Shown in pieces: positions 1 through 64,000 of a stretch of DNA of 64,000 bases. Source of the stretch: Acinetobacter boissieri (GTDB lineage Bacteria > Pseudomonadota > Gammaproteobacteria > Pseudomonadales > Moraxellaceae); contig NZ_FMYL01000009.1 in the NCBI RefSeq assembly GCF_900096955.1, forward strand, positions 62,001-126,000, written 5' to 3'. Each line of letters begins with the position of its first letter. Within the stretch, counting starts at the first letter, position 1. Under the pieces are notes generated by a model. It worked only from the letters and a program-made list of their open reading frames with translations. It did no database searches and was not told where the DNA came from. A program made the translations under genes and the position numbers.

Positions 1-875
1 TCTTGCTTAATATCAAACTTAGAAAAATGCACATCATGAAGAATCATATTCATGCGTGCCAAGTTATATGTTGTACGATTCATCTCTTGACCGTAAATCA
101 TATCAACATCATTCACTTCACGCTTCACACGTAACAGTAAAGAACCTGATCCACATGTCGGGTCGTAGACAGAACGCAGTTGCGTTTTACCATCTGTGAC
201 TATTTTAGCAAGTAATGTCGAAACAGCTTGAGGTGTATAGAACTCCCCTGCTTTTTTACCTGCACCACTGGCAAATTCACCAATCAAGTACTCGTAAGCA
301 TCACCCAAGACATCAGACTCGGTATTACTTAAATCGAAATCAATTTTATCTAAGTGAGAAAGGACTTTAGTAATGAGTGTATTACGGTCAGTCGCATTGT
401 TGCCAAGCTTCGTAGAGTTTAAATCTAAATCTTCAAACAAATTTGCAAAGTCATCTTCTGATTCAGTGCCTGCAGTACTGTTTTGAATCACTTTAAATGT
501 ATTGGTTAAATCATCAAGAATAAATCCATCTGCCTGACGACCACGTTCAGCAAGGCTGTGAAATAGTTGTTTTGGAGCAAGGGAAAAACCCACATCAGAA
601 ATTGCATTGTCTTGAATGGCTTGTATGAATTCTAGATGTTCAGGGTTGTTTTCGTCTAGTTCATAATATTTTTCATCAAGTCCTTCTTCTTGAAGTAATA
701 TATTTGCAAAGTTTACTGTCTTTTCTGATAAATACTTATAAAAAATGAATCCTAAAATATAGTCTCGAAACTCATCTGCACCCATTGTGCCACGAAGGTC
801 ATTGGCAATACTCCAAAGATTTTTTTTAAGTTGTTGTAGTTGGGCTTGAGACATAGATAACACTGCTGTAGTCAT
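1..875 (-). CDS. hsdM: Type I restriction-modification methylase subunit M, N-terminal part (cut by window edge)
   Basis: HsdM is the N6-adenine methylase and core subunit of type I restriction-modification complexes, working with HsdS and HsdR in the cytoplasm. About 291 residues are visible. An N-terminal helical domain (HsdM_N type, residues about 10-170) is followed by the linker motif GEFYTP near 210-215 and the S-adenosylmethionine motif I DPTCGSGSLLL near 238-248. NLARMNMILHDV follows near 271. The catalytic NPP(Y/F) motif would lie beyond the left edge. The start is the ATG at 875; a second ATG seven codons in (MSQAQLQQL) is also possible. hsdS and hsdR are expected to the left and cannot be checked. 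The family call is firm; whether the gene is intact is unknown. Confidence 0.92.
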   Translation of the reverse strand, partial: MTTAVLSMSQAQLQQLKKNLWSIANDLRGTMGADEFRDYILGFIFYKYLSEKTVNFANILLQEEGLDEKYYELDENNPEHLEFIQAIQDNAISDVGFSLAPKQLFHSLAERGRQADGFILDDLTNTFKVIQNSTAGTESEDDFANLFEDLDLNSTKLGNNATDRNTLITKVLSHLDKIDFDLSNTESDVLGDAYEYLIGEFASGAGKKAGEFYTPQAVSTLLAKIVTDGKTQLRSVYDPTCGSGSLLLRVKREVNDVDMIYGQEMNRTTYNLARMNMILHDVHFSKFDIKQ

Positions 876-1017
876 TTTAAATTTAGTCTATTGTACAAAA
901 AAATAAGTGTTTGTAGTGCATTGTATTATTTAAAGCGACAAGTTTTGTCGCAATCGTAAATAAGGCAACTTCAAGCAGATATTATTTTGATAGATAAACA
1001 ACCAAGGTGTGTAAACC

Positions 1018-1206
1018 ATAACGAAATATTATCCAGAGCTTGATCATGTATCAGACGTTTTAAAATGTATCCCACATCCAAAAGCTGAAGCAATCGCAAA
1101 AGCCATTCGAACCTGTAATGACGATGAAGTAGAAACTATTCAAAAAGTATGTTCAACAATACATAGTGTGAAACCGTTAAAAAGACAAAGAAAGACTGGT
1201 GGGTAA
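1018..1206 (+). pseudogene. Small 62-codon ORF whose start codon reads ATA
   Basis: From 1018 there is an open frame of 62 codons ending in TAA at 1204-1206. It begins I-T-K-Y-Y-P-E-L-D-H and ends with a basic tail, K-R-Q-R-K-T-G-G. A stop at 1012-1014 blocks any upstream extension, and there is no ATG, GTG or TTG near the front. An AAGGTG ribosome-binding-like run at 1004-1009 sits 8 bases before the ATA, exactly where a start should be. The composition looks coding (DDEVETIQKVCSTIH). Either the start ATG mutated to ATA and the gene is dead, or ATA is used at low efficiency. I do not recognise the family. It is divergent from hsdM. Confidence 0.5.
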
Positions 1207-1625
1207 AACTTTGATGTTACTGGCTGTATGAATAATTAGATGGTTTCACTGTATCTCATAACTACTTTATGAGGGTTAATATAAAATTATAGTTAGATTT
1301 GCTTCAAATCTTGTTTATTTATTATTTTAAATTAACTAAAACTTATATAACAATATTCAAAAATCAAACAATAAGTCATAGAAAAATAAACCCTTATTCA
1401 ATTTATATTCCTTCATTATATAAATAAATTTAAATAAAGCATTATGAGTAGCCCCATTGAGAAAGAGAAATTTCGGGTGTATTTTTGCTTTCACAATGCT
1501 TTGTAAATCATCGTTTGTTATTGATTTTTTAACCATTAAAAGTGCTAATATTAAAAACTTATACATAAAATTATATATTTTTGTCGTAAAAATTGATAAA
1601 AATGACTACTAAAGAGGATATCAGC
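1207..1625. other. Gene-poor stretch, nothing clear
   Basis: This AT-rich interval separates the small ATA-start ORF from the Rossmann gene. The only sizeable open frame is a 69-codon minus-strand one (1357-1566, beginning MYKFLILALLMVKKS). It has no visible ribosome-binding site and a composition expected of random AT-rich DNA, so I do not call it. No repeat or clear hairpin was seen. Confidence 0.5.
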
Positions 1626-2261
1626 ATGACATCAGTTTTAATCGCAGGTGCAACAGGGTTAGTTGGACATCATGCTCTGCTCAAAGCATTGGCTGACCCT
1701 CGTATTGAACGTGTAATTGCACCAACAAGACGGCCTTTGGACCCTCATCCTAAGTTAAATAATCCTGTTATAGATATGTCTAATTTACCTAAAAATGCAG
1801 ATTGGTGGGCTGTAGACAATGTGATTTGTGCACTAGGTACTACTCGTAAAAAAGCTGGATCAGCAGAGGCCTTTCGAGTAATTGATTATGATTTACAATA
1901 TGAAATCGCTCTACACACTCATCATCATGGAGCACGAAATTTTGCACTCACCTCCTCTATAGGGGCAAATGCAAATTCTCTTTTTCTTTATTTACGTACT
2001 AAAGGAGAACTGGAAAACTCTATTTCACGTCTTCCATGGCAATCGCTGACTATTTTACGTCCGGGTACTATTATTGGATCAAGAGAGGATTCACGCTTAA
2101 ATGAAAAAATTATCTCTACAGCTTTGAAACTACTTTCACCAATTATTTCTAAAAAATATCATGGCAATCATGCTGAAGATATTGCTTCTACTTTGCTTAA
2201 CTCAGTATTATCGGGTAACTCAGGCTTACATATATTAGAGGCTGATCGTATTCATAAATAA
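1626..2261 (+). CDS. NAD(P)-binding Rossmann-fold protein, atypical SDR/NmrA-like
   Basis: The 211-residue product starts with a dinucleotide-binding strand and loop, VLIAGATGLVGHHAL, at residues 4-18. It continues with the second-strand arginines (PTRRPLD) and a conserved VICALGTTRKKAGS segment. These are typical of the small HTATIP2/NmrA-like oxidoreductases that bind NAD(P)H. A YLRTKGELE segment stands where the SDR catalytic Tyr-x3-Lys would be (Y..TK..LE). The substrate cannot be told. I chose the ATG at 1626 because AAAGAGG lies 9 bases upstream at 1611-1617; an upstream in-frame ATG at 1593 has no such site. It stands alone, with no neighbour within 300 bases on its strand. Confidence 0.8.
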   Translation: MTSVLIAGATGLVGHHALLKALADPRIERVIAPTRRPLDPHPKLNNPVIDMSNLPKNADWWAVDNVICALGTTRKKAGSAEAFRVIDYDLQYEIALHTHHHGARNFALTSSIGANANSLFLYLRTKGELENSISRLPWQSLTILRPGTIIGSREDSRLNEKIISTALKLLSPIISKKYHGNHAEDIASTLLNSVLSGNSGLHILEADRIHK

Positions 2262-2576
2262 TTCGAGTTCAATAGTACAAGCAGTAAATGGACTTCTTTG
2301 CAAAATAAGAGTTGCTGATATTAGGTGAAAATTGTAACTCTTACTACGCTAAATGAGGTTGAACCGTCTAAAGGTTGACTTCCCTACAAATAGCTTCATC
2401 GTAAATATACGATTTATATGCGAAGTTAGAAAAAAAGACCATATATTATAGTCTGGCCCTTATCTTCGTTTAATGCAAAATAAATCGATAATTTACATTA
2501 AGAATGTATAGTCAACTATAAAACTTTATTGCAATACAAATATACTTTTCAATTGACGAAAAAACCATAGACAGAT
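2262..2576. other. Intergenic, weak hairpins only
   Basis: There is no credible ORF here. An imperfect hairpin (CTTCATCGTAAAT with TTTATATGCGAAG, about 2396-2427) and an AGAC...AGTCT pair near 2436-2455 lie downstream of the Rossmann gene and may act in transcription termination. Neither is perfect. Confidence 0.35.
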
Positions 2577-2972
2577 ATGCTTTGTCATCTTTTAATGACC
2601 AACAAAATTATGGCAAAATACCAAGTTATGGCGAATGAGTTCCCATCTAACCATTCTTCTTTAAACTCCCCTCGCAAGTGCCATAAATTAAGGAAGTCAT
2701 CAGGTAAACTGATGTATAAAGTAAATCTATCTACTGATAATCAGTACGTATTAGAAATTGATAATATTTCTGCGACTAAGCACCAAATTGCTCAGCATGG
2801 TAACTCTGATTCAGCTACAGAATCATTTGATCTTAGCTCTATATTAGCAAGCTTAGTGATTGGCAAAACATTTGGTTCTGCAGCAAAACTACTGCCAATG
2901 TTGTCAAATAACAATGATGCTAAATTTGTTACTGCGGTTCTACTTGATTTAGAAATCATAAAAATAAGTTAA
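2577..2972 (+). CDS. Hypothetical protein, unrecognised
   Basis: This is an open frame of 131 codons that matches no family I know. The first 45 residues are polar and basic (S/N/K/R rich). The rest looks more like a folded domain: MYKVNLSTDNQYVLEID, then a hydrophobic alpha-helical part with LSSILASLVIGKTFGSAAKLL. The ATG at 2712 (residue 46) has AGGTAAACTG just before it and may be the true start, giving an 86-residue protein; the ATG at 2577 has no clear ribosome-binding site. It stands alone between intergenic stretches. A possible terminator lies downstream at 3029-3062. Confidence 0.45.
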   Translation: MLCHLLMTNKIMAKYQVMANEFPSNHSSLNSPRKCHKLRKSSGKLMYKVNLSTDNQYVLEIDNISATKHQIAQHGNSDSATESFDLSSILASLVIGKTFGSAAKLLPMLSNNNDAKFVTAVLLDLEIIKIS

Positions 2973-3292
2973 TGTTTTTTAATATAGTATAGCTATAAAT
3001 TTGTAGTTCAGTTTGTTCTTAAACTACTCACCCCTTATACGCTGAGTTAATGTATGGGGGTGTTTAGCTATATTTAAAAAGATATTATGTACGTAGCACA
3101 ATCAAATAATATAGGATTAAGTCTTTTAAACTTCATTTAATATCTTAGAGAAAATCTGCATAGATTCATTTGAACAATAGATGTTATTTATTGTTTATAA
3201 CAAAAAACCTAAAATATTTTATCTCACAGCATCTAAACATCTAAAATAAATACATATCAATAAAACATTTAAGCTCATTTACTCTGTAATTA
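2973..3292. other. Intergenic with one possible terminator hairpin
   Basis: CACCCC at 3029-3034 pairs with GGGGTG at 3057-3062, followed by TTTAG. The next bases inward (ATAC/GTAT) can extend the stem. It could end the 2577-2972 transcript. The rest is AT-rich and holds no credible gene. Confidence 0.4.
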
Positions 3293-3847
3293 TTACATAA
3301 CAATACCACAGGCGATACGACCACCACCACCACCAAGCGGTTTTGGTGTATCTGAATAGTTATCTCCACCACTGTGTATAACAATCGCATGACCTTTAAC
3401 ATCGGCAAGTTTTAAACGTGGTGCGAAGCTAGTTTCTTTCACACGGCCATCTGCTTGTGCAGTTAAAAATGGTAAATCACCAAGATGCCCTGTTAATGGT
3501 GTGCCGTGGTGCTCTGCGTGATTCGGATTCAAGTGCCCACCCGCAGCTAAAGCAGGGCCAACTTTCCCATCTTTACCCAAGGTTCCACATGAACCATATT
3601 CATGCACATGAAATCCGTGAGGACCTGATGGGATGTTTGTAAAGTCTGTTAAAATTTTTAACCCTTGAGACGTATCTTGCAGAGTTACCGTTCCTAGCTT
3701 CTCACCTATACCTTGTTGTGATACTGCGTAAACACTCACTTTTTCTTTGGGTTTTTGATTAAATGAATAAAAAGTATTACAGCCTGTCATAATTAACACA
3801 CTTGAAATACACAAACCGAATGTCTTATAAAAATGGTTAATATTCAT
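3293..3847 (-). CDS. sodC: Cu/Zn superoxide dismutase, lipoprotein
   Basis: SodC dismutes superoxide in the periplasm. The 184-residue product has a lipoprotein signal with lipobox IMTGC (Cys23), so the enzyme should be lipid-anchored. Copper ligands are visible in GFHVHEYGSC (His80, His82), and zinc/copper ligands in GGHLNPNHAEHHG and HAIVIHSGGDNYSD. Cys87 and Cys180 form the usual disulfide. The glycine-rich GGGGGRIACG at the C-terminus is typical of the family. ATG at 3847 has AGGAAAAAATCA before it. It is a single-gene unit flanked by long intergenic stretches. Confidence 0.96.
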   Translation of the reverse strand: MNINHFYKTFGLCISSVLIMTGCNTFYSFNQKPKEKVSVYAVSQQGIGEKLGTVTLQDTSQGLKILTDFTNIPSGPHGFHVHEYGSCGTLGKDGKVGPALAAGGHLNPNHAEHHGTPLTGHLGDLPFLTAQADGRVKETSFAPRLKLADVKGHAIVIHSGGDNYSDTPKPLGGGGGRIACGIVM

Positions 3848-4323
3848 TGATTTTTTCCTATTTAATTCGAGTTATATCTGCGTTACAAAATCTACAAAAA
3901 ACTTAGAAGCGATAAAGTGCACTTAAATAACTAAACTATGGCTTCAATCGTATTTTATAAATTTTAACTTTTTTAAATCATAAATCTTTTATTGTTAAGT
4001 CATCTTAAAGGAACAGTATTTAAATTTGCTACTGACTTATTGTAATTTATATTGTATTTAGGCTCATAAAAACACTAAAACTTAAATTTTTATATTTAAA
4101 GTTGTCGTACTTGTACAATAGTCTGATTTAATAAAAAATAAACTTAGCGTCATGGCCACCAATGTCTTAAAACATGTAAGATATGATCTAATATAGTAAT
4201 AGGTTATGGACAAATCTCACCTCATACAACATAGCCTGTAAACGTTATTGGCAGTTGAATGTTGTATTAAACATAATAGCTCATATGATAAACAAGCATG
4301 GCGTATGTTGCCCATAAAGAACA
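3848..4323. other. Intergenic, nothing seen
   Basis: This is 476 bases between sodC (whose promoter must lie at its left end, reading minus) and the DUF2939 gene. The DNA is AT-rich, with no ORF, no clean hairpin and no recognisable protein remnant in six frames. Confidence 0.5.
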
Positions 4324-4884
4324 CTATAAATTTTGATTTTTATCCATTGGTATACTCACCTTTATAATTTTCCAACTTAAACCATCTCTCTCCAATATCA
4401 CTTTAACCTGCTTATACTTCTCTTGCGTAGCAATTGTGATTTCAAACTCGTTTATAGACAAATACTGTGTTGAGTAATTTTCTGTTGCTGTCTGATTTGG
4501 TTGCACTTGAATTGGGTTATTTGTATTTTTAATTTGAGAGTCTAAATTTAAATTCACTGTTTTACCCTGCATCATCAGGGTAAGACCTTCAGGTGTTACA
4601 ACTAAATCTGTTATTTTATCCACCATAACTAATGCAAACATTTGACCAAGCCCTTCCATACCTTCATGTTTCGAAGGATCCATTTGTTTTGTTAAATATG
4701 TGTTCATTTGAGCTTTCAAATTTTGTCGAACACTTGGAAAATCAACATAGCTAGCGACTTTTGCACTGTCATTGGCATTTATTGCACTTTTGAGATTATT
4801 GAGCATAATATACGGAGATACATAAATATAACCGCCTATCAATAAAGTGACAGTGACCATTGCCACAATAATTTTTTTATTCAT
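4324..4884 (-). CDS. DUF2939 domain protein, membrane-anchored
   Basis: The 186-residue product has one N-terminal membrane helix (about residues 5-22, IIVAMVTVTLLIGGYIYV) followed by a periplasmic domain. The YVSPYIMLNNLKSAINANDSAKVASYVDFPSVRQ start is the hallmark of DUF2939 proteins: an aromatic region, a helix, then a D-F-P-x-(V/L)-R motif. The function of the family is unknown. The shape (anchor plus short NTF2-like fold with sheet at the end) suggests a periplasmic binding or lipid-handling role, but that is inference. It is monocistronic. ATG at 4884 follows a weak AGAGAAGAC site. Confidence 0.85.
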   Translation of the reverse strand: MNKKIIVAMVTVTLLIGGYIYVSPYIMLNNLKSAINANDSAKVASYVDFPSVRQNLKAQMNTYLTKQMDPSKHEGMEGLGQMFALVMVDKITDLVVTPEGLTLMMQGKTVNLNLDSQIKNTNNPIQVQPNQTATENYSTQYLSINEFEITIATQEKYKQVKVILERDGLSWKIIKVSIPMDKNQNL

Positions 4885-5288
4885 GTAGTCTTCTCTGCTA
4901 TTTAATTTACATTACATCTTTTTTATTTCAGACAATCGTGACTTAATTGCGATATCTGATTGGCTTAGCACAACCACACAGATAAAGATCTCTCATTTCA
5001 AAAGAGGTTCACAACTTAACTCTGTAATATTATTAACGATATAACCCTACTGAGCATCCCTTTTGATTAGGCAGCTATAAAGTACTTAATACAATATAAG
5101 TAAGTGGTTTATATACCATAGCTATAATTTTTAAAAACCGACTCGCAAAATTAAAGATTAAACTTTAATTTACACTTCAGTTACAAAATAAATTATTTTT
5201 AGCGAAACTTTTTAGCAAAACAAAACGAACTATATATAAGGATATGTATTAAAACATACGCCTACTCATGAATATAGGAACTAGACTT
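4885..5288. other. Intergenic upstream of the peroxiredoxin operon
   Basis: This is 404 bases between divergent genes (DUF2939 on minus, peroxiredoxin on plus). It must hold both promoters. A candidate ECF-type promoter at 5180-5206 is listed separately. There are no ORFs or repeats. Confidence 0.5.
5180..5206 (+). promoter_or_regulatory. Candidate ECF sigma promoter (GTTACA - 17 bases - CGAA)
   Basis: GTTACA at 5180-5185 is followed after 17 bases by CGAA at 5203-5206, about 80 bases upstream of the peroxiredoxin start. It resembles the GTAAC...CGAA type of element used by SigF-like ECF factors that pair with NrsF anti-sigma factors. One match in AT-rich DNA is weak evidence; the operon contains its own ECF factor, which makes self-control likely. 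Confidence 0.3.
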
Positions 5289-5861
5289 ATGATAAATTTT
5301 AACACCAAAAAACGATCTAGCTTAATAACAACATCTATGCTGGCTGTATCTCTTGGCGTAGCCTCTTTAGCAACCCATGCGGCTTTACCTATAAATAGTA
5401 CTGCCCCATCTTTTACTGCAAATGCAGCACTTGCAGGTAAAGACTTTAGTTTTTCTTTAGACAAAGCACTTAAAAAAGGACCTGTAGTACTGTACTTCTT
5501 CCCTGTTGCCTTTTCTTCAGGCTGTACTTTAGAGGCACATGCTTTTGCTGAGGCATCAGATTCATTTAATGCTAAAGGCGCAACAGTCTATGGCATTACT
5601 GCTGGTAACGTAGAGAAAATTAAAGAGTTTTCAGCACAAGAATGTCGTAATAAATTTGCAATTATTGCAGATCCAGGGGCTAAAATTGCAAAAGAATATG
5701 ACAGTTTAATGGTTGGAAAAGATAAACTTTTATCTAATCGTACCTCATACGTTATTACACCAGATCACAAAGTACTTATGTCTTATACAGATAGTAATCC
5801 TGAAATGCATATCCATAAAACCATGGATGCTGTTACTGAATGGCAAAAAATAAAAAAATAA
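5289..5861 (+). CDS. Periplasmic peroxiredoxin (BCP/PrxQ-like)
   Basis: This thiol peroxidase reduces peroxides with a catalytic cysteine. The 190-residue product has a Sec signal peptide (residues 1-31, ending ASLATHA), so it acts in the periplasm. The peroxidatic motif FFPVAFSSGCT places Cys79 in the usual P-x3-T/S-x2-C frame (serine replaces threonine). A second cysteine, Cys119 in AQEC, is a possible resolving residue. I chose ATG 5289 because TAGGA precedes it; an upstream ATG at 5268 adds seven residues in front of the signal. It heads a tight plus-strand unit: the DsbD-like gene begins 33 bases on, then the ECF sigma and anti-sigma genes. The DsbD-like protein is the likely electron donor. 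Confidence 0.9.
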   Translation: MINFNTKKRSSLITTSMLAVSLGVASLATHAALPINSTAPSFTANAALAGKDFSFSLDKALKKGPVVLYFFPVAFSSGCTLEAHAFAEASDSFNAKGATVYGITAGNVEKIKEFSAQECRNKFAIIADPGAKIAKEYDSLMVGKDKLLSNRTSYVITPDHKVLMSYTDSNPEMHIHKTMDAVTEWQKIKK

Positions 5862-5894
5862 AAACTCGCCTTTAATCTTAAAGAGATCATCATC

Positions 5895-7145
5895 ATGCTT
5901 GTCGCAATTTTATCTGCCTTTTTAGGTGGGCTTATTTTAAATTTTATGCCCTGTGTTTTTCCTATTATTTCTTTTAAAATTATGGGATTAATCGGACATA
6001 TAGACGATAAAAATCGCCTACGCAAAGAAGGTATTGCCTTTATGGTTGGCGTGATTGTTTCAATGCTGGCCTTAACTGGTGTATTACTGGCGTTACGGGC
6101 AGGTGGTGAAGCAATAGGCTGGGGTTTTCAATTACAATCGCCAAAAATAGTCACTGTACTTGCTCTAATTATATTGGCATCTGCACTTAATTTGTCTGGT
6201 GTATTTGAAGCAGGTTTAAGACTACAACGTGTTGGTCAGAACCAAAATGGAAAAAGTGGTATTTACGGTGCAGCCTTAACAGGTGCTTTAGCTATTGTTG
6301 TGGCTACGCCGTGTACCGCTCCATTTATGGCCAGTGCAGTCAGTTATGCATCGGTGCAAAGTACACCTGTCGCTTTAGCTATATTTGTAAGCTTGGCTAT
6401 AGGCTTTGCGACCCCATTTACTTTACTTTCCTTTGCTCCAAGTTTGTCTAAAAAACTACCTAAACCAGGGGCATGGATGGAAACATTAAAGCATTTCTTG
6501 GCTTTTCCAATGTATGCTGCCACTGCTTGGTTGGTATGGGTTGTAGCACAACAAACTGATGCGTCTGGGCTTGCGAGTGTTTTAATGTGCTGTGTGATTT
6601 TAGCTTTGACTGCTTGGGTGTATGGTCTAGCACAGCGCCGTGCACTATTAGAAAAGAAATCTGTGTGGCAGTACTGTATCACTATAGGCTTATTGGCAAT
6701 CATCCTTTATCTAATTTTCAGCCCAGCAAGTACGTTACAAATCAAAGAAAATACACAAACAACCACAGGCCAAATTAGTCATCAGCCCAATAAAGCAACA
6801 GCAATAAAATGGTCCCCTGTAGCATTAGCAGATGCTCAAAAAACGCACCGCCCTATTTTTATAGACTTCAATGCATCTTGGTGTATTACTTGTCAAGTTA
6901 ACGATAAAAACGTAATCTCTACAGATGAAGTGCAAACGGCATTATTAAAAACTAATACTGTTTATATGGTTGCTGACTCTACAAATTATAACGTAGATAT
7001 TGTGAAAGCTATGGCAGACTACGGACGCGATGGCCTACCATTATATGTCATTTACCCTGCAAATGGTGGTAAACCCGTTATTTTACCGCAAGTACTTACC
7101 AAATCTGGTTTTATTACCGCATTAGAACAAGCAGCAAAACTATAA
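5895..7145 (+). CDS. DsbD/ScsB-like membrane thiol reductant carrier with C-terminal thioredoxin domain
   Basis: The protein carries electrons from cytoplasmic thioredoxin across the inner membrane. The first 285 residues form the CcdA/DsbD-beta membrane domain of about eight helices with the paired cysteines in NFMPCVFPI (Cys20) and VVATPCTAPFM. The end (about 310-416) is a periplasmic thioredoxin domain with active site WCITC and the cis-proline segment GLPLYVIY. The N-terminal alpha domain of E. coli DsbD, the one that hands electrons to DsbC, is missing. That suggests another partner, most simply the peroxiredoxin encoded 33 bases upstream. AAAGAGATC precedes the ATG. The sigma factor gene follows after 16 bases. 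Confidence 0.9.
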   Translation: MLVAILSAFLGGLILNFMPCVFPIISFKIMGLIGHIDDKNRLRKEGIAFMVGVIVSMLALTGVLLALRAGGEAIGWGFQLQSPKIVTVLALIILASALNLSGVFEAGLRLQRVGQNQNGKSGIYGAALTGALAIVVATPCTAPFMASAVSYASVQSTPVALAIFVSLAIGFATPFTLLSFAPSLSKKLPKPGAWMETLKHFLAFPMYAATAWLVWVVAQQTDASGLASVLMCCVILALTAWVYGLAQRRALLEKKSVWQYCITIGLLAIILYLIFSPASTLQIKENTQTTTGQISHQPNKATAIKWSPVALADAQKTHRPIFIDFNASWCITCQVNDKNVISTDEVQTALLKTNTVYMVADSTNYNVDIVKAMADYGRDGLPLYVIYPANGGKPVILPQVLTKSGFITALEQAAKL

Positions 7146-7161
7146 TATTAAGAGGTGTTCC

Positions 7162-7740
7162 TTGGGCAAATTCGTTTCAAAAACATCGAAAGAATTTGCA
7201 CCTCAAACGCAGTGGTCTGAACTTATGCGTTTATCACAGCTAGGAAATGAAGATGCATATCGGCAACTGTTACATGCAATTGCACCTGCAATTGAACGTT
7301 TTGCATGCTACAAAGTGAGCGATCACTCAATTATTGATGATATTGTGCAAGATAGCTTAATGAGCATACATACACTTCGCCATACTTATGACCCCAAGCG
7401 GCCAATACTGCCATGGATTGTTGCAATTACTTCTGCACGTGCCATCGATATTGTTCGAAAATATAATCGACATTGGAAAAGAGAAATACACGATGAATTA
7501 CTTTTACAACACATTGTTGATGAATCTTATGACAATGATTTAGAGCATGAAGAAAATGTACACCAGCTCAATGGTTTACTAAAACACTTAACACCAGCGC
7601 AACGGGAAATTATACAACTGGTTAAACTTGATGAACTCAGTTTAGATGAAACATCAAAAAAAACAGGGCTATCCATCGCTGCTGTAAAGTCCTTGTTACA
7701 TCGCGCTTTAACAACATTACGGCATTATGGTAGAGATTAA
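7162..7740 (+). CDS. ECF-type RNA polymerase sigma factor (SigF-like)
   Basis: The 192-residue alternative sigma factor directs RNA polymerase to a small stress regulon. Region 2 lies at about residues 30-100 and includes DDIVQDSLMSIHTLRHTYDP and PWIVAITSARAIDIVRK. Region 4 lies at about 138-190 (LTPAQREIIQLVKLDELSLDE with the helix-turn-helix SIAAVKSLLHRALTTLR). The start is TTG at 7162, supported by AGAGGTG 4-5 bases upstream at 7151-7157; no ATG lies at the right distance. The anti-sigma gene follows with a 2-base gap, a classic co-regulated pair. The two upstream genes are probably its targets and it likely controls its own operon. Confidence 0.92.
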   Translation: MGKFVSKTSKEFAPQTQWSELMRLSQLGNEDAYRQLLHAIAPAIERFACYKVSDHSIIDDIVQDSLMSIHTLRHTYDPKRPILPWIVAITSARAIDIVRKYNRHWKREIHDELLLQHIVDESYDNDLEHEENVHQLNGLLKHLTPAQREIIQLVKLDELSLDETSKKTGLSIAAVKSLLHRALTTLRHYGRD

Positions 7741-7742
7741 TC

Positions 7743-8381
7743 ATGAATCAAAACACATTACAAGATTTAATTAATCGACTCTCGCATGACTTAAAACCTG
7801 TTAAACCGTTACCTCATATTGCAATGGTCACTGCCATTTGGGCAATGACTTTACTCGGTCTAGGATTTAGCTCTGCCTATTTATTAGATGCATCACCTAA
7901 AGCATGGCACCTGCCGAATGCTTGGCCAAGCATTTTAAATTGGTTTTTTTCTATATGTATTGGTATATGGGCACTGGCACACACCTTTCAGTCACAAATT
8001 CCGGGCTATAAATTTAACCGTGGGTTATTTACCCTTGTACTTACAGTGTGGTTCATTGTTAATTTATCTAGTTTACTTACATCAACACAACCACTTGAAC
8101 ATTTAGGACACAGTACGCCGTGCTATTTTTTTGTGGTTGCGACAGGTATACCCATGCTCATACTCAGTATATTCTTTTTAAAAAAATATACTTTTATTGA
8201 TCGATTAAAGACCATAAAATTGCTCAGCTTAAGTACTATTTTTTTATCTTTTTCACTACTTTCTTTATGTCATTCACCACATATGAGTATCAATGATTTT
8301 TTTATGCATTTACTCGGGGCATTAACCCTAACAGCATTTTGCTTTGGATTAGGTTATCAATATTTAACACACAAACATTAG
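7743..8381 (+). CDS. NrsF-type anti-sigma factor (DUF1109), six membrane helices
   Basis: This 212-residue integral membrane protein has about six hydrophobic helices and a short cytoplasmic N-terminus (LQDLINRLSHDLKPVKPLP). That matches the DUF1109/NrsF family, known in Caulobacter to hold SigF at the membrane until stress. Two cysteine-containing loop or helix-end segments are visible: HSTPCYFF near residue 126 and LLSLCHSPH near 178. Conserved cysteines in this family are thought to sense the signal, so the pair fits a redox or metal trigger, though the spacing differs from a classic CxxC. It starts 2 bases after the sigma gene. No terminator was seen after it. Confidence 0.88.
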   Translation: MNQNTLQDLINRLSHDLKPVKPLPHIAMVTAIWAMTLLGLGFSSAYLLDASPKAWHLPNAWPSILNWFFSICIGIWALAHTFQSQIPGYKFNRGLFTLVLTVWFIVNLSSLLTSTQPLEHLGHSTPCYFFVVATGIPMLILSIFFLKKYTFIDRLKTIKLLSLSTIFLSFSLLSLCHSPHMSINDFFMHLLGALTLTAFCFGLGYQYLTHKH

Positions 8382-8853
8382 TTCTACTTTCTTAGGCTAT
8401 GTATGCATGCCATATTTTTATATGGTTCCGTATTTATATAAACCAAATCAACACTTTTACAGGTTTTTTCTGTTGCGCAAATATCTAACACCCATATTTT
8501 TAGTGGTTTGTATATTGCTCATAAGGTCATGTAAATGCTTTTAACCCAAAAAATCATTTAAAATAATATACTTATCATTTTAATTATTTATCTCACAAAA
8601 CGCTTCAAATATAATATATCTCATACCAACAATAATTTTCCTCTAAATAAAAATGGATTTTTCTAATACTCTGTTTATAATAATTCAAATAATGAGGTAA
8701 ATTCTATCTTTCAAACTAAGTAAAACATGACTATGTTCACCATAACTATAATTCACATTTAATAAAAACGGTTAAAAAAATAACTCACCCCAAATCACAT
8801 CAAGTAATACTTTTGTTAAAAAACATATGACCAAGTTTATATTCTTAATAAAA
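8382..8853. other. Long AT-rich intergenic region, nothing seen
   Basis: About 470 bases lie between the end of the anti-sigma gene and the terminator of the bL36 gene. Only short frames are present, none with a ribosome-binding site. No convincing hairpin ends the sigma operon here. Confidence 0.5.
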
Positions 8854-8880
8854 AAAACCAAAGCAATATGCTTTGGTTTT
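8854..8880 (-). terminator. Intrinsic terminator of the bL36 paralog
   Basis: AAAACCAAAGC (8854-8864) pairs perfectly with GCTTTGGTTTT (8870-8880) across a 5-base loop. On the minus strand it begins 6 bases after the bL36 stop and is followed by a run of T. The A-rich flank on the other side makes it usable in both directions. Confidence 0.85.
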
Positions 8881-8885
8881 TTATT

Positions 8886-9011
8886 TCAGCCTTGTCTAGC
8901 TTTAAAACGAGGATTTGATTTACAGATAACGAATATCTTTCCTCGACGGCGTACGATTTGACAATCCGAAGATCTTTTTTTTGCGGTTTTTAATGATGAT
9001 AAGACTTGCAT
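8886..9011 (-). CDS. ykgO: Zinc-independent ribosomal protein bL36 paralog (type B, YkgO)
   Basis: This 41-residue protein reads [13 protein letters not shown] at the start and [19 protein letters not shown] in the middle. That identifies it as bL36 of the C-minus type, in which the four zinc ligands of ordinary bL36 are not conserved (only two isolated cysteines remain). In other bacteria this paralog replaces the zinc-ribbon form on 50S subunits during zinc starvation. GGAGA lies just upstream of the ATG at 9011. A perfect Zur-box core lies about 21 bases before the start, and a strong terminator sits directly after the stop. It is too small to be found by length-based gene callers. Confidence 0.93.
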
Positions 9012-9032
9012 TTCAATCTCCATTTAGTGTTA

Positions 9033-9047
9033 TGTTATAATATAACA
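9033..9047. promoter_or_regulatory. Zur box in the promoter of the bL36 paralog
   Basis: TGTTATAATATAACA at 9033-9047 is palindromic apart from its centre and fits the core of the Zur (zinc uptake regulator) operator known from Enterobacteria, TGTTATANTATAACA. Outer bases TTAG...CTAA extend the symmetry to about 9025-9050. It lies about 21 bases upstream of ykgO and covers its likely -10 region, so Zur with zinc should repress the gene. Confidence 0.85.
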
Positions 9048-9057
9048 CTAAATGGCT

Positions 9058-9090
9058 AAATAAAAGCGTTTATTGTACGCTTTTATTATT
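9058..9090 (-). terminator. Hairpin terminator after the 56-residue protein gene
   Basis: AAATAAAAGCG (9058-9068) pairs with CGCTTTTATTATT (9079-9091) around a loop of about 10 bases. Lying between the small minus-strand gene (stop at 9115) and the Zur-controlled bL36 promoter, it isolates the two transcripts. Confidence 0.65.
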
Positions 9091-9114
9091 TGGCTACATT
9101 TACTGATTAGACGA

Positions 9115-9285
9115 TTAACGCTTACCCATTGAACGTCGTGTATTACGTGGCGCCGGCCATGTACGATCTGCATATTGCTGTGCTTTTGGTCGCACTTGAT
9201 TATGTACTACATCACTTTGTTCAGCTTGCTCTAAACTTGCTACAGGAAATGGTAGTGCTACCTGTTTTTTAACTTTGCTACTCAT
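9115..9285 (-). CDS. Small basic protein of 56 residues, unrecognised
   Basis: The frame encodes 56 residues, with MSSKVKKQVALPFPVASLEQ at the start and a basic, proline-containing end, TWPAPRNTRRSMGKR. There is no membrane helix, signal or cysteine. A strong GAGGTGA site sits 7-8 bases before the ATG at 9285, and a hairpin terminator follows the stop, so I think it is a real gene. I do not recognise the family. The basic tail suggests contact with RNA, DNA or the ribosome, but that is only inference. It lies upstream of the Zur-controlled bL36 gene on the same strand, separated by the terminator. Confidence 0.75.
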   Translation of the reverse strand: MSSKVKKQVALPFPVASLEQAEQSDVVHNQVRPKAQQYADRTWPAPRNTRRSMGKR

Positions 9286-9614
9286 CGATCTATCACCTCA
9301 AAAGATTTATCTATTTTAAACTATTGGCTTTGAGAGATCACATAAGAAATGCATTATATTTATTTATTTTTACATTTTTTCTAAAATCAGCTGTAAAGTT
9401 GAATATTTTTTCATAAAAGTAGCTATATTTAGACTATAAATTTAATATTAATATACGCATAATAAACATACATTGTAAAACAAAACGCCACACCCACAAT
9501 TTTCTGCTTTATTTAGACGCTAAAATCTATAACCAATGATTTTTTTGCTTCTTTTGTTGCTATTTCCTATAGCGAATCAAACAATAATCTATTTTGAATT
9601 ATGCGAATTATATT
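9286..9614. other. Intergenic region between divergent genes
   Basis: About 330 bases hold the promoters of the 56-residue protein (minus) and the MHS transporter (plus). It is AT-rich with no clear operator symmetry and no ORF. Confidence 0.5.
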
Positions 9615-10922
9615 ATGGATACATCATCAACTATGAGTGAAAACACTCAACCCAATTCAAAGGCTCGGGTACTTATTGCGAGCCTTGTGGGTACAACAAT
9701 CGAATTCTTTGACTTTTATATTTATGCAACTGCAGCTGTATTGGTCTTTCCACATTTATTCTTTCCAGCAAGTAGCGGTGGTGCAGCAACATTACAATCT
9801 TTAGCTGTCTTTGCAGTCGCATTTATTGCACGCCCTGTAGGTGCTGCTGTATTTGGTCATTTAGGTGATCGGATCGGCCGAAAGTCTACTTTGGTTGCTG
9901 CATTACTACTTATGGGTATTTCAACAGTCTGTATTGGCTTACTACCTACTTATGAGCAAATTGGTATTTTTGCACCGTTATGTTTAGTGCTCTGTCGTTT
10001 TGGTCAGGGTCTTGGCTTAGGTGGTGAATGGAGTGGTGCCGTATTACTTGCCACTGAAAATGCCCCTGAAGGTAAACGTGCATGGTACGGTATGTTTCCT
10101 CAATTAGGCGCACCGATTGGTTTTGTACTCGCAGCAGGATCTTTCCTACTACTCGGTGCAGTCATGTCGAATGAAAACTTTTTACAATGGGGATGGCGTA
10201 TTCCATTTATTGCCAGTTCATTATTGGTCTTTGTTGGCTTGTATATTCGTTTAAAACTTCATGAAACACCTGCATTTAAACGTGTACTCAATAAACAAAA
10301 AGAAGCGAATATTCCATTTAAAGAAGTATTTACGAAACACAGTGTGACCTTATTGGTTGGAACATTATCTGCAGTATGTACATTTGTTTTATTTTATATG
10401 ATGACTGTATTTGCACTAAACTGGGGAACGACTGCACTTGGTTATACACGTGGTGATTTCTTAAAAATGCAGTTATTCGCAACTATATTTTTTGCAGCAT
10501 TTATTCCATTGTCTGCATTACTTGCAGAAAAAATTGGGCGTAAAACAACGTCTGCAGCCATGTGTGTACTAACTGCAGTGTTTGGATTAGCTTTCCCATA
10601 CCTTTTTGTAGCTAACAATCCAGTACTTATTACTGTATTTTTATGCATTGGTCTTGCAATTATGGGTTGTACTTATGGCCCCATTGGCACGGTTTTATCA
10701 GAAATATTTCCAACATCTGTACGTTATACTGGGTCTGCATTGGCATTCAATCTTGCAGGCATTTTGGGTGCATCTTTTGCACCTTTAATTGCGAGTGACT
10801 TGGCTAAAAACTATGGTATATATGCCGTTGGTTACTACATAATTGCCGCAGCAACCATTTCATTTATAGCCTTTTTATGTATGCGTGAAACCAAAAATGT
10901 TGATGTAAATAATCAAGTGTAA
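9615..10922 (+). CDS. MFS transporter, metabolite:H+ symporter (MHS) family
   Basis: This inner-membrane secondary transporter has about twelve helices and 435 residues. It opens with the family signature ASLVGTTIEFFDFYIYATAA, has the MFS loop 2-3 motif GHLGDRIGRKSTL, the MHS motif RFGQGLGLGGEWSGAVLLA and the second-half copy LLAEKIGRKTTSA. MHS members take up organic acids, osmolytes such as proline and betaine, or shikimate with protons. Sequence alone does not tell the substrate, and no catabolic or regulatory gene sits beside it. I chose ATG 9615; ATG 9594 and 9633 are alternatives and none has a clear ribosome-binding site. A perfect terminator follows at 10940. Confidence 0.92.
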   Translation: MDTSSTMSENTQPNSKARVLIASLVGTTIEFFDFYIYATAAVLVFPHLFFPASSGGAATLQSLAVFAVAFIARPVGAAVFGHLGDRIGRKSTLVAALLLMGISTVCIGLLPTYEQIGIFAPLCLVLCRFGQGLGLGGEWSGAVLLATENAPEGKRAWYGMFPQLGAPIGFVLAAGSFLLLGAVMSNENFLQWGWRIPFIASSLLVFVGLYIRLKLHETPAFKRVLNKQKEANIPFKEVFTKHSVTLLVGTLSAVCTFVLFYMMTVFALNWGTTALGYTRGDFLKMQLFATIFFAAFIPLSALLAEKIGRKTTSAAMCVLTAVFGLAFPYLFVANNPVLITVFLCIGLAIMGCTYGPIGTVLSEIFPTSVRYTGSALAFNLAGILGASFAPLIASDLAKNYGIYAVGYYIIAAATISFIAFLCMRETKNVDVNNQV

Positions 10923-10939
10923 AAGTTATGTACAATAAT

Positions 10940-10970
10940 CCTAGTACAGCGAATACTGTGCTAGGTTTTT
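10940..10970 (+). terminator. Intrinsic terminator of the MHS transporter
   Basis: CCTAGTACAG (10940-10949) pairs with CTGTGCTAGG (10956-10965) over a 6-base loop, with one G-T pair, followed by five T (10966-10970). It begins 18 bases after the transporter stop. Confidence 0.9.
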
Positions 10971-11133
10971 ATTATTAAAAGAAAATTAAGAAATAAACCT
11001 ATAAAAATATATTGAAATCACACACTCATTTTATTTCTGCTCACCAGTATTATTTTACGTATAAAACAATAAATAAAAAATAGAGACTACCATCATGTAT
11101 ATGCTGTTCTTTAGACATAAAATAGACAGAAAA

Positions 11134-11562
11134 CTACGATAAACAAAGATAGTTCTTTAAAAAAGAATCAACTTCTTTGGCACACATACCAACATTTACA
11201 GAAATATTTGCTTTCTTGAGAATTTCAAGACCTTTACCATTATTTCGAATATCAGGGTCGCCTATAGCAACATATACCGCTCCTAATTTTCTTCTAATAA
11301 TTTCCATAGCACACGATGGCGTTCTGCCTACAAATGAGCAGGGTTCTAAAGTGACATACATCTCACAATCTTCAAGTGTGCCAGATATTTTTGATAAAGC
11401 ATCTATTTCAGCATGATTTGAACCTAGTTTTTGCGTAAAGCCTGTTGCAATAACACAACCTTGACGCACAATGACACAGCCAACAGGTGGGTTAGGTAAA
11501 CAGTGCGGCAAGGCATTTTTAGAAACCTCTAAAGCAACTAACATAAAGTCACAATTATTCAT
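11134..11562 (-). CDS. Stand-alone RibD-type zinc deaminase domain
   Basis: The 142-residue protein is collinear with the N-terminal deaminase half of riboflavin enzyme RibD. It has NPPVGCVIV, zinc motif HAE (His50, Glu52) and LEPCSFVGRTPSC (Cys75, Cys84), then the GDPDIRNNGKGLEIL segment that in RibD precedes the reductase. The reductase half is absent, and the frame ends normally with TAG-region coding rather than a break. RibD deaminases act on a pyrimidine riboside 5-phosphate; stand-alone copies act on unknown or modified substrates. I chose ATG 11562 over 11592 because TTTAGGA precedes it. No riboflavin gene is nearby and it stands alone, so its role is open. Confidence 0.85.
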   Translation of the reverse strand: MNNCDFMLVALEVSKNALPHCLPNPPVGCVIVRQGCVIATGFTQKLGSNHAEIDALSKISGTLEDCEMYVTLEPCSFVGRTPSCAMEIIRRKLGAVYVAIGDPDIRNNGKGLEILKKANISVNVGMCAKEVDSFLKNYLCLS

Positions 11563-12324
11563 GAAACAAATTCCTAAACATATTTTAAACAACTATTTTC
11601 TATTATTACTTCTAGTATAAGATGTTCTACATAGATTATTTAAGTATTAGACTTAACCTAGTTATATTCATTTTTCTAGCAACCTCTGTAGATCTAAATA
11701 GCGTTCTTTTACTTTTATATCTGTACTGTTGTATTAATATTTCCCCACTTACTTATTGCGAACAAGCAATGTTGCTGAATTTCAAAAATATGACTACATA
11801 AAGCATATGCCGTACTAATGAATTGATTATTTGGCCATACAAATATGATAGATACGCTCAAAATCTTTAGTTAGTTTCAGCGTTGTATTTATTATCCATC
11901 CCTTTAGTACCAGCACCCGCTTATTTAGTAATGGTGTAATCGTAAAACTTAATCTATGCCACAACTCTCTTTGGTTTTGTAATTCTCAGCCTGTTTATTG
12001 AAAATAATTGAGTGGTCATTGGTGTTGAAATATATCATTTTAACAATTATGAGCTTACAAATGTAAAACCTAAAGAAATCACTCTTTCTAATTTTTTTCA
12101 ACGCTAATACGCTATTATAAAATTTGGCACTGAACACATATACTTTAGCCACAATAGAATAGATAGTCACCCTTAGAACTAACTATAGGTTTGGACTCCT
12201 CTTACTCAAAAATCGGCTTGGTCGCGATGACTATTTGTATTTTTAGCTACCGCCATGATTTTTTACCACATTCTTACAGAAAAGACCAAAAATAGAAACT
12301 CGAATCTTCCACTTTAAATCAAAT
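11563..12324. other. Gene-free, probably decayed stretch
   Basis: About 760 bases have no convincing gene. Minus-strand frames contain protein-like patches cut by stops, such as a 40-codon run, LSFTITPLLNKRVLVLKGW and onward, near 11850-11960. A 73-codon frame at 11949-12170 has AT-rich composition and no ribosome-binding site, and I reject it. The pattern fits an old gene in decay. I cannot name the ancestor. Confidence 0.4.
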
Positions 12325-12360
12325 AGCAGTGTCTATAACACAACAGCACTGCTTATTTTT
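12325..12360. terminator. Possible terminator hairpin
   Basis: AGCAGTG (12325-12331) pairs with CACTGCT (12347-12353) across a 15-base loop, with AT-rich flanks (TATTTTT on plus). It lies just after the stop of the 64-residue protein gene read on minus and may end that transcript. Confidence 0.5.
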
Positions 12361-12367
12361 ACGTGAA

Positions 12368-12562
12368 TTAAAGGTATTGCCATAACTTATTTTGGCCGAG
12401 TTTTGCTAGCGTAAACGTAAAGTCATTGTCCGCTTTCACCAAAATATGACTTTCAGAATCATGGATCACTTTAAATAATGATCCTTGCTTAAAACGAATC
12501 GTATCATACCCTTCTTTCTCAATTTCTATTACTTCTAACAGCTCAATAAGTTGATTGCTCAT
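12368..12562 (-). CDS. Small acidic protein of 64 residues, unrecognised
   Basis: The frame encodes 64 residues, soluble, with no cysteine and no signal. A helix-like start (NQLIELLEVIEIEKEGYD) is followed by beta-type segments (RFKQGSLFKVIHDSESHILVKAD) and FTFTLAKLGQNKLWQYL. A TTAGGTAG site lies about 9 bases upstream of the ATG at 12562 and a hairpin lies after the stop. The composition looks coding. I do not recognise the family. It follows the broken ynfA on the same strand. Confidence 0.6.
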   Translation of the reverse strand: MSNQLIELLEVIEIEKEGYDTIRFKQGSLFKVIHDSESHILVKADNDFTFTLAKLGQNKLWQYL

Positions 12563-12641
12563 ATGATCACTACCTAATTATTAAATGTATTTATAAGACA
12601 TGACTTCAAGGGAGTGAGATTGTAAATGTTCTATGAGGCAC

Positions 12642-13006
12642 TTATTTTGTCAAACCGTTAGGTTGCAATATGATAATACATGCGCCGCATAAGACAACAA
12701 AACCACCGACCAGATCCCATTTTGTTAATATAATATTATCAAAAAACCTTAACCATAATAAAGCGCTAAATATAACATATACCACCGTAAGCCGCATAAA
12801 TACGACTAGATGCAATATGAGAACAACACAAATAGCAGTAAACAGATGGCTATAAGAAGCCACAGCCATTTTATTTTGCCTTAGCTGAGCATCAGGTATG
12901 GAAAGTAATAACCTAAAATGTCTGCAATAGCCATGATAAAGAACAAAGCAAAGGTCGAAAGTATTTTAATATATCCATACCATGCAACCTTTGTTTTTAC
13001 ATTCAT
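12642..13006 (-). pseudogene. ynfA: Broken ynfA (UPF0060 small membrane protein)
   Basis: Read on minus from ATG 13006, the first frame gives a membrane helix and LGYYFPYLML, as in YnfA, and then stops at a TAA (12883-12881) where the family has a lysine before GK.xWLWLL. Reading through gives GKIKWLWLLIAICLLLFVL. A shift then gives ASSRIYAAYGG, the strongest YnfA signature. A second shift gives YVIFSALLWLRFFDN and KWDLVGGFVVLCGACIIIL, the last helix, up to the stop at 12642. So the homology spans all three frames with one nonsense and two frameshifts. The start overlaps the clpA stop as ATGA. YnfA members are small four-helix inner-membrane proteins, some linked to drug efflux. Confidence 0.85.
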
Positions 13007-15285
13007 CCAATCACTGTGGTTTGATCTTCAAATACAGTCAGTAATAAACCAACTAATTTACCATGTTCAGATTTTACCGATACCGCTACGTTTCCGCCAT
13101 GTTCTGCAAGCTCACCAAATAAAATCATGTCTGCAAGCGGCTTTTTCAAATGTTCTTGAATCAAACGTTGCATTGGTCTAGCACCCATAGCGTAATCATA
13201 ACCATGTTCTGCAAGCCATTGACGCGCTGAGCTATCTACCTCTAACACCACTTTTTTATCATCAAGTTGAGCCTGTAACTCAGTTAAGAACTTATCAACA
13301 ACAGATTCTATGACTGTTTTTGGTAAAGATTTAAACTGAATTGTACTGTCTAATCGATTACGGAACTCTGGTGAAAACGCTTTTTTCATTGCATCTTGGT
13401 TGTCAAGACTGTGATCTTGTTCAGTAAATCCAATACTCGAACGAGAAATACTCTCTGCACCCACATTCGTTGTCAGCACTAAAATCACATTTCGGAAATC
13501 TGACTTACGACCGTTATTATCTGTCAGTGTGCCATGATCCATAATTTGTAAAAGCAAATTAAATACATCTGGGTGCGCTTTTTCAATTTCATCTAATAAT
13601 AAAACACAGTGTGGATTCTTATGAATAGCATCTGTAAGTAGTCCACCCTGATCAAAACCAACATAGCCCGGAGGTGCACCAATTAAGCGTGACACAGCAT
13701 GGCGTTCCATGTATTCAGACATATCAAAACGAATCAGCTCTACGCCCAACAACTTTGCAAGTTGTTTGGTCACTTCTGTTTTACCTACACCCGTTGGCCC
13801 TGCAAATACAAAACTTCCTACAGGCTTATTGGGTGATTTCAACCCTGCTCTTGAAAGCTTAATTACAGATGATAGCGCTGTAATGGCTTCTTCTTGCCCA
13901 AAGACCACACGCTTTAAATCTCGCTCTAAATACTGTAATACCGATTTATCATCTTTAGACACAGTCTTAGGTGGAATACGAGCAATTTTTGATACTACAT
14001 CTTCAATCTGTTCTACAGAAATATGGCTTCGCTCTTCTAATCCTTTTAAACGACACTGTGCACCTGCTTCATCAATCACATCAATGGCTTTATCTGGTAG
14101 GAATCGGTCATTAATGAACTTAGAGGAAAGCTCTGCAGCACTTGCGAGTGCTTGGTCGTCATATTCAACATGATGAAAGTCTTCAAAACGACTTTTTAAA
14201 CCACGTAGAATATCAATGGTTTCACTCACACTTGGCTCATTCACATCTATTTTTTGGAAACGACGTGACAAAGCATGGTCTTTTTCAAACTCTTGACGAT
14301 ACTCTTGAAAAGTAGTTGAACCAATGCAACGTAAGGTACCATTTGCCAGTGCAGGTTTAATTAAATTTGATGCATCCATGGTACTGCCCATGCTTGATCC
14401 TGCACCAATAATCATATGAATTTCATCAATAAACAAAATTGCATTCGGCTTTTTCTTTAAAGCATTAAGTAGTTGCTTTAAACGTTTTTCAAAATCGCCA
14501 CGATATTTTGTACCTGCAACCAATGCACCAAGATCTAAACTATAAATTTCAGCTTGATGAAGCGGTTTGGGTGCTTTTTCATTCACAATCAGCCATGCAA
14601 GCCCTTCAGCAATAGACGTTTTACCTACGCCAGGGTCACCAACAAGCAATGGGTTGTTTTTACGGCGACGACATAAAATTTGTGCAGCACGTTCTATTTC
14701 TTTTTCACGACCAATTAAAGGGTCCGTTTTTCCCTTAGCCGCTTCTACATTCAAATTCAATGTATACGCATCTAGAACAGTATCTATAGAATCTTTACTT
14801 GCAATATCTGTATCTACTTCTTCTGCATCTTCATCTGAACCATTGCCCTGTGGTTTAGACGTGCCGTGTGCTAAGTACTGTGTTAAGGTTAAACGATTAA
14901 TCTGATGACGTTTGAGTAAATACACTGCAAATGCATCTCGCTCCGAATACATTGCAACCAGTACATCTGCACCCTCTACCGTACGATCACCACCACTCGA
15001 TTGCACATGAAAAATTGCCCGCTGTAAAATACGGTCAAAGCTTTCTGTTGGATGTGGTGCTTGCTCGCTGTGTTCACCCAGTTTAGGGGTATGTTGCTCA
15101 ACGTATTCCTCTAGCTCTTTACGTAAAGTCACAATATCTGCACCACATGCACGCAATGCATTGACAGCAGCATCGTTGTCTAATAGCGCTAAAAGTAGAT
15201 GCTCAACGGTAAGAAACTCATGTCTTTTTTGTCTTGCCATACTTACAGCCAAACGCAAAGAAACCTCTAGTTGACGACTAAGCAT
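13003..15285 (-). CDS. clpA: ATP-dependent Clp protease ATP-binding subunit ClpA
   Basis: ClpA is the AAA+ unfoldase that feeds substrates to ClpP. The 760-residue product has the double Clp-N repeat (about 1-140, binding ClpS), an acidic linker, AAA domain 1 with Walker A GDPGVGKT at 216-223 and Walker B ILFIDEIH, and AAA domain 2 with GPTGVGKTEV and VLLLDEIEKAHPDV. The IGF loop in SRSSIGFTEQ docks on ClpP, which is not in this window. No ClpB-type coiled-coil middle domain is present. ATG 15285 has AAGGGG upstream. clpS ends 10 bases before it, so adaptor and unfoldase are co-transcribed. Confidence 0.97.
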   Translation of the reverse strand: MLSRQLEVSLRLAVSMARQKRHEFLTVEHLLLALLDNDAAVNALRACGADIVTLRKELEEYVEQHTPKLGEHSEQAPHPTESFDRILQRAIFHVQSSGGDRTVEGADVLVAMYSERDAFAVYLLKRHQINRLTLTQYLAHGTSKPQGNGSDEDAEEVDTDIASKDSIDTVLDAYTLNLNVEAAKGKTDPLIGREKEIERAAQILCRRRKNNPLLVGDPGVGKTSIAEGLAWLIVNEKAPKPLHQAEIYSLDLGALVAGTKYRGDFEKRLKQLLNALKKKPNAILFIDEIHMIIGAGSSMGSTMDASNLIKPALANGTLRCIGSTTFQEYRQEFEKDHALSRRFQKIDVNEPSVSETIDILRGLKSRFEDFHHVEYDDQALASAAELSSKFINDRFLPDKAIDVIDEAGAQCRLKGLEERSHISVEQIEDVVSKIARIPPKTVSKDDKSVLQYLERDLKRVVFGQEEAITALSSVIKLSRAGLKSPNKPVGSFVFAGPTGVGKTEVTKQLAKLLGVELIRFDMSEYMERHAVSRLIGAPPGYVGFDQGGLLTDAIHKNPHCVLLLDEIEKAHPDVFNLLLQIMDHGTLTDNNGRKSDFRNVILVLTTNVGAESISRSSIGFTEQDHSLDNQDAMKKAFSPEFRNRLDSTIQFKSLPKTVIESVVDKFLTELQAQLDDKKVVLEVDSSARQWLAEHGYDYAMGARPMQRLIQEHLKKPLADMILFGELAEHGGNVAVSVKSEHGKLVGLLLTVFEDQTTVIG

Positions 15286-15295
15286 ACCAATCCCC

Positions 15296-15715
15296 TTATT
15301 GTTTTGGCTCTATTTGACAAAGTAATGGGTAACCTTGTGAGCGAGCATAATTATTGACCTGATTCGCTTTTGTTTCAGCAATATCTCTAGGATAGATACC
15401 AGCGACACCTTTTCCTTCGTAATGTACAGTTAGCATTACTTCTGTGGCTTGGTCAAGATTCATTGCAAAGAATTGTTGTAAAATTTCGATTACAATATCC
15501 ATAGGTGTGTAATCATCGTTTAATAAAACAACAATATATAAGGGTGGACGCTTCAACTCAGGAGGTGCAACTTCAACATCTAAATCTCCATCCTCATGAT
15601 GATCTTGATTAGAGGCAGACATTTGAAGATGCCAATCGACATAGCCCGTACCACTAAAAGCAGCTTTTAAGTCAGTTAAGTCAATCTTCTTTTTTAAACC
15701 ATGCATACGTATCAT
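15296..15715 (-). CDS. clpS: ClpS adaptor, N-end rule recognition
   Basis: ClpS binds N-terminal bulky residues and hands proteins to ClpA. The core is clear: [21 protein letters not shown], where NDDYTPM forms the N-degron pocket, then [24 protein letters not shown], which contacts ClpA. The first 50 residues are variable. The longest start is ATG 15715, only 6 bases after the preceding gene's stop and with no ribosome-binding site. ATG 15622 ([11 protein letters not shown]) would give 108 residues, nearer the usual length of about 105. Related Acinetobacter proteins appear to share the long start, so I keep 15715 with moderate trust. Confidence 0.93.
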
Positions 15716-15721
15716 TTCACA

Positions 15722-16474
15722 TTATTGGGTTTTGGCTTCGGCTTGAGGTATATCTGTTGCAAATCTCGCAGGATTGTCAATTTCTTTTCCTTTTAGCCAA
15801 TTAAAACGGCGTATTTCATTCATACCGCCATTAATTCTCACTTCAATATACTGTGGTACAAAACCATTCGGTATCGTCCAACGCCCTGTCAATCGTTCAA
15901 AGTTTTCAAAATTAAATCGACTGTTTTGCATTGGCACAACCAATATTTCATCACCACGGATGAGTCTCAGTTCAACTGAACCATTGGCTTTTCTTTGATT
16001 AGGGCTTACTTGTAATAAATCAAGCTGATATTCAAATGCGTTTTCAGGTAAGGGGCGCACAGCTAAGTTTTGTACCATTAAACCCACTCCCCCTCGTTGA
16101 CGAAGCAAATTTCGATAAATCTGGCTTTGTGTCTGCGAGATACTTAAATCTGCCTTATTTTCAGTGAGTGCATGTGTCAAACTTGTCGTATTACCTAATG
16201 CTAAATCACGCTCTTGTATTGTAAGATTAAAGTTTTTATTGAGCTCAGCTAAAGTATCTTTTTGCTTTTGTATCACATCAACCAATTGCTGTGCATCTGC
16301 GTCATAACCGACCACAGTCAACCCTTGCTTGTGTCCAACAATATAGCCTAATGCAAACCCACCAAAACATAGCAATATACTACCGAGCAATAAAAACTTG
16401 TTTGCCTGAACAAAGTTTTGCTTCTTTACCGAACTATGTTTTACAGCAGATTCTTCTCGCTTATTTTCATTCAT
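15722..16474 (-). CDS. DUF6776-type membrane protein with coiled coil
   Basis: The 250-residue bitopic protein has a short charged cytoplasmic start, one membrane helix (about residues 27-45, FLLLGSILLCFGGFALGYIVG) and a long helical, probably coiled-coil stretch (about 60-130). The beta-rich C-terminal domain contains GSVELRLIRGDEILVVPM and GRWTIPNGFVPQYIEVRI. This layout fits the DUF6776 proteins of gammaproteobacteria, whose role is unknown. I chose ATG 16474; an in-frame ATG four codons earlier is possible. It lies between argC and clpS on the same strand, ending 6 bases before the longest clpS start, so clpS translation may depend on it. Confidence 0.8.
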   Translation of the reverse strand: MNENKREESAVKHSSVKKQNFVQANKFLLLGSILLCFGGFALGYIVGHKQGLTVVGYDADAQQLVDVIQKQKDTLAELNKNFNLTIQERDLALGNTTSLTHALTENKADLSISQTQSQIYRNLLRQRGGVGLMVQNLAVRPLPENAFEYQLDLLQVSPNQRKANGSVELRLIRGDEILVVPMQNSRFNFENFERLTGRWTIPNGFVPQYIEVRINGGMNEIRRFNWLKGKEIDNPARFATDIPQAEAKTQ

Positions 16475-16520
16475 TTTTATACTCAATACATTTATCTTTT
16501 ATCATACAACACGCGTTGCT

Positions 16521-17567
16521 TTACGGCATTAATGCAATTCCAGTTAAGCCGAGCTGTTCGGATAAACCACACATTAAGTTCATGTTTTGTACTGCTTGAC
16601 CAGCAGCACCTTTGACCAAGTTATCTTGCACCACAACTACAACTAATTTTTTAGGTTGTGGTTGGTATAATGCGATGCGTAACATATTTGAACCTCTCAC
16701 ACTACGTGTTTCAGGTACACTTTTGTGTGGCATAACATCTACAAAATATTCATGTTGATAGAATGTTTCATAAAGCGACTGCAAGTCTGTTTCAGTGCCT
16801 TGCTCTGTTAAGTCAATGTAAATCGTGCTTAACATACCACGAATCATTGGTACTAAATGCGGTACAAATACAAGATTCTTAAATTCAGTTTGGGTAGATG
16901 CAATACGATTTAAACCTTCAACAATTTCAGGGTGATGTCTATGACCTGCCACAGCATATGCTTTAAAGCTATCTGTGCTTTCAGTGAAAGATAAGCCTAA
17001 ATCTGCTTTGCGCCCTGCACCAGATACACCAGATTTCGCATCTATAATAATACTATTGAGGTCAATTAGACCTTGCTCTTTTAACAGCGGTGCTAAACCT
17101 AACTGTACGGTGGTTGGGTAGCAACCAGGATTACCAACCACATTTGCTTTGCTAATGTGTGCTCTATTGAGCTCAGGTAAGCCATATACAGACTGTTTGA
17201 GTAGCTCAGGGCATGTGTGTTTCATACCATACCAAGTTTCAAAATCTGCCAAGTTTTGTAGTCTAAAATCAGCAGCTAGATCAACAATTTTTACACCATG
17301 TGCGACCAAATCTTCCGCATACTTCATGGCCACACCATGTGGTGTTGCGAAGAATACCACGTCACAGGTTTTTAATGCATCTACGGTTAAATCAGAAAAA
17401 ACTAAATCAGTATGTCCACGTAAACTTGGAAACATATCTGCAACTGCACGACCTGCTTCGGTACGTGATGTAAGCATACGCACAGTGACTTGCGGGTGAC
17501 GTAATAAAATACGAAGAAGTTCTACACCTGTATAGCCCGTTCCACCGACAATTCCAACTGAAATCAC
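16521..17567 (-). CDS. argC: N-acetyl-gamma-glutamyl-phosphate reductase
   Basis: ArgC catalyses the third step of arginine synthesis, the NADPH-dependent reduction of N-acetylglutamyl phosphate. The product has 348 residues. It starts with the Rossmann motif [16 protein letters not shown] and has the catalytic cysteine in VGNPGCYPT (Cys149) and HRHHPEI with the active-site histidine. GVSGAGRK lies between them. I chose GTG at 17567 because GAGGTGG stands 5 bases upstream and the product then begins MISVGIVGG, as in relatives; a TTG five codons earlier overlaps that site. The DUF6776 gene follows on the same strand. Confidence 0.97.
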
Positions 17568-17680
17568 CTTACACCACCTCAAATATTTAATCTATGAAAG
17601 TTAATTAGTATGACAGGAAGCATATTTTTTCTAAATAGCTTTTTCTATGCCTTACTTTAATTTTATCGTAAAAACCACTG

Positions 17681-18415
17681 TTAAGGCACGTTTAACATCT
17701 GACTTATCCAACTTGGCCATGTATTTTTTTTCATATGTTGATGATGTTTTACATAGTCTATGTCGTATTGTGCTACGGTTTGCCAAAAAGTCTCACTGTG
17801 ATTAAACACTTTGGTATGTACTAACTCATGTATGCATACCGCTCGTACTAAAGACTCATCTAAAAGCACCAATGCGGCATTCAACATAATTTTATGGTGT
17901 GTGTTACAGCTACCCCAACGGGTTTTTACAAAACGCACCTGTACCGCTTGATAACTCAGCCCTATTTGTGTAGATACTCGGCTTAAATATACAGGTAAAT
18001 GCTCACGTGCATAGTCTAATAAAAAAGCTTTTAAGCCTTTAAACGGCGTTGAAGCGTTTATATATAATGTTGCAGCTTGATATTTATATAGCTGTACCAT
18101 TTCAAGAACCCTCACCTGCACAGGCATACTCAAGTTGAATACATGAATCTGTGCCGGGGGATCGACCTGAAGTAATACATGGCGGCTCAATTGCTCTTGC
18201 CATGCTTTTACCAACCACTCGTGTGACTGCGCTAAAAACTGCTGAACCAGTGTTTCAGGGCAATGTTTAGGTACAGTCAAGCGAATATGATCTGCACGTA
18301 CAGTCAATTTCAAGCGTTTTGCTGTAGCATGCTGCACACGTTTAATATGTGCAGCAACATCATGATTAGTCAGCAACGCGTTCTTCAATACCGTGATCTG
18401 TTGCAACAATGGCAA
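17681..18415 (-). CDS. YgjP-like (DUF45/M48-type) metallopeptidase domain protein
   Basis: The product has up to 244 residues. The signature is the zinc motif HELVH (His196, Glu197, His200) with the third ligand in FNHSETFW, preceded by TRWGSCN (165-171). RWGSC plus HELxH marks the YgjP/SprT-like family of cytosolic metallopeptidases, whose substrates are unknown. The longest start (ATG 18415) overlaps the end of rpiA by 50 bases. A TTG at 18376 next to the rpiA stop would give about 231 residues. I cannot decide from the sequence, as neither has a strong ribosome-binding site. It is likely translated with rpiA. Confidence 0.85.
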
Positions 18416-19037
18416 TATCTGCTTTATTTAAAGCAAAAATACCATTGGTGACAACACCGGGAATATTATTAATGGTTTTTTCGATGTCGAGTGCATCTAA
18501 AATATTTAAATTATAAACATCTAAAATTACATTACCGTTATCTGTGACTACCCCTTGGCGATAAACAGGATCTCCGCCTAAGCTCACAATCTTACGTGCT
18601 ACCGCAGAGCGCGCCATTGGAATCACTTCTACAGGTAAAGCAAAATCATGTCCGAGCTGACCTACCCATTTAGAGTCATCGACAATACAAACAAACTTAT
18701 GAGCAATAGATGCCACAATTTTTTCACGTGTAAGTGCAGCACCACCCCCTTTAATCATATGTAAATTACGGTCAATTTCATCTGCTCCATCTACATATGC
18801 ATCTAAGCTTGCTACTTGGTTCATATCAACAACATCAATACCCAAAGCTTTTAGACGGCTTGCTGTCGCTTCTGAGCTTGCAACAGCACCTTTGAGCTCT
18901 AACTGAGGGAGAAGTTCAATTAAAAAATTTACTGTACTGCCTGTACCCACACCCAATATGCCACCATGAGGTAAATGTTTTAAAGCGGCTTGTGCTGCGG
19001 CTTGTTTTTTTGCATCTTGATTTGTGTATAAAGTCAT
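18366..19037 (-). CDS. rpiA: Ribose-5-phosphate isomerase A
   Basis: RpiA interconverts ribose 5-phosphate and ribulose 5-phosphate in the pentose phosphate pathway. From ATG 19037 it has 223 residues, the usual length. It shows [15 protein letters not shown] for phosphate binding, DGADEID with the catalytic acids, [14 protein letters not shown] with the catalytic lysine and glutamate, and [19 protein letters not shown] near the end. A TTG-initiated form 17 codons longer (19088) is open and preceded by TAGGA but adds residues the family lacks. It is divergent from ilvA. Confidence 0.96.
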
Positions 19038-19152
19038 AGTCATCACTTGTTTTTGTTGAGCAATCACAGATTTCTGTTGATTATTCAATCCAATCCTATA
19101 GAGTGTTTGTTACAATAACCCTTTATTTTAAACTGTTAAACGGAAGATAACC

Positions 19153-20694
19153 ATGTTGTTTCGCTTGGTCAGACAAATTTTACAAGCAACAGTCTACGAT
19201 GTTGCCATTGAATCTCCTCTCGAAGCAGCACCACGAATTAGCCAAAAAATTAATAACAACATTCGTTTTAAGCGAGAAGATTTACAACCTGTTTTTTCTT
19301 TCAAGCTACGTGGTGCATACAACCGCATTAGCCAAATTCCAAAAGATCAACTCGATGCGGGTGTCATTTGTGCATCTGCAGGCAACCATGCTCAAGGCGT
19401 TGCACTCTCTGGCCGTAAACTAGGTATTCCTGCCATTATTGTGATGCCAAGTACAACACCAGACATTAAAGTACAAGCGGTAAAACGTCTTGGCGGACAG
19501 GTGGTTTTACACGGCGACAGCTTCGATGTGGCCAATAGCTATGCCATTGAACGCGCAAAACAAGAAAACTTAGTCTTTGTACCACCATATGACGATGAAC
19601 TAGTGATTGCAGGACAAGGAACGATTGCCAATGAGATACACCGTCAATGGCGTGAAGTCGACTATATTTTTGTTGCTGTTGGTGGTGGTGGTTTGATTTC
19701 TGGGATTGCAGCTTACTTTGCTGAAGTTGCACCACATGTGCAAATCATTGCTGTTGAATATGAGGAATCTGCATGTTTAAAAGCTGCTTTTGAAAACAAT
19801 GAGCGAGTAACTCTACCACACGTTGGTTTATTTGCCGATGGTACAGCAGTTGCTCGTATTGGCGACTTACCCTTTCAAATTTTAAACTTAAAAAAATCAG
19901 ATGGTAGCCCAATTGTTGATAAAACAGTCATCACTGTAAATACAGATGAAATTTGTTCAGCGATTAAAGACACCTTTGATGAAACCCGCAGTATTGTTGA
20001 ACCCTCTGGTGCAATGGCACTTGCAGGCATTAAAAAATATGTCGCACAGCACCAATTGAGTAATAAGAATATTGTTTCGATTGTTTGTGGTGCAAATATG
20101 AACTTTGATCGCCTAAGATATATTGCTGAGCGTACAGAGCTAGGTGAAAAACGTGAAGCAATTTATGCAGTCACTATTCCAGAGAAAAAAGGTGCATTTT
20201 TAGATTTTTGCCGTGCCTTACAGGGTCGCAATTTGACAGAGTTTAACTATAGAGCCAACGACGAACATAACGCACAAGTCTTTGTCGGCGTAAGTTTAAA
20301 ATATGGTGAAGAAGAACGTCTTGAAATATTTAACACATTAAAGCAAGAATATAATGTTGATGATTTATCTGATGATGAAGTCGCAAAGCTACATATTCGC
20401 TACTTAGTCGGTGGTCATACCAAAAGTCAAGAACGGCTATTTCGAGTCGAATTTCCTGAACGTCCGGGCGCATTACTGACCTTTTTAGAACGTCTTGGCC
20501 CCGCACATAACATTACACTTTTTCACTACCGTAACCACGGCGCAGCAGAAGGTCGTGTTTTAGTTGCGCTTCAATCAGAACAACATGCATCTGCAACACC
20601 AAGTCATGATGACCTCATTGAGAAACTCAATGGCATTAATTATCCATACCAAGAGATCACTCATAATGCAGGCTATCAGCGCTTTTTAAGATAA
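19153..20694 (+). CDS. ilvA: Threonine deaminase (dehydratase), biosynthetic
   Basis: IlvA converts threonine to 2-oxobutanoate, the first step of isoleucine synthesis. The product has 513 residues. The catalytic PLP domain has the lysine in FSFKLRGAYN (Lys51), SAGNHAQGVA and the glycine loop VGGGGLISG. Two ACT-like regulatory domains follow (about 330-505), each opening with an E-K/R-x-G-A pattern (PEKKGAFLDF, PERPGALLTF). The two ACT-like modules make it the biosynthetic, isoleucine-inhibited type. GGAAGA precedes ATG 19153. A 10-base perfect hairpin ends the unit at 20716. Confidence 0.97.
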   Translation: MLFRLVRQILQATVYDVAIESPLEAAPRISQKINNNIRFKREDLQPVFSFKLRGAYNRISQIPKDQLDAGVICASAGNHAQGVALSGRKLGIPAIIVMPSTTPDIKVQAVKRLGGQVVLHGDSFDVANSYAIERAKQENLVFVPPYDDELVIAGQGTIANEIHRQWREVDYIFVAVGGGGLISGIAAYFAEVAPHVQIIAVEYEESACLKAAFENNERVTLPHVGLFADGTAVARIGDLPFQILNLKKSDGSPIVDKTVITVNTDEICSAIKDTFDETRSIVEPSGAMALAGIKKYVAQHQLSNKNIVSIVCGANMNFDRLRYIAERTELGEKREAIYAVTIPEKKGAFLDFCRALQGRNLTEFNYRANDEHNAQVFVGVSLKYGEEERLEIFNTLKQEYNVDDLSDDEVAKLHIRYLVGGHTKSQERLFRVEFPERPGALLTFLERLGPAHNITLFHYRNHGAAEGRVLVALQSEQHASATPSHDDLIEKLNGINYPYQEITHNAGYQRFLR

Positions 20695-20715
20695 CTCATT
20701 GAAATGACGTTATTC

Positions 20716-20757
20716 GGCTTTCGATTTAAAATGTATGAGTACCAATCATCGAAAGCC
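20716..20757 (+). terminator. Hairpin after ilvA
   Basis: GGCTTTCGAT (20716-20725) pairs perfectly with ATCGAAAGCC (20748-20757) over a 22-base loop, followed by TTATAA. It lies 21 bases after the ilvA stop. Its position argues against starting the next gene at 20735. Confidence 0.6.
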
Positions 20758-20782
20758 TTATAACATCACAAGAAACTCAAAA

Positions 20783-21253
20783 ATGAAGCAAATTTATACT
20801 TGGCAATCTCAGCAATATACCATTACAACAGATGAAAAGCTTTTTGACATTATTGCAATTCACAGCTACTTAACCCACTCTCCTTGGGCTAAAGGCATTG
20901 GCTTGAATACTGTGGCTGAAAGCATTTCAAATAGCTTATGTTTTGGGCTTTTTTGTCAGCAACAGCAAATTGGTTTCGCTCGTGTAATTACCGATGGTGT
21001 CACTTTTGGCTATTTATGTGATGTATATATCTTAAATGAATGGCAACAACAAAAACTTGGGCAATGGCTCATGGAATGCTGTCATAACCATCCTATCATG
21101 CTACGTTTACGCAGAATAATGTTAGTGACTTCAACTGCATCTGGTTTCTATAAAAAAGTAGACTACCATCCTATAGATCAAAAAAACTTTGTATGGCAGA
21201 TATTTAGACCCAATATTTATCAAAAAACCATTACACAGGTTTTAGTAGATTAA
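20783..21253 (+). CDS. GNAT-family N-acetyltransferase
   Basis: The protein of 156 residues has the GNAT layout: an N-terminal pair of helices (HSYLTHSPWAKGI), the beta-4 strand FGYLCDVYILNEWQQQKLG and the motif B segment MLVTSTASGFYKKVDYHP. The acetyl-CoA loop, normally Arg/Gln-x-x-Gly-x-Gly/Ala, is here QQKLGQW, and the usual Ala before FYxKxGF is Ser. This is a known subfamily shape (YyaT-like). The substrate is unknown. I chose ATG 20783 because an earlier ATG at 20735 falls inside the ilvA hairpin. The ribosome-binding site is weak (AAGAAACTC). Confidence 0.85.
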   Translation: MKQIYTWQSQQYTITTDEKLFDIIAIHSYLTHSPWAKGIGLNTVAESISNSLCFGLFCQQQQIGFARVITDGVTFGYLCDVYILNEWQQQKLGQWLMECCHNHPIMLRLRRIMLVTSTASGFYKKVDYHPIDQKNFVWQIFRPNIYQKTITQVLVD

Positions 21254-21377
21254 ACCCTTTTTATTTTTATAATCTATACAAGCACCACTTTAACTACAGT
21301 AAGCAATGAAAGATCATTTTTAAAAGATTGGTGTTTTAGATCAAAATTCAAAAAAACCATATTATTTAAGGTATAAA

Positions 21378-21402
21378 AAAGCACTGTAAATAACAGTGCT
21401 TT
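21378..21402. terminator. Bidirectional terminator between the GNAT gene and pldA
   Basis: AAAGCACTGT pairs with ACAGTGCTTT across a 5-base loop (AAATA). It lies between convergent genes, with A runs on one side and T on the other, so it can serve both. Confidence 0.85.
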
Positions 21403-21419
21403 GATAAATATCTTTTATA

Positions 21420-22559
21420 TCAATACCAATCGAGTAAAGACACACCCACGCCTACATAATTTGCCCGATGGTTATAGTCAATTAAACTCTCACCATATCC
21501 ATTAAAGTACTGTAATTGACCACGTAAATTCCCTTTAATTGGGAACGTCCAATCAAACTGTACCGCTCCACGTGAGTTACTACCACCTTTTAAAGTATGT
21601 CGAAGCATTAAGGAAAACTGATGATCATTCCACTTATAAAATGTAGTGACATCTGCTCGCCCTACGTAGTTTTCAATATCTGGATTATTGTCACTACTGC
21701 TACTTTCTGGAATTCGATACCACGGTCGTACAACCACGGCAAAATTACCACGCTCTAAACCAATATTCAGCATCAATCGATTCCAGCTACGAGAGTATGG
21801 GTCAGATTGGCCATTTGACTGATGATTCAGAGTAACCCCCAGCAAGCGCCCATCTAAACCAAATAAGTTATAATTGGTTCTAAAAACCAAACTTGCTTCT
21901 GGCTCATAATTGGTTTCACGAAATGGGCTTGACTCTTTTGAGTTATATGCTTGCCAACGTGATGATTGGGTATACCCCACCCATAAGTCACCATTGTTTG
22001 GAAAAATATTCTCCCAAACTTTAGTCTTTAAAGACAACTGAAACTTGAGTTCAGTTGCATCTAAACTTTGATATGGCACTTGATTATCAGGGTTTGGGCT
22101 ATACGGCGTGGTATTTTTTTCACTGGTCCAAAATACAGGTAAAACATACACAGGTTTATAACTACGAATATTCCATGTACCCAATTTACTCGCCTCAGAC
22201 AACTCCCAACGACTATCAAGTAAAGATGTCGTTGGAGATGCGGGTTTACTTGTATCACTGGTATAAATAGAGCTGACTGAGCTTTTAAGCTTGTCAACCA
22301 ATGTATCTGACGAAGGCGCACTCACAGCAGGCGTGCTTGCCATTTGGTTTGCAATAACCGTTTTAGGCATGCCAAAATATTGATCATAACATGCCAATCT
22401 ATCTGCATTAAATGCAATTGCAGCGCACGCTTGTGCTGAGGCCGGTTGCAATGACTGTGCCGTATCTACAGCATAAGCACGCTGAGATAGGCAGAGCATT
22501 TCATATAAAGAAAACGTCACTATTGCAAGTTTGTAATTCTTCTTTATGTCGTAGCGCAC
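21420..22559 (-). CDS. pldA: Outer membrane phospholipase A (OMPLA)
   Basis: PldA is a calcium-dependent beta-barrel phospholipase of the outer membrane. The product has 379 residues with a signal peptide (to about residue 30, ending QRAYA). The catalytic motif is NHQSNGQSDPYSRSWNR, which holds the histidine and serine, and YVGRADVTTFYKWN and the C-terminal YVGVGVSLLDWY are barrel strands with the terminal aromatic. Between signal and barrel lies a roughly 100-residue low-complexity region (Ser/Pro/Thr rich) with CAAIAFNADRLACYDQYFG. The start is GTG 22559, with AAGGAAA 6 bases upstream. It follows the M16C protease gene by 20 bases. Confidence 0.93.
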   Translation of the reverse strand: MRYDIKKNYKLAIVTFSLYEMLCLSQRAYAVDTAQSLQPASAQACAAIAFNADRLACYDQYFGMPKTVIANQMASTPAVSAPSSDTLVDKLKSSVSSIYTSDTSKPASPTTSLLDSRWELSEASKLGTWNIRSYKPVYVLPVFWTSEKNTTPYSPNPDNQVPYQSLDATELKFQLSLKTKVWENIFPNNGDLWVGYTQSSRWQAYNSKESSPFRETNYEPEASLVFRTNYNLFGLDGRLLGVTLNHQSNGQSDPYSRSWNRLMLNIGLERGNFAVVVRPWYRIPESSSSDNNPDIENYVGRADVTTFYKWNDHQFSLMLRHTLKGGSNSRGAVQFDWTFPIKGNLRGQLQYFNGYGESLIDYNHRANYVGVGVSLLDWY

Positions 22560-22579
22560 GATTCTTTTCCTTTAGATTA

Positions 22580-25513
22580 TTAATTGAGTTGTTGGATATC
22601 AAATCCAAGTTTCTCTAATGCTTCACGTTTTGCAAATGGTGCAACAACACCACGAGTTACAGCACCATGTTGTAAATATTGTACAGCAACACGTTTCACA
22701 TCCTCTAAAGTCACAGCCAATAAGTTTTGACGCATTTTCTGCCTAAACTCAGGGGTGCGCTCATGACACTGTGCATAAAATGCGGTAATTGCCTCGGCTG
22801 CAGGAGAGCTTGGTCGGTCCATAGATGCAACTATGCCCAAAATTGCTTCTTCAAGCTGATAATCTTTTTGCTCTTCTGTCAACAACCACGTCACACTACG
22901 CTCAAAATCTGTAAATGTTTCACTTAAGCGTGGATCACGGTAGCTATAAAACCTAAATGAACAACTATTTGCATCATAGGCAGCGCCACCACCATATGCA
23001 CCACCTTTTTCACGCAATGCGCTATGTAAGAAACCATTTCTTAAATAAGCGGCTAAAACCATCAATGCAACTGAATCTGGATGTGCAACCGCAACCGCAG
23101 GATATGCTGCTGAACAGAACTGTACATTGGTCTGAATAAGCCATGCTTGGTCACCATCAACATATTGTCGAGCGACCTGCGTTAATGCAGCGGGGTCAGA
23201 TGCAACAGTGACATGTTGCCACGTTTGTTCAATCTGTGAGACTAACCCTACGCTATGTTGCTCTTCACTGACCAATAAAAACTGCTTTGGTGCGTGTAAA
23301 AGACGTTGCTGAATGGATTGCATCTGAGCAATAAAATCTGCATAGGCCACTGGATCTGATTCAATATTTTTAATCAGCTCTGCCAACCAATTGAGTGCAC
23401 CAAGACCTGTGTTAAAGTATTCACGTTCTGCATAGGTGTTCATGGCACGAGAAGCAATTTGCATGGCATAACTATGCCCTGAACCACTAATTCGAGATTG
23501 CCAACGTGTTTTACGCTCTTGTAATAGCTCAATAATTCGGTCTTTTTCATCAAAACGCATCTCTGCAAAGGCCAACTTAAGTAGTGCGATTGCATCTGAT
23601 TTTTTGGTGAGAGATTTTGTCGTTAAGCTTAAAAATGAATTCATTTCATCTTTATCATTTAAGCCAGAACGCAAAGATACCCCCATGCCAAAGCCACCAC
23701 TTACTGCGGTTTGTAATTGCTGTAACTCCAAATAGCTATACTGGCCTGCACCCACTTCACCCATCAAAATACTGAGTAAACTAAAATAAGGTGACTGTAC
23801 AACCTCTAGTGGCACTTCAATAGCGACTTGCTGATAATACAACCCATTTGTTCCTGCATGATAAACATCTAAAGGGGTCTCTTGATCATTAAGCAAGAAG
23901 CTATGGCGATTACCCGTCATAATATCAATGCTAGCAGGAATATCTTCTAAACCAACTTTTGGTAAAAGATTTAAATCATCTTCGGTGTCTTGACGGCGTT
24001 TTAAGTCTTCAGTTTGCTTCGTAATTTCTGTACGTTGCTCAGGTGTTAAAAGTGCCTCTATCTCATCTAAACGTGCCTGTTCAGTCGCTTGATCACGCTG
24101 TGTTTTTTCAGCATCAGGCACAAGTGTGAGCAATACACGGTGTGGATTATCTAATAGATAGGTTTGTATGAGATTAGACAGCCACATTGGGTCTTTTAAT
24201 TCTGCACGTACCATTTCAATGGCACTGTCTACATCCCATACTGCCAATGGATCATTGTGATGAATCACACTGCCCATACCATTCATAATTAGACTTAGAC
24301 CATAGGGCGTGCCACCTGTAATTTCTCTTTGAGTCAGCTCTATTTGGTGTAAAATTGACTCAATTTCTGTAGGATCTACAGGTTTAGCAGCCACTTGTTT
24401 TAAAATATTAAATACGCCATCTTGAAACTTCTGTGCATGCTCTGGGTTTGATCCTTGCACACCACAGAAAAATGTCATTTCAAAATTACTATCGTCTACA
24501 CCCATAAATGGGCCTGAAGATTCTGCATAATCGCATGTTTCCAGATACTGACGTAACGGCGCTGCAGAATTTTCTAGTAATATGCCTTCGACCAAACGCA
24601 TACCTAAACGTATCTTAATATCACTGACCTCTGGCAATAACCAAGATACTACATGATAAGTTTTATCTTTGAGTTCAGTTGAGTCTACTGCATAGGGTTC
24701 AACTATTTCTAAAGGGGCGGTTAAACGGCGCTCAGGTTTAGAATAGATGGTTTCGCCACGTGTAAAGTTAACCAATGCTTGTTGCTGAATTTTTTCTTGA
24801 ATTTCAACTACAGGTAAATCACCAAAAGTCATAAATACAGCATTACTTGGGTGATAATGTTTTTTGTAAAATGCAACCAATTGCTCATGGGTTAAATCTG
24901 GAATATCACTTGGTTCACCACCTGAGTTATAGTGATATGTCGTTTCTGGGAATAAATGGTGTGCTAAACGGTGGTATAGCTGATCTGACGGTGAGCTCAT
25001 GGCCCCTTTCATTTCATTAAACACCACACCTTTAAAGACTGGCTTGTCATTTTCAAGCTCAACACGTATGCCTTCTTGTGCAAAATCTAAAGGATTCAAG
25101 TTCGCAGCAAAAGCGGCATCTAAATACACTGAAAGCAAATTAAAATAATCTTTCTTATTTTCAGTCGCAAACGGATACGCAGTCCAGTCTGCTGCCGTGA
25201 AAGCATTCATAAATGTATTCAGTGAACGGCGAATCATTAAAAAGAACGGGTCACGTACAGGAAAATTTTCAGAACCACAAAGCACAGTGTGTTCTAAAAT
25301 ATGTGCTGTACCTTTAGAGTCCATCGGTTGCGTACGAAATGCCACCAAAAATACATTTTCAGTATTTTGGCTGGCAAGGTGGTAATGTATTGCTCCCGTC
25401 ACACCATGACGATACTCAGACACATCAACATCTAAGGCCTCTACATACTGCTTACGTATAAACTCAAATGCTTGGTGGGTATTTTCTTGTGTTTCGGTAA
25501 CTGCAACCGTCAT
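22580..25513 (-). CDS. M16C-family (PreP-like) zinc metallopeptidase
   Basis: This large protein of 977 residues is of the insulinase/pitrilysin superfamily, subfamily C, related to the organelle presequence protease. The inverted zinc motif HILEH is at residues 71-75 with the third ligand about 75 residues further on. The typical HTVLCGSENFPVRDPF follows the motif. The linker-type middle and the C-terminal pair of non-catalytic domains are present, and it ends FDIQQLN. No signal peptide is visible, so it should be cytoplasmic and degrade peptides. ATG 25513 is the start. pldA follows within 20 bases and is probably co-transcribed. Confidence 0.93.
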   Translation of the reverse strand: MTVAVTETQENTHQAFEFIRKQYVEALDVDVSEYRHGVTGAIHYHLASQNTENVFLVAFRTQPMDSKGTAHILEHTVLCGSENFPVRDPFFLMIRRSLNTFMNAFTAADWTAYPFATENKKDYFNLLSVYLDAAFAANLNPLDFAQEGIRVELENDKPVFKGVVFNEMKGAMSSPSDQLYHRLAHHLFPETTYHYNSGGEPSDIPDLTHEQLVAFYKKHYHPSNAVFMTFGDLPVVEIQEKIQQQALVNFTRGETIYSKPERRLTAPLEIVEPYAVDSTELKDKTYHVVSWLLPEVSDIKIRLGMRLVEGILLENSAAPLRQYLETCDYAESSGPFMGVDDSNFEMTFFCGVQGSNPEHAQKFQDGVFNILKQVAAKPVDPTEIESILHQIELTQREITGGTPYGLSLIMNGMGSVIHHNDPLAVWDVDSAIEMVRAELKDPMWLSNLIQTYLLDNPHRVLLTLVPDAEKTQRDQATEQARLDEIEALLTPEQRTEITKQTEDLKRRQDTEDDLNLLPKVGLEDIPASIDIMTGNRHSFLLNDQETPLDVYHAGTNGLYYQQVAIEVPLEVVQSPYFSLLSILMGEVGAGQYSYLELQQLQTAVSGGFGMGVSLRSGLNDKDEMNSFLSLTTKSLTKKSDAIALLKLAFAEMRFDEKDRIIELLQERKTRWQSRISGSGHSYAMQIASRAMNTYAEREYFNTGLGALNWLAELIKNIESDPVAYADFIAQMQSIQQRLLHAPKQFLLVSEEQHSVGLVSQIEQTWQHVTVASDPAALTQVARQYVDGDQAWLIQTNVQFCSAAYPAVAVAHPDSVALMVLAAYLRNGFLHSALREKGGAYGGGAAYDANSCSFRFYSYRDPRLSETFTDFERSVTWLLTEEQKDYQLEEAILGIVASMDRPSSPAAEAITAFYAQCHERTPEFRQKMRQNLLAVTLEDVKRVAVQYLQHGAVTRGVVAPFAKREALEKLGFDIQQLN

Positions 25514-25667
25514 GTGATCTCCAAAAAATCTTTTAACTAAATAACTTCAATCCGTTCACTGTCATGCAATCAACGACAAATACCTACATCTCATTGGATC
25601 ATAAGTATAAAACTAAACTACTGTAACACAGCACTTGGCTGAGGAATTAAGCCAAAAATCAACTGCA

Positions 25668-26156
25668 TTATTTTTGAGCTAAAGCATTTTCAATATCACC
25701 ACTTATTGTGTCAGGCTTTACTGTAGGTGCATAACGTGCAATCACCTGACCGTCTCGTCCGACTAAAAACTTAGTGAAGTTCCATTTAATGCTTTGTGTA
25801 CCCAAAACACCTTTTGCTGCTCGGGTTAAAAAGCGAAATACGGGGTGTGCTTCAGGGCCTTTTACATCTATTTTGGCAAACATAGTAAAACTAACACCGT
25901 AGTTTTTTTGGCAAAATGTTTCGATTTCTGTATGCGTACCGGGGTCTTGCCCACCAAACTGATTACATGGAAAACCCAAAACTTCCAAACCTTCTGACTT
26001 GTATTGTTCGTATAGTTTTTCTAGCCCTGCAAACTGTGGAGTAAAACCACATTTACTGGCTGTATTTACAATTAAAAGTACCTTTCCTTCATAATCTAAA
26101 AAGTATTTTTCTTTACCACTAAGTAAGTCCGCCTGTAGTTGATAAATTGTGGTCAT
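25668..26156 (-). CDS. Glutathione peroxidase-type thiol peroxidase
   Basis: The 162-residue cytoplasmic peroxidase has the peroxidatic cysteine in [11 protein letters not shown] (Cys36), the second catalytic pair in [12 protein letters not shown] and WNFTKFLV. The enzyme uses cysteine, not selenocysteine. Bacterial members of this shape, like BtuE, usually take electrons from thioredoxin as well as glutathione. The ATG overlaps the msrB stop as ATGA (26153-26156), so the two are translationally coupled, which points to shared oxidative damage repair. Confidence 0.95.
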
Positions 26157-26572
26157 GGGTAACTCTCTCCATCATTCTTTTCTTCTGTTTTTAATGTTAA
26201 TGATGCTGAATTGACACAGTAACGAAGTCCCGTCGGTTGTGGCCCATCTTCAAAAACATGCCCCAAATGCGCACCACAACGTTCACAGGTAATTTCTGTG
26301 CGCATCATACCAAGGGTTGAATCTTCTTGTTCTGCAACAACTGTTTGATTGGCTGGTTTAAAAAAGCTTGGCCAACCACAACCACTATCATATTTGGAAT
26401 CTGATAAAAACAACACTTCACCACAGCATTTACAACTGTACTGCCCTGCTTGTTTAGTATTCCAATATTGCCCTGTAAACGGCGCTTCAGTACCTTTTTG
26501 TCGTGTAACACGATACTCCTCTGCAGAGAGTTCTCTTCGCCATTCACGATCTGTTTTATTGACTTTTCCCAT
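26153..26572 (-). CDS. msrB: Peptide methionine-(R)-S-oxide reductase
   Basis: MsrB repairs the R-form of methionine sulfoxide. The 139-residue protein has zinc-binding pairs CKCCG and CERCG, the GCGWPSF active-site segment, [12 protein letters not shown] and the catalytic cysteine in [12 protein letters not shown] 26572 has AAGGAAG upstream; an earlier ATG at 26602 has nothing. It is the first gene of an msrB-gpx pair and divergent from alaA. The C-terminal tail overlaps the glutathione peroxidase start. Confidence 0.97.
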
Positions 26573-26724
26573 GACAACTTCCTTGAAAGATATAAAATTC
26601 AATATCGCATGTTATTGTCTTTATATTTACGCTACCGCAGACTAAAATGCTAGAAAAATTTCAAGTAGATTGTGCTATTTAAGTAATCTATTTTCTTTTA
26701 ACATACATATAATTGGACAACACT

Positions 26725-27960
26725 ATGCCCGTTCAAGGTAACACCCCACCACGTGAGATTAAAAAGTCATCTAAGCTTGAGCATGTATGCTATGACATTC
26801 GTGGACCAGTGTTACGAGCCGCCAATGAAATGGAAGAACAAGGGCACAAAATTATTAAACTCAACATTGGTAATCCTGCACCCTTTGGCTTTGAAGCACC
26901 CCAAGAAATCATTAATGATGTTGCACTCAATTTACCCAACGCCATTGGTTACACAGATTCAAAAGGTATCTTCCCTGCCCGTAAAGCTGTCTGTCAGTAT
27001 TATCAACAAAAAGGCATACGAGATATGCATGTCAATGATGTGTATATTGGCAATGGCGTGTCTGAACTCATTGTCATGGCCATGCAAGGCTTGCTAGATG
27101 ATGGTGATGAAGTCTTAGTTCCTATGCCAGATTATCCGCTTTGGACTGCAGCCGTTAACCTTTCTGGAGGTACAGCCATTCATTACAAGTGTGATGAAGA
27201 AAATTATTGGTACCCAGACATTGCAGATATGGAAAGTAAAATCACGCAAAGTACGCGTGCCATTGTGATTATTAACCCCAACAACCCTACAGGCTCGGTT
27301 TACCCACGCCATGTGCTGGAAAAAATTATTGCGCTGGCTAAAAAATATGACCTGATTTTATTTGCAGACGAAATTTACGACAAAATTATTTATGACGGCA
27401 TTGAGCATGTCTCTGTAGCATCTCTTGCAGGTGAACAACTCTGTATTACTTTTAATGGCCTGTCTAAATCACACCGTGTTGCAGGATATAGAGCGGGTTG
27501 GATGGCCATTACAGGCAATAAAACACGTGCAGAAGACTACATTGAAGGCTTAAATATGCTTGCCTCTATGCGTTTATGTGCCAACCATCAAGCACAATTT
27601 GCTATACAAACTGCATTAGGTGGTTATCAAAGTATTAATGATTTAATTAAACCCGGTGGCCGCTTATATGAACAACGCAATATTGCGTGGCAGATGCTGA
27701 ATGAAATACCTGGTGTGAGCTGTGTTAAACCTGAAGGTGCAATGTACTGCTTCCCTCGTTTAGACCCCAACATGTACCCAATACATGATGATGAACAGCT
27801 TATGCTTGATTTACTACGTGCGGAAAAAGTGCTATTGGTACAAGGTACTGGCTTTAACTGGCCAAGCCCCGACCATTTCCGTGTGGTGTTTTTACCTGCA
27901 GAAAATGAACTTAAAGAAGCCATTTCACGTATTGGCCGTTTCTTAGCCAGTATACGCTAG
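26725..27960 (+). CDS. alaA: Alanine-synthesising aminotransferase
   Basis: AlaA makes alanine from pyruvate with glutamate as donor. It is a fold-type I PLP enzyme of 411 residues and matches E. coli AlaA over its length: KSSKLEHVCYDIRGPVL, NIGNPAPFGFEAP, IGNGVSELIVMAMQ, INPNNPTGSVY, the PLP lysine in TFNGLSKSHRVAGYRAGW, and SMRLCANHQAQFAIQTALGG. I chose ATG 26725; a TTG four codons earlier is possible. It is divergent from msrB. A weak hairpin without T run lies after the stop. Confidence 0.93.
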   Translation: MPVQGNTPPREIKKSSKLEHVCYDIRGPVLRAANEMEEQGHKIIKLNIGNPAPFGFEAPQEIINDVALNLPNAIGYTDSKGIFPARKAVCQYYQQKGIRDMHVNDVYIGNGVSELIVMAMQGLLDDGDEVLVPMPDYPLWTAAVNLSGGTAIHYKCDEENYWYPDIADMESKITQSTRAIVIINPNNPTGSVYPRHVLEKIIALAKKYDLILFADEIYDKIIYDGIEHVSVASLAGEQLCITFNGLSKSHRVAGYRAGWMAITGNKTRAEDYIEGLNMLASMRLCANHQAQFAIQTALGGYQSINDLIKPGGRLYEQRNIAWQMLNEIPGVSCVKPEGAMYCFPRLDPNMYPIHDDEQLMLDLLRAEKVLLVQGTGFNWPSPDHFRVVFLPAENELKEAISRIGRFLASIR

Positions 27961-28291
27961 TGTAAGACGTACAGTGGCTCACTTTGTGTGGGTCACTCCT
28001 CTGAGTACAGCTGAAATAGAATAAATTAGCAACTAAACAATCTATAAAAATAAAATGCTTCCCTAATATTTTTCTAAAAAATTAAACCAACTCAAACAAC
28101 AACATATAAAGTCAAAGGTATCTCTGACTCAAGATCAATATTCAAGCTATGATTTGTGCATACACGCATTACAAAGGTATACGCCCTTACAAAAAATCAT
28201 ACAACTTAAACCACAATAATAATTAAAAAATGACTAAAAAGTCACAATAAAACAATATATACTATTACAAATACAAAAAATCTCGTTTTAT
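27961..28291. other. Intergenic after alaA, with one hairpin
   Basis: AGTGGCTCAC (27973-27982) pairs with GTGGGTCACT (27988-27997) over 5 bases, with two G-T pairs, right after alaA; the missing T run makes it a weak terminator. A short TGACT/AGTCA hairpin lies at 28230-28244. Otherwise AT-rich and without ORFs. Confidence 0.45.
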
Positions 28292-28735
28292 ATGAATCTT
28301 TTCATAAAATTAACCACTGCAATTACTCTATATTTTTTCTCTTTATATGTTTTTATTATTCCTAAGTACTTGGGCTTTGTCATACCTAATATACCATTCA
28401 CCGTAACCTGTATATTGTGGACATTCATTGTATTATCACAAGGCATATACATTATTCTAAATATACAGTGGGTTTTTAATTTAAATATCAAAAGTCAAAA
28501 TTTCATTAACGTATCAAAGGTTATATTTTTCACCACGCTGACCTTGGGCACTATTGCAAGTTGTGGTTTCGGTTTGATACTCACTGCTCCGGCCATTTTA
28601 CTTAGTATGTACCTCCTCTTTATTTGGCATCCTATACGTTTAAGTATTTACCAACAACACAAAATACGTGCTCGTACATTTAGTGGCAATAAAAATAGAC
28701 TATTAGCAAGAATGCGTTTTAGATACCCTATGTAA
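28292..28735 (+). CDS. Hypothetical membrane protein, four helices
   Basis: The frame encodes 147 residues with four hydrophobic helices, at about 5-25, 35-58, 72-98 and 100-112. A basic C-terminal tail follows (KIRARTFSGNKNRLLARMRFRYP). The pattern of helices with a positively charged end looks coding, but no ribosome-binding site precedes ATG 28292. I do not recognise the family. It is separated from both neighbours by more than 100 bases. Confidence 0.55.
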   Translation: MNLFIKLTTAITLYFFSLYVFIIPKYLGFVIPNIPFTVTCILWTFIVLSQGIYIILNIQWVFNLNIKSQNFINVSKVIFFTTLTLGTIASCGFGLILTAPAILLSMYLLFIWHPIRLSIYQQHKIRARTFSGNKNRLLARMRFRYPM

Positions 28736-28815
28736 GCCTTAACAGATACTTAAAATAAACTTAAGAACAAAATATAACCATACAATAACAAGAATACTTA
28801 AACTGGCATACATAG

Positions 28816-29928
<1,113 letters not shown>

Positions 29929-29951
29929 AACTATATTGCTCAACAATAGAC

Positions 29952-29981
29952 AAGGGTGTGCCAAACTGGTACACCCTTTTT
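29952..29981 (+). terminator. Intrinsic terminator of the glutaminase-asparaginase gene
   Basis: AAGGGTGTGCC (29952-29962) pairs with GGTACACCCTT (29968-29978) over a 5-base loop, followed by more T. It begins 24 bases after the stop. Confidence 0.9.
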
Positions 29982-30087
29982 GCTTTATAGTAGTGCATTA
30001 AATCGGCGTAAAAACCATAATCAACACATGCCTTTGGGCAATAGCATGTTAAAATAAAGACTTAATACGGCTAAGGATCTTTTTTTA

Positions 30088-33000
30088 ATGCAGTTCGTTC
30101 ATTTGGGTATACATACCGAATTTTCTATTACTGAATCGATTGTTCGCATACCAGAGCTTATGAAAGCTGCTGCTAAAAATCAGATGCCCGCGTTAGCAAT
30201 TACTGACTTGTCTAACATACACGCAGCCGTTAAGTTTTTTCAGGCCTGCCAATCTAAAAACATTAAGCCAATTTTAGGGGCAAGTGTACAACTCGAAGAT
30301 GCATCTCATCGAATTACCCTACTCGCCATGAGCAACACAGGTTGGCGTAATCTAACCGAGATTATTTCCAGAGGCTATATTGAAGGCCAAAAACTTGATA
30401 TCCCTTGCATTAAAAAAGAATGGATATTAGAACAAAATCAAGATCTTATTGTATTAATCGGCCAACATAGCGATGTTGGTCAAGCCATGTGTTCGTCACA
30501 CCCAGACAAAGCTGTACCACTTTTTGAGGCATGGCATAACACCTTTGGTAACCGTGCTTACTTTGCACTCACACGCACAGACCGTAGCAACGAAGAACTT
30601 TTTATTAGCGAAGCCATACAACTTGCATCCACTTATCAAGTCGGTGTTGTTGCACATAATGACGTACACTTTGTGCGCCCAGAAGATTTTGAAGCCCATG
30701 AAGCACGTATTTGTATTGCCGATGGTTATGTTTTAGGTGACCAAAGACGACCTCATATTTATAACACAGAGCAGTATTTCAAAACTGCAGAGCAAATGAC
30801 TGCTTTATTTTCAGATATTCCAAGTGCCATTGAAAATACAGTAAATATTGCTAAACGTTGTAATGTCAATTTAAGACTTGGCGAATATTTTTTACCCGAC
30901 TACCCTATTCCTGAAGGCTTTACCATAGATACCTACTTTGAGCACCTTTCAAAAGAAGGACTCGAAGAACGCTTACAGCAACTTTACCCTGTCAATGAAC
31001 GTGATGAACACTGGGCAGAAATCCGAAAACCATACGATGAACGTATTGCCTACGAAGTACGTATCATTTTAGGTATGGGTTTTCCCGGTTACTTTCTTAT
31101 TGTCATGGACTTCATTAACTGGGCTAAAAATAATGGTGTACCTGTAGGGCCTGGCCGTGGTTCAGGTGCAGGGTCATTGGTTGCCTATAGTTTAAATATT
31201 ACCGACCTAGACCCACTACGTTACGACCTTTTATTTGAGCGTTTCTTAAACCCTGAACGGGTATCTATGCCCGACTTTGATGTCGACTTTTGTATTTCAG
31301 GACGTGACCGTGTCATTGAATACGTCGCTCAACACTACGGACGTGATGCTGTTTCACAAATTGCCACATTTGGTACGATGGCGGCCAAAGGAGCAATACG
31401 TGATGTTGCTCGTGTACTTGGGAAGTCATATGGTTTAGCAGACCGTATTTCAAAAATGGTGCCAACCAAACCATTAGGTGTGGACCTCGCCACTGCCCTT
31501 GATATGGAGCCACAACTCAAAGATATTGTCACTAATCCATCTAACCCAGATTATGACGATGCCAGTGAAATTTGGGAAATGGCGCTCAAACTTGAAGGCA
31601 TTACACGAAATACAGGAAAACATGCTGGCGGTGTAGTGATTGCACCGGGCAAAATTACCGACTTTTCAGCCATTATGTGCGATACAGATGGCAATAACCG
31701 TGTTGCACAATACGACAAAGATGACGTTGAATCTGCAGGTTTAGTGAAGTTTGACTTCTTAGGTTTACGTAACCTTACCGTCATTGAAGATGCCATACAA
31801 AACATTAATAAACGCCTTAAATTAGACGAACCACTCAATATTATCAATGTTCCACTAGACGACAGCAAAGCCTATAAAATTTTCTCTGAAGCCAATACCA
31901 CAGCGGTTTTTCAGTTTGAATCCGTGGGCATGAAACGCATGCTCAAAGAAGCACGTCCAAGTAAATTTGAAGAAATTATTGCCTTTGTGTCGCTGTATCG
32001 TCCCGGCCCAATGGACCTGATTCCAGACTTTATTCACCGTATGCACGGCGGAGATTTTGAGTACCTACACCCTCTATTAGAAGGGGTACTTGAACCCACT
32101 TACGGCATTATGGTGTACCAAGAACAGGTGATGCAAGCTGCACAGCTATGCGCGGGCTATACACTGGGTGGCGCAGACTTATTACGCCGTGCCATGGGTA
32201 AGAAAAAACCTGAAGAAATGGTCAAACAGCGTAAAATTTTTACAGAAGGTGCCGCGAAAAAAGACATTGACGAAGCCACAGCAAACCATATTTTTGACTT
32301 TATGGAAAAATTTGCAGGCTATGGGTTTAACAAATCACATGCCGCTGCTTATGCACTCGTTGCATACCATACTGCATGGCTTAAAGCACATTACCCTGCC
32401 GAGTTTATGGCAGCGGTCATGACCTCGGAAATGCAAAATACTGACAGTGTGGTGTTTTTAATTGATGACTGTCGAAATAACCGCTTAGACGTCTTACCGC
32501 CCTCGATTAACCAATCTATTTATCGTTTTCATGCCATTAATGACCATACGATTGTCTACGGACTCGGTGCCATTAAAGGCGTGGGTGAACAAGCCATGCA
32601 ATCTGTGATTGACTCACGAGAGAAAGATGGCCCATATCGTGACATTTTCGACTTTTGTCACCGTATAGATCTGAAAAAAATGAATAAACGCACCCTTGAA
32701 GCACTAATTCGTGCGGGTGCGCTTGATTGTTTAAATATAGAGCGCTCTACCCTGATGGCGGAGTTACCTCAAGCTGTTCAAGCGGCCGACCAAGCACGAC
32801 AAAACCGTGAAACAGGCATGATGGACTTATTTGGTGAAGTAGAAGAAATTCAACGAAAGCCAAGTAAACCGCTCAAACCATGGTCAGATGAGGTACGCTT
32901 AAAAGGTGAAAAAGATACACTAGGATTATATCTTACAGGTCACCCAATCGATGTTTATCGTGCCGAACTCAAAGCATTTATTCCCTCTAAACTCAATCAG

Positions 33001-33558
33001 CTTACACCAACAAAACGTGGACAAACCACCGTTTTTGCAGGTTTAGTCGTCGATATTGCTAACTTCCCAAATCGTATGATGATCACACTCGATGATGGTA
33101 CAGCTCGCTTAGAAGTGAGTTGCAATCATGAACGTTTTCAGCGTTTTAAAGACATTATACAAGCCGAGAAAGTTGTAGTCATTGAAGGAGATTTGTATGA
33201 GCGTGAAGGGTATGATCGCCCTATGTCTCGCCTATCTAAAGCGTTTAGTTTGAATGAAATCCGACAAAAACGTGCCCAAAACATACAGATTAGTCTACAC
33301 AAAGACCTACTTACAGCAACCCTCGCACAAGACTTAAAAGCACTAATTCGCCCTTATTGCGAAGTCGATATGTGTCAGCATATTCCATTACTCTTTAAAA
33401 TAGACACAGACTATGCACAAGCTAAAATCTGTCCAAGCCAGCAATGGCGCATTGCACCTTTAGATGATGCTTTGTGTGCATTGCGTGACTATTTTGGAAA
33501 AGATACGATTCACATTGAATATCAGGTAAAATCTAAAACTTTACAAAATACTGCGTAG
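30088..33558 (+). CDS. dnaE: DNA polymerase III alpha subunit
   Basis: DnaE is the replicative polymerase. The product has 1156 residues, close to the E. coli length. The N-terminal PHP domain begins HLGIHTEFSITES. The palm has GRGSGAGSLVAY and the catalytic PDFDVDF near residue 400. The third acidic site follows in KFDFLGLRNL. The fingers have TVFQ-like AVFQFESVGMKRML, then come the beta-clamp-binding region, the helix-hairpin-helix and an OB fold (TVFAGLVVDIANFPN). It is single copy here. No gene precedes it closely. trmJ follows after about 58 bases and is likely co-transcribed. Confidence 0.98.
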   Translation: MQFVHLGIHTEFSITESIVRIPELMKAAAKNQMPALAITDLSNIHAAVKFFQACQSKNIKPILGASVQLEDASHRITLLAMSNTGWRNLTEIISRGYIEGQKLDIPCIKKEWILEQNQDLIVLIGQHSDVGQAMCSSHPDKAVPLFEAWHNTFGNRAYFALTRTDRSNEELFISEAIQLASTYQVGVVAHNDVHFVRPEDFEAHEARICIADGYVLGDQRRPHIYNTEQYFKTAEQMTALFSDIPSAIENTVNIAKRCNVNLRLGEYFLPDYPIPEGFTIDTYFEHLSKEGLEERLQQLYPVNERDEHWAEIRKPYDERIAYEVRIILGMGFPGYFLIVMDFINWAKNNGVPVGPGRGSGAGSLVAYSLNITDLDPLRYDLLFERFLNPERVSMPDFDVDFCISGRDRVIEYVAQHYGRDAVSQIATFGTMAAKGAIRDVARVLGKSYGLADRISKMVPTKPLGVDLATALDMEPQLKDIVTNPSNPDYDDASEIWEMALKLEGITRNTGKHAGGVVIAPGKITDFSAIMCDTDGNNRVAQYDKDDVESAGLVKFDFLGLRNLTVIEDAIQNINKRLKLDEPLNIINVPLDDSKAYKIFSEANTTAVFQFESVGMKRMLKEARPSKFEEIIAFVSLYRPGPMDLIPDFIHRMHGGDFEYLHPLLEGVLEPTYGIMVYQEQVMQAAQLCAGYTLGGADLLRRAMGKKKPEEMVKQRKIFTEGAAKKDIDEATANHIFDFMEKFAGYGFNKSHAAAYALVAYHTAWLKAHYPAEFMAAVMTSEMQNTDSVVFLIDDCRNNRLDVLPPSINQSIYRFHAINDHTIVYGLGAIKGVGEQAMQSVIDSREKDGPYRDIFDFCHRIDLKKMNKRTLEALIRAGALDCLNIERSTLMAELPQAVQAADQARQNRETGMMDLFGEVEEIQRKPSKPLKPWSDEVRLKGEKDTLGLYLTGHPIDVYRAELKAFIPSKLNQLTPTKRGQTTVFAGLVVDIANFPNRMMITLDDGTARLEVSCNHERFQRFKDIIQAEKVVVIEGDLYEREGYDRPMSRLSKAFSLNEIRQKRAQNIQISLHKDLLTATLAQDLKALIRPYCEVDMCQHIPLLFKIDTDYAQAKICPSQQWRIAPLDDALCALRDYFGKDTIHIEYQVKSKTLQNTA

Positions 33559-33616
33559 TCACCAGCAAGATTTCACTCGCCATATTTACATTAAGCCCTT
33601 TTGCTTGGAACATTTT

Positions 33617-34471
33617 ATGCAACCGAATAACCAAAAAATTAATAGACAATTACAACATGTTCGTATTGTTATGGTGAATACAACATTGCCTGCCAATATT
33701 GGTAGTGCTTTGCGCGCCATGAAAACAATGGGACTCTGTCGTTTAACCCTCGTTGCGCCTAAAACATTCCCTCATCCAGATATCACAGCCCTTGCTGCGG
33801 GTGCAACAGACTTACTCGATCAGATAGACATTGTAGATACATTAGAAGATGCTATTGCAGATTGCCACCTTGTATTTGGTACCAGTGCACGCAGTCGAAC
33901 CATACCATGGCCGTTACTTGACGTTAGACCTGCAACAGAACTCATCTCTAAACATATTACAGAGCAAGAACATGAAATTGCGATTGTTTTTGGTCGAGAA
34001 GACCGCGGCTTAACCAATGAAGAGTTAGCGCTTGCAAACTATCACCTCACTATTCCTGTCAATACTGACTATGGCGTACTCAACGTGGCTCAAGCGATTC
34101 AAATCATTTGTTACGAGCTACGCATGGCAACAGCGGTCTCTAACAACGAATTAACAACTCAAACGACTGACGTAGTGCAAATGCCTGTGACAGATCAACA
34201 GCATATGCAATGGGATGAACCTTTAGTCACGCAACAACAGATGCAAGAGTTTTATCCGCACATGGAAAAAATGCTTGCTGATATTGAGTTTTTTGATCCA
34301 AATAACCCAAGGCTACTCCCTACACGGTTAAAACGACTGTTTGGACGCATTCAACTTGATCGCATGGAATATAATTTACTACGTGGTGTATTTACTCGAG
34401 TACAAGCTTTAAGTCATGGCACCTGGAAAAAACCTACACAGGCTAAGCAAAAAAAGGATCACACACCATGA
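33617..34471 (+). CDS. trmJ: tRNA Cm32/Um32 methyltransferase TrmJ
   Basis: TrmJ is a SPOUT-class enzyme that 2'-O-methylates tRNA position 32. The product has 284 residues. The knot motifs are [20 protein letters not shown] (motif 1), [13 protein letters not shown] (motif 2) and [15 protein letters not shown] (motif 3). A C-terminal helical dimer region follows. I chose ATG 33617; an upstream ATG 4 codons earlier has no better site. The last codons overlap the cysE start (ATGA). The trmJ-cysE pair recurs in gammaproteobacteria. Confidence 0.93.
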
Positions 34472-35274
34472 TTAAACAGCTCAAAGAAGACATTGCGGCT
34501 GTCTTTTCAAGAGATCCTGCCGCACGTAATACGCTTGAAGTGGTTGTTAATTACCCTGGTATTCACGCCTTGGTATTGCATCGTGTTGCACATAAAATGT
34601 GGCAAAAAAACTTTAAAACCAGTGCACGTACCTTAGCGTCATTTAGTCGCTTTGCAACAGGCATTGAAATTCATCCCGGTGCAAAAATTGGTCGTCGACT
34701 TTTTATTGACCATGGCATGGGTATTGTGATTGGTGAAACCGCAGAAATTGGCGACGATGTAACGTTATATCATGGTGTGACCTTAGGCGGTACAACATGG
34801 AAACAAGGTAAACGCCATCCAACACTAGAAAATGGTGTTATTGTCGGTGCTGGAGCAAAAATATTAGGACCATTTACGGTAGGGAAAAATGCAAAAATTG
34901 GTTCAAATACAGTTATTTTAAAAAGTGTACCCGCAGATACAACTGCCGTTGGAAGCCCTGCACGTTATATTATAAAAAACAAACAGACTTCAGACACAGA
35001 CCAACAACGTGAAGCTTATGCAAAAAGTATTGGTTTTCAAGCGTATGCAGCTGCACCACATCAGTCTGATCCTATCTTAGAAGGTATAAATGTACTCTTA
35101 GATCGACTGAAACATAATGAAAAGCAAATCAATCAATTAAATGAACGCTTAACTAAAATTGATCCAAAACATATTGCAACGATCCCCCAAGAGCAAATGA
35201 CCCAAGAGCAACTTGAGATTTTAGAAAAAATTAGGCAAGTATGTAATGAACAAAAATATCAGCCAAAGACTTAA
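34468..35274 (+). CDS. cysE: Serine O-acetyltransferase
   Basis: CysE makes O-acetylserine for cysteine synthesis. The product has 268 residues. It has a helical N-terminus and the hexapeptide beta-helix: [20 protein letters not shown] with the catalytic Asp-His pair, then [21 protein letters not shown] and the lid segment [26 protein letters not shown] and GSPARYI close the helix. A charged C-terminal extension of about 85 residues, with helical heptads ([19 protein letters not shown]), is unusual and probably a coiled coil. It starts inside the trmJ stop (ATGA). Confidence 0.95.
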
Positions 35275-35373
35275 CTTTGTTACATGCATTACATTGCACA
35301 GCGGTTTTCTTTTACATTAAACTGCTCAAATCTATTTACGATGTTCAACAATAAAATTTAGACTGGAAAAACT

Positions 35374-36324
35374 ATGAAAGTAAAAACCCTTGCCATAACA
35401 GTAACAACAGCAACAATACTTTCGGCATGTACTCATCTGGAAATCGCAAAACCCGCTGTAACTGCACCAAGTGCAACTGTAGCTGCACCAACAGGGCCTA
35501 TTATATTTAAAGAACCAGACTTACCTGCACCATTTTATGTTTTAAATGCAGTAAATTACGACAAACCTTCTGACTTTGAAGTCAACTTACAAAAAGCAGC
35601 AGCACAACCTGTGACAAAAATGGTTGTTACTGACCCTAAAGACCCAACCAAAACACAAACTTTTGATGAAAATCACCTGATTATCCCTACGATAAACAAT
35701 AATAAAAATACTGTTAAGTTTTCACCACTTGCAGGTCAAGATGAAATTGATGTGACTGCTATGGATGACTTTTTACAACTTGTAGAAGGCCAAGCACGCC
35801 ACTACCCGCCTAAATTTGCAAGTAAAATGGTTCGCCGTGGTTTTGAAAGCAAACTCAAACAAACAACACAATTTTTAGATGGTTATGCAAGTAAAGATAA
35901 TGCATCTTACGATGTACTTATCAGAGCATTCAAAGCAAGTATTATGGCACGTAACCTAGATTTAGGCGCTCAGTACACAACTCAATCACTCAAATACGGT
36001 CAAAGATTACTGAAAATGGTACCAAACGACCCTTTAGTAAACTTTTGGTTTGGCTTTAATCTTTCAGAAGGTGGCGGTCAACGTGAAGCGGTCCCATATT
36101 TAGAAAAAGCCATAAAAGGTGGCGTACAAGAAGCATATTTATCTGCTGCTAATAATTACTTATATTTAGAGCAAAATAAAAATGCGATTACCACTCTACG
36201 AAACTATAAAGTGAAATACCCTCAAGAAACACAAGTCACAGATCAATTAATTAAAGAAATCCAAACACAGGGTCGAACCAATGTTTGGGAAAATCTTAAT
36301 AATATGAAAAAAGGAAGCTATTAA
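35374..36324 (+). CDS. TPR-like lipoprotein, unrecognised family
   Basis: The 316-residue lipoprotein has lipobox TILSAC (Cys19) followed by an Ala/Pro-rich linker. The middle is a globular domain of unknown type (about 60-140), and from about 170 there are helical repeats of the TPR sort: ASYDVLIRAFKASIMARNLDL, ATQ-LKYGQRLLKMVPNDPLVNFWFG, then GGVQEAYLSAANNYLYLEQNK. Such proteins often act as outer-membrane assembly or envelope scaffolds. The function is unknown. It has its own intergenic upstream region after cysE; the next gene, an alpha/beta hydrolase, follows after 100 bases on the same strand. Confidence 0.8.
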   Translation: MKVKTLAITVTTATILSACTHLEIAKPAVTAPSATVAAPTGPIIFKEPDLPAPFYVLNAVNYDKPSDFEVNLQKAAAQPVTKMVVTDPKDPTKTQTFDENHLIIPTINNNKNTVKFSPLAGQDEIDVTAMDDFLQLVEGQARHYPPKFASKMVRRGFESKLKQTTQFLDGYASKDNASYDVLIRAFKASIMARNLDLGAQYTTQSLKYGQRLLKMVPNDPLVNFWFGFNLSEGGGQREAVPYLEKAIKGGVQEAYLSAANNYLYLEQNKNAITTLRNYKVKYPQETQVTDQLIKEIQTQGRTNVWENLNNMKKGSY

Positions 36325-36424
36325 AATAAATGCTTCTGTAGATTTAATCCATCGTGATCAAATCATTGCCATCGCATCAATATAATCATGTAGAATTTGA
36401 GCATAGATTTCATTTTAAGATTTT

Positions 36425-38434
36425 ATGCTCAAATTTACACCCAAAATCATACTCTTACTACTTACAGCCCTGAGTGCAATACTGAGTGGCTGCCAAGTAG
36501 TGAGTGTAAAGCAACAAGCGTTTAATGTTACGATTTCCAATGAAAGAGACAGTATTCTCACCCGAGATAAAATAAGCGAAGCCAGTCTAAACGTTTTATC
36601 AATGACTGGACGTGAAGCCAAAATTTGTAACATTGACCCAACGTCATGCCTTTCAGATATTGAGAAAATCCCACAAATTCCAAATGAACAATTTTTTTCA
36701 ACTGCCAGTGAATTATATTTGGCAAAAGCGATGTCCCTTGAAAAATCCTCTGAGTGCAAAGTCAAGATTAATCAAGACACTGTATTATCATCCAAAAAAC
36801 AAGAAAAACTGAAAGGTCAAAATAGATGTATTCAACAAGAAATGTATATGCTCGACCGTAGTATTCGTTATAGCTATGCATATTTATTTAAAACTGAACG
36901 CCACCCAGACCAACGTATTTTTGATAACCGCCAAGTCCAAGTTCGTGACTTTTATAATCAAGCGACTGCCAAACTCATTATGCTTTCCACAACACAAAAG
37001 CCATCAAATACTGCAAATAGTGGCTTTAGTGTAGAAAATAGCCCATATTTTATTGACTTTAGTCGATTTCCTCAGCTGAAAGATCAAAAAATTGAAGATT
37101 TTATTTCAAGTTATAACTTAAACTTTTCAGGGCTTCGCTCAATTAACCGTAGAGATGGTTTTGGTTCTGAGTTTGTGACTGTACTGTCTAAACCACCAAG
37201 AAGTGAAGAAAATAAATATATTCTTGACCCTTTACGCTATAAATTTAAAGATGCGGTGAATCCAAACATTCACTCACCAGCATACCTTGCAACCACGATT
37301 GCAATAGAACCTGCAGCCAACACCAGCATGAAAGCACTGCTCACCAATGCACCGTTGTATATTAAAGTCACTGACCCCTACCAATTTGACCAAATTCAAG
37401 TAGAAGGTAAAGCCTACCCACTCGCTGCAAATTTTTCTGCGCCATATGGTTTGTGGCTCGCAAGTACTAATTTAGGTAAAGCTGCATATCTGTCTTTAAT
37501 TGATCGCGATCAACAGCTAACCATGCCACATTTATATATGTTAGAGCCTTATAACCCCAATAAGAAAGTCATTGTATTAGTGCATGGGTTAGCCAGTAGC
37601 CCTGAGGCATGGATACGTTTAACCAATGACATTATGGGAGATGCCGTATTACGTGAACACTATCAAGTATGGCAAATTTTTTATTCAACCAATATGTCTA
37701 TGCTAGAAAGTCGCTATCAAATTTATGCGATTACACAACAGACTTTTGCTCAACTCGACCCTAAAGCACCTGCTGCACAAAATGCTGTATTGATTGGCCA
37801 TAGCATGGGGGGAGTAATTTCTCGTCTTTTAGTCAGCAATGCAGATATTAGCCAAAAAGCGTTTAAAATTTTTAAACAACGGCAACTTGCGCAACCTAAA
37901 AACCTACCATTTATTGTAGATCGTTTGAAAATGCAGTCGATTAATAATTTTGACCGTGCAATATTTTTGGCTTCGCCACATCGGGGTACAGCATATGCAG
38001 ATTTATGGTTTACTCGCGCTGCTCGAAAAGTTATTCGTTTACCGGGAGCATTTTTAGGGGCTGCAGCTGATTCGCTACAAGGGAATATTGACCCGAAAGA
38101 CTTCGTAAAGCAAATTGACAATGGCTTAATTCAAAATGGTCCAAGTGATTTAAGTTATAAATCTAAATTTATGGAGCTAACACAAGGCATTATGCCAAAA
38201 GCTAAACTCCCCTACCATTCTGTGATGGGAAATATTACCAATAATACTAATTCTGATCAGATCACCGATGGTATTGTACCGTATAAAAGCGCACATCTTA
38301 ATGGTGCTGTTTCAGAAAAAGTCATTGAAGGTGGTCATTCTATTCAAGAAACGCCAGATGCTGTGCTTGAACTCAGACGTATTTTACGACAACACTTAAT
38401 TGAGCATGGACTATATCAAGCGAAAAAGCCTTAA
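36425..38434 (+). CDS. Large lipoprotein alpha/beta hydrolase (PGAP1/lipase-like)
   Basis: The product has 669 residues. The lipobox ILSGC (Cys22) anchors it to a membrane. The first roughly 350 residues form a domain I do not recognise. From about 378 it is an alpha/beta hydrolase: VIVLVHGLASSPEAW with the oxyanion loop, nucleophile VLIGHSMGGVISRLL (about 457-462), a catalytic acid probably in DRAIFLASPHRGTAYAD and the final histidine in GGHSIQET near 640. The GHSMGG motif and HGL loop suggest a carboxylic ester hydrolase acting on lipids. No lipase foldase is nearby. A hairpin terminator follows. Confidence 0.85.
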   Translation: MLKFTPKIILLLLTALSAILSGCQVVSVKQQAFNVTISNERDSILTRDKISEASLNVLSMTGREAKICNIDPTSCLSDIEKIPQIPNEQFFSTASELYLAKAMSLEKSSECKVKINQDTVLSSKKQEKLKGQNRCIQQEMYMLDRSIRYSYAYLFKTERHPDQRIFDNRQVQVRDFYNQATAKLIMLSTTQKPSNTANSGFSVENSPYFIDFSRFPQLKDQKIEDFISSYNLNFSGLRSINRRDGFGSEFVTVLSKPPRSEENKYILDPLRYKFKDAVNPNIHSPAYLATTIAIEPAANTSMKALLTNAPLYIKVTDPYQFDQIQVEGKAYPLAANFSAPYGLWLASTNLGKAAYLSLIDRDQQLTMPHLYMLEPYNPNKKVIVLVHGLASSPEAWIRLTNDIMGDAVLREHYQVWQIFYSTNMSMLESRYQIYAITQQTFAQLDPKAPAAQNAVLIGHSMGGVISRLLVSNADISQKAFKIFKQRQLAQPKNLPFIVDRLKMQSINNFDRAIFLASPHRGTAYADLWFTRAARKVIRLPGAFLGAAADSLQGNIDPKDFVKQIDNGLIQNGPSDLSYKSKFMELTQGIMPKAKLPYHSVMGNITNNTNSDQITDGIVPYKSAHLNGAVSEKVIEGGHSIQETPDAVLELRRILRQHLIEHGLYQAKKP

Positions 38435-38448
38435 TACAATGAATATCT

Positions 38449-38488
38449 CCCCTAAAAAGTAAAGCAAAATACTAAGCCTTTTTAGGGG
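38449..38488 (+). terminator. Terminator after the lipoprotein hydrolase
   Basis: CCCCTAAAAAG (38449-38459) pairs perfectly with CTTTTTAGGGG (38478-38488) over an 18-base loop. It lies 15 bases after the stop. There is no long T run but the stem itself has five T. Confidence 0.6.
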
Positions 38489-38562
38489 ATGTATGTATTA
38501 CATCTAGAACAATAATATAAAATCATAGATACTAGTCAGAGATCTTATATATAACACTTAAT

Positions 38563-39447
38563 ATGCTTGATGATTTTTACTATTTCGCAATGGTTGTAGA
38601 ACATGGTGGATTTAGCGCCGCAGAACGTGCGACAGACATTCCAAAATCTAAACTTAGCCGTAGAGTCTATGCGCTTGAAGAACACCTTGGCGTACGCTTA
38701 ATCCAGCGTAACTCTCGGCAATTCTCAGTCACAGATATTGGACAAAATATTTATAGACATGCGCAAGCAATGAACAGTGCTGCTCAAGCTGCACATGATA
38801 TGGTGAATCATTTAAGTGTAGAGCCTCGTGGTGTAGTACGTATTGGTGTACCTGTTACAATTGCTCAAAATAAATTTCCGCATATTTTACCTGAGTTTTT
38901 ACAACAATACCCAGAAGTAAAAATACAAATGGTGGTGAGTAACCGCCGTATAGATATTATTAATGAAAATGTAGATCTTGCCTTACGTGTACGCTCACAT
39001 ATTGATGATGATCCGAATTTAATCGTAAGACAGCTTAGACAAGAAATACAGCACCTTTTTGCAAGCCAAGCATATCTCAACCAATATGGTACACCCAAAA
39101 CACCAGAAGATTTGGCTGAACACCGTTTTTTAAGTATGTCTGAAGACTTTACTGAACAAACGCTGACTTTAAGTCATCATCAACAATCAAACGTAAGAGT
39201 ACAACTCAAACCAACCATTATGGGTTCTAGTCTTAATTTACTTAAAGCACTTGCTTGTCAAAATCAAGGCATTGCATTACTACCAGATACGATTGTCTGT
39301 GATGAGATCAATAATCAAGAGTTACGCTATGTATTACCCGAGTGGAACGTTCCACATGGTATTTTGCATTTAGTTTATCCATCTCGCCGTGGCATACTTC
39401 CTGCTGTTCGTGTGTTGATTGACTACCTTGTCAAACACTTAAAATAA
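38563..39447 (+). CDS. LysR-type transcriptional regulator
   Basis: The 294-residue DNA-binding protein has the winged helix-turn-helix in the first 60 residues (FYYFAMVVEHGGFSAAERATDIPKSKLSRRVYALEE) and a periplasmic-binding-like effector domain (about 90-290). Family features such as PRGVVRIGVPV and GIALLPDTI are present. It most resembles the CrgA/AaeR type. No divergent target gene stands beside it: the gene upstream reads in the same direction and ends at a terminator, so its target is not obvious. ATG 38563 has no clear ribosome-binding site. Confidence 0.9.
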   Translation: MLDDFYYFAMVVEHGGFSAAERATDIPKSKLSRRVYALEEHLGVRLIQRNSRQFSVTDIGQNIYRHAQAMNSAAQAAHDMVNHLSVEPRGVVRIGVPVTIAQNKFPHILPEFLQQYPEVKIQMVVSNRRIDIINENVDLALRVRSHIDDDPNLIVRQLRQEIQHLFASQAYLNQYGTPKTPEDLAEHRFLSMSEDFTEQTLTLSHHQQSNVRVQLKPTIMGSSLNLLKALACQNQGIALLPDTIVCDEINNQELRYVLPEWNVPHGILHLVYPSRRGILPAVRVLIDYLVKHLK

Positions 39448-39682
39448 TATATGTACCTCTAGCATGTAACATCATATATCTTTTGTTAAATAAAACTGAA
39501 TAAAAGATATATTTTTATGTCACTGATAAATTTAATTTTTATAAAAAAATAAATCTATATATCACCGATAGTCTTTTAATATAATTCTCTTAAACGGTTA
39601 CATAGCCAATTTTTTTCTTCATTATTTACAGAAACTCTTTTGTTAATGTTCTCTCCAAGGTTACAAAACACGAGAACTGTAA

Positions 39683-40117
39683 ATGAAATATTTAACGAAA
39701 CGCCTACTTACACTTGGCTTAATTACCTCAACTGTATTTACAAGCATTTCTGCTTTTGCTGGGCCAAATGACCAACCACGTGGCCCTGAAGATTATTCAG
39801 ATCGTCAACATGGTCAACCAAGACATAATCAAGGGCCTCAACCACAATTTCAACAACGTGACCATGGCCCGAATAGACCGCATTCTCAAGGCCCTTATTA
39901 TGCTCAACAAGGCCCAAGAGGTGACAACCAACAATGGCGTAAAGGTCAATATGTACCTAAGCAATATCGATCATCTCATTACTATGTCAATGATTGGAGA
40001 CATCAACAATTACCATCGCCACCACGTGGTCATCGCTGGTTAAATGTAAATGGTGATTATATTTTAGTTGCTGTAGCAACAGGTGTGATCAGTTCAATTT
40101 TGCTACATCAACACTAA
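39683..40117 (+). CDS. RcnB-family periplasmic protein, Gln/Pro/His rich
   Basis: The 144-residue exported protein has a signal peptide (1-26, ending ISAFA), a disordered stretch rich in Gly, Pro, Gln and His (about 30-95) and the conserved C-terminal RcnB segment YYVNDWRHQQLPSPPRGHRW, then YILVAVATGVISSILL. RcnB proteins are linked to nickel and cobalt homeostasis in the periplasm. The many histidines fit metal binding but no metal gene is near. GAGAAC precedes ATG 39683. It converges with the SRAP gene 8 bases away. Confidence 0.85.
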   Translation: MKYLTKRLLTLGLITSTVFTSISAFAGPNDQPRGPEDYSDRQHGQPRHNQGPQPQFQQRDHGPNRPHSQGPYYAQQGPRGDNQQWRKGQYVPKQYRSSHYYVNDWRHQQLPSPPRGHRWLNVNGDYILVAVATGVISSILLHQH

Positions 40118-40124
40118 AGTCATA

Positions 40125-40784
40125 TTAGCTAAAAATATCAAGCTGAGGTGAAGGCCCGCTATGTTTCCTTTTTGGCACATATGAGCACTCAAACTCAGCG
40201 ACATCAAAGCCCTGCACAAAAGATGTAATGTTAGGGCTTTTAAAAGACAACCACTCCTCTAAACGGTGCTTGGGAATAACAATCACTGAACGCTTTATAT
40301 TACCAGGCTCGTGAAAAGTACTCATCATGGAATGGTTAATTGCATCCATGGTCAACATGGTCGCTGAACGAATAATATCTTGATTAACTTTGCAAATCTC
40401 ATAGAGTGCAGCAATATAAAAAGCTTCACCGTCTTTACGGCGCACCCCCCAACGTTGGGGCTGACCTGCAATATATTTACTTTCATAAAACTCTGTCACA
40501 GCAATCACACCAAACTTATGTTTATGCAAAGCATTTTGAAAACTTGGTTTATCCCACAGTGTTTCTTGCCGTGCATTATACGTTTTTTTCGCAATTTCTA
40601 GGTCTGTTGACCATTTCGGTACTAAACCAAACATCACCTCTCGCCATGCGAGTCCATGCTCAGAACAAAAAAGTAAAGGAAACCTTCCCATTGGAAATAC
40701 TTCATTTGCATAATCAAAAGTAATTTGTGGTAACTGAAGTTGTTGGCATTGATGACGGGTCAAAGGTTTAAAATTCGCACACAT
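40125..40784 (-). CDS. SRAP-family protein (SOS response-associated peptidase)
   Basis: The protein of 219 residues belongs to the YedK/HMCES family, which crosslinks to abasic sites in single-stranded DNA through Cys2. It starts MCANF, giving the catalytic cysteine after Met removal, and has FGLVPKWS, YNARQET for DNA contact and VTEFYESKYIAGQPQRW for the acid. The usual histidine motif H-x-R-M-P reads HEPGNIKRSVIV here, a divergent form. Two catalytic-region changes make activity uncertain. It has its own promoter region upstream (40785-40899) and converges on rcnB. Confidence 0.88.
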   Translation of the reverse strand: MCANFKPLTRHQCQQLQLPQITFDYANEVFPMGRFPLLFCSEHGLAWREVMFGLVPKWSTDLEIAKKTYNARQETLWDKPSFQNALHKHKFGVIAVTEFYESKYIAGQPQRWGVRRKDGEAFYIAALYEICKVNQDIIRSATMLTMDAINHSMMSTFHEPGNIKRSVIVIPKHRLEEWLSFKSPNITSFVQGFDVAEFECSYVPKRKHSGPSPQLDIFS

Positions 40785-40899
40785 AATGATTCATTAAATT
40801 GACTCGGCTTATATTTTAACGTCTTTTTAATCGGCTTAATATCATTACATCCCTGTTTTTATAGATCTTAAATATAGAAAAATTCTATACTTAAAAATA

Positions 40900-40933
40900 A
40901 AGTCCCCAAATATAAATATATATTTGGGGACTT
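40900..40933 (-). terminator. Strong terminator of glcB
   Basis: AAGTCCCCAAATATA (40900-40914) pairs perfectly with TATATTTGGGGACTT (40919-40933) over 4 bases. It lies 13 bases past the glcB stop on the minus strand, with T-rich sequence following. Confidence 0.9.
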
Positions 40934-40946
40934 CATGAATACACTA

Positions 40947-43112
40947 TTAGCGAGCTATATCGCCTTTAAGTTTTAAACGCGCTGCATGTAATAGCGGCTC
41001 TGTATAACCTGAAGGCTGTATTTCACCTTTAAAGATTAAATCGGATGCGGCTTGGAAAGCGATATTATTGGCCAAGTTTTCAGACATCGCTTTATATTTA
41101 GGATCATGTGCATTTTGCTGATCTACAATTTGGGCCATACGCTTTAATGTTTCACTGATTTGGTCTGCGGTTACAATACCATGATGCAACCAGTTGGCAA
41201 TATGCTGTGAAGAAATACGTAATGTGGCGCGATCTTCCATTAAACCGACATGATGAATATCTGGTACTTTAGAGCACCCCATACCTAAATCTACCCAACG
41301 AACCACGTAGCCCAAAATACCTTGGCAATTATTTTCAAGCTCTTGATTCACTTCTTCTGCGCTCCAACTGACCTCTTTTGCCAAAGGTGGTGTGAGCAAA
41401 TCATCTAAACTAAGCATCTTTTGCTGTAGAAGCTCAGTTTGTCTTTGTGCAACATTACACTGGTAATAATGAATGGCATGAATCACTGCACCAGATGGCG
41501 AAGGTACCCATGCACAAGATGCACCAGCCTGTGGATGTTCAATTTTAGTTTGATACATTTCAAATAGCTGATCAGGTTTAGGCCACATGCCTTTACCAAT
41601 CTGAGCTTTACCCTGTAAACCACAGGCTAAGCCAATCGCAACATTACGGTTTTCATAAGCAGAAAACCATTTTTGTTGTTTAATATCAGCCTTCCGTACC
41701 ATTGGGCCTGCAGCCATAAACGTATGTATTTCATCCCCTGTACGATCCATAAACCCAGTATTAATAAAAATAATACGGTCTTTCGCCTCAGCGATACATG
41801 CTTTTAAGTTCACGGATGTACGGCGCTCTTCATCCATAATTCCAATTTTTAAACTTTTATTCGGCAAGCCAATCAGTTGCTCGGCTTGCTCAAATAACTC
41901 AACTGCAAACTTTACTTCATCTGGGCCATGCATTTTAGGTTTTACAATATACATAGAACCTGTTCGAGAATTTTTTAACGCATTTTGACCTAAAATATCA
42001 ATCTTACTTAATACAGGTGTAATTAAAATATCTAAAATACCTTCAAAAATTTCTTCACCATTAACTAAAATGGCTGGGTTTGTCATTAAATGACCGACAT
42101 TACGCAGTAACATTACTGAACGGCCATGCAAATAAACTGTATCACCTATAAGGTTTTTATAAGAACGGTCAGGATTCAGCGTTCGTTTGAGTATCTCACC
42201 ATTTTTTTCAAATTGATCTGTTAGCGTCCCCTGCATAAGCCCTAACCAATTACGGTAACCTTCCACTTTTTCTTCTGCGTCTACAGCAGCAACAGAGTCT
42301 TCTAAGTCTTGAATCGTTGTTACGGCAGATTCTAGAATGATATCTTTAACCTGTGCTTTATCTGTTCGACCAATAAAATGACTGGCATCAAATTGTATAA
42401 TCACGTGGAGTTGATGGCGTTTGAGTACCAACTCTGTGAGTGCTGATGGTTCACCATTAAAGCCAACACATTGCGCTTCTATGGCCAATGTTGTTGTTTG
42501 ACCATTTTCTAAAATAACAACTAGCTTATTTTCTTCAATGAAGTAACGAATTGCATCGACATGTGAGCCTATTTTTAAAGCAAAATTTTCATCTAAAAAC
42601 TGTTTTGCAAATGCAATCACTTTTTGTCCACGTATAGGATTATATTGTGCAGTTTTTGTCGCACCGTCTTGCTCAGAAATGACATTAAATCCGTATAAGG
42701 CATCATATAATGAACCCCAACGTGCATTGGCAGCATTCAAGCTATAACGTGCGTTACGTACAGGAACAACCAATTGAGGACCTGCAATTGTGGCAATTTC
42801 AGCATCAACAGGTGCTGTTTCAATACAAAAATCGGCCACTTCAGGCAGTAAATAGCCTATTTCATATAAAAATTGTTTATATTTTTCTAGATCAAAAACT
42901 TGCTCTTTATGCCATGTGGTCATTGCAGTTTGGAAAGTTTGGCGTTGTTGCAAAAGTTGTTTATTTTTTTCAGTAAATGCCTTAACAATACGTTCAAACA
43001 TTTCCCAATAGGTTTTACTATTTAAACCTGCAACTGGCAGAGCTTCTTTTTCCATAAAATCAAAAAGGATTTGGTCTATCGCCAAATCACCCATCTGTAC
43101 ATGTTGCGTCAT
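40947..43112 (-). CDS. glcB: Malate synthase G
   Basis: GlcB condenses glyoxylate with acetyl-CoA to malate. The product has 721 residues, the large G form with the inserted alpha/beta domain (about 135-260). The core shows VYLHGRSVMLLRNVGHLMTNP, the catalytic-region MHGPDEVKFAVELF, IMDEERRTSVNLKACIA and the C-terminal VPDIHHVGLMEDRATLRIS with the catalytic Asp region. ATG 43112 has TTAGGA upstream; a longer start adds nine residues of doubtful value. It is a single unit with its own terminator. Confidence 0.97.
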   Translation of the reverse strand: MTQHVQMGDLAIDQILFDFMEKEALPVAGLNSKTYWEMFERIVKAFTEKNKQLLQQRQTFQTAMTTWHKEQVFDLEKYKQFLYEIGYLLPEVADFCIETAPVDAEIATIAGPQLVVPVRNARYSLNAANARWGSLYDALYGFNVISEQDGATKTAQYNPIRGQKVIAFAKQFLDENFALKIGSHVDAIRYFIEENKLVVILENGQTTTLAIEAQCVGFNGEPSALTELVLKRHQLHVIIQFDASHFIGRTDKAQVKDIILESAVTTIQDLEDSVAAVDAEEKVEGYRNWLGLMQGTLTDQFEKNGEILKRTLNPDRSYKNLIGDTVYLHGRSVMLLRNVGHLMTNPAILVNGEEIFEGILDILITPVLSKIDILGQNALKNSRTGSMYIVKPKMHGPDEVKFAVELFEQAEQLIGLPNKSLKIGIMDEERRTSVNLKACIAEAKDRIIFINTGFMDRTGDEIHTFMAAGPMVRKADIKQQKWFSAYENRNVAIGLACGLQGKAQIGKGMWPKPDQLFEMYQTKIEHPQAGASCAWVPSPSGAVIHAIHYYQCNVAQRQTELLQQKMLSLDDLLTPPLAKEVSWSAEEVNQELENNCQGILGYVVRWVDLGMGCSKVPDIHHVGLMEDRATLRISSQHIANWLHHGIVTADQISETLKRMAQIVDQQNAHDPKYKAMSENLANNIAFQAASDLIFKGEIQPSGYTEPLLHAARLKLKGDIAR

Positions 43113-43235
43113 TTTTTTTCCTAATTTTAGATAATGCACTATGCTGTAGCATACGTTACGTAATCTTGCTCAAAATTACATGACATATTTAGTCTATATT
43201 TAGGAAAGCAAAAAACGCACCACATGAGCGCAAAA

Positions 43236-44327
43236 TCAATTTAGACGATGCACTTTGCTTAAATACTCATCAGATTGCATTTCTAGCAGTCTCGAACGTG
43301 TACGTTCAATTTCAAAAGCCAATTTTTCACCCTGATAAATCTGTAAAATGGAAGCTTGTGAAGTTAAAATAAGCTTTACACCACGATCATAAAACTCATC
43401 TACTAAGTAGATGAAACGCCGTGTACCATCGGCCAGCTGATCCGTCAAATACGGTACTTCACTCACAAAAACAGTATGATATCTGTTTGCGATTTCAATA
43501 AAATCACTCGGGCTTCTCGGTTTTAAACACAACTCAGTAAAAAGGCACCATAATGTATCTTGAGTATGTGCTAAAGTTAAAACTTCACGATGATTAATTT
43601 CAATTGCTGTCGTTAAAACAATATCATTTCCAACAACGCCATTAAATCGTGATTGCATCCACTGTTCGGTCTGTTCATTTAAAGGACTTTGAAATAAACC
43701 CGCTTGCTGTAAAACACGTAGCCTATAGTCCACGCCTGCATCTACATTAATAATCTGACAATGTGTCTTGAGTAATTCAATGGTCGGCAAAAAGCGATCT
43801 CGATGTAGACCATCTTTATATAAACCATCAGGCGCAATATTTGAAGTCGCCACTAAGCTCACACCACGCTGAAAGAGTTTTTGAAACAAATCACTCAAAA
43901 TCATCGCATCGGGTACACTTGAGACAAAAAACTCATCGAAACAAATAATTTTTGCTTGCTCAAAAATATGATCTGCGACTGCATCTAGTGGGTTCTGTTG
44001 TCCGACTCGTTGGTTAAGTTGCTGATGTACGTATTGCATAAAATGATGAAAATGAAGACGCATTTTACGCTCTATAGGTAGGGCTTCAAAAAATAAGTCC
44101 ATGAGCCATGTTTTACCTCGACCAACACCACCCCACATATATACGCCTTGTGGTGTATGCCTCTTACGAAGAAATGAAAAAAGGCCTTTAGATGCTTTTT
44201 CTTCAGTCAATAATTGTTGCCATAATACATCTAAAGCATCAACTGCTTTTTTTTGTGCAAGATCAGGAGTCAACTGCCCTTTTTCTATAGCATCTTGATA
44301 AATAACAAGTGGCGTACGCTGATCCAT
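43236..44327 (-). CDS. zapE: Cell division ATPase ZapE (AFG1-like)
   Basis: ZapE is an AFG1-type ATPase that in E. coli joins the FtsZ ring and affects Z-ring stability. The product has 363 residues. Walker A is GGVGRGKTWLMDLFF (about 75-89), Walker B is IICFDEFFVS, and SLVATSNIAPDGLYKDGLHR is the sensor region. I chose ATG 44327; a TTG six codons earlier is weaker. It shares a strand with pyrF but is separated by a terminator, so it has its own promoter. Confidence 0.93.
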   Translation of the reverse strand: MDQRTPLVIYQDAIEKGQLTPDLAQKKAVDALDVLWQQLLTEEKASKGLFSFLRKRHTPQGVYMWGGVGRGKTWLMDLFFEALPIERKMRLHFHHFMQYVHQQLNQRVGQQNPLDAVADHIFEQAKIICFDEFFVSSVPDAMILSDLFQKLFQRGVSLVATSNIAPDGLYKDGLHRDRFLPTIELLKTHCQIINVDAGVDYRLRVLQQAGLFQSPLNEQTEQWMQSRFNGVVGNDIVLTTAIEINHREVLTLAHTQDTLWCLFTELCLKPRSPSDFIEIANRYHTVFVSEVPYLTDQLADGTRRFIYLVDEFYDRGVKLILTSQASILQIYQGEKLAFEIERTRSRLLEMQSDEYLSKVHRLN

Positions 44328-44430
44328 AATAAGAGCATCTAACAAATAACACTCAGCATAACAAAAATCTAGCTTAAGCTGTATCTGTTTTATTTCATTA
44401 AAACATCCGACTCATAAATTTTTTCCATAA

Positions 44431-44457
44431 AAAAGACCTATAAAATATAGGTCTTTT
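44431..44457 (-). terminator. Intrinsic terminator of pyrF
   Basis: AAAAGACCTATA (44431-44442) pairs perfectly with TATAGGTCTTTT (44446-44457) over a 3-base loop. It lies 22 bases beyond the pyrF stop on minus. The T-rich arms make it work in both directions. Confidence 0.9.
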
Positions 44458-44478
44458 CAGCATCATGAAATACAAAGA

Positions 44479-45159
44479 TCAAATAGATTGTATAATCTGC
44501 TGTAATGTTTCACGAGGATTAGCTGATTGAGTAATTGGTCGACCAATTACTAAGTGTGTTGCACCTGCTTCAATCGCTTGTGAAGGAGTTAGAATTCTTT
44601 TTTGATCATCACTGCTACTTCCCTCAGGTCGAATACCAGGCGTTACCAAACTAAAATCTTCACCAAGTTCTGCACGTAAAAAAGCAGCCTCTTGTGCTGA
44701 ACACACAATACCGTTCAGGCCTGAATCTTTAGTTAATCGCGCTAAACGACGAACATGGTCCATGGGATTGACATCTAGACCAATTTCTTTAAGATCTTCT
44801 TGTGCCATAGAAGTCAGTACTGTCACTGCGATCAGTTGAGTTTGATAATTCCCTGCATGCAAACGCTCCGCACAGGTTTCCATCATTTTTCGCCCACCTG
44901 ATGCATGGACATTCACCATCCAAACACCTAGATCTGCAGCTGCACAGACGGCTTGAGCAGTCGTGTTTGGAATGTCATGAAACTTTAAGTCCAAAAATAC
45001 TTCAAAACCAAGTTGATGTAAGGCTTTGACGACGTCTGGCCCTTCATGAGTAAACAACTCTTTACCTACTTTTACCCGACAAAGACTTGGATCAAGCTGG
45101 TCAGCAAGCTGTAAAGCGTCTTTTTTACTTTTTGAATCTAAAGCAACAATGATACTCAA
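44479..45159 (-). CDS. pyrF: Orotidine 5'-phosphate decarboxylase
   Basis: PyrF makes UMP in the last step of pyrimidine synthesis. The product has 226 residues with the catalytic tetrad in [10 protein letters not shown] (Asp, Lys, Asp). The phosphate-binding end is [16 protein letters not shown] and [12 protein letters not shown]. The gene follows lapA by 35 bases, with a perfect palindrome in between, so it may be partly separate from the ihfB-lapA transcript. A ribosome-binding site (GAGGT) precedes ATG 45159. Confidence 0.97.
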
Positions 45160-45182
45160 GGTATAACCTCAATCAGTAAATA

Positions 45183-45212
45183 AATCAAAGCCCATTATAA
45201 TGGGCTTTGATT
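45183..45212 (-). terminator. Perfect 30-base palindrome over the lapA stop codon
   Basis: AATCAAAGCCCATTA at 45183-45197 is followed at once by its reverse complement TAATGGGCTTTGATT at 45198-45212. On minus this is a 15-base-pair stem with TTTATTTA after it. The lapA stop (45195-45197) and the last four to five codons lie inside it. Read as RNA it looks like a terminator with essentially no loop, so a few central pairs must open. It could attenuate transcription into pyrF. Confidence 0.7.
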
Positions 45213-45554
45213 ATTTGAGTTAATATCTAATACTGTTTTTTCATGTCTTGTGTTGGCAGCAGCTTCTTTGGCAGCCAATTGAGCAGTTTCTACTTGTTCT
45301 TTTCTTAAACGCTCAATTTCTTTATTTAAACGTTTAATTTCCCAACGAGTTTGAAACACTTTAAATACTTGTACGCCTATCAATAACCCTAATACAACGC
45401 CTATCGCTAATGTAATCAGAATTAATAACCCTACTCGCATTTCTGGTACGCTTGCAAACCATAAGTTTACAGACACTTCTGTACCATTAAATAAGACCAA
45501 TGCTAAAGAATAGACAAATACTACTATCAGTAAAATCAGTAAGATAAAACGCAT
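45195..45554 (-). CDS. lapA: LapA (YciS) inner-membrane protein, DUF1049
   Basis: LapA helps to control lipopolysaccharide synthesis with LapB. The 119-residue protein has two membrane helices (about 2-21 and 40-62, VGLLILITLAIGVVLGLLIG) and a cytoplasmic helical tail with QTRWEIKRLNKEIERLRKEQ, the family's typical sequence. The usual partner lapB is not downstream; pyrF is. The gene follows ihfB by 31 bases. The C-terminal end NQSPL is encoded within a palindrome (see 45183-45212). Confidence 0.9.
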   Translation of the reverse strand: MRFILLILLIVVFVYSLALVLFNGTEVSVNLWFASVPEMRVGLLILITLAIGVVLGLLIGVQVFKVFQTRWEIKRLNKEIERLRKEQVETAQLAAKEAAANTRHEKTVLDINSNNQSPL

Positions 45555-45585
45555 AATATCACCCTATCATCATATTTAGTTTTAA

Positions 45586-45888
45586 TTATTTGACTTGTTC
45601 ATTTACAGCATCACGCAGTGCTTTACCCGGTTTAAAATGTGGTACAGACTTAGCTGCGACGTCAACAGATTTTCCTGTTTTAGGATTACGCCCAACTCGA
45701 GGATCACGATGATGTAGTGCAAAACTACCAAAACCACGAATTTCAATGCGATCATCTGATGATAATGTGTCTATCATTTGATCTATCATGATTCTCACCG
45801 CTTCTTCGACTAAAGGCTCAGCCAAATGTGGGTTTTTCAAAGCAATACGCTCTATTAAATCTGATTTATTTAGTGCTTCTTTAGTCAT
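45586..45888 (-). CDS. ihfB: Integration host factor beta subunit
   Basis: IhfB pairs with IhfA to bend DNA. The 100-residue protein shows the HU/IHF fold: [10 protein letters not shown] start, [15 protein letters not shown] and the DNA-binding arm [11 protein letters not shown] with the proline at the tip. LRDAVNEQ ends it. The gene lies downstream of rpsA behind a strong terminator at 45959-45992, so it probably has its own promoter in the 160-base gap. lapA follows on the same strand. Confidence 0.97.
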
Positions 45889-45958
45889 TTAACGACCTCA
45901 TTGATTTTTAGCGACTTTTATTTGTTCGTTACTAAATAATAACTTGTTTAAATACAAA

Positions 45959-45992
45959 ACGGTAGTGCAGTAAGTTAATACTACACTACCGT
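45959..45992 (-). terminator. Terminator of rpsA
   Basis: ACGGTAGTG (45959-45967) pairs with CACTACCGT (45984-45992), and AGTA with TACT further inside with one mismatch between. It lies between the rpsA stop (46050) and ihfB, both on minus. Confidence 0.8.
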
Positions 45993-46049
45993 TAACAGTA
46001 ATTAAATATAAAGTATCAATTAGTTACACTAATTTTTTACTTTTTATTC

Positions 46050-47729
46050 TTACTTTTGTTGCTGTGCTTTAATCAAGTCACCAATGGTTTTAGGACCATT
46101 GTCTTGAGCAGCAGGTGCTACTTGACGTAAGTTTGCAACAGCTTCACGCTCTTCAGCTTCGTCTTTCGCTTTGATAGACAAGTTGATTGTACGTGATTTA
46201 CGGTCAACATTGATGATTTTCGCATCAATTTCTTGACCAACTTCTAAGAATTTAGTCGCATCTTCAACACGGTCACGGTTGATTTCAGAAGCTTTTAACT
46301 GTGCTTCAACTTCGTCAGCAAGTTTTACAGTCGCAGCTTTTGCATCAACAGCAATCACAGTACCTTTAACTAAAGCACCACGTTCGTTCGTTGCTAAAAA
46401 GTCATTAAACGGATCGTTGTTTAATTGCTTAATACCTAAGCTAATACGGTTGCCTTCAGCATCTACAGACAAGATAGTCGCTTCAACAGTGTCACCTTTT
46501 TTGTAGCGACGGATTGCTTCTTCGCCTTGCTCGTTCCAAGAAATATCAGACAAGTGAACTAGACCATCAATACCGCCTGGTAAGCCAATGAAGATACCAA
46601 AGTCAGTGATTGATTTAATCGTACCTGAAACTTTCTCGCCTTTGTCATGGTTCTTAGAAAACTCTTCCCATGGGTTAGCACGAGTTTGTTTGATACCAAG
46701 AGAAATACGACGACGCTCTTCATCTACTTCTAGAACCATTACATCAACTTCATCACCAATCTGAACAACTTTAGACGGGTGGATGTTTTTGTTTGTGTGA
46801 TCCATTTCAGATACGTGAACAAGACCTTCAACACCTTCAGCGATTTCAGCGAAACAGCCGTAGTCAGTTAAGTTTGTTACACGTGCTTTAACGATAGAAC
46901 CTTTAGGGTAACGGTTCATGATCGCTAACCAAGGATCTTCGCCAAGTTGCTTAAGACCTAGAGAAACACGGTTACGATCACGGTCAAATTTAAGTACTTT
47001 AACAGTAACTTCTTGACCAACTTCTACAACTTCTGAAGGGTGCTTAATACGCTTCCAAGCCATATCTGTGATATGTAGAAGACCATCAATACCACCTAAG
47101 TCAACAAATGCGCCGTAGTCTGTAAGGTTTTTAATTGTACCTGTAACAGTTTGGCCTTCTTCAAGTTGAGCAAGCAATGCTTCACGGTCAGCTGAAGATT
47201 CAGCTTCCATTACTGCACGACGAGATACAACAACGTTGTTACGTTTTGCATCAAGTTTAATTACTTTAAACTCTAGCTCTTTACCTTCAAGGTGAGTTGT
47301 ATCACGGATTGGGCGAGTATCTACTAAAGAACCTGGTAAGAATGCACGTACTGGACCGATGTCAACTGTGAAACCGCCTTTAACTTTACCAGAAATAAGA
47401 CCAGTAACGATTTCGCCGTCTTCAAAGATTTTTTCAAGTTTAGTCCACGTTTCAGCACGTTTTGCTTTTTCACGTGAAAGAACTGTTTGACCCATACCGT
47501 TGTCAAGTGCTTCAACAACAACATCAACAGTGTCGCCAACTTGAACTTCTAGCTCACGTTGGTCGTTTAAGAATTCTGCACGGTCAACAACGCCTTCAGA
47601 TTTAAGGCCAGTGTCAACAGTTACCCAGTCAGCATCGATGTTTACAACAACACCTTGGATGACTGCACCCTTTTCAACATTAAGATTTAGTTCGCTTGCT
47701 TCAAAGAGGGCTGCAAAAGATTCGGTCAT
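46050..47729 (-). CDS. rpsA: 30S ribosomal protein bS1
   Basis: bS1 brings mRNA to the 30S subunit. The product has 559 residues and six S1 domains; domains 1 and 2 diverge and domains 3-6 repeat patterns such as [42 protein letters not shown] and [20 protein letters not shown]. Start ATG 47729 reads [10 protein letters not shown], as in relatives. cmk precedes it by 109 bases on the same strand, the common cmk-rpsA-ihfB order. bS1 usually represses its own translation; I saw no obvious structure in the 5' region. Confidence 0.98.
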
Positions 47730-47838
47730 GATATACCTGATATGTTCAGCGGTCTTGGATCAGTCAAGGCCTGTTTAATTACATTTATACATTGTCTACT
47801 TTAAAACTGATCGAGCAATATATAAACAAAAAAATAAG

Positions 47839-48513
47839 TTAAATCAACTTTGTATCGATATAAGAACACATCTGATCAAACACATTATCTATAGATAAAT
47901 TAGAGCTATCTATAATGATTGCATCAGTCGCAGGCTTTAGTGGAGCAACTTCCCGCTCCATATCTCTGCGGTCACGTTCTTCGATGTTGATTAAAATGGC
48001 GCTCAGTTTAGCATCAACCCCCATAGCCTGCAACTGCTTGTATCTTCTTTCTGCGCGAGATGTCGCAGATGCAGTCAGATAGATTTTTGCTTGCGCATGA
48101 GGAAATACAACTGTACCCATATCGCGACCATCAGCAACTAAACCTTGTGACGTAGAAAATTGGCGTTGGCGTGCTAATAAAGCATCTCGAAGGGGTGCAA
48201 TTGCTGCAACTTTTGAGGCAAATTGTCCTATTTCTTCTTGACGAATTTGGCTTGAAACATCTATATCATTTAAATAGGTTGAAATACCTGTTTGTGACGG
48301 TATGAACTCAATATCTAAATGTGTTGCAATATGTATAGCCTCTGCAATATTGCTTTCCAAAACAGGAAATAAACCCTGCTGTGCCAAACTTAGGCCAAGT
48401 AATCTATAAATTGCACCTGAGTCTAACAGTTGGTATTGATAATGCCGTGCTAGCTTGGTTGCGAGAGTACCTTTACCCGAGCCACTCGGGCCATCAATCG
48501 TAATAATATTCAT
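47839..48513 (-). CDS. cmk: Cytidylate kinase
   Basis: Cmk phosphorylates CMP and dCMP. The 224-residue product has the P-loop [12 protein letters not shown] at residues 6-17, the base-binding [13 protein letters not shown] and the family's [14 protein letters not shown]. The lid has [11 protein letters not shown], and [13 protein letters not shown] is the Cmk hallmark. It lies 9 bases after tadA and is likely part of the ung-hydrolase-tadA-cmk unit. rpsA follows. Confidence 0.97.
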
Positions 48514-48522
48514 ACTTTTGCC

Positions 48523-49029
48523 TTATTTAAGTGCCTTTTTTGCTAATCGCCGTTGCTTAAAAAAATGACTCAACTGAGTTGCGCACTCATCTGCCATGCA
48601 GCCAAACGCAACATCAAAACGATGATTATAATAGCCATCTTCTAATAAGCGTCTTGCACTGATCAACGACCCAGATTTATTTTCAGGAGTCGCAAAAATA
48701 ACTTTATTAATTCGGGCATGTATTAATGCTCCAACACACATGGTACATGGCTCTAAAGTCACGTATAAAGTGGCATCTTCAGGCAGTCTATAATTTTTAA
48801 GTTGCAAACAAGCATGTCGAATAGCAACTATTTCTGCATGTGCTGTTGGATCACAATTGGCAATTGGCGCATTTGAGCCTAAACCAATGACTTTATTCTG
48901 ACTTATAATCACTGCACCCACAGGAATTTCTTGTTGCATCGCTGCTTGTTCTGCTTGTTCAAAGGCCAACTGCATCCATTTAAAGTCTTGTGCTGTAAAT
49001 GATATAGGCTGATCATTTAATGCAGTCAT
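48523..49029 (-). CDS. tadA: tRNA adenosine(34) deaminase
   Basis: TadA converts the wobble adenosine of tRNA-Arg to inosine. The 168-residue enzyme has the zinc motif HAEIVAI (His64, Glu66) and PCTMCVGALIHARI (Cys95, Cys98), and the C-terminal FFKQRR that grips tRNA. It starts as ATGA in the stop of the upstream hydrolase gene. cmk follows after 9 bases. It is essential in most bacteria. Confidence 0.96.
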   Translation of the reverse strand: MTALNDQPISFTAQDFKWMQLAFEQAEQAAMQQEIPVGAVIISQNKVIGLGSNAPIANCDPTAHAEIVAIRHACLQLKNYRLPEDATLYVTLEPCTMCVGALIHARINKVIFATPENKSGSLISARRLLEDGYYNHRFDVAFGCMADECATQLSHFFKQRRLAKKALK

Positions 49030-50147
49030 ATTCTCTCAATAATATCGTAATCTCTGAGTAAGTCATTCCAACTGTCAATAGTTGTAGTCGGTGCTTGTTG
49101 GTTAAAGATACTTCTCAAACTGCGGTCTTCTGACTTTTGCCATTTTGGTGACAAATCTTTATCAATTAACCGAGCTCGAACGCCTTCTGCGAAGTCAACA
49201 TGATTAATTTTCCATGTGGAAATCTGTTGTTCCAGCTCAAAAGTATCAGCCCAACTATGACCTAGTTTGCCCCATTGCCAAAGTAACCATGTGAGTGCTG
49301 CTGTCACTAGTGAACCTTGTTTTAGGTTTTCTCCTGCTTGGCGTAACCAGTCACTATGTGCTTCACTGAGTTGACAAATTGCATCATAGTCTTGCTCAAA
49401 ATTAAGTCCATTACATACGGTATGTATGGCATCTAATGCAGTTTGTAGTGGCCCTACGCTCACAGGTCTATGCAAACTATTAAGGACATCATCGAGTGCT
49501 CTAAATGTACCTGCAGGATAATCTTGCCAAGAAATTTGCAATAACCTATTCAAGACAAGCTCTTTTTTCATTGCACAGATATGCGTTGCCCAACCAATCG
49601 CATAAGCACCAGAAGCAGTCATCATTGTGCCTGTTAAACCAAGAAATAAGCCAATTCTTCCCCGATCTGCCAAAAAGCGAGTTGCACCTACATCTGGATA
49701 TAAACCAATATTAATTTCAGGCATCGCTAAACGTGATGCAGGTGTGACCAAGCGAAAAGGTGCTGCCATAAAGAGCCCGAGACCACCACCCATCACATAG
49801 CCTTCACCCCATATCACAATCGGTTTTGCGTAATAATGTAGGAGTAAATCGAGCTGATATTCTTGTTTAAAAAATTCACTGGCTTTATCTTGTTCACCAT
49901 CAATCACTTGTTGGCGTAGTTTTCTCACGTCACCGCCTGCACAAAATGCTCTTGGTGTACTTGAATCAAACCAAATGGCTTTAACTGCCTGATCATCAGC
50001 AATACCTTTAAATATAGAAATTAGAGCATTCACTAAGCTTAAATCAAGTGCGTGTAATGCATTCGGGCGATCAAGCTGTATACTTACCCAACCATTTGAA
50101 TAAGACTTTAATTTCACATCTGAGTGGTAATCGTTATATATTTTCAT
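49026..50147 (-). CDS. Enoyl-CoA hydratase/isomerase family, 3-hydroxyisobutyryl-CoA hydrolase-like
   Basis: The 373-residue protein is of the crotonase superfamily, HIBCH-like class (ECH_2). The CoA pocket has FCAGGDVRKL and the oxyanion loop GYVMGGGLGL, followed by the catalytic MPEINIGLYPDVGATRFL where Glu and Asp sit. A long C-terminal helical part is typical. It could hydrolyse 3-hydroxyisobutyryl-CoA in valine breakdown, but the neighbours (ung, tadA) give no metabolic context. I chose ATG 50147, whose bases overlap the ung stop as ATGA. Confidence 0.88.
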   Translation of the reverse strand: MKIYNDYHSDVKLKSYSNGWVSIQLDRPNALHALDLSLVNALISIFKGIADDQAVKAIWFDSSTPRAFCAGGDVRKLRQQVIDGEQDKASEFFKQEYQLDLLLHYYAKPIVIWGEGYVMGGGLGLFMAAPFRLVTPASRLAMPEINIGLYPDVGATRFLADRGRIGLFLGLTGTMMTASGAYAIGWATHICAMKKELVLNRLLQISWQDYPAGTFRALDDVLNSLHRPVSVGPLQTALDAIHTVCNGLNFEQDYDAICQLSEAHSDWLRQAGENLKQGSLVTAALTWLLWQWGKLGHSWADTFELEQQISTWKINHVDFAEGVRARLIDKDLSPKWQKSEDRSLRSIFNQQAPTTTIDSWNDLLRDYDIIERI

Positions 50148-50857
50148 GAATTTAACTGCCAATTTATTTCAGCAATTTGGTGTGCTTTTAAATAATCGTT
50201 GGTTTTAGAAAATGCTTTGCAACCAAAAAAACCACCACGATTTGCGGCTAAGGGGGATGGATGCGCAGCTGTCAGTACAAGATGTTTTTCTCGATCAACA
50301 CGTTGCCCTTTACGCTGTGCATAAGCACCCCATAAAATAAATACAACATTTGATGTGTGTTCATTAATCACATCTATCACTTGATCTGTAAAATCTTCCC
50401 AACCTTGTTTTTGGTGTGATGTTGGTTGCCCTGCTTCAACAGTAAGTACACTATTGAGAAGTAGTACACCTTGGTGTGCCCATGACGTTAAATCACCGTG
50501 TACACTTGGGCTTATGGCTAAATCTGTAGATAATTCATGAAACATGTTGCGCAATGAAGGGGGTACGGGTACGCCTTTTTGCACTGAAAAACTTAAGCCA
50601 TGGGCTTGGTTTGGACCATGATATGGGTCTTGACCTAAAATTACTACTTTCACTTGGTTTAGCGGTGTAAGCTGAAAAGCATTAAAAATAAGTGAACTTG
50701 GCGGATAAATAACTTTACCAGCCTGTTTTTGCTGAACTAAAAAATCACGAAGATGATCCATTCTAGGGCTGAGTAAAAAGTCTTGTAACTTATCTTTCCA
50801 ACTGTGATGAAGTTGCACACGGTCAAGTTTCTGTTGTTGTATATCATTCAGTTGCAT
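50144..50857 (-). CDS. ung: Uracil-DNA glycosylase
   Basis: Ung removes uracil from DNA. The 237-residue product has the water-activating motif GQDPYHGPNQAHGLSFSV, FILWGAYAQ and the DNA-binding loop AAHPSPLAANRGGFFGC. All signature residues of family 1 are present. It lies 32 bases after queD and overlaps the next gene by ATGA, so it heads or joins the chain ung-hydrolase-tadA-cmk. Confidence 0.97.
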   Translation of the reverse strand: MQLNDIQQQKLDRVQLHHSWKDKLQDFLLSPRMDHLRDFLVQQKQAGKVIYPPSSLIFNAFQLTPLNQVKVVILGQDPYHGPNQAHGLSFSVQKGVPVPPSLRNMFHELSTDLAISPSVHGDLTSWAHQGVLLLNSVLTVEAGQPTSHQKQGWEDFTDQVIDVINEHTSNVVFILWGAYAQRKGQRVDREKHLVLTAAHPSPLAANRGGFFGCKAFSKTNDYLKAHQIAEINWQLNS

Positions 50858-50889
50858 TACGGTATCATCTAATTTTGTATTTATTTAAT

Positions 50890-51486
50890 TTAAATTTTAA
50901 CTTGTGGCTCGACCACTGGGTTTTCAAATGCTTCCCCATGTTTAAGTTTTTGGTAGCTTTGTGGGTCTGCCCACTCAATCTGAATTTGCTCTGAAAACTC
51001 AATTTGATCAAGGGTCAATATACCCATTTGTGGGTTATTAATATCTTCAACAAAACTTTGTGCATAACCCGTGTCTGTTTCATGCACAATAACGGAATAG
51101 ACTTCAACATCCCCCTCTCCATTTTGCATTTTTGTATTTGCCAATACTTGTTGAGCAAGAAAGAAAAATACTCTAGAAAACTGCTCTGCCGATGGTGAAA
51201 CAGGTAGGCTCACCCATCTTGCACTAAAAGTTTGACACGCCTGAATATATGCAGCATCGTCTTTATTCCAAAAGCAAATTGCATGGTCAAAGCTGTCAAA
51301 TAAGTCTTTAATCACACCTTTAAGTAAGCCGAAATCATATACCATTTGACCATGATCAAGTGCATTGGCTTTTAAAAAAAGCTCTACTTTATAGCTGTGA
51401 CCGTGTAATGAGCGTTTGCAACGATCTGAACTACAGTTGCGTACAATATGTGCATTTTCAAACTTAAATAATTTTCGGATTAACAT
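50890..51486 (-). CDS. queD: 6-carboxy-tetrahydropterin synthase-like protein (QueD family)
   Basis: QueD makes 6-carboxytetrahydropterin for queuosine. The product has 198 residues, longer than the E. coli enzyme of about 120. The zinc ligands are FENAH and HGHSYKVEL, and the catalytic cysteine DRCKRSLHGH is present. The middle has YDFGLLKGVIKDLFDSFDHAI, matching the family, and IVHETDTGYA holds the final acid. An insertion and a C-terminal tail (about 150-198) are extra. No other queuosine gene is nearby, so folate or another pterin is an alternative. Confidence 0.88.
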   Translation of the reverse strand: MLIRKLFKFENAHIVRNCSSDRCKRSLHGHSYKVELFLKANALDHGQMVYDFGLLKGVIKDLFDSFDHAICFWNKDDAAYIQACQTFSARWVSLPVSPSAEQFSRVFFFLAQQVLANTKMQNGEGDVEVYSVIVHETDTGYAQSFVEDINNPQMGILTLDQIEFSEQIQIEWADPQSYQKLKHGEAFENPVVEPQVKI

Positions 51487-51561
51487 AAGCGCTTGTGTTT
51501 ATTCATTGAAGGGAGAGTTTGGATTATAAATCAAATATAACATATTGCAGTATTTTTTAAC

Positions 51562-51580
51562 GGATCAATAGTATTGATCC
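51562..51580 (-). terminator. Terminator after the TetR gene
   Basis: GGATCAAT pairs perfectly with ATTGATCC over a 3-base loop, just past the TetR stop at 51588. A T-rich patch lies downstream on minus (AAAAAATACTG read on plus). Confidence 0.75.
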
Positions 51581-51587
51581 TGTTTAT

Positions 51588-52187
51588 TTATTTTCTATTT
51601 GCAATTTCAAGCGCTTGTTTAAAGTAGCTGACTTTTAAAGTTTCTCTTGAACCTAAATAGCGTTGATAAAAACTAGAATTCAATAGCAATGCGCCACCGA
51701 AAATGAGTGACCATGTCATGGCTAAATAGTCTCTTACGCTCACTTTAGCCTGTTGCTGACGTAAATAAACATCTGTTGTATAAATAATTTTTTTCAGTCT
51801 TTGTTTTCTTACTTGGTAAATCTGGCGAAATAAATGTTTAGTTTCGCCTCCTACTGTAGATAATTTTTCTTCTAAGTTGTGATATAAAATTGTGCGCTCG
51901 GAATCATCTAAATGATAGCGAATTAAATGATTCAGCTGTGCATCAAAACGTGGGGGGCTATTTCGTATACATTCATAAAGTAAATATTCATTTCTTAAAA
52001 TCAGTTGTAAAAACAGTTCATCTTTACTTTTAAAGTGCTTATATAACGTACCTTTTGCAATGTCTAACTCTTCTGCCAGTTCAGACAGGGTCATACCAAT
52101 ATCACCATGTTCAATCAACAACTGTTCTGCGACTTTAAATATACGCTCTTCTCGCTGTTTAAATTTATTTTGGCAATGATTTGGCAT
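51588..52187 (-). CDS. TetR-family regulator
   Basis: The 199-residue regulator has its DNA-binding three-helix part at about residues 12-58 (FKVAEQLLIEHGDIGMTLSELA, then IAKGTLYKHFKSKDELF), a clear TetR signature. The rest is a helical ligand domain with RTILYHNLEEKLSTVGGE and SLIFGGALLLNSSFYQRYL. The ligand is unknown. It is the last gene of holB-pilZ-tatD-tetR, 17 bases after tatD, and lacks a divergent target, which is unusual for TetR. Confidence 0.9.
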   Translation of the reverse strand: MPNHCQNKFKQREERIFKVAEQLLIEHGDIGMTLSELAEELDIAKGTLYKHFKSKDELFLQLILRNEYLLYECIRNSPPRFDAQLNHLIRYHLDDSERTILYHNLEEKLSTVGGETKHLFRQIYQVRKQRLKKIIYTTDVYLRQQQAKVSVRDYLAMTWSLIFGGALLLNSSFYQRYLGSRETLKVSYFKQALEIANRK

Positions 52188-52204
52188 GCCGTATTATTCC
52201 TACT

Positions 52205-52981
52205 TTAAACAGTAACTGCTAGCAAGCGGTTAAAATTATGCGTGGTTATTTCACCAATTTCTTCAACCGTTTTACCATAAACTTTGGCTAATGCTTGAGC
52301 AACATAAGGAACATACTTAGGCTCATTACTTTTACCACGAAATGGCATCGGTGCAAGATATGGGCTATCTGTTTCTATAAGTAAGCGATCTAGAGGCACG
52401 TAAGCTGCAACATCTCTTAACGCTTGGGCATTTTTAAATGACACAATACCTGCAAATGAGATGTAGTAGCCACAATCTAATACTGCTTTTGCAGTGTCTA
52501 AATCTTCAGTAAAACAATGTAAGATGCCATGCTGTGAACCTTCAGCACGTATTAAATCTATGGTATCTGCTTTAGCAGAACGAGTATGTACAACTACAGG
52601 TTTTTTGACTATTTTTGAAGCTTCTATATGCCTTGCAAAACATGCTTTTTGCGCAACAATATGCTCTGTACTATGATAATAATCTAACCCTGTTTCACCC
52701 AATGCCCATACTTTTTGAGGTTGTGCCAATTGCACTAAATACTCAACAGATGCTTTTTGCATGACATCAGGTGACTCGCAAGGGTGAACCCCTACACTAT
52801 AGCCTACATCTGCATGTTGCGCCGCAATTTCACCCAATACAACATGGTCGTCAATATCGACTGAGATTGCCATGAAACGATGCACACCCGCAGCTCTAGC
52901 TTCTGCTAATGCTTGATTTAGATCACCTTGATAAGGCGTAAGATCGAGTAAATTAAGATGGCAGTGGCTGTCTACAAACAA
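52205..52981 (-). CDS. TatD-family metal-dependent hydrolase (YcfH type)
   Basis: The 258-residue TIM-barrel hydrolase starts MFVDSHCHLNLL with the metal-binding HxH. It has GVHPCES, ALGETGLDYYHS with the glutamate, VVVHTRSA with histidine, LHCFTEDL and LIETDSPYLAPMPFRGK with the acid. TatD enzymes act as DNA or D-aminoacyl-tRNA hydrolases. It lies between pilZ and tetR, in the usual holB-pilZ-tatD order. Confidence 0.93.
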   Translation of the reverse strand: MFVDSHCHLNLLDLTPYQGDLNQALAEARAAGVHRFMAISVDIDDHVVLGEIAAQHADVGYSVGVHPCESPDVMQKASVEYLVQLAQPQKVWALGETGLDYYHSTEHIVAQKACFARHIEASKIVKKPVVVHTRSAKADTIDLIRAEGSQHGILHCFTEDLDTAKAVLDCGYYISFAGIVSFKNAQALRDVAAYVPLDRLLIETDSPYLAPMPFRGKSNEPKYVPYVAQALAKVYGKTVEEIGEITTHNFNRLLAVTV

Positions 52982-52993
52982 AGTCTTTTCCTT

Positions 52994-53338
52994 TTAAACA
53001 GTATAACTTGGTGCTGAACTATATAAGCGATTACCTAAGAGTTTTTCAGCTTCTTCTTGGTAAAAACGCCCTTTTTCACCTGCAAGCTGAATACCAAAAC
53101 CTTGAGGCTTAGTATCTGTTGCAGTGTGATTAATCCAAATCACTTTGCCTGTGAGTGGGATTTTTTGGTTTTGCCCAGGCAAGGTGGCTAAGACAAAAAC
53201 ATCTTCTCCCAAAGAGATTAACTGTGCAGATGGCACAAACAACCCTCCACCAGTGACATATGGCATATAGCTCGCTTGAAGGACATTGATATCTGTAATA
53301 TTTACCTGAAGCACACCGCCTCGTTGAGTAATTTGCAC
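52994..53338 (-). CDS. pilZ: Type IV pilus assembly protein PilZ
   Basis: The 114-residue protein has the short PilZ-type fold. ASYMPYVTGGGLFVPS and LLATLP-like VFVLATLPGQNQKIPLTG mark the pilus-assembly PilZ group, which lacks the c-di-GMP-binding RxxxR motif. It promotes pilus formation through PilB and FimX in relatives. It is 12 bases before tatD and 23 bases after holB. Confidence 0.9.
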   Translation of the reverse strand: MQITQRGGVLQVNITDINVLQASYMPYVTGGGLFVPSAQLISLGEDVFVLATLPGQNQKIPLTGKVIWINHTATDTKPQGFGIQLAGEKGRFYQEEAEKLLGNRLYSSAPSYTV

Positions 53339-53361
53339 GCTTTTTCCTCAATATTGGTTCA

Positions 53362-54348
53362 CTACAGATGCAACAACACGACAAATAAATCATCAATCAT
53401 TAACTGACTTTGTATATTTTGTTGCATATATATTTTTGCATCTTGTAGCTTATGGGAGATTTTAAATAAAGTATTTAAATCATAATAAGGTAAAATATCA
53501 GAAAAATTAAGGTCTATGTTTTTAATCTGCTGATTTAATTTTAAAGCAATCATATCTGCAACCAAATATTGCATCATCTGACAAAGCTCCACAAAGGTCA
53601 GTGCTTTTGTCCACGTGTTAGCATGGCGTACCAAACCATTTTTATCTTTTACCAAAGACAACCAATCATGGATAAACTTTTGTCGTTGTTGCAACCATGC
53701 TTGAGGCGCAAGTTCAAGTGCACGTAAAGGCATATCATAGGCCAAGTTAAGTAACAGTTGGATCTGTTGCTGATCCAAATCTGGTGAATTTTGGCTAACA
53801 TGATGATATGCAATCTCTGTAGAAACACGATCTAATGCGTAGCGCTGTAACCGACTCCGAATAGTTGCAGGGAGTTTGAGCAAGTGATCTGTCAGTAAAA
53901 CAATAATGGTACGCTCACCCGGCTCCTCTAGTGTTTTTAACAGTGCGTTGGCTGCAGCAGTGTTTAATGTTTCAGCAGGCTCTATGAGCACAACACGCCA
54001 CCCTTCCACTGTTTGTTGCACAAAAGGCTGTATTTCACGGACTTTATCTATTTTTATTTGAGAGTTTGACTGTTTTTTATCGTCATCAGTCGAGATATGC
54101 ACATAGTTTGGATGCGTATTTGATTTTAACCATTGGCAACTGGCACACACACCACAAGCGGCTGTTGTTTTTTTATCTAAACACAATAACCAAGCAATAA
54201 AGTGTAAGGCAAAATCTTTTTTGCCCGCACCTTTCTTTCCATACAACAAAATACCATGGCCAATATTTGGAAAGCGTAGGGTTAAACGCTGCCAAGTTTC
54301 TTGTTGCCAAGCATAGACCGTAGATTGTTTAAAAAACTGATCTGACAT
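53362..54348 (-). CDS. holB: DNA polymerase III delta' subunit
   Basis: HolB is the clamp-loader delta' subunit. The 328-residue protein has the ATPase-like P-loop GILLYGKKGAGKKDFALHF (Thr of the P-loop is absent, as expected for delta'), a zinc knuckle CGVCASCQWL and the LLKTLEEPGERTIIVLLTDHL segment. The pilZ-tatD pair follows. kdsB ends 14 bases upstream, so the chain may start further back. Confidence 0.92.
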   Translation of the reverse strand: MSDQFFKQSTVYAWQQETWQRLTLRFPNIGHGILLYGKKGAGKKDFALHFIAWLLCLDKKTTAACGVCASCQWLKSNTHPNYVHISTDDDKKQSNSQIKIDKVREIQPFVQQTVEGWRVVLIEPAETLNTAAANALLKTLEEPGERTIIVLLTDHLLKLPATIRSRLQRYALDRVSTEIAYHHVSQNSPDLDQQQIQLLLNLAYDMPLRALELAPQAWLQQRQKFIHDWLSLVKDKNGLVRHANTWTKALTFVELCQMMQYLVADMIALKLNQQIKNIDLNFSDILPYYDLNTLFKISHKLQDAKIYMQQNIQSQLMIDDLFVVLLHL

Positions 54349-54362
54349 AGATCTCAGGCCAC

Positions 54363-55127
54363 TTATACTAAAAAGGTATCTGGACTTAATGCATTTAAGC
54401 GATCTAAGTCCTCTTGAGTGTCTACACCGGGCGGTAAGTTTACTTTTGCAACATCAATGGCAATACGGTGTCCTTGTTCTAAAATTCTGAGCTGTTCGAG
54501 TGACTCCAAACGTTCTAAAGGTGTTTGTTGCCATGTTGCATATTCATTTAATAATTTTACTCGATAGGCATATAAACCCAAATGCCTAAAACTATGGCCA
54601 TGTAAAGCTTGCTCAGGTGACTGTGCTGTACCTCTATGATAAGGAATGGTAGCACGGCTAAAATAGAGTGCCTCATTGTGCTGTGACATTACGACTTTTA
54701 CAATACTGTCACGCTTGAACTCATCTGCACTATGAATCGGCTCGCATAAAGTAGACATTGAACAGTGTGATTTTTGTACCAACAAATCGGCCACTTGCGT
54801 TACCAAACTTGCGGGTAATAACGGTTCATCACCTTGCACATTCACCACAATATCGTGTTCAGGCCAGCCTTTAATACGTGCCACTTCACTCAGGCGATCT
54901 GTGCCAGACACATGTTTTGCATCTGTAAGTACGACATCAATACCTTCTTTTTTACATAGTTCTGCAATACGCAAGTCATCTGTAGCCACACATAAATCAT
55001 CAAAACCTTGTACTTTTTTTGCTTGATCAACCACACGCAAAATCATGGCACGACCATGTATATGTAGCAAAGGTTTACCCGGCAGTCTTGAACTGGCGTA
55101 GCGTGCAGGAATAACAATATGTTTCAT
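54363..55127 (-). CDS. kdsB: 3-deoxy-manno-octulosonate cytidylyltransferase
   Basis: KdsB activates Kdo with CTP for LPS or LOS core synthesis. The 254-residue product starts [20 protein letters not shown] and has [14 protein letters not shown] with the catalytic acidic site, [10 protein letters not shown] and [17 protein letters not shown]. It lies 9 bases after lpxK. The Kdo genes here sit in a lipid A cluster (msbA-lpxK-kdsB). Confidence 0.96.
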
Positions 55128-55136
55128 AGTTGAAGC

Positions 55137-56147
55137 CTAAATAGAAATATTAACCGAATCAAGCTGTACTTTTAATAAGGCGTAGCATGGTTCTGAAAGT
55201 ACAGCATTGACAGGAAGTACCCAAATTGGTCGTGTAAATGTCTGATCTTTGAGTAAAGCTTTAATTTTCACAGCATCTTTTTCAGTCGTAATAATTGGAT
55301 AGGCATCGTTAAACTGTAAATCTTGGTATATATAGCTATGATGATCTACAAATGCATGTTGAGTAATATGAGTTACGCCAATTTCAGACAGTGACTGATA
55401 AAAACGTTGCGGATAACCAATCCCCACCACAGCATGCATACAATCACTGGCGCAAAAATCTTGCTTAATTGCTGTATTAGGATTCAACAAATACGGATTC
55501 CCAACCGCCAAATGCATATTCAAGGCAGTTTTATGCTCGTTTAAATGACTATGTTCAATGACCGTACTGTCATTTAATCTACTTTTAGGCTCTCGTAAAA
55601 AGCCTTCAGGTAAAAGCTTTTCATTACCTAACCCACGCTTAGCATCAAGTACAATCCACTCAATTTGTCTGCCTAATGCCCAATGTTGTAGACCATCATC
55701 ACTTAAAATTAAATCGACAGTATATTTTGAAAGTAATAACGCTATATCTTGCTTTCGATTAGGCCCAACGACCATCGGTACTTGTGTTCTTTCCACAATT
55801 AAAGCAGGTTCGTCACCTACTGCCTCTGCAGTACTTTCAGCAGTCACACACATAGGAAATGGGCCTTTGCCACCATAACCACGGCTAATAACGCCCACAC
55901 GTAGCCCTTTATGCTGTAAATATTGTACAAGCTGTATAAGGAGTGGCGTTTTTCCACTCCCCCCGACAGTAATGTTACCAATGACCATAACAGGCACAGG
56001 TGCGGTGTACACCTCTTTTTTACCAACAAGATATTGTTGCTTACGGCGTTCAGACACATAGCCATACAATGCAGATATTGGGCGTAGCAATTTCAACCAC
56101 GGAGATTTTTTGTTCCACGCCTGTTGAATAAAGTTTGCCAACGCCAT
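55137..56147 (-). CDS. lpxK: Tetraacyldisaccharide 4'-kinase
   Basis: LpxK phosphorylates the lipid A disaccharide. The 336-residue product has one membrane-facing N-terminal helix (WLKLLRPISALYGYVSE), the P-loop GNITVGGSGKTP and the DDGLQHW motif (catalytic Asp pair) at LILSDDGLQHWAL. A C-terminal FVDHHSY loop is present. msbA ends 2 bases upstream and kdsB follows after 9 bases: a tight lipid A operon. Confidence 0.96.
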   Translation of the reverse strand: MALANFIQQAWNKKSPWLKLLRPISALYGYVSERRKQQYLVGKKEVYTAPVPVMVIGNITVGGSGKTPLLIQLVQYLQHKGLRVGVISRGYGGKGPFPMCVTAESTAEAVGDEPALIVERTQVPMVVGPNRKQDIALLLSKYTVDLILSDDGLQHWALGRQIEWIVLDAKRGLGNEKLLPEGFLREPKSRLNDSTVIEHSHLNEHKTALNMHLAVGNPYLLNPNTAIKQDFCASDCMHAVVGIGYPQRFYQSLSEIGVTHITQHAFVDHHSYIYQDLQFNDAYPIITTEKDAVKIKALLKDQTFTRPIWVLPVNAVLSEPCYALLKVQLDSVNISI

Positions 56148-56149
56148 TT

Positions 56150-57874
56150 TTATTCCTCAAAATTTCGCTGATAGAGCTGGTAATACGCACCACGTTGCTC
56201 TAATAACTGATGATGCGTACCTTGCTCTATAATTCGACCCTGATCCATGACTACAATTTGGTCTGCTGTTTCAATGGTAGATAAACGGTGTGCAATGACA
56301 ATGGTGGTTCGTTCACGCATCGCTTCTTCAAATGCACGTTGAATGAAATATTCAGACTCATTATCCAATGCACTAGTCGCTTCATCTAAAATTAAAATAG
56401 GTGCATCTTTTAAAATGGCACGAGCAATCGCAAGACGTTGACGTTGTCCACCTGATAAATTTAAACCTTGAGAACCTAAACGGGTGTCATAGCCTTCGGG
56501 TAAAGTCACAATAAAGTCGTGAATGTATGCCATTTTAGCAGCGGCAATCACACGTTCATCATCTATATCCCCCAACTGCCCGTACGCAATGTTCTCTTTA
56601 ATCGTACGGTCAAACAAGAAAACTTGCTGATTGACACTTGCCACTTGACGACGCAGGCTATTTAATTCGATGTCTTGTATAGGATGACCATCAAAAGAAA
56701 TATCACCACGATTCAACTCTTGAAAGCGTGTGACCAGATTCACTAAAGATGATTTACCTGCACCTGAACGTCCAACCAATGCGACAGTCTGTCCTGCCCT
56801 AATATTCAAGTTAAAGTCATGAATGGCTTTTGACCCGTCTGGGTAAACTAAGTCAACATGTTTAAACTCAATATTCCCTTTTAATTGTGGCTGTAGCGTA
56901 CCTGTGTTTTTTTCTCCGTCTAAGTCAAGTATTTCAAAGACTGAATGCGCTGCAGCTAAGCCACGTTGTAATTTTTCATTGACTGTCGTTAAGTTTTTAA
57001 TTGGCTTACTCAGCATCCCTGCTGCAGTAATAAATGAAACAAATTGAGCAGCGGACGTATTCCCTAAAACCTCAGGGCGCAATGCTAACCACATAATAAT
57101 GGCCATAGAGCATGCCATAATCAGCTGAACAACAGGTGTGTTTAAGACATTTACGACGAGAAGCTTCAGCCCTCGTTTAAGATTCGCCATAGAATGCGTA
57201 TATAATCTTTGCTCTTCTAGGGTTTGTCCGCAATACCCTTTAACAACCGCTTGCCCTAAAATAGATTCTTGCACGACATGGTTTACATCACCCATGGTGT
57301 CTTGTACTTGAGTGGATAAACGGCGCATTCGCTTGGCCGCTTTACTCACGCTATACCCAATTAATGGGGCAAATACCAAAATCACTAAAGTTAAACGCCA
57401 ATTTTGATACAGCAAGTATCCGAGTAATCCGAGTGTAATCAAACCCTCTTTAAATAAAGTTTGTACAGACTCAGAAGATGCTGCCGTTAACTGTTCAATA
57501 TTAAATAAAACTTTTGAAGTAATGTGACCACTTGAGTTTTCTAAGTAATAGTTAGACGGTAAGCGTAGTAACTTTGCAAAGACTTCTTCACGTATAGTAA
57601 AAATAAGATTACGGGAAATAAGCGCAGAAAAGTAGTCTCCTAAAAATGAACCAACGCCACGAACAAAAATAAGCAATACAATTAAGAAAGGAAATAAAGA
57701 GGTTTGCGCAGTGTTTTTATTTTGAATTGCGTTAATAATAAACTCAAGTAACTTCGCAATAGAAACCTCGGTTGCGGCACTGAGCGTAAAACCAATAAGT
57801 ACCAAAACCGCATAACCCCAATACGGCTTAAGATAAGCAATCAGACGAAAATAAACTTGAAAATCTTGTTTCAC
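56150..57874 (-). CDS. msbA: Lipid A flippase MsbA
   Basis: MsbA is the essential ABC exporter that flips lipid A-core across the inner membrane. The 574-residue half-transporter has six membrane helices (to about 310) and the ATPase domain with Walker A VGRSGAGKSSL, signature LSGGQRQRLAIARA and Walker B ILILDEATSALD. It lies upstream of lpxK, as in E. coli. A 160-base gap separates it from parB. Confidence 0.96.
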   Translation of the reverse strand: MKQDFQVYFRLIAYLKPYWGYAVLVLIGFTLSAATEVSIAKLLEFIINAIQNKNTAQTSLFPFLIVLLIFVRGVGSFLGDYFSALISRNLIFTIREEVFAKLLRLPSNYYLENSSGHITSKVLFNIEQLTAASSESVQTLFKEGLITLGLLGYLLYQNWRLTLVILVFAPLIGYSVSKAAKRMRRLSTQVQDTMGDVNHVVQESILGQAVVKGYCGQTLEEQRLYTHSMANLKRGLKLLVVNVLNTPVVQLIMACSMAIIMWLALRPEVLGNTSAAQFVSFITAAGMLSKPIKNLTTVNEKLQRGLAAAHSVFEILDLDGEKNTGTLQPQLKGNIEFKHVDLVYPDGSKAIHDFNLNIRAGQTVALVGRSGAGKSSLVNLVTRFQELNRGDISFDGHPIQDIELNSLRRQVASVNQQVFLFDRTIKENIAYGQLGDIDDERVIAAAKMAYIHDFIVTLPEGYDTRLGSQGLNLSGGQRQRLAIARAILKDAPILILDEATSALDNESEYFIQRAFEEAMRERTTIVIAHRLSTIETADQIVVMDQGRIIEQGTHHQLLEQRGAYYQLYQRNFEE

Positions 57875-58037
57875 ACATAACCTCTAACTAGACACTTTCT
57901 TGGCACACGTATAAATAACAAAGTATGACTACGTTATGTCTGAGCCATTCAAATGGTTGCACAGACTAATAAAAAGAATGTACATACGAAAATAAAATGT
58001 CTGACAACACTAAAACTACAATCATATTAGAATGATA

Positions 58038-58925
58038 CTATTTCAAACAAATGTTCAAAATACCATCTAATTCATCTAATGAGTGGTAATGAATGACCAG
58101 CTTACCTTTACCCTGCCTATTATGATCAATCTTTACATTGGCCTTAAAATGATCGGAAAGCTGCTGGGTCAATTGCTCAATATCGGGGGATGTTTTTTTA
58201 GACGCATTATTTTCAGCTTTAGGCTGATTCAACTCACGTACAAACTGCTCTGTTTGACGTACAGATAAACTTTTTTCAACAACAACTTGAGCAACTCGTT
58301 CTTGCTCTGATGCTTTAAGGGTTAAAATGGCACGTGCATGCCCCATATCTAATACACCTTCTTGCATAAGATCTTTAACAGAATCTTGCAAAGTTAAAAG
58401 GCGTAATAAATTACTAATGGTGGTACGGGCTTTACCTACTGTGTCTGCGATTTCCTGATGACTCAAGCCGAACTCATCATGAAAACGTTGCAATGCCAAT
58501 GCTTGATCTATGGGATTGAGATCTTGACGTTGAATATTTTCAATTAAAGCCAAAGCAATCGCAACTTGGTTATTAAGGTTGCGTACAATGGCAGGAATTT
58601 CTGTCAACCCTGCCATCTTAGCCGCACGCCAACGGCGTTCACCTGCAATAATTTCGTAAGGCTGCTCTTGCCCCTCTACAGGCCGAACCACAATCGGTTG
58701 CATGACCCCATGTTTTTTAATCGATGCAGATAAGTCAACTAACTCGTCTTCACGAATGGTTCGCCGTGGTTGATACTCGCCACGTTGTAATAGGTTGACA
58801 TCAACCAGTTTCAGTTGGCCTTGATCTTGTGATTGCGACTCAATACTCAAACGTTCTTTTTGTATTGAACCGAGTAATGCATCTAAACCACGACCTTTTG
58901 CTAAACCACGCTTACTTACTGCCAT
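58038..58925 (-). CDS. parB: Chromosome partitioning protein ParB
   Basis: ParB binds parS sites and spreads on DNA with CTP. The 295-residue product has the KGRGLDALLG start, the CTP-binding box GEYQPRRTI and GERRWRAAKMAG, and the helix-turn-helix LSHQEIADTVGKARTTISNLLRLL. The C-terminal dimer domain ends LDELDGILNI. It is 11 bases after parA. No perfect parS was seen nearby. Confidence 0.96.
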   Translation of the reverse strand: MAVSKRGLAKGRGLDALLGSIQKERLSIESQSQDQGQLKLVDVNLLQRGEYQPRRTIREDELVDLSASIKKHGVMQPIVVRPVEGQEQPYEIIAGERRWRAAKMAGLTEIPAIVRNLNNQVAIALALIENIQRQDLNPIDQALALQRFHDEFGLSHQEIADTVGKARTTISNLLRLLTLQDSVKDLMQEGVLDMGHARAILTLKASEQERVAQVVVEKSLSVRQTEQFVRELNQPKAENNASKKTSPDIEQLTQQLSDHFKANVKIDHNRQGKGKLVIHYHSLDELDGILNICLK

Positions 58926-58936
58926 AGATTGCCCCT

Positions 58937-59698
58937 TTACTTTATTTTTTTAATGATCTCAGCCGCAAGTTTAAGATAAGCCACTGCACCTTTAGAACTT
59001 TTTTCAAAGTAAATCACAGGTAAGCCATGTGCGGGTGCTTCAGCCAATCGAATATTACGAGGAATCACAGTATCATACAACTTTGTACCAAAATATCGCT
59101 TTAACTCGTCAGAAACATCTCGTGTAAGTGCACTTCGTGCATCATACATCGTACGAACTACGCCCATAATTTCTAAATTTGGGTTAACTGCTTGTTTTAT
59201 TCGATCAATAGTTTGGGTTAAATCTGCCAATCCTTCTAATGCATAGTATTCACATTGCATAGGTATGATCACACCATTCACTGCAGCCATGGCATTTATG
59301 GTAATTAAACTCAAACTTGGTGCACAGTCAATTAAAATAATATCAAAGGACTGCTCAACATTTTTTAGTACATTTTTTAAAATAAACTCTCGACCATCTT
59401 GCTCCGCAATTCTTAATTCAATACCAGATAATTCACGGTTCGCAGCTAAAACCTTATAGCCAACCTCGGAGCCCATAATGGCATTTTCAATCGGTGCTTC
59501 ACCCAACAAAACGTCTGTTACAGAATAAATTAAATCATTTTTTTGAATACCAGACCCCATCGTAGCATTGCCTTGCGGGTCCATATCTATCAGTAAAACA
59601 CGTTTTTTGAGCACAGCCAAAGACGCTGCGAGATTGACTGCTGTGGTTGTTTTGCCGACACCGCCTTTTTGGTTTGCTATTGCAATCACCTGAGCCAT
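58937..59698 (-). CDS. parA: Chromosome partitioning ATPase ParA (Soj)
   Basis: ParA is the deviant Walker ATPase that moves ParB-parS complexes. The 253-residue product starts MAQVIAIANQKGGVGKTTTAV with the KGGVGKT loop. The DMDPQGNAT Walker A' region and DIILIDCAPSLS are present. I chose ATG 59698 with AGGGTTG upstream; a start three codons earlier is possible. It lies in the rsmG-parA-parB order. Confidence 0.96.
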   Translation of the reverse strand: MAQVIAIANQKGGVGKTTTAVNLAASLAVLKKRVLLIDMDPQGNATMGSGIQKNDLIYSVTDVLLGEAPIENAIMGSEVGYKVLAANRELSGIELRIAEQDGREFILKNVLKNVEQSFDIILIDCAPSLSLITINAMAAVNGVIIPMQCEYYALEGLADLTQTIDRIKQAVNPNLEIMGVVRTMYDARSALTRDVSDELKRYFGTKLYDTVIPRNIRLAEAPAHGLPVIYFEKSSKGAVAYLKLAAEIIKKIK

Positions 59699-59709
59699 AC
59701 AATACAACC

Positions 59710-60348
59710 CTACCCTTGTTTTTTTTCTAAAATAACTAAATGACGTTGTTCATCTAAATGAGGCACTTTAAGTGCAATCGTTTGTATATCAAATGTCGAT
59801 ATTAATACATCTATTTCATCTGTTGGCACGAGCCCTTTCATCGCACAAATAACACTTTTCTCATGCATATACGGCGTAGACGCTTGTACAAAGTCTGACA
59901 ATGATGCAAAAGCACGGCTGGTTAATACGTCAAACTGACCCAATTGAGCAATCATTTCTACATCTTCTACGCGTGTTTGTACCGCAGTCACATTACTGAG
60001 TTTCATGTCTGCAATAAATTGCTTTAAAAAGCGAATTTTCTTACCATTTGAGTCAAGTAGTACACACTCACGCTCAGGTTGACACAGTGCGACCAACATA
60101 CCTGGCATACCACCACCGGTGCCAATATCTAGCATTCTGCCTTTTGGCAATTGATTTAATATACTTAAGCTGTCTAACAAGTGCTTAACCAGCATGTCTT
60201 TAGGTTCACGTATTGCGGTTAAGTTGTAAGCTTTATTCCACAGTACCAATGCATCTTGATATTTTAACAATAAGTTCAACGTGTCATCGCTGAGTGTCAA
60301 ACCAAGAGCCTTTGTGCCTTGCTTGAGCGTTTGAAAAAACAGATGCAT
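59710..60348 (-). CDS. rsmG: 16S rRNA (guanine527-N7) methyltransferase
   Basis: RsmG methylates G527 of 16S rRNA. The 212-residue product has LVKHLLDSLSIL, the SAM loop MLDIGTGGGMPGMLVAL and VLTSRAFASLSDFV. I chose ATG 60348 because GAGAGAG precedes it, while an upstream ATG (60363) reads through that site. parA follows 11 bases after the stop. Confidence 0.95.
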   Translation of the reverse strand: MHLFFQTLKQGTKALGLTLSDDTLNLLLKYQDALVLWNKAYNLTAIREPKDMLVKHLLDSLSILNQLPKGRMLDIGTGGGMPGMLVALCQPERECVLLDSNGKKIRFLKQFIADMKLSNVTAVQTRVEDVEMIAQLGQFDVLTSRAFASLSDFVQASTPYMHEKSVICAMKGLVPTDEIDVLISTFDIQTIALKVPHLDEQRHLVILEKKQG

Positions 60349-60430
60349 AACTGACTCTCTCATTTAATTTACGCAAAGTATACCGATTTATCTTTTCAAT
60401 CATAGCGTATGCTGGTTAGCAAGTATGCAG

Positions 60431-61105
60431 TTATGACGTTAAGCGTTGATCTAAATCTGCTAAACGTTCTGGCGTACCCACATCAACCCATTGTCCTGAA
60501 AGCTTATCTGCACTGACTTTCTGGCTTTGCATCGCATTTTTTAGCAGTGGTGCAAGTGGCCTTTTACCCTCAGCAAGCCCTACAAATAACTGTGGTGACA
60601 GCACCGCAATTCCACTATACGTCAATGTTTTCGCTATAGATTCAGTCGTGTGCTGTGCAAAACCATCCTGCAGCACAAAGTCACCTTTTGGGTGTTGTGG
60701 CGGGTTATCAACCAACATTAAATGTGCAAGTGCTGTACCAAATTCAACATTAAGTAAGTGTTTAAACTCAAAGTCGGTCCAAACATCACCATTCACTAAA
60801 ATAAATGCATCTTCACCCAAATGTGGTAGTGCACGAATAATACCACCTGCAGTTTCTAGTCCTTCTATTTCATCTGACCATGTAATGTGAACACCCAATG
60901 CACTGCCATCGCCCAAAGCCTTATGTAACTCATCTGCAAGCCAAGCCGTATTAATAACAATATCAGTGATACCCGCTCGTTTTAGGTTTTCAATATGCCA
61001 GACAATTAAAGGCTTTCCACCCACCTTTAATAAAGGTTTTGGTGTATGCAAAGTTAGCGGTCGCATACGATTACCTAATCCAGCAGCAAGAATCATCGCT
61101 TTCAT
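60431..61105 (-). CDS. murU: N-acetylmuramate alpha-1-phosphate uridylyltransferase
   Basis: MurU makes UDP-MurNAc in the AmgK/MurU cell-wall recycling pathway, bypassing MurA and so fosfomycin. The 224-residue nucleotidyltransferase has LAAGLGNRMRPLTLHTPKPLL at the start, NGDVWTDFEF and GKRPLAPLLKNAM. The start overlaps the amgK stop as ATGA. The order amgK-murU is the known pair in Pseudomonas and Acinetobacter. Confidence 0.95.
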   Translation of the reverse strand: MKAMILAAGLGNRMRPLTLHTPKPLLKVGGKPLIVWHIENLKRAGITDIVINTAWLADELHKALGDGSALGVHITWSDEIEGLETAGGIIRALPHLGEDAFILVNGDVWTDFEFKHLLNVEFGTALAHLMLVDNPPQHPKGDFVLQDGFAQHTTESIAKTLTYSGIAVLSPQLFVGLAEGKRPLAPLLKNAMQSQKVSADKLSGQWVDVGTPERLADLDQRLTS

Positions 61106-62118
61106 AATATAACCTCTGGACAGGCACCATATTTTTGCTCAAATGCCGGACGGATTTTTTGTTCAAGCAACTGATAAAATGCATCTAACTCTGGGTAACG
61201 CTGACTTTGCTCAAGCACATACCACATCACTAAAGGCAAGTCTTTTAAGTAGTTTTGTTTTCCATCACGCTCAAACAATCGCACAAAAATACCTAAAATT
61301 TTAATATGGCGCTGTAGTGCCATAAAATCTGCGTCTTTTTTAAATTGAGCCAAATCACGCTGTTGCTTGTGTGAACTTGGCAATTGCTCATAGAACTGCT
61401 TGATCCAAGCATGGACCTGTGCAACTGGCCATTGTACATAAGCATCTCTTACCAATGAAATAAGATCATAGGTGTCTGCCCCAATCACCGCATCTTGAAA
61501 ATCAATTACACCCAATGTGGTTTCACTTGCCAACACCATTAAGTTTCGGCTATGAAAATCTCGGTGAACAATTACTTGTGGCTGTGCTAATGCATTGTCT
61601 AGTAATAGATTAAACGTATGCTCAATCACCTTCGCTTCTGGCTCAGTCAAATCAAGCGAAAGAGATGGTATAAACCACGTGGTCAAAAGTTGCATTTCCG
61701 TGAGGAGTTTTTCACGGCTATAATGTGGTAAGTCTACTGTCGCATCTATCGCTTGCAACGCGCTAAGCTGTGTAAAACATTGCGTATAATAGTCTTGCAC
61801 TGTGGTTTGATTCAACTTTTGTGCCAACACCACATCACCAAAATCTTCTAAAAGTAATAAACCATGTTCAATTGATTTTGCTTGAATATGTGGTACACGC
61901 ACTTGATGACCATCCAAAAATTCATCAATACGTACAAAAGGTTCACAGTCTTCTTTTTCTGGTGGTGCATCCATTAACATAAAAGTTTTATTATTTTGTT
62001 TTACTCTTGCATAGCGACGAAAACTTGCATCACCTGCTAAATAACTGATTTCAAATTGGTCTGAACCAAGAACTTCAGTCAACCATGCTTTAATCTGTTG
62101 TTCACGTTGTATATTCAT
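61102..62118 (-). CDS. amgK: Anomeric MurNAc/GlcNAc kinase AmgK
   Basis: AmgK phosphorylates recycled N-acetylmuramic acid at the anomeric carbon. The 338-residue product has an aminoglycoside-phosphotransferase fold: catalytic loop VIHRDFHSRNLMV and metal-binding GVIDFQDAVIGADTYDLISL. The pair with murU (ATGA overlap) and the position beside lptD support the assignment. It is divergent from lptD with 111 bases between the starts. Confidence 0.94.
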   Translation of the reverse strand: MNIQREQQIKAWLTEVLGSDQFEISYLAGDASFRRYARVKQNNKTFMLMDAPPEKEDCEPFVRIDEFLDGHQVRVPHIQAKSIEHGLLLLEDFGDVVLAQKLNQTTVQDYYTQCFTQLSALQAIDATVDLPHYSREKLLTEMQLLTTWFIPSLSLDLTEPEAKVIEHTFNLLLDNALAQPQVIVHRDFHSRNLMVLASETTLGVIDFQDAVIGADTYDLISLVRDAYVQWPVAQVHAWIKQFYEQLPSSHKQQRDLAQFKKDADFMALQRHIKILGIFVRLFERDGKQNYLKDLPLVMWYVLEQSQRYPELDAFYQLLEQKIRPAFEQKYGACPEVIL

Positions 62119-62229
62119 TTGTAAAATAATCGACCACAGTCAAACTTTTTGGAGTCATAAGTGTAGCTACTTATGTACTTTTTCTCTATGATGCATTAAT
62201 AATTAATTGCAAAAAAGCATAGTTGGTTA

Positions 62230-64000
62230 ATGAAGCAAATGAAGCAACAGTTTAAATTTAATCCTTTAGCAACTGCGGTTTTGGCACTTTTGTGTAGTGG
62301 ATCTGTGCAATCAAGCTATGCTGATTCAAATGACACCCCATCTACGCTAAATAATCAACAGCTTAAACAACAGTTAGCACAAGCAAATGCGGGTCAAGTT
62401 TTTTTTGATCAGTATTATGTCAATAAAAATAATGTCAGTGTCGAAAAGCGACCAACGAACCCACAGTATAGCAATTACTGTCAAGGGGTTTGGGTGACGC
62501 CTGTGGCAACCAACAGCACTGCAAAAGCCATGCAAAATAGCGAAACGCATGTCAGTGCAGATTATGCGCATTACAACCCTAATGGCGATTCAGTGCTTGA
62601 GGGCAATGTCATTATTGACCAAGAAGGCCGTCAGGTAAAAGCACAAAAACTCACCCTAGATCAGACACAAACGATTGCCAATGCTCAAGGCAATGTACAA
62701 ATGGCACAAAATGGCTTAGTGTCACAAAGTGACAGTGTCAATTACAACTTACGCCAACAAATTGGTGAATTAAACAATAGTTATTATATTTCTGAGTTTA
62801 ATCATTCACATGGTTATGCACAGCATATTATTCGTACCTCACCTACCCAAATTACTTTAGAAAATGCAACATATACGACCTGTGCTCCAACAAACAATCC
62901 TGATTGGCACATTAAAGCCAAGAAAATTGAACTAAACCAAGATACGGGGCGAGGCACAACCAAAGATACTCGGCTATATATAAAAAATGTACCTGTCATG
63001 GTACTACCTTACTACAACTTTCCAATAGATGACCGTAGAACAACGGGCCTACTTACACCGAGCTTTGGTTGGTCAAGTAACTCAGGTATACAGCTTGGAC
63101 TACCTGTATATTTAAACCTTGCTCCAAATTATGATGCAACCATTACGCCACGCTACTTAGAAGAACACGGTGGAATGCTTGAAGGTAATTTTAATTTTAA
63201 AACACAATACTTTGGTCAAGGAAGCATTAAGGCTGGATATTTACCCAATGATAAATCATATTCAGACAAAGACCGTGACTCTCTAGCAATTAAACACTAC
63301 TGGGATATTAACCCATACTTCTCAACATATCTTGAATATAACTATTTATCAGATATTGACTATCTTTATGACTTAGAAAGTGACCCGAATGTCACAACAG
63401 ATTTAAACCAAAAACGACTATTCCAAGTCAATTTTGCACGTGCCATTGAAGGTTTAGATGCCAGTTTAAAGATTGAAAGTTATCAAACGCTTGATAAAAC
63501 TATTCAAGATAAAGACAAACCGTATGCTCGTCTACCACAGTTTTTACTCAACTATAAGACAGCGAATCCACAAGGTTGGCAGTTTGAAGCACACAATGAC
63601 ACGGCCTACTTTAAAAAGACCATTAATGATGCAAGTGCACTAGAAGATAGCGGAACTCGTATTTATAATTCTGTTGCTACACGCTACAACTACCGTACGC
63701 CGTGGAGTTTCTTTATTCCAGAAGCATCTGTTCGCTCACTCAACTACTTTTATGACCAAGATGCTCAACTGAATAACCCCGGTGGCAGTAAAAATAAAAA
63801 TATTATTGTGCCTCAGTTCACTTTAGACACTGGACTGAATTTTGAAAAGCAAGGTAAATATCTACAAACGGTTACACCACGTTTATTCTATGCGTATGCA
63901 CCGTATAAAGACCAAACTGACTACCCTAACTTTGACACCACAACACCATCGCTGAGTTACGATCAGTTGTTTAACCCATACCGTTTTTATGGCCATGACC
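62230..64000 (+). CDS. lptD: LPS-assembly protein LptD, N-terminal part (cut by window edge)
   Basis: LptD inserts lipopolysaccharide or lipooligosaccharide in the outer membrane. About 590 residues are visible. After the signal peptide (to about residue 35, ending SSYA) comes a cysteine (NYCQGVWVTP) and the OstA domain (about 100-210, GDSVLEGNVIIDQEGRQVKA). The second cysteine region is TTCAPTNNPDWHIKAKKIEL. RRTTGLLTPSFGWSSNSGI opens the barrel. The typical late cysteine pair lies beyond the window. ATG 62230 or 62239 start; both lack a strong ribosome-binding site. surA is expected next. Confidence 0.95.
   Translation, partial: MKQMKQQFKFNPLATAVLALLCSGSVQSSYADSNDTPSTLNNQQLKQQLAQANAGQVFFDQYYVNKNNVSVEKRPTNPQYSNYCQGVWVTPVATNSTAKAMQNSETHVSADYAHYNPNGDSVLEGNVIIDQEGRQVKAQKLTLDQTQTIANAQGNVQMAQNGLVSQSDSVNYNLRQQIGELNNSYYISEFNHSHGYAQHIIRTSPTQITLENATYTTCAPTNNPDWHIKAKKIELNQDTGRGTTKDTRLYIKNVPVMVLPYYNFPIDDRRTTGLLTPSFGWSSNSGIQLGLPVYLNLAPNYDATITPRYLEEHGGMLEGNFNFKTQYFGQGSIKAGYLPNDKSYSDKDRDSLAIKHYWDINPYFSTYLEYNYLSDIDYLYDLESDPNVTTDLNQKRLFQVNFARAIEGLDASLKIESYQTLDKTIQDKDKPYARLPQFLLNYKTANPQGWQFEAHNDTAYFKKTINDASALEDSGTRIYNSVATRYNYRTPWSFFIPEASVRSLNYFYDQDAQLNNPGGSKNKNIIVPQFTLDTGLNFEKQGKYLQTVTPRLFYAYAPYKDQTDYPNFDTTTPSLSYDQLFNPYRFYGHD

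Follow-up and report, generated by a model that had tools for sequence, protein, structure and literature searches.

Four adjacent genes in the 64 kb window (the whole stretch of Acinetobacter boissieri DNA that was analysed) probably encode a closed-loop, self-activating defence of the cell envelope against peroxide. This operon is best read as a branch of ECF16/NrsF signalling that is autoregulated and private to it. Its component families are already known, but their wiring with a promoter code of its own appears to be undescribed; no description of the operon was found in listings of the open-access papers searched.

In the proposed loop, an ECF16-like sigma factor would be kept at the membrane by an NrsF-type anti-sigma factor, and oxidation of the periplasm-facing NrsF cysteines (C127/C176) would release it. 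The freed sigma factor would act on a single promoter at 5203-5229, from which peroxiredoxin, carrier, sigma and anti-sigma would be co-transcribed. Periplasmic peroxide would be reduced by the peroxiredoxin (Cys79/Cys119), which would be re-reduced directly by the thioredoxin domain of the carrier (C330/C333), with electrons passing from cytosolic thioredoxin to carrier C20/C140 and on to C330/C333. The alpha domain of DsbD would be dispensable because the peroxiredoxin replaces it as acceptor, and the sigma factor would be recaptured by NrsF as peroxide drops. The gene unit, the invariant cysteines, the topology model, the conservation of the promoter and its loss without the sigma factor, and the divergent -35 element are read from sequence; we infer the oxidation-driven release, the use of the promoter by the sigma factor, the path of the electrons, and that the signal is peroxide and not some other oxidant.

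Gene order and distribution of the operon

The genes lie in the order exported peroxiredoxin, alpha-less DsbD-like carrier, ECF sigma factor and NrsF-type anti-sigma factor, in a unit of about 3.2 kb. Their open reading frames on the + strand (5268-5861, 5895-7145, 7162-7740 and 7743-8381 in the ORF listing) and their Pfam matches bear out the four-gene unit with gaps of 33, 16 and 2 bases described in the first-pass annotation. The features are as follows:

5203..5229, + strand: predicted ECF-type promoter CGAAAC-N17-CGAA (-35 at 5203-5208, -10 at 5226-5229)
5289..5861, + strand: putative exported peroxiredoxin, 190 aa from ATG 5289 (Pfam AhpC-TSA/Redoxin)
5895..7145, + strand: alpha-less DsbD-like membrane reductant carrier (Pfam DsbD_TM and Thioredoxin_7)
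7162..7740, + strand: ECF sigma factor (Pfam Sigma70_r2/r4, NCBIfam), first possible start TTG
7743..8381, + strand: NrsF/DUF1109-type anti-sigma factor (Pfam NrsF over positions 1-142 of 204, scoring 30.9 bits with the cut-off at 26.8)

The relatives compared are 82 loci, the best matches to one carrier, which form an uneven sample and include the window's own locus. Since 57 of these 82 (window included) share the identical gene order and strand, the arrangement is not due to chance; 47 of the 57 belong to Enterobacterales. Judged from these sequences, the operon is a conserved unit and is not peculiar to Acinetobacter: the 47 Enterobacterales loci are among the best carrier matches, and the operon is found in many plant-associated bacteria and a few Acinetobacter. 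The carrier is present in only three of 175 Acinetobacter genomes (threshold E <= 1e-60), all three of which contain the four genes in order. The outcome of the pre-set test, co-occurrence in relatives, is therefore divided: the carrier is rare within the genus, while the full ordered set is found in those three genomes and in the 47 Enterobacterales loci. Pairwise distances computed for each protein correlate among the four at r 0.91-0.93. Across the 57 operons among the best-matching loci, Cys79 and Cys119 of the peroxiredoxin, the four carrier cysteines (the transmembrane pair and the thioredoxin CxxC) and Cys127 and Cys176 of NrsF are all invariant. The conserved order and the promoter support the earlier view of a self-contained unit, with sensor/regulator, enzyme and electron supply encoded together and the effectors ahead of the regulators.

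Two accounts of recent acquisition were considered and set aside. Recent transfer from Enterobacterales to Acinetobacter is unsupported: the three Acinetobacter operons form one long-branch clade outside the 47 Enterobacterales rows in a quick, midpoint-rooted tree of the concatenated proteins of 57 loci, in which odd composition was flagged for the three Acinetobacter rows. Concerning a recent insertion in the window genome, the comparison with G282 (96% in ClpA, the nearest of 134 sampled genomes in a sample without G048; listed contamination 9%; not among the three carrier-bearing genomes) fits a deletion in G282 better. We read it so because homology in the matching stretch skips from window position 4484 (inside DUF2939) to 8845 and DUF2939 is present in G282 at this place as a stop-containing fragment; the four proteins leave no trace in that stretch.

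Promoter and sigma factor

The promoter at 5203 has no second strict copy in the 64 kb window, for which 60 Markov draws gave 0.3 on average. In 53 of the 57 operons the pattern CG[A/C]AAC-N16/17-CGAA lies upstream of the peroxiredoxin gene, with six other sites in the 617,841 bp of those loci; the remaining four operons, in which the sigma gene is present, have near-matches instead of a strict promoter. Four further loci contain the peroxiredoxin and carrier genes without sigma and NrsF, and none keeps the strict promoter (Fisher p 1.3e-4, which overstates the case because the four absences amount to about two events, three Pantoea-like loci and one Rouxiella). No NrsF match is present in any of the four genomes, whereas the positive-control genomes matched in 4/4 cases. 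The retention of both genes without the regulator suggests that enzyme and carrier can be useful outside the loop.

The sigma factor presumably acts at this promoter. It is very unlikely that it chiefly serves distant genes and that the operon merely adjoins it, given that the promoter lies at the operon in nearly all cases and is lost where the sigma factor is lost. ECF16 regulons can be larger, with 36 differentially expressed genes for BcrS and 63 for AbcS in the available passages of PMC8315932; however, the six pattern matches found away from the operon in the three Acinetobacter genomes (G000, G048 and G087) are all within ORFs, in a search that a degenerate motif would escape. One pattern match (L175) is inside a 107-aa ORF, about 290 bp upstream of another gene. 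As a point against the loop, the reversed pattern, used as a control, matched more often than the true one in all three genomes. A narrower pattern, CGMAACNT-N14-16-CGAA, has two matches in the whole window genome: the promoter and one inside an ORF.

There is also a difference between these operons and other NrsF loci. With whole loci scanned alike, the classical GTAAC-N16-18-CGAA is found in 30/30 other NrsF loci and in 5/57 peroxiredoxin operons, in none of them at the promoter position, whereas the variant -35 form is found in 53/57 peroxiredoxin operons and 2/30 other NrsF loci. In the 250 bp upstream, [T/C]GTAAC-N16/17-CGAA occurs in 0/57 operons; the variant keeps the same -10 and spacing. 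A loose search for a classical promoter gave GTTAC-N17-CGAA at 5180, which is absent from both other Acinetobacter operons, and the conserved 5203 site was preferred. Sigma-70-like promoters, a possible source of basal sigma factor, are fewer between 4850 and 9000 than in shuffles (9 vs 17.4).

The sigma gene lies directly upstream of the DUF1109/NrsF gene in 57/57 operons, and in both other Acinetobacter operons (L160, L161) it can likewise begin no earlier than at a TTG. One branch separates the 57 peroxiredoxin-linked sigma factors from the 30 of other NrsF loci (SH-aLRT 99; the tree was a quick one that drew long-branch warnings and had no outgroup). Columns 177-178 in region 4 are two of ten group-specific columns, and S177-L178 are candidates for an altered -35 preference.

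Peroxiredoxin and its proposed electron supply

The peroxiredoxin ORF is readable from 5268, but relatives favour ATG 5289 as the start; with numbering from this ATG, the peroxidatic residue was correctly named as Cys79. It lies in PVAFSSGC, which fits the peroxidatic motif P-x3-(T/S)-x2-C, and together with the second invariant cysteine this matches the 2-Cys peroxiredoxin pattern. The AlphaFold model (pLDDT 82.7) has 5epf (BcpB) as its best PDB match, with a TM score of 0.70 by query length and 0.86 by target length. The signal peptide was assigned by eye, and the model has low confidence across most of residues 1-29. The protein is a putative periplasmic 2-Cys peroxiredoxin, with both peroxidase activity and export predicted.

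The carrier contains a transmembrane part (residues 3-214, with C20 and C140) and a thioredoxin part (304-389, with C330-I-T-C333). DsbD of E. coli has alpha, beta and gamma domains; the window carrier shares its transmembrane domain and C-terminal thioredoxin domain but is missing the N-terminal alpha domain, as noted earlier, with no Pfam match to DsbD_N and no space for such a domain. Among the best 82 loci, the N-terminal extension is 0-8 aa in 60/60 peroxiredoxin-linked carriers vs 192-387 aa in the 22/22 carriers without a peroxiredoxin, all 22 of which match DsbD_N. Since the alpha domain is missing in all 60, the form first called truncated is the normal one of this carrier subfamily.

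It is distinctly unlikely that the carrier is a general periplasmic disulfide reductant, with the peroxiredoxin co-regulated but not its partner. Each of the three Acinetobacter genomes gives two matches to the carrier, so other DsbD-like proteins exist, but in these loci the alpha-less form and peroxiredoxin adjacency always coincide: within the available flanking DNA, a peroxiredoxin neighbour is found for 60/60 alpha-less carriers and 0/22 DsbD_N carriers, although it could escape notice in 6/22 alpha-bearing loci, where one flank or both are shorter than 2 kb. In the ScsB/PRXL envelope peroxide pathway of Caulobacter, a membrane carrier reportedly reduces an envelope peroxiredoxin; the pathway is not known to be linked to an ECF sigma/NrsF pair.

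Anti-sigma factor, precedents and the natural signal

No NCBIfam family was assigned to the fourth protein. Its AlphaFold model (pLDDT 89.3) has helices at 3-16, 26-47, 61-83, 93-113, 121-146, 154-174 and 183-209, suggesting an N-terminal helix followed by six long helices taken as transmembrane, and the Lys/Arg pattern orients both cysteines to the periplasmic side. No solved NrsF structure was found by sequence, and the best fold-search E value was 0.095. By position and context, not direct alignment, C127/C176 appear to correspond to OsrA C129/C179 and Caulobacter NrsF C131/C181.

Caulobacter SigF-NrsF, the ECF16 prototype, is likewise a sigma/NrsF pair, with a promoter (GTAACC-N16-CGAA) of the same -10 and near-equal spacing, and both cysteines of its NrsF are required (available passages of PMC3511200). 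The first-pass annotation had credited it with an oxidative response, but those passages describe a chromium/cadmium response and no induction by ROS generators. The claim may stem from PMC8315932, part of which says that SigF mediates an oxidative stress response. The lack of ROS induction in this classical member counts against a peroxide loop. The same observation favours a module against metal stress from chromate, cadmium or copper, with metal-oxidised thiols mended by the carrier and the peroxiredoxin; this is unlikely, as the sigma-F targets given there (DUF2282, DUF692, DUF2063, DoxX and YedY) differ and none is in the operon.

Better precedents are EcfF-OsrA of Bradyrhizobium japonicum and BcrS-AbcS of Brucella melitensis. 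In the available passages of PMC3420878, EcfF-OsrA (ECF16, DUF1109) is autoregulated and responds to H2O2 and singlet oxygen; OsrA has six transmembrane segments and two conserved cysteines in corresponding places, and its C179 is required for EcfF release by H2O2. A DsbD-core protein and a predicted periplasmic thioredoxin are likewise under EcfF control. The system differs from the present operon: methionine sulfoxide reductases are among its effectors, which are spread over several transcription units, no peroxiredoxin is named in those passages, and the -35 is GTAAC rather than CG[A/C]AAC. BcrS-AbcS is an ECF16 pair with an oxidant response and the consensus (T/C)GTAAC-N17-CGAA; its signal is HOCl, and the relevant passages of PMC8315932 give a methionine-rich peptide and a putative Msr system, with no peroxiredoxin.

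The natural signal could be hypochlorite or another reactive chlorine species or thiol oxidant, with peroxide removal secondary. This is possible but doubtful: the effector in the operon is a peroxiredoxin and not an Msr, and among the six methionines of the window NrsF (212 aa) M181 alone lies in a modelled periplasmic loop, vs eight periplasmic methionines reported for OsrA in part of PMC3420878. H2O2 suppressed most assayed microbes, nectar specialists included (from part of PMC10464699); nectar hydrogen peroxide as the driver of the operon is speculation. A bolder version of the peroxide loop, which we hold rather improbable, has the peroxiredoxin as the sensor passing a disulfide to the NrsF cysteines, the carrier keeping both reduced and the sigma factor freed once peroxide exceeds electron supply; the branch would be insulated from other ECF16 systems by the one-base -35 change, read via the altered S177/L178.

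Sensor, regulator, enzyme and electron supply are contained in about 3.2 kb with one promoter, so the loop could be transferred to a laboratory strain for dissection. Two plasmid records label such genes 'peroxiredoxin', 'thioredoxin family protein', 'sigma-70 family RNA polymerase sigma factor' and 'DUF1109' or 'NrsF family', and a joint role is now predicted for them. The -35 difference and the two adjacent group-specific residues in sigma region 4 would allow a test of how insulation between sigma factors arises.

The four-gene unit and its distribution

The genes follow one another on one strand with intergenic gaps of 33, 16 and 2 bases:

5203-5229, upstream of the peroxiredoxin gene: predicted promoter, strict form (pattern scan)
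5289-8381, + strand: peroxiredoxin (prx), DsbD-like carrier (dsbD), ECF sigma factor and NrsF-type anti-sigma factor (ORFs and Pfam)

Position 5289 is the preferred start of the peroxiredoxin gene, as the equivalent copies in Acinetobacter genome G048 and A. apis begin at this point. In this numbering Cys79 is, judged by sequence, the peroxidatic residue, and Cys119 is likely the resolving one. The Pfam NrsF match of the fourth protein is modest (30.9 bits against a cut-off of 26.8) and covers profile positions 1-142 of 204; in the family search the same profile did not detect the G048 copy. Despite this score, alignment and predicted topology support the assignment.

The carrier is present in 3 of 175 Acinetobacter genomes (E <= 1e-60), namely the window genome, G048 (84% identity to the window copy) and G087 (73%), and all three contain the complete operon in order. 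The next strongest matches in the 249-genome family sample are open frames of 719 and 764 aa in G068 and G038, with no prx in the flanking DNA examined. At E <= 1e-105 the window is the sole match in the class sample (321 genomes) and one of six in the phylum sample (299 genomes), the others including two full operons (L261, L263), one prx-dsbD pair alone (L262) and two open reading frames 870 and 742 aa long.

A wider set of 82 loci (the best 80 among the matches listed by a GTDB contig scan, the window's own and that of G048) is an uneven sample, being the best matches to one query carrier. The four genes are found in the same order and strand in 57 of these, prx-dsbD alone in three, and longer carriers with no prx in the flanking DNA examined in 22. 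Enterobacterales hold 47 of the 57 operons (hosts include Pantoea, Erwinia, Rosenbergiella, Kluyvera, Kosakonia and Enterobacter), Duganella/Massilia four, Acinetobacter three, Sphingomonadales two and Asticcacaulis the other. Plasmids have relatives of the carrier as well: at E <= 1e-80, 106 of 72,556 records match, and Pantoea accounts for 93. Both records inspected have the four genes in order. A nucleotide search of E. coli complete genomes with one Kluyvera carrier gene gave no match. No description of the four-gene operon was found in the open-access literature searched.

The N-terminal extension measures 0-8 aa in carriers beside a prx (60/60) and 192-387 aa in those without prx in the flanking DNA examined (22/22, six of these loci being short of flanking sequence on one side); DsbD_N is matched in all 22 of the latter. 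We infer that the carrier's thioredoxin domain would pass electrons to the peroxiredoxin instead of to an alpha domain. Cys79 and Cys119 of the peroxiredoxin, C20, C140, C330 and C333 of the carrier, and C127, C176 and His177 of NrsF are invariant in all 57 operons. Pairwise distances among the four proteins correlate at 0.91-0.93, as would fit genes inherited together.

The predicted promoter and its loss with sigma-NrsF

A count of spaced words in the DNA preceding prx brought out a pair common to the loci. In its strict form, CG[A/C]AAC-N15-18-CGAA, this putative promoter precedes prx in 53 of the 57 operons (spacer of 17 in 44, of 16 in nine), and the same loci (617,841 bp) contain six sites elsewhere; the four exceptions (L056, L070, L079 and L084) have near-matches. 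The site at 5203-5229 is the sole copy in the 64-kb window (mean of 0.3 in 60 Markov draws). A narrower pattern, CGMAACNTN{14,16}CGAA, has two matches in the whole window genome, four in G048 and three in G087: three of the nine are the operon promoters. The other six are all internal to ORFs of 90 aa or more; the least clear of them (L175) is in a 107-aa ORF, some 290 bp ahead of another gene. The reversed pattern is commoner (21, 18 and 12 matches, respectively), so the case for the promoter is built on where the site lies and how well it is conserved rather than on match numbers. In these three genomes the regulon may not extend beyond the operon; the pattern would not pick up weaker sites.

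Four loci have prx-dsbD without sigma-NrsF: L042 (Rouxiella silvae), L059 (Pantoea allii), L071 (Pantoea stewartii) and L262. A search with profile A1 found no NrsF in these four genomes, for one of which completeness is stated, and found it in 4/4 control genomes. None of the four loci has the strict promoter, and decayed versions are visible by eye in L059 and L262. The peroxiredoxins of the four loci nevertheless share 86-94% identity with that of the closest relative that has the operon. The association of the two absences (Fisher p = 1.3e-4) reflects only about two independent events. This joint loss is the best evidence, at the level of sequence, that the sigma factor would read the promoter upstream of prx.

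Comparison with other NrsF loci

A phylum sample of 200 genomes supplied a comparison set, in which the window is absent: 35 of the 200 match PF06532 at 36 places, and the 30 best places with flanks were taken. All 30 have a sigma neighbour, and none has prx or carrier within ~4 kb. Both groups were scanned alike (whole loci, both strands, N16-18). GTAAC...CGAA, the classical form of ECF16/NrsF systems, is found in 30/30 comparison loci vs 5/57 prx operons, in none of these five on the strand of the promoter. For CG[A/C]AAC...CGAA the figures are 2/30 vs 53/57. Markov shuffles of the comparison loci contain the classical form in 15 of 300 cases. In 19 of the 30 real loci it is on the sigma strand, between -500 and +150 relative to the estimated start of the sigma gene.

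In a sigma tree (with long-branch warnings) a single branch separates the prx-linked sigmas from the comparison sigmas, and ten alignment columns divide the two groups. Two adjacent columns lie in the Pfam region-4 match: column 177 is S in 55/57 prx-linked sigmas vs V in 26/30, and column 178 is L in 55/57 vs A, S or N in 25/30. We take S177 and L178 to be part of the -35 recognition helix. The comparison suggests that the -35 preference has changed in the prx-linked sigmas.

In the NrsF model (pLDDT 89.3) a first helix at the N-terminus is followed by six long ones. Lys/Arg counts, taking in three flanking residues, are 3, 2, 4 and 1 in cytoplasm-assigned loops and 1, 0 and 0 in periplasmic ones; C127 and C176 would therefore lie near the periplasmic face. 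This placement agrees with OsrA, the anti-sigma factor of Bradyrhizobium EcfF, in which the response to H2O2 depends on C179, and C129 may be needed to hold EcfF (PMC3420878). By pairing, predicted topology and cysteines the pair appears to belong with ECF16/NrsF; since it has these traits and lacks the classical promoter, it is called a variant branch that would work like ECF16/NrsF.

At another NrsF locus (L258) the neighbours are DoxX and MbnB/TglH/ChrH, the latter presumably the same family as DUF692 under a second name. They recall two targets of Caulobacter sigma-F, DoxX and DUF692 proteins (PMC3511200). The first-pass annotation had cited Caulobacter SigF-NrsF as controlling an oxidative response, which is at odds with the abstract of that paper.

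History and surroundings in Acinetobacter

In a concatenated tree of the 57 operons, those of Acinetobacter group as one clade; their surroundings differ. The operon is absent from G282, a close relative of the window genome (ClpA 96%), which is likely a deletion. At the G282 locus (L163, about 4.3-4.6 kb) homology jumps from window position 4484 to 8845, and what is left of DUF2939 is fragmentary and contains stops. In Rouxiella, which lacks sigma-NrsF, a second Redoxin-family gene adjoins prx-dsbD (L042:6362-6865, - strand).

The following genes were also noted in the window:

3293-3847, - strand: Cu,Zn superoxide dismutase (SOD), its N-terminus resembling a lipobox by eye; close to the operon on its left
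4324-4884, - strand: DUF2939 protein, just left of the operon
25668-26602, - strand: adjoining apparent glutathione peroxidase and MsrB-like genes, named by eye

Neither the SOD nor the DUF2939 gene is found in the examined flanks of the two other Acinetobacter carrier loci. A periplasmic SOD would generate peroxide for removal by the peroxiredoxin.
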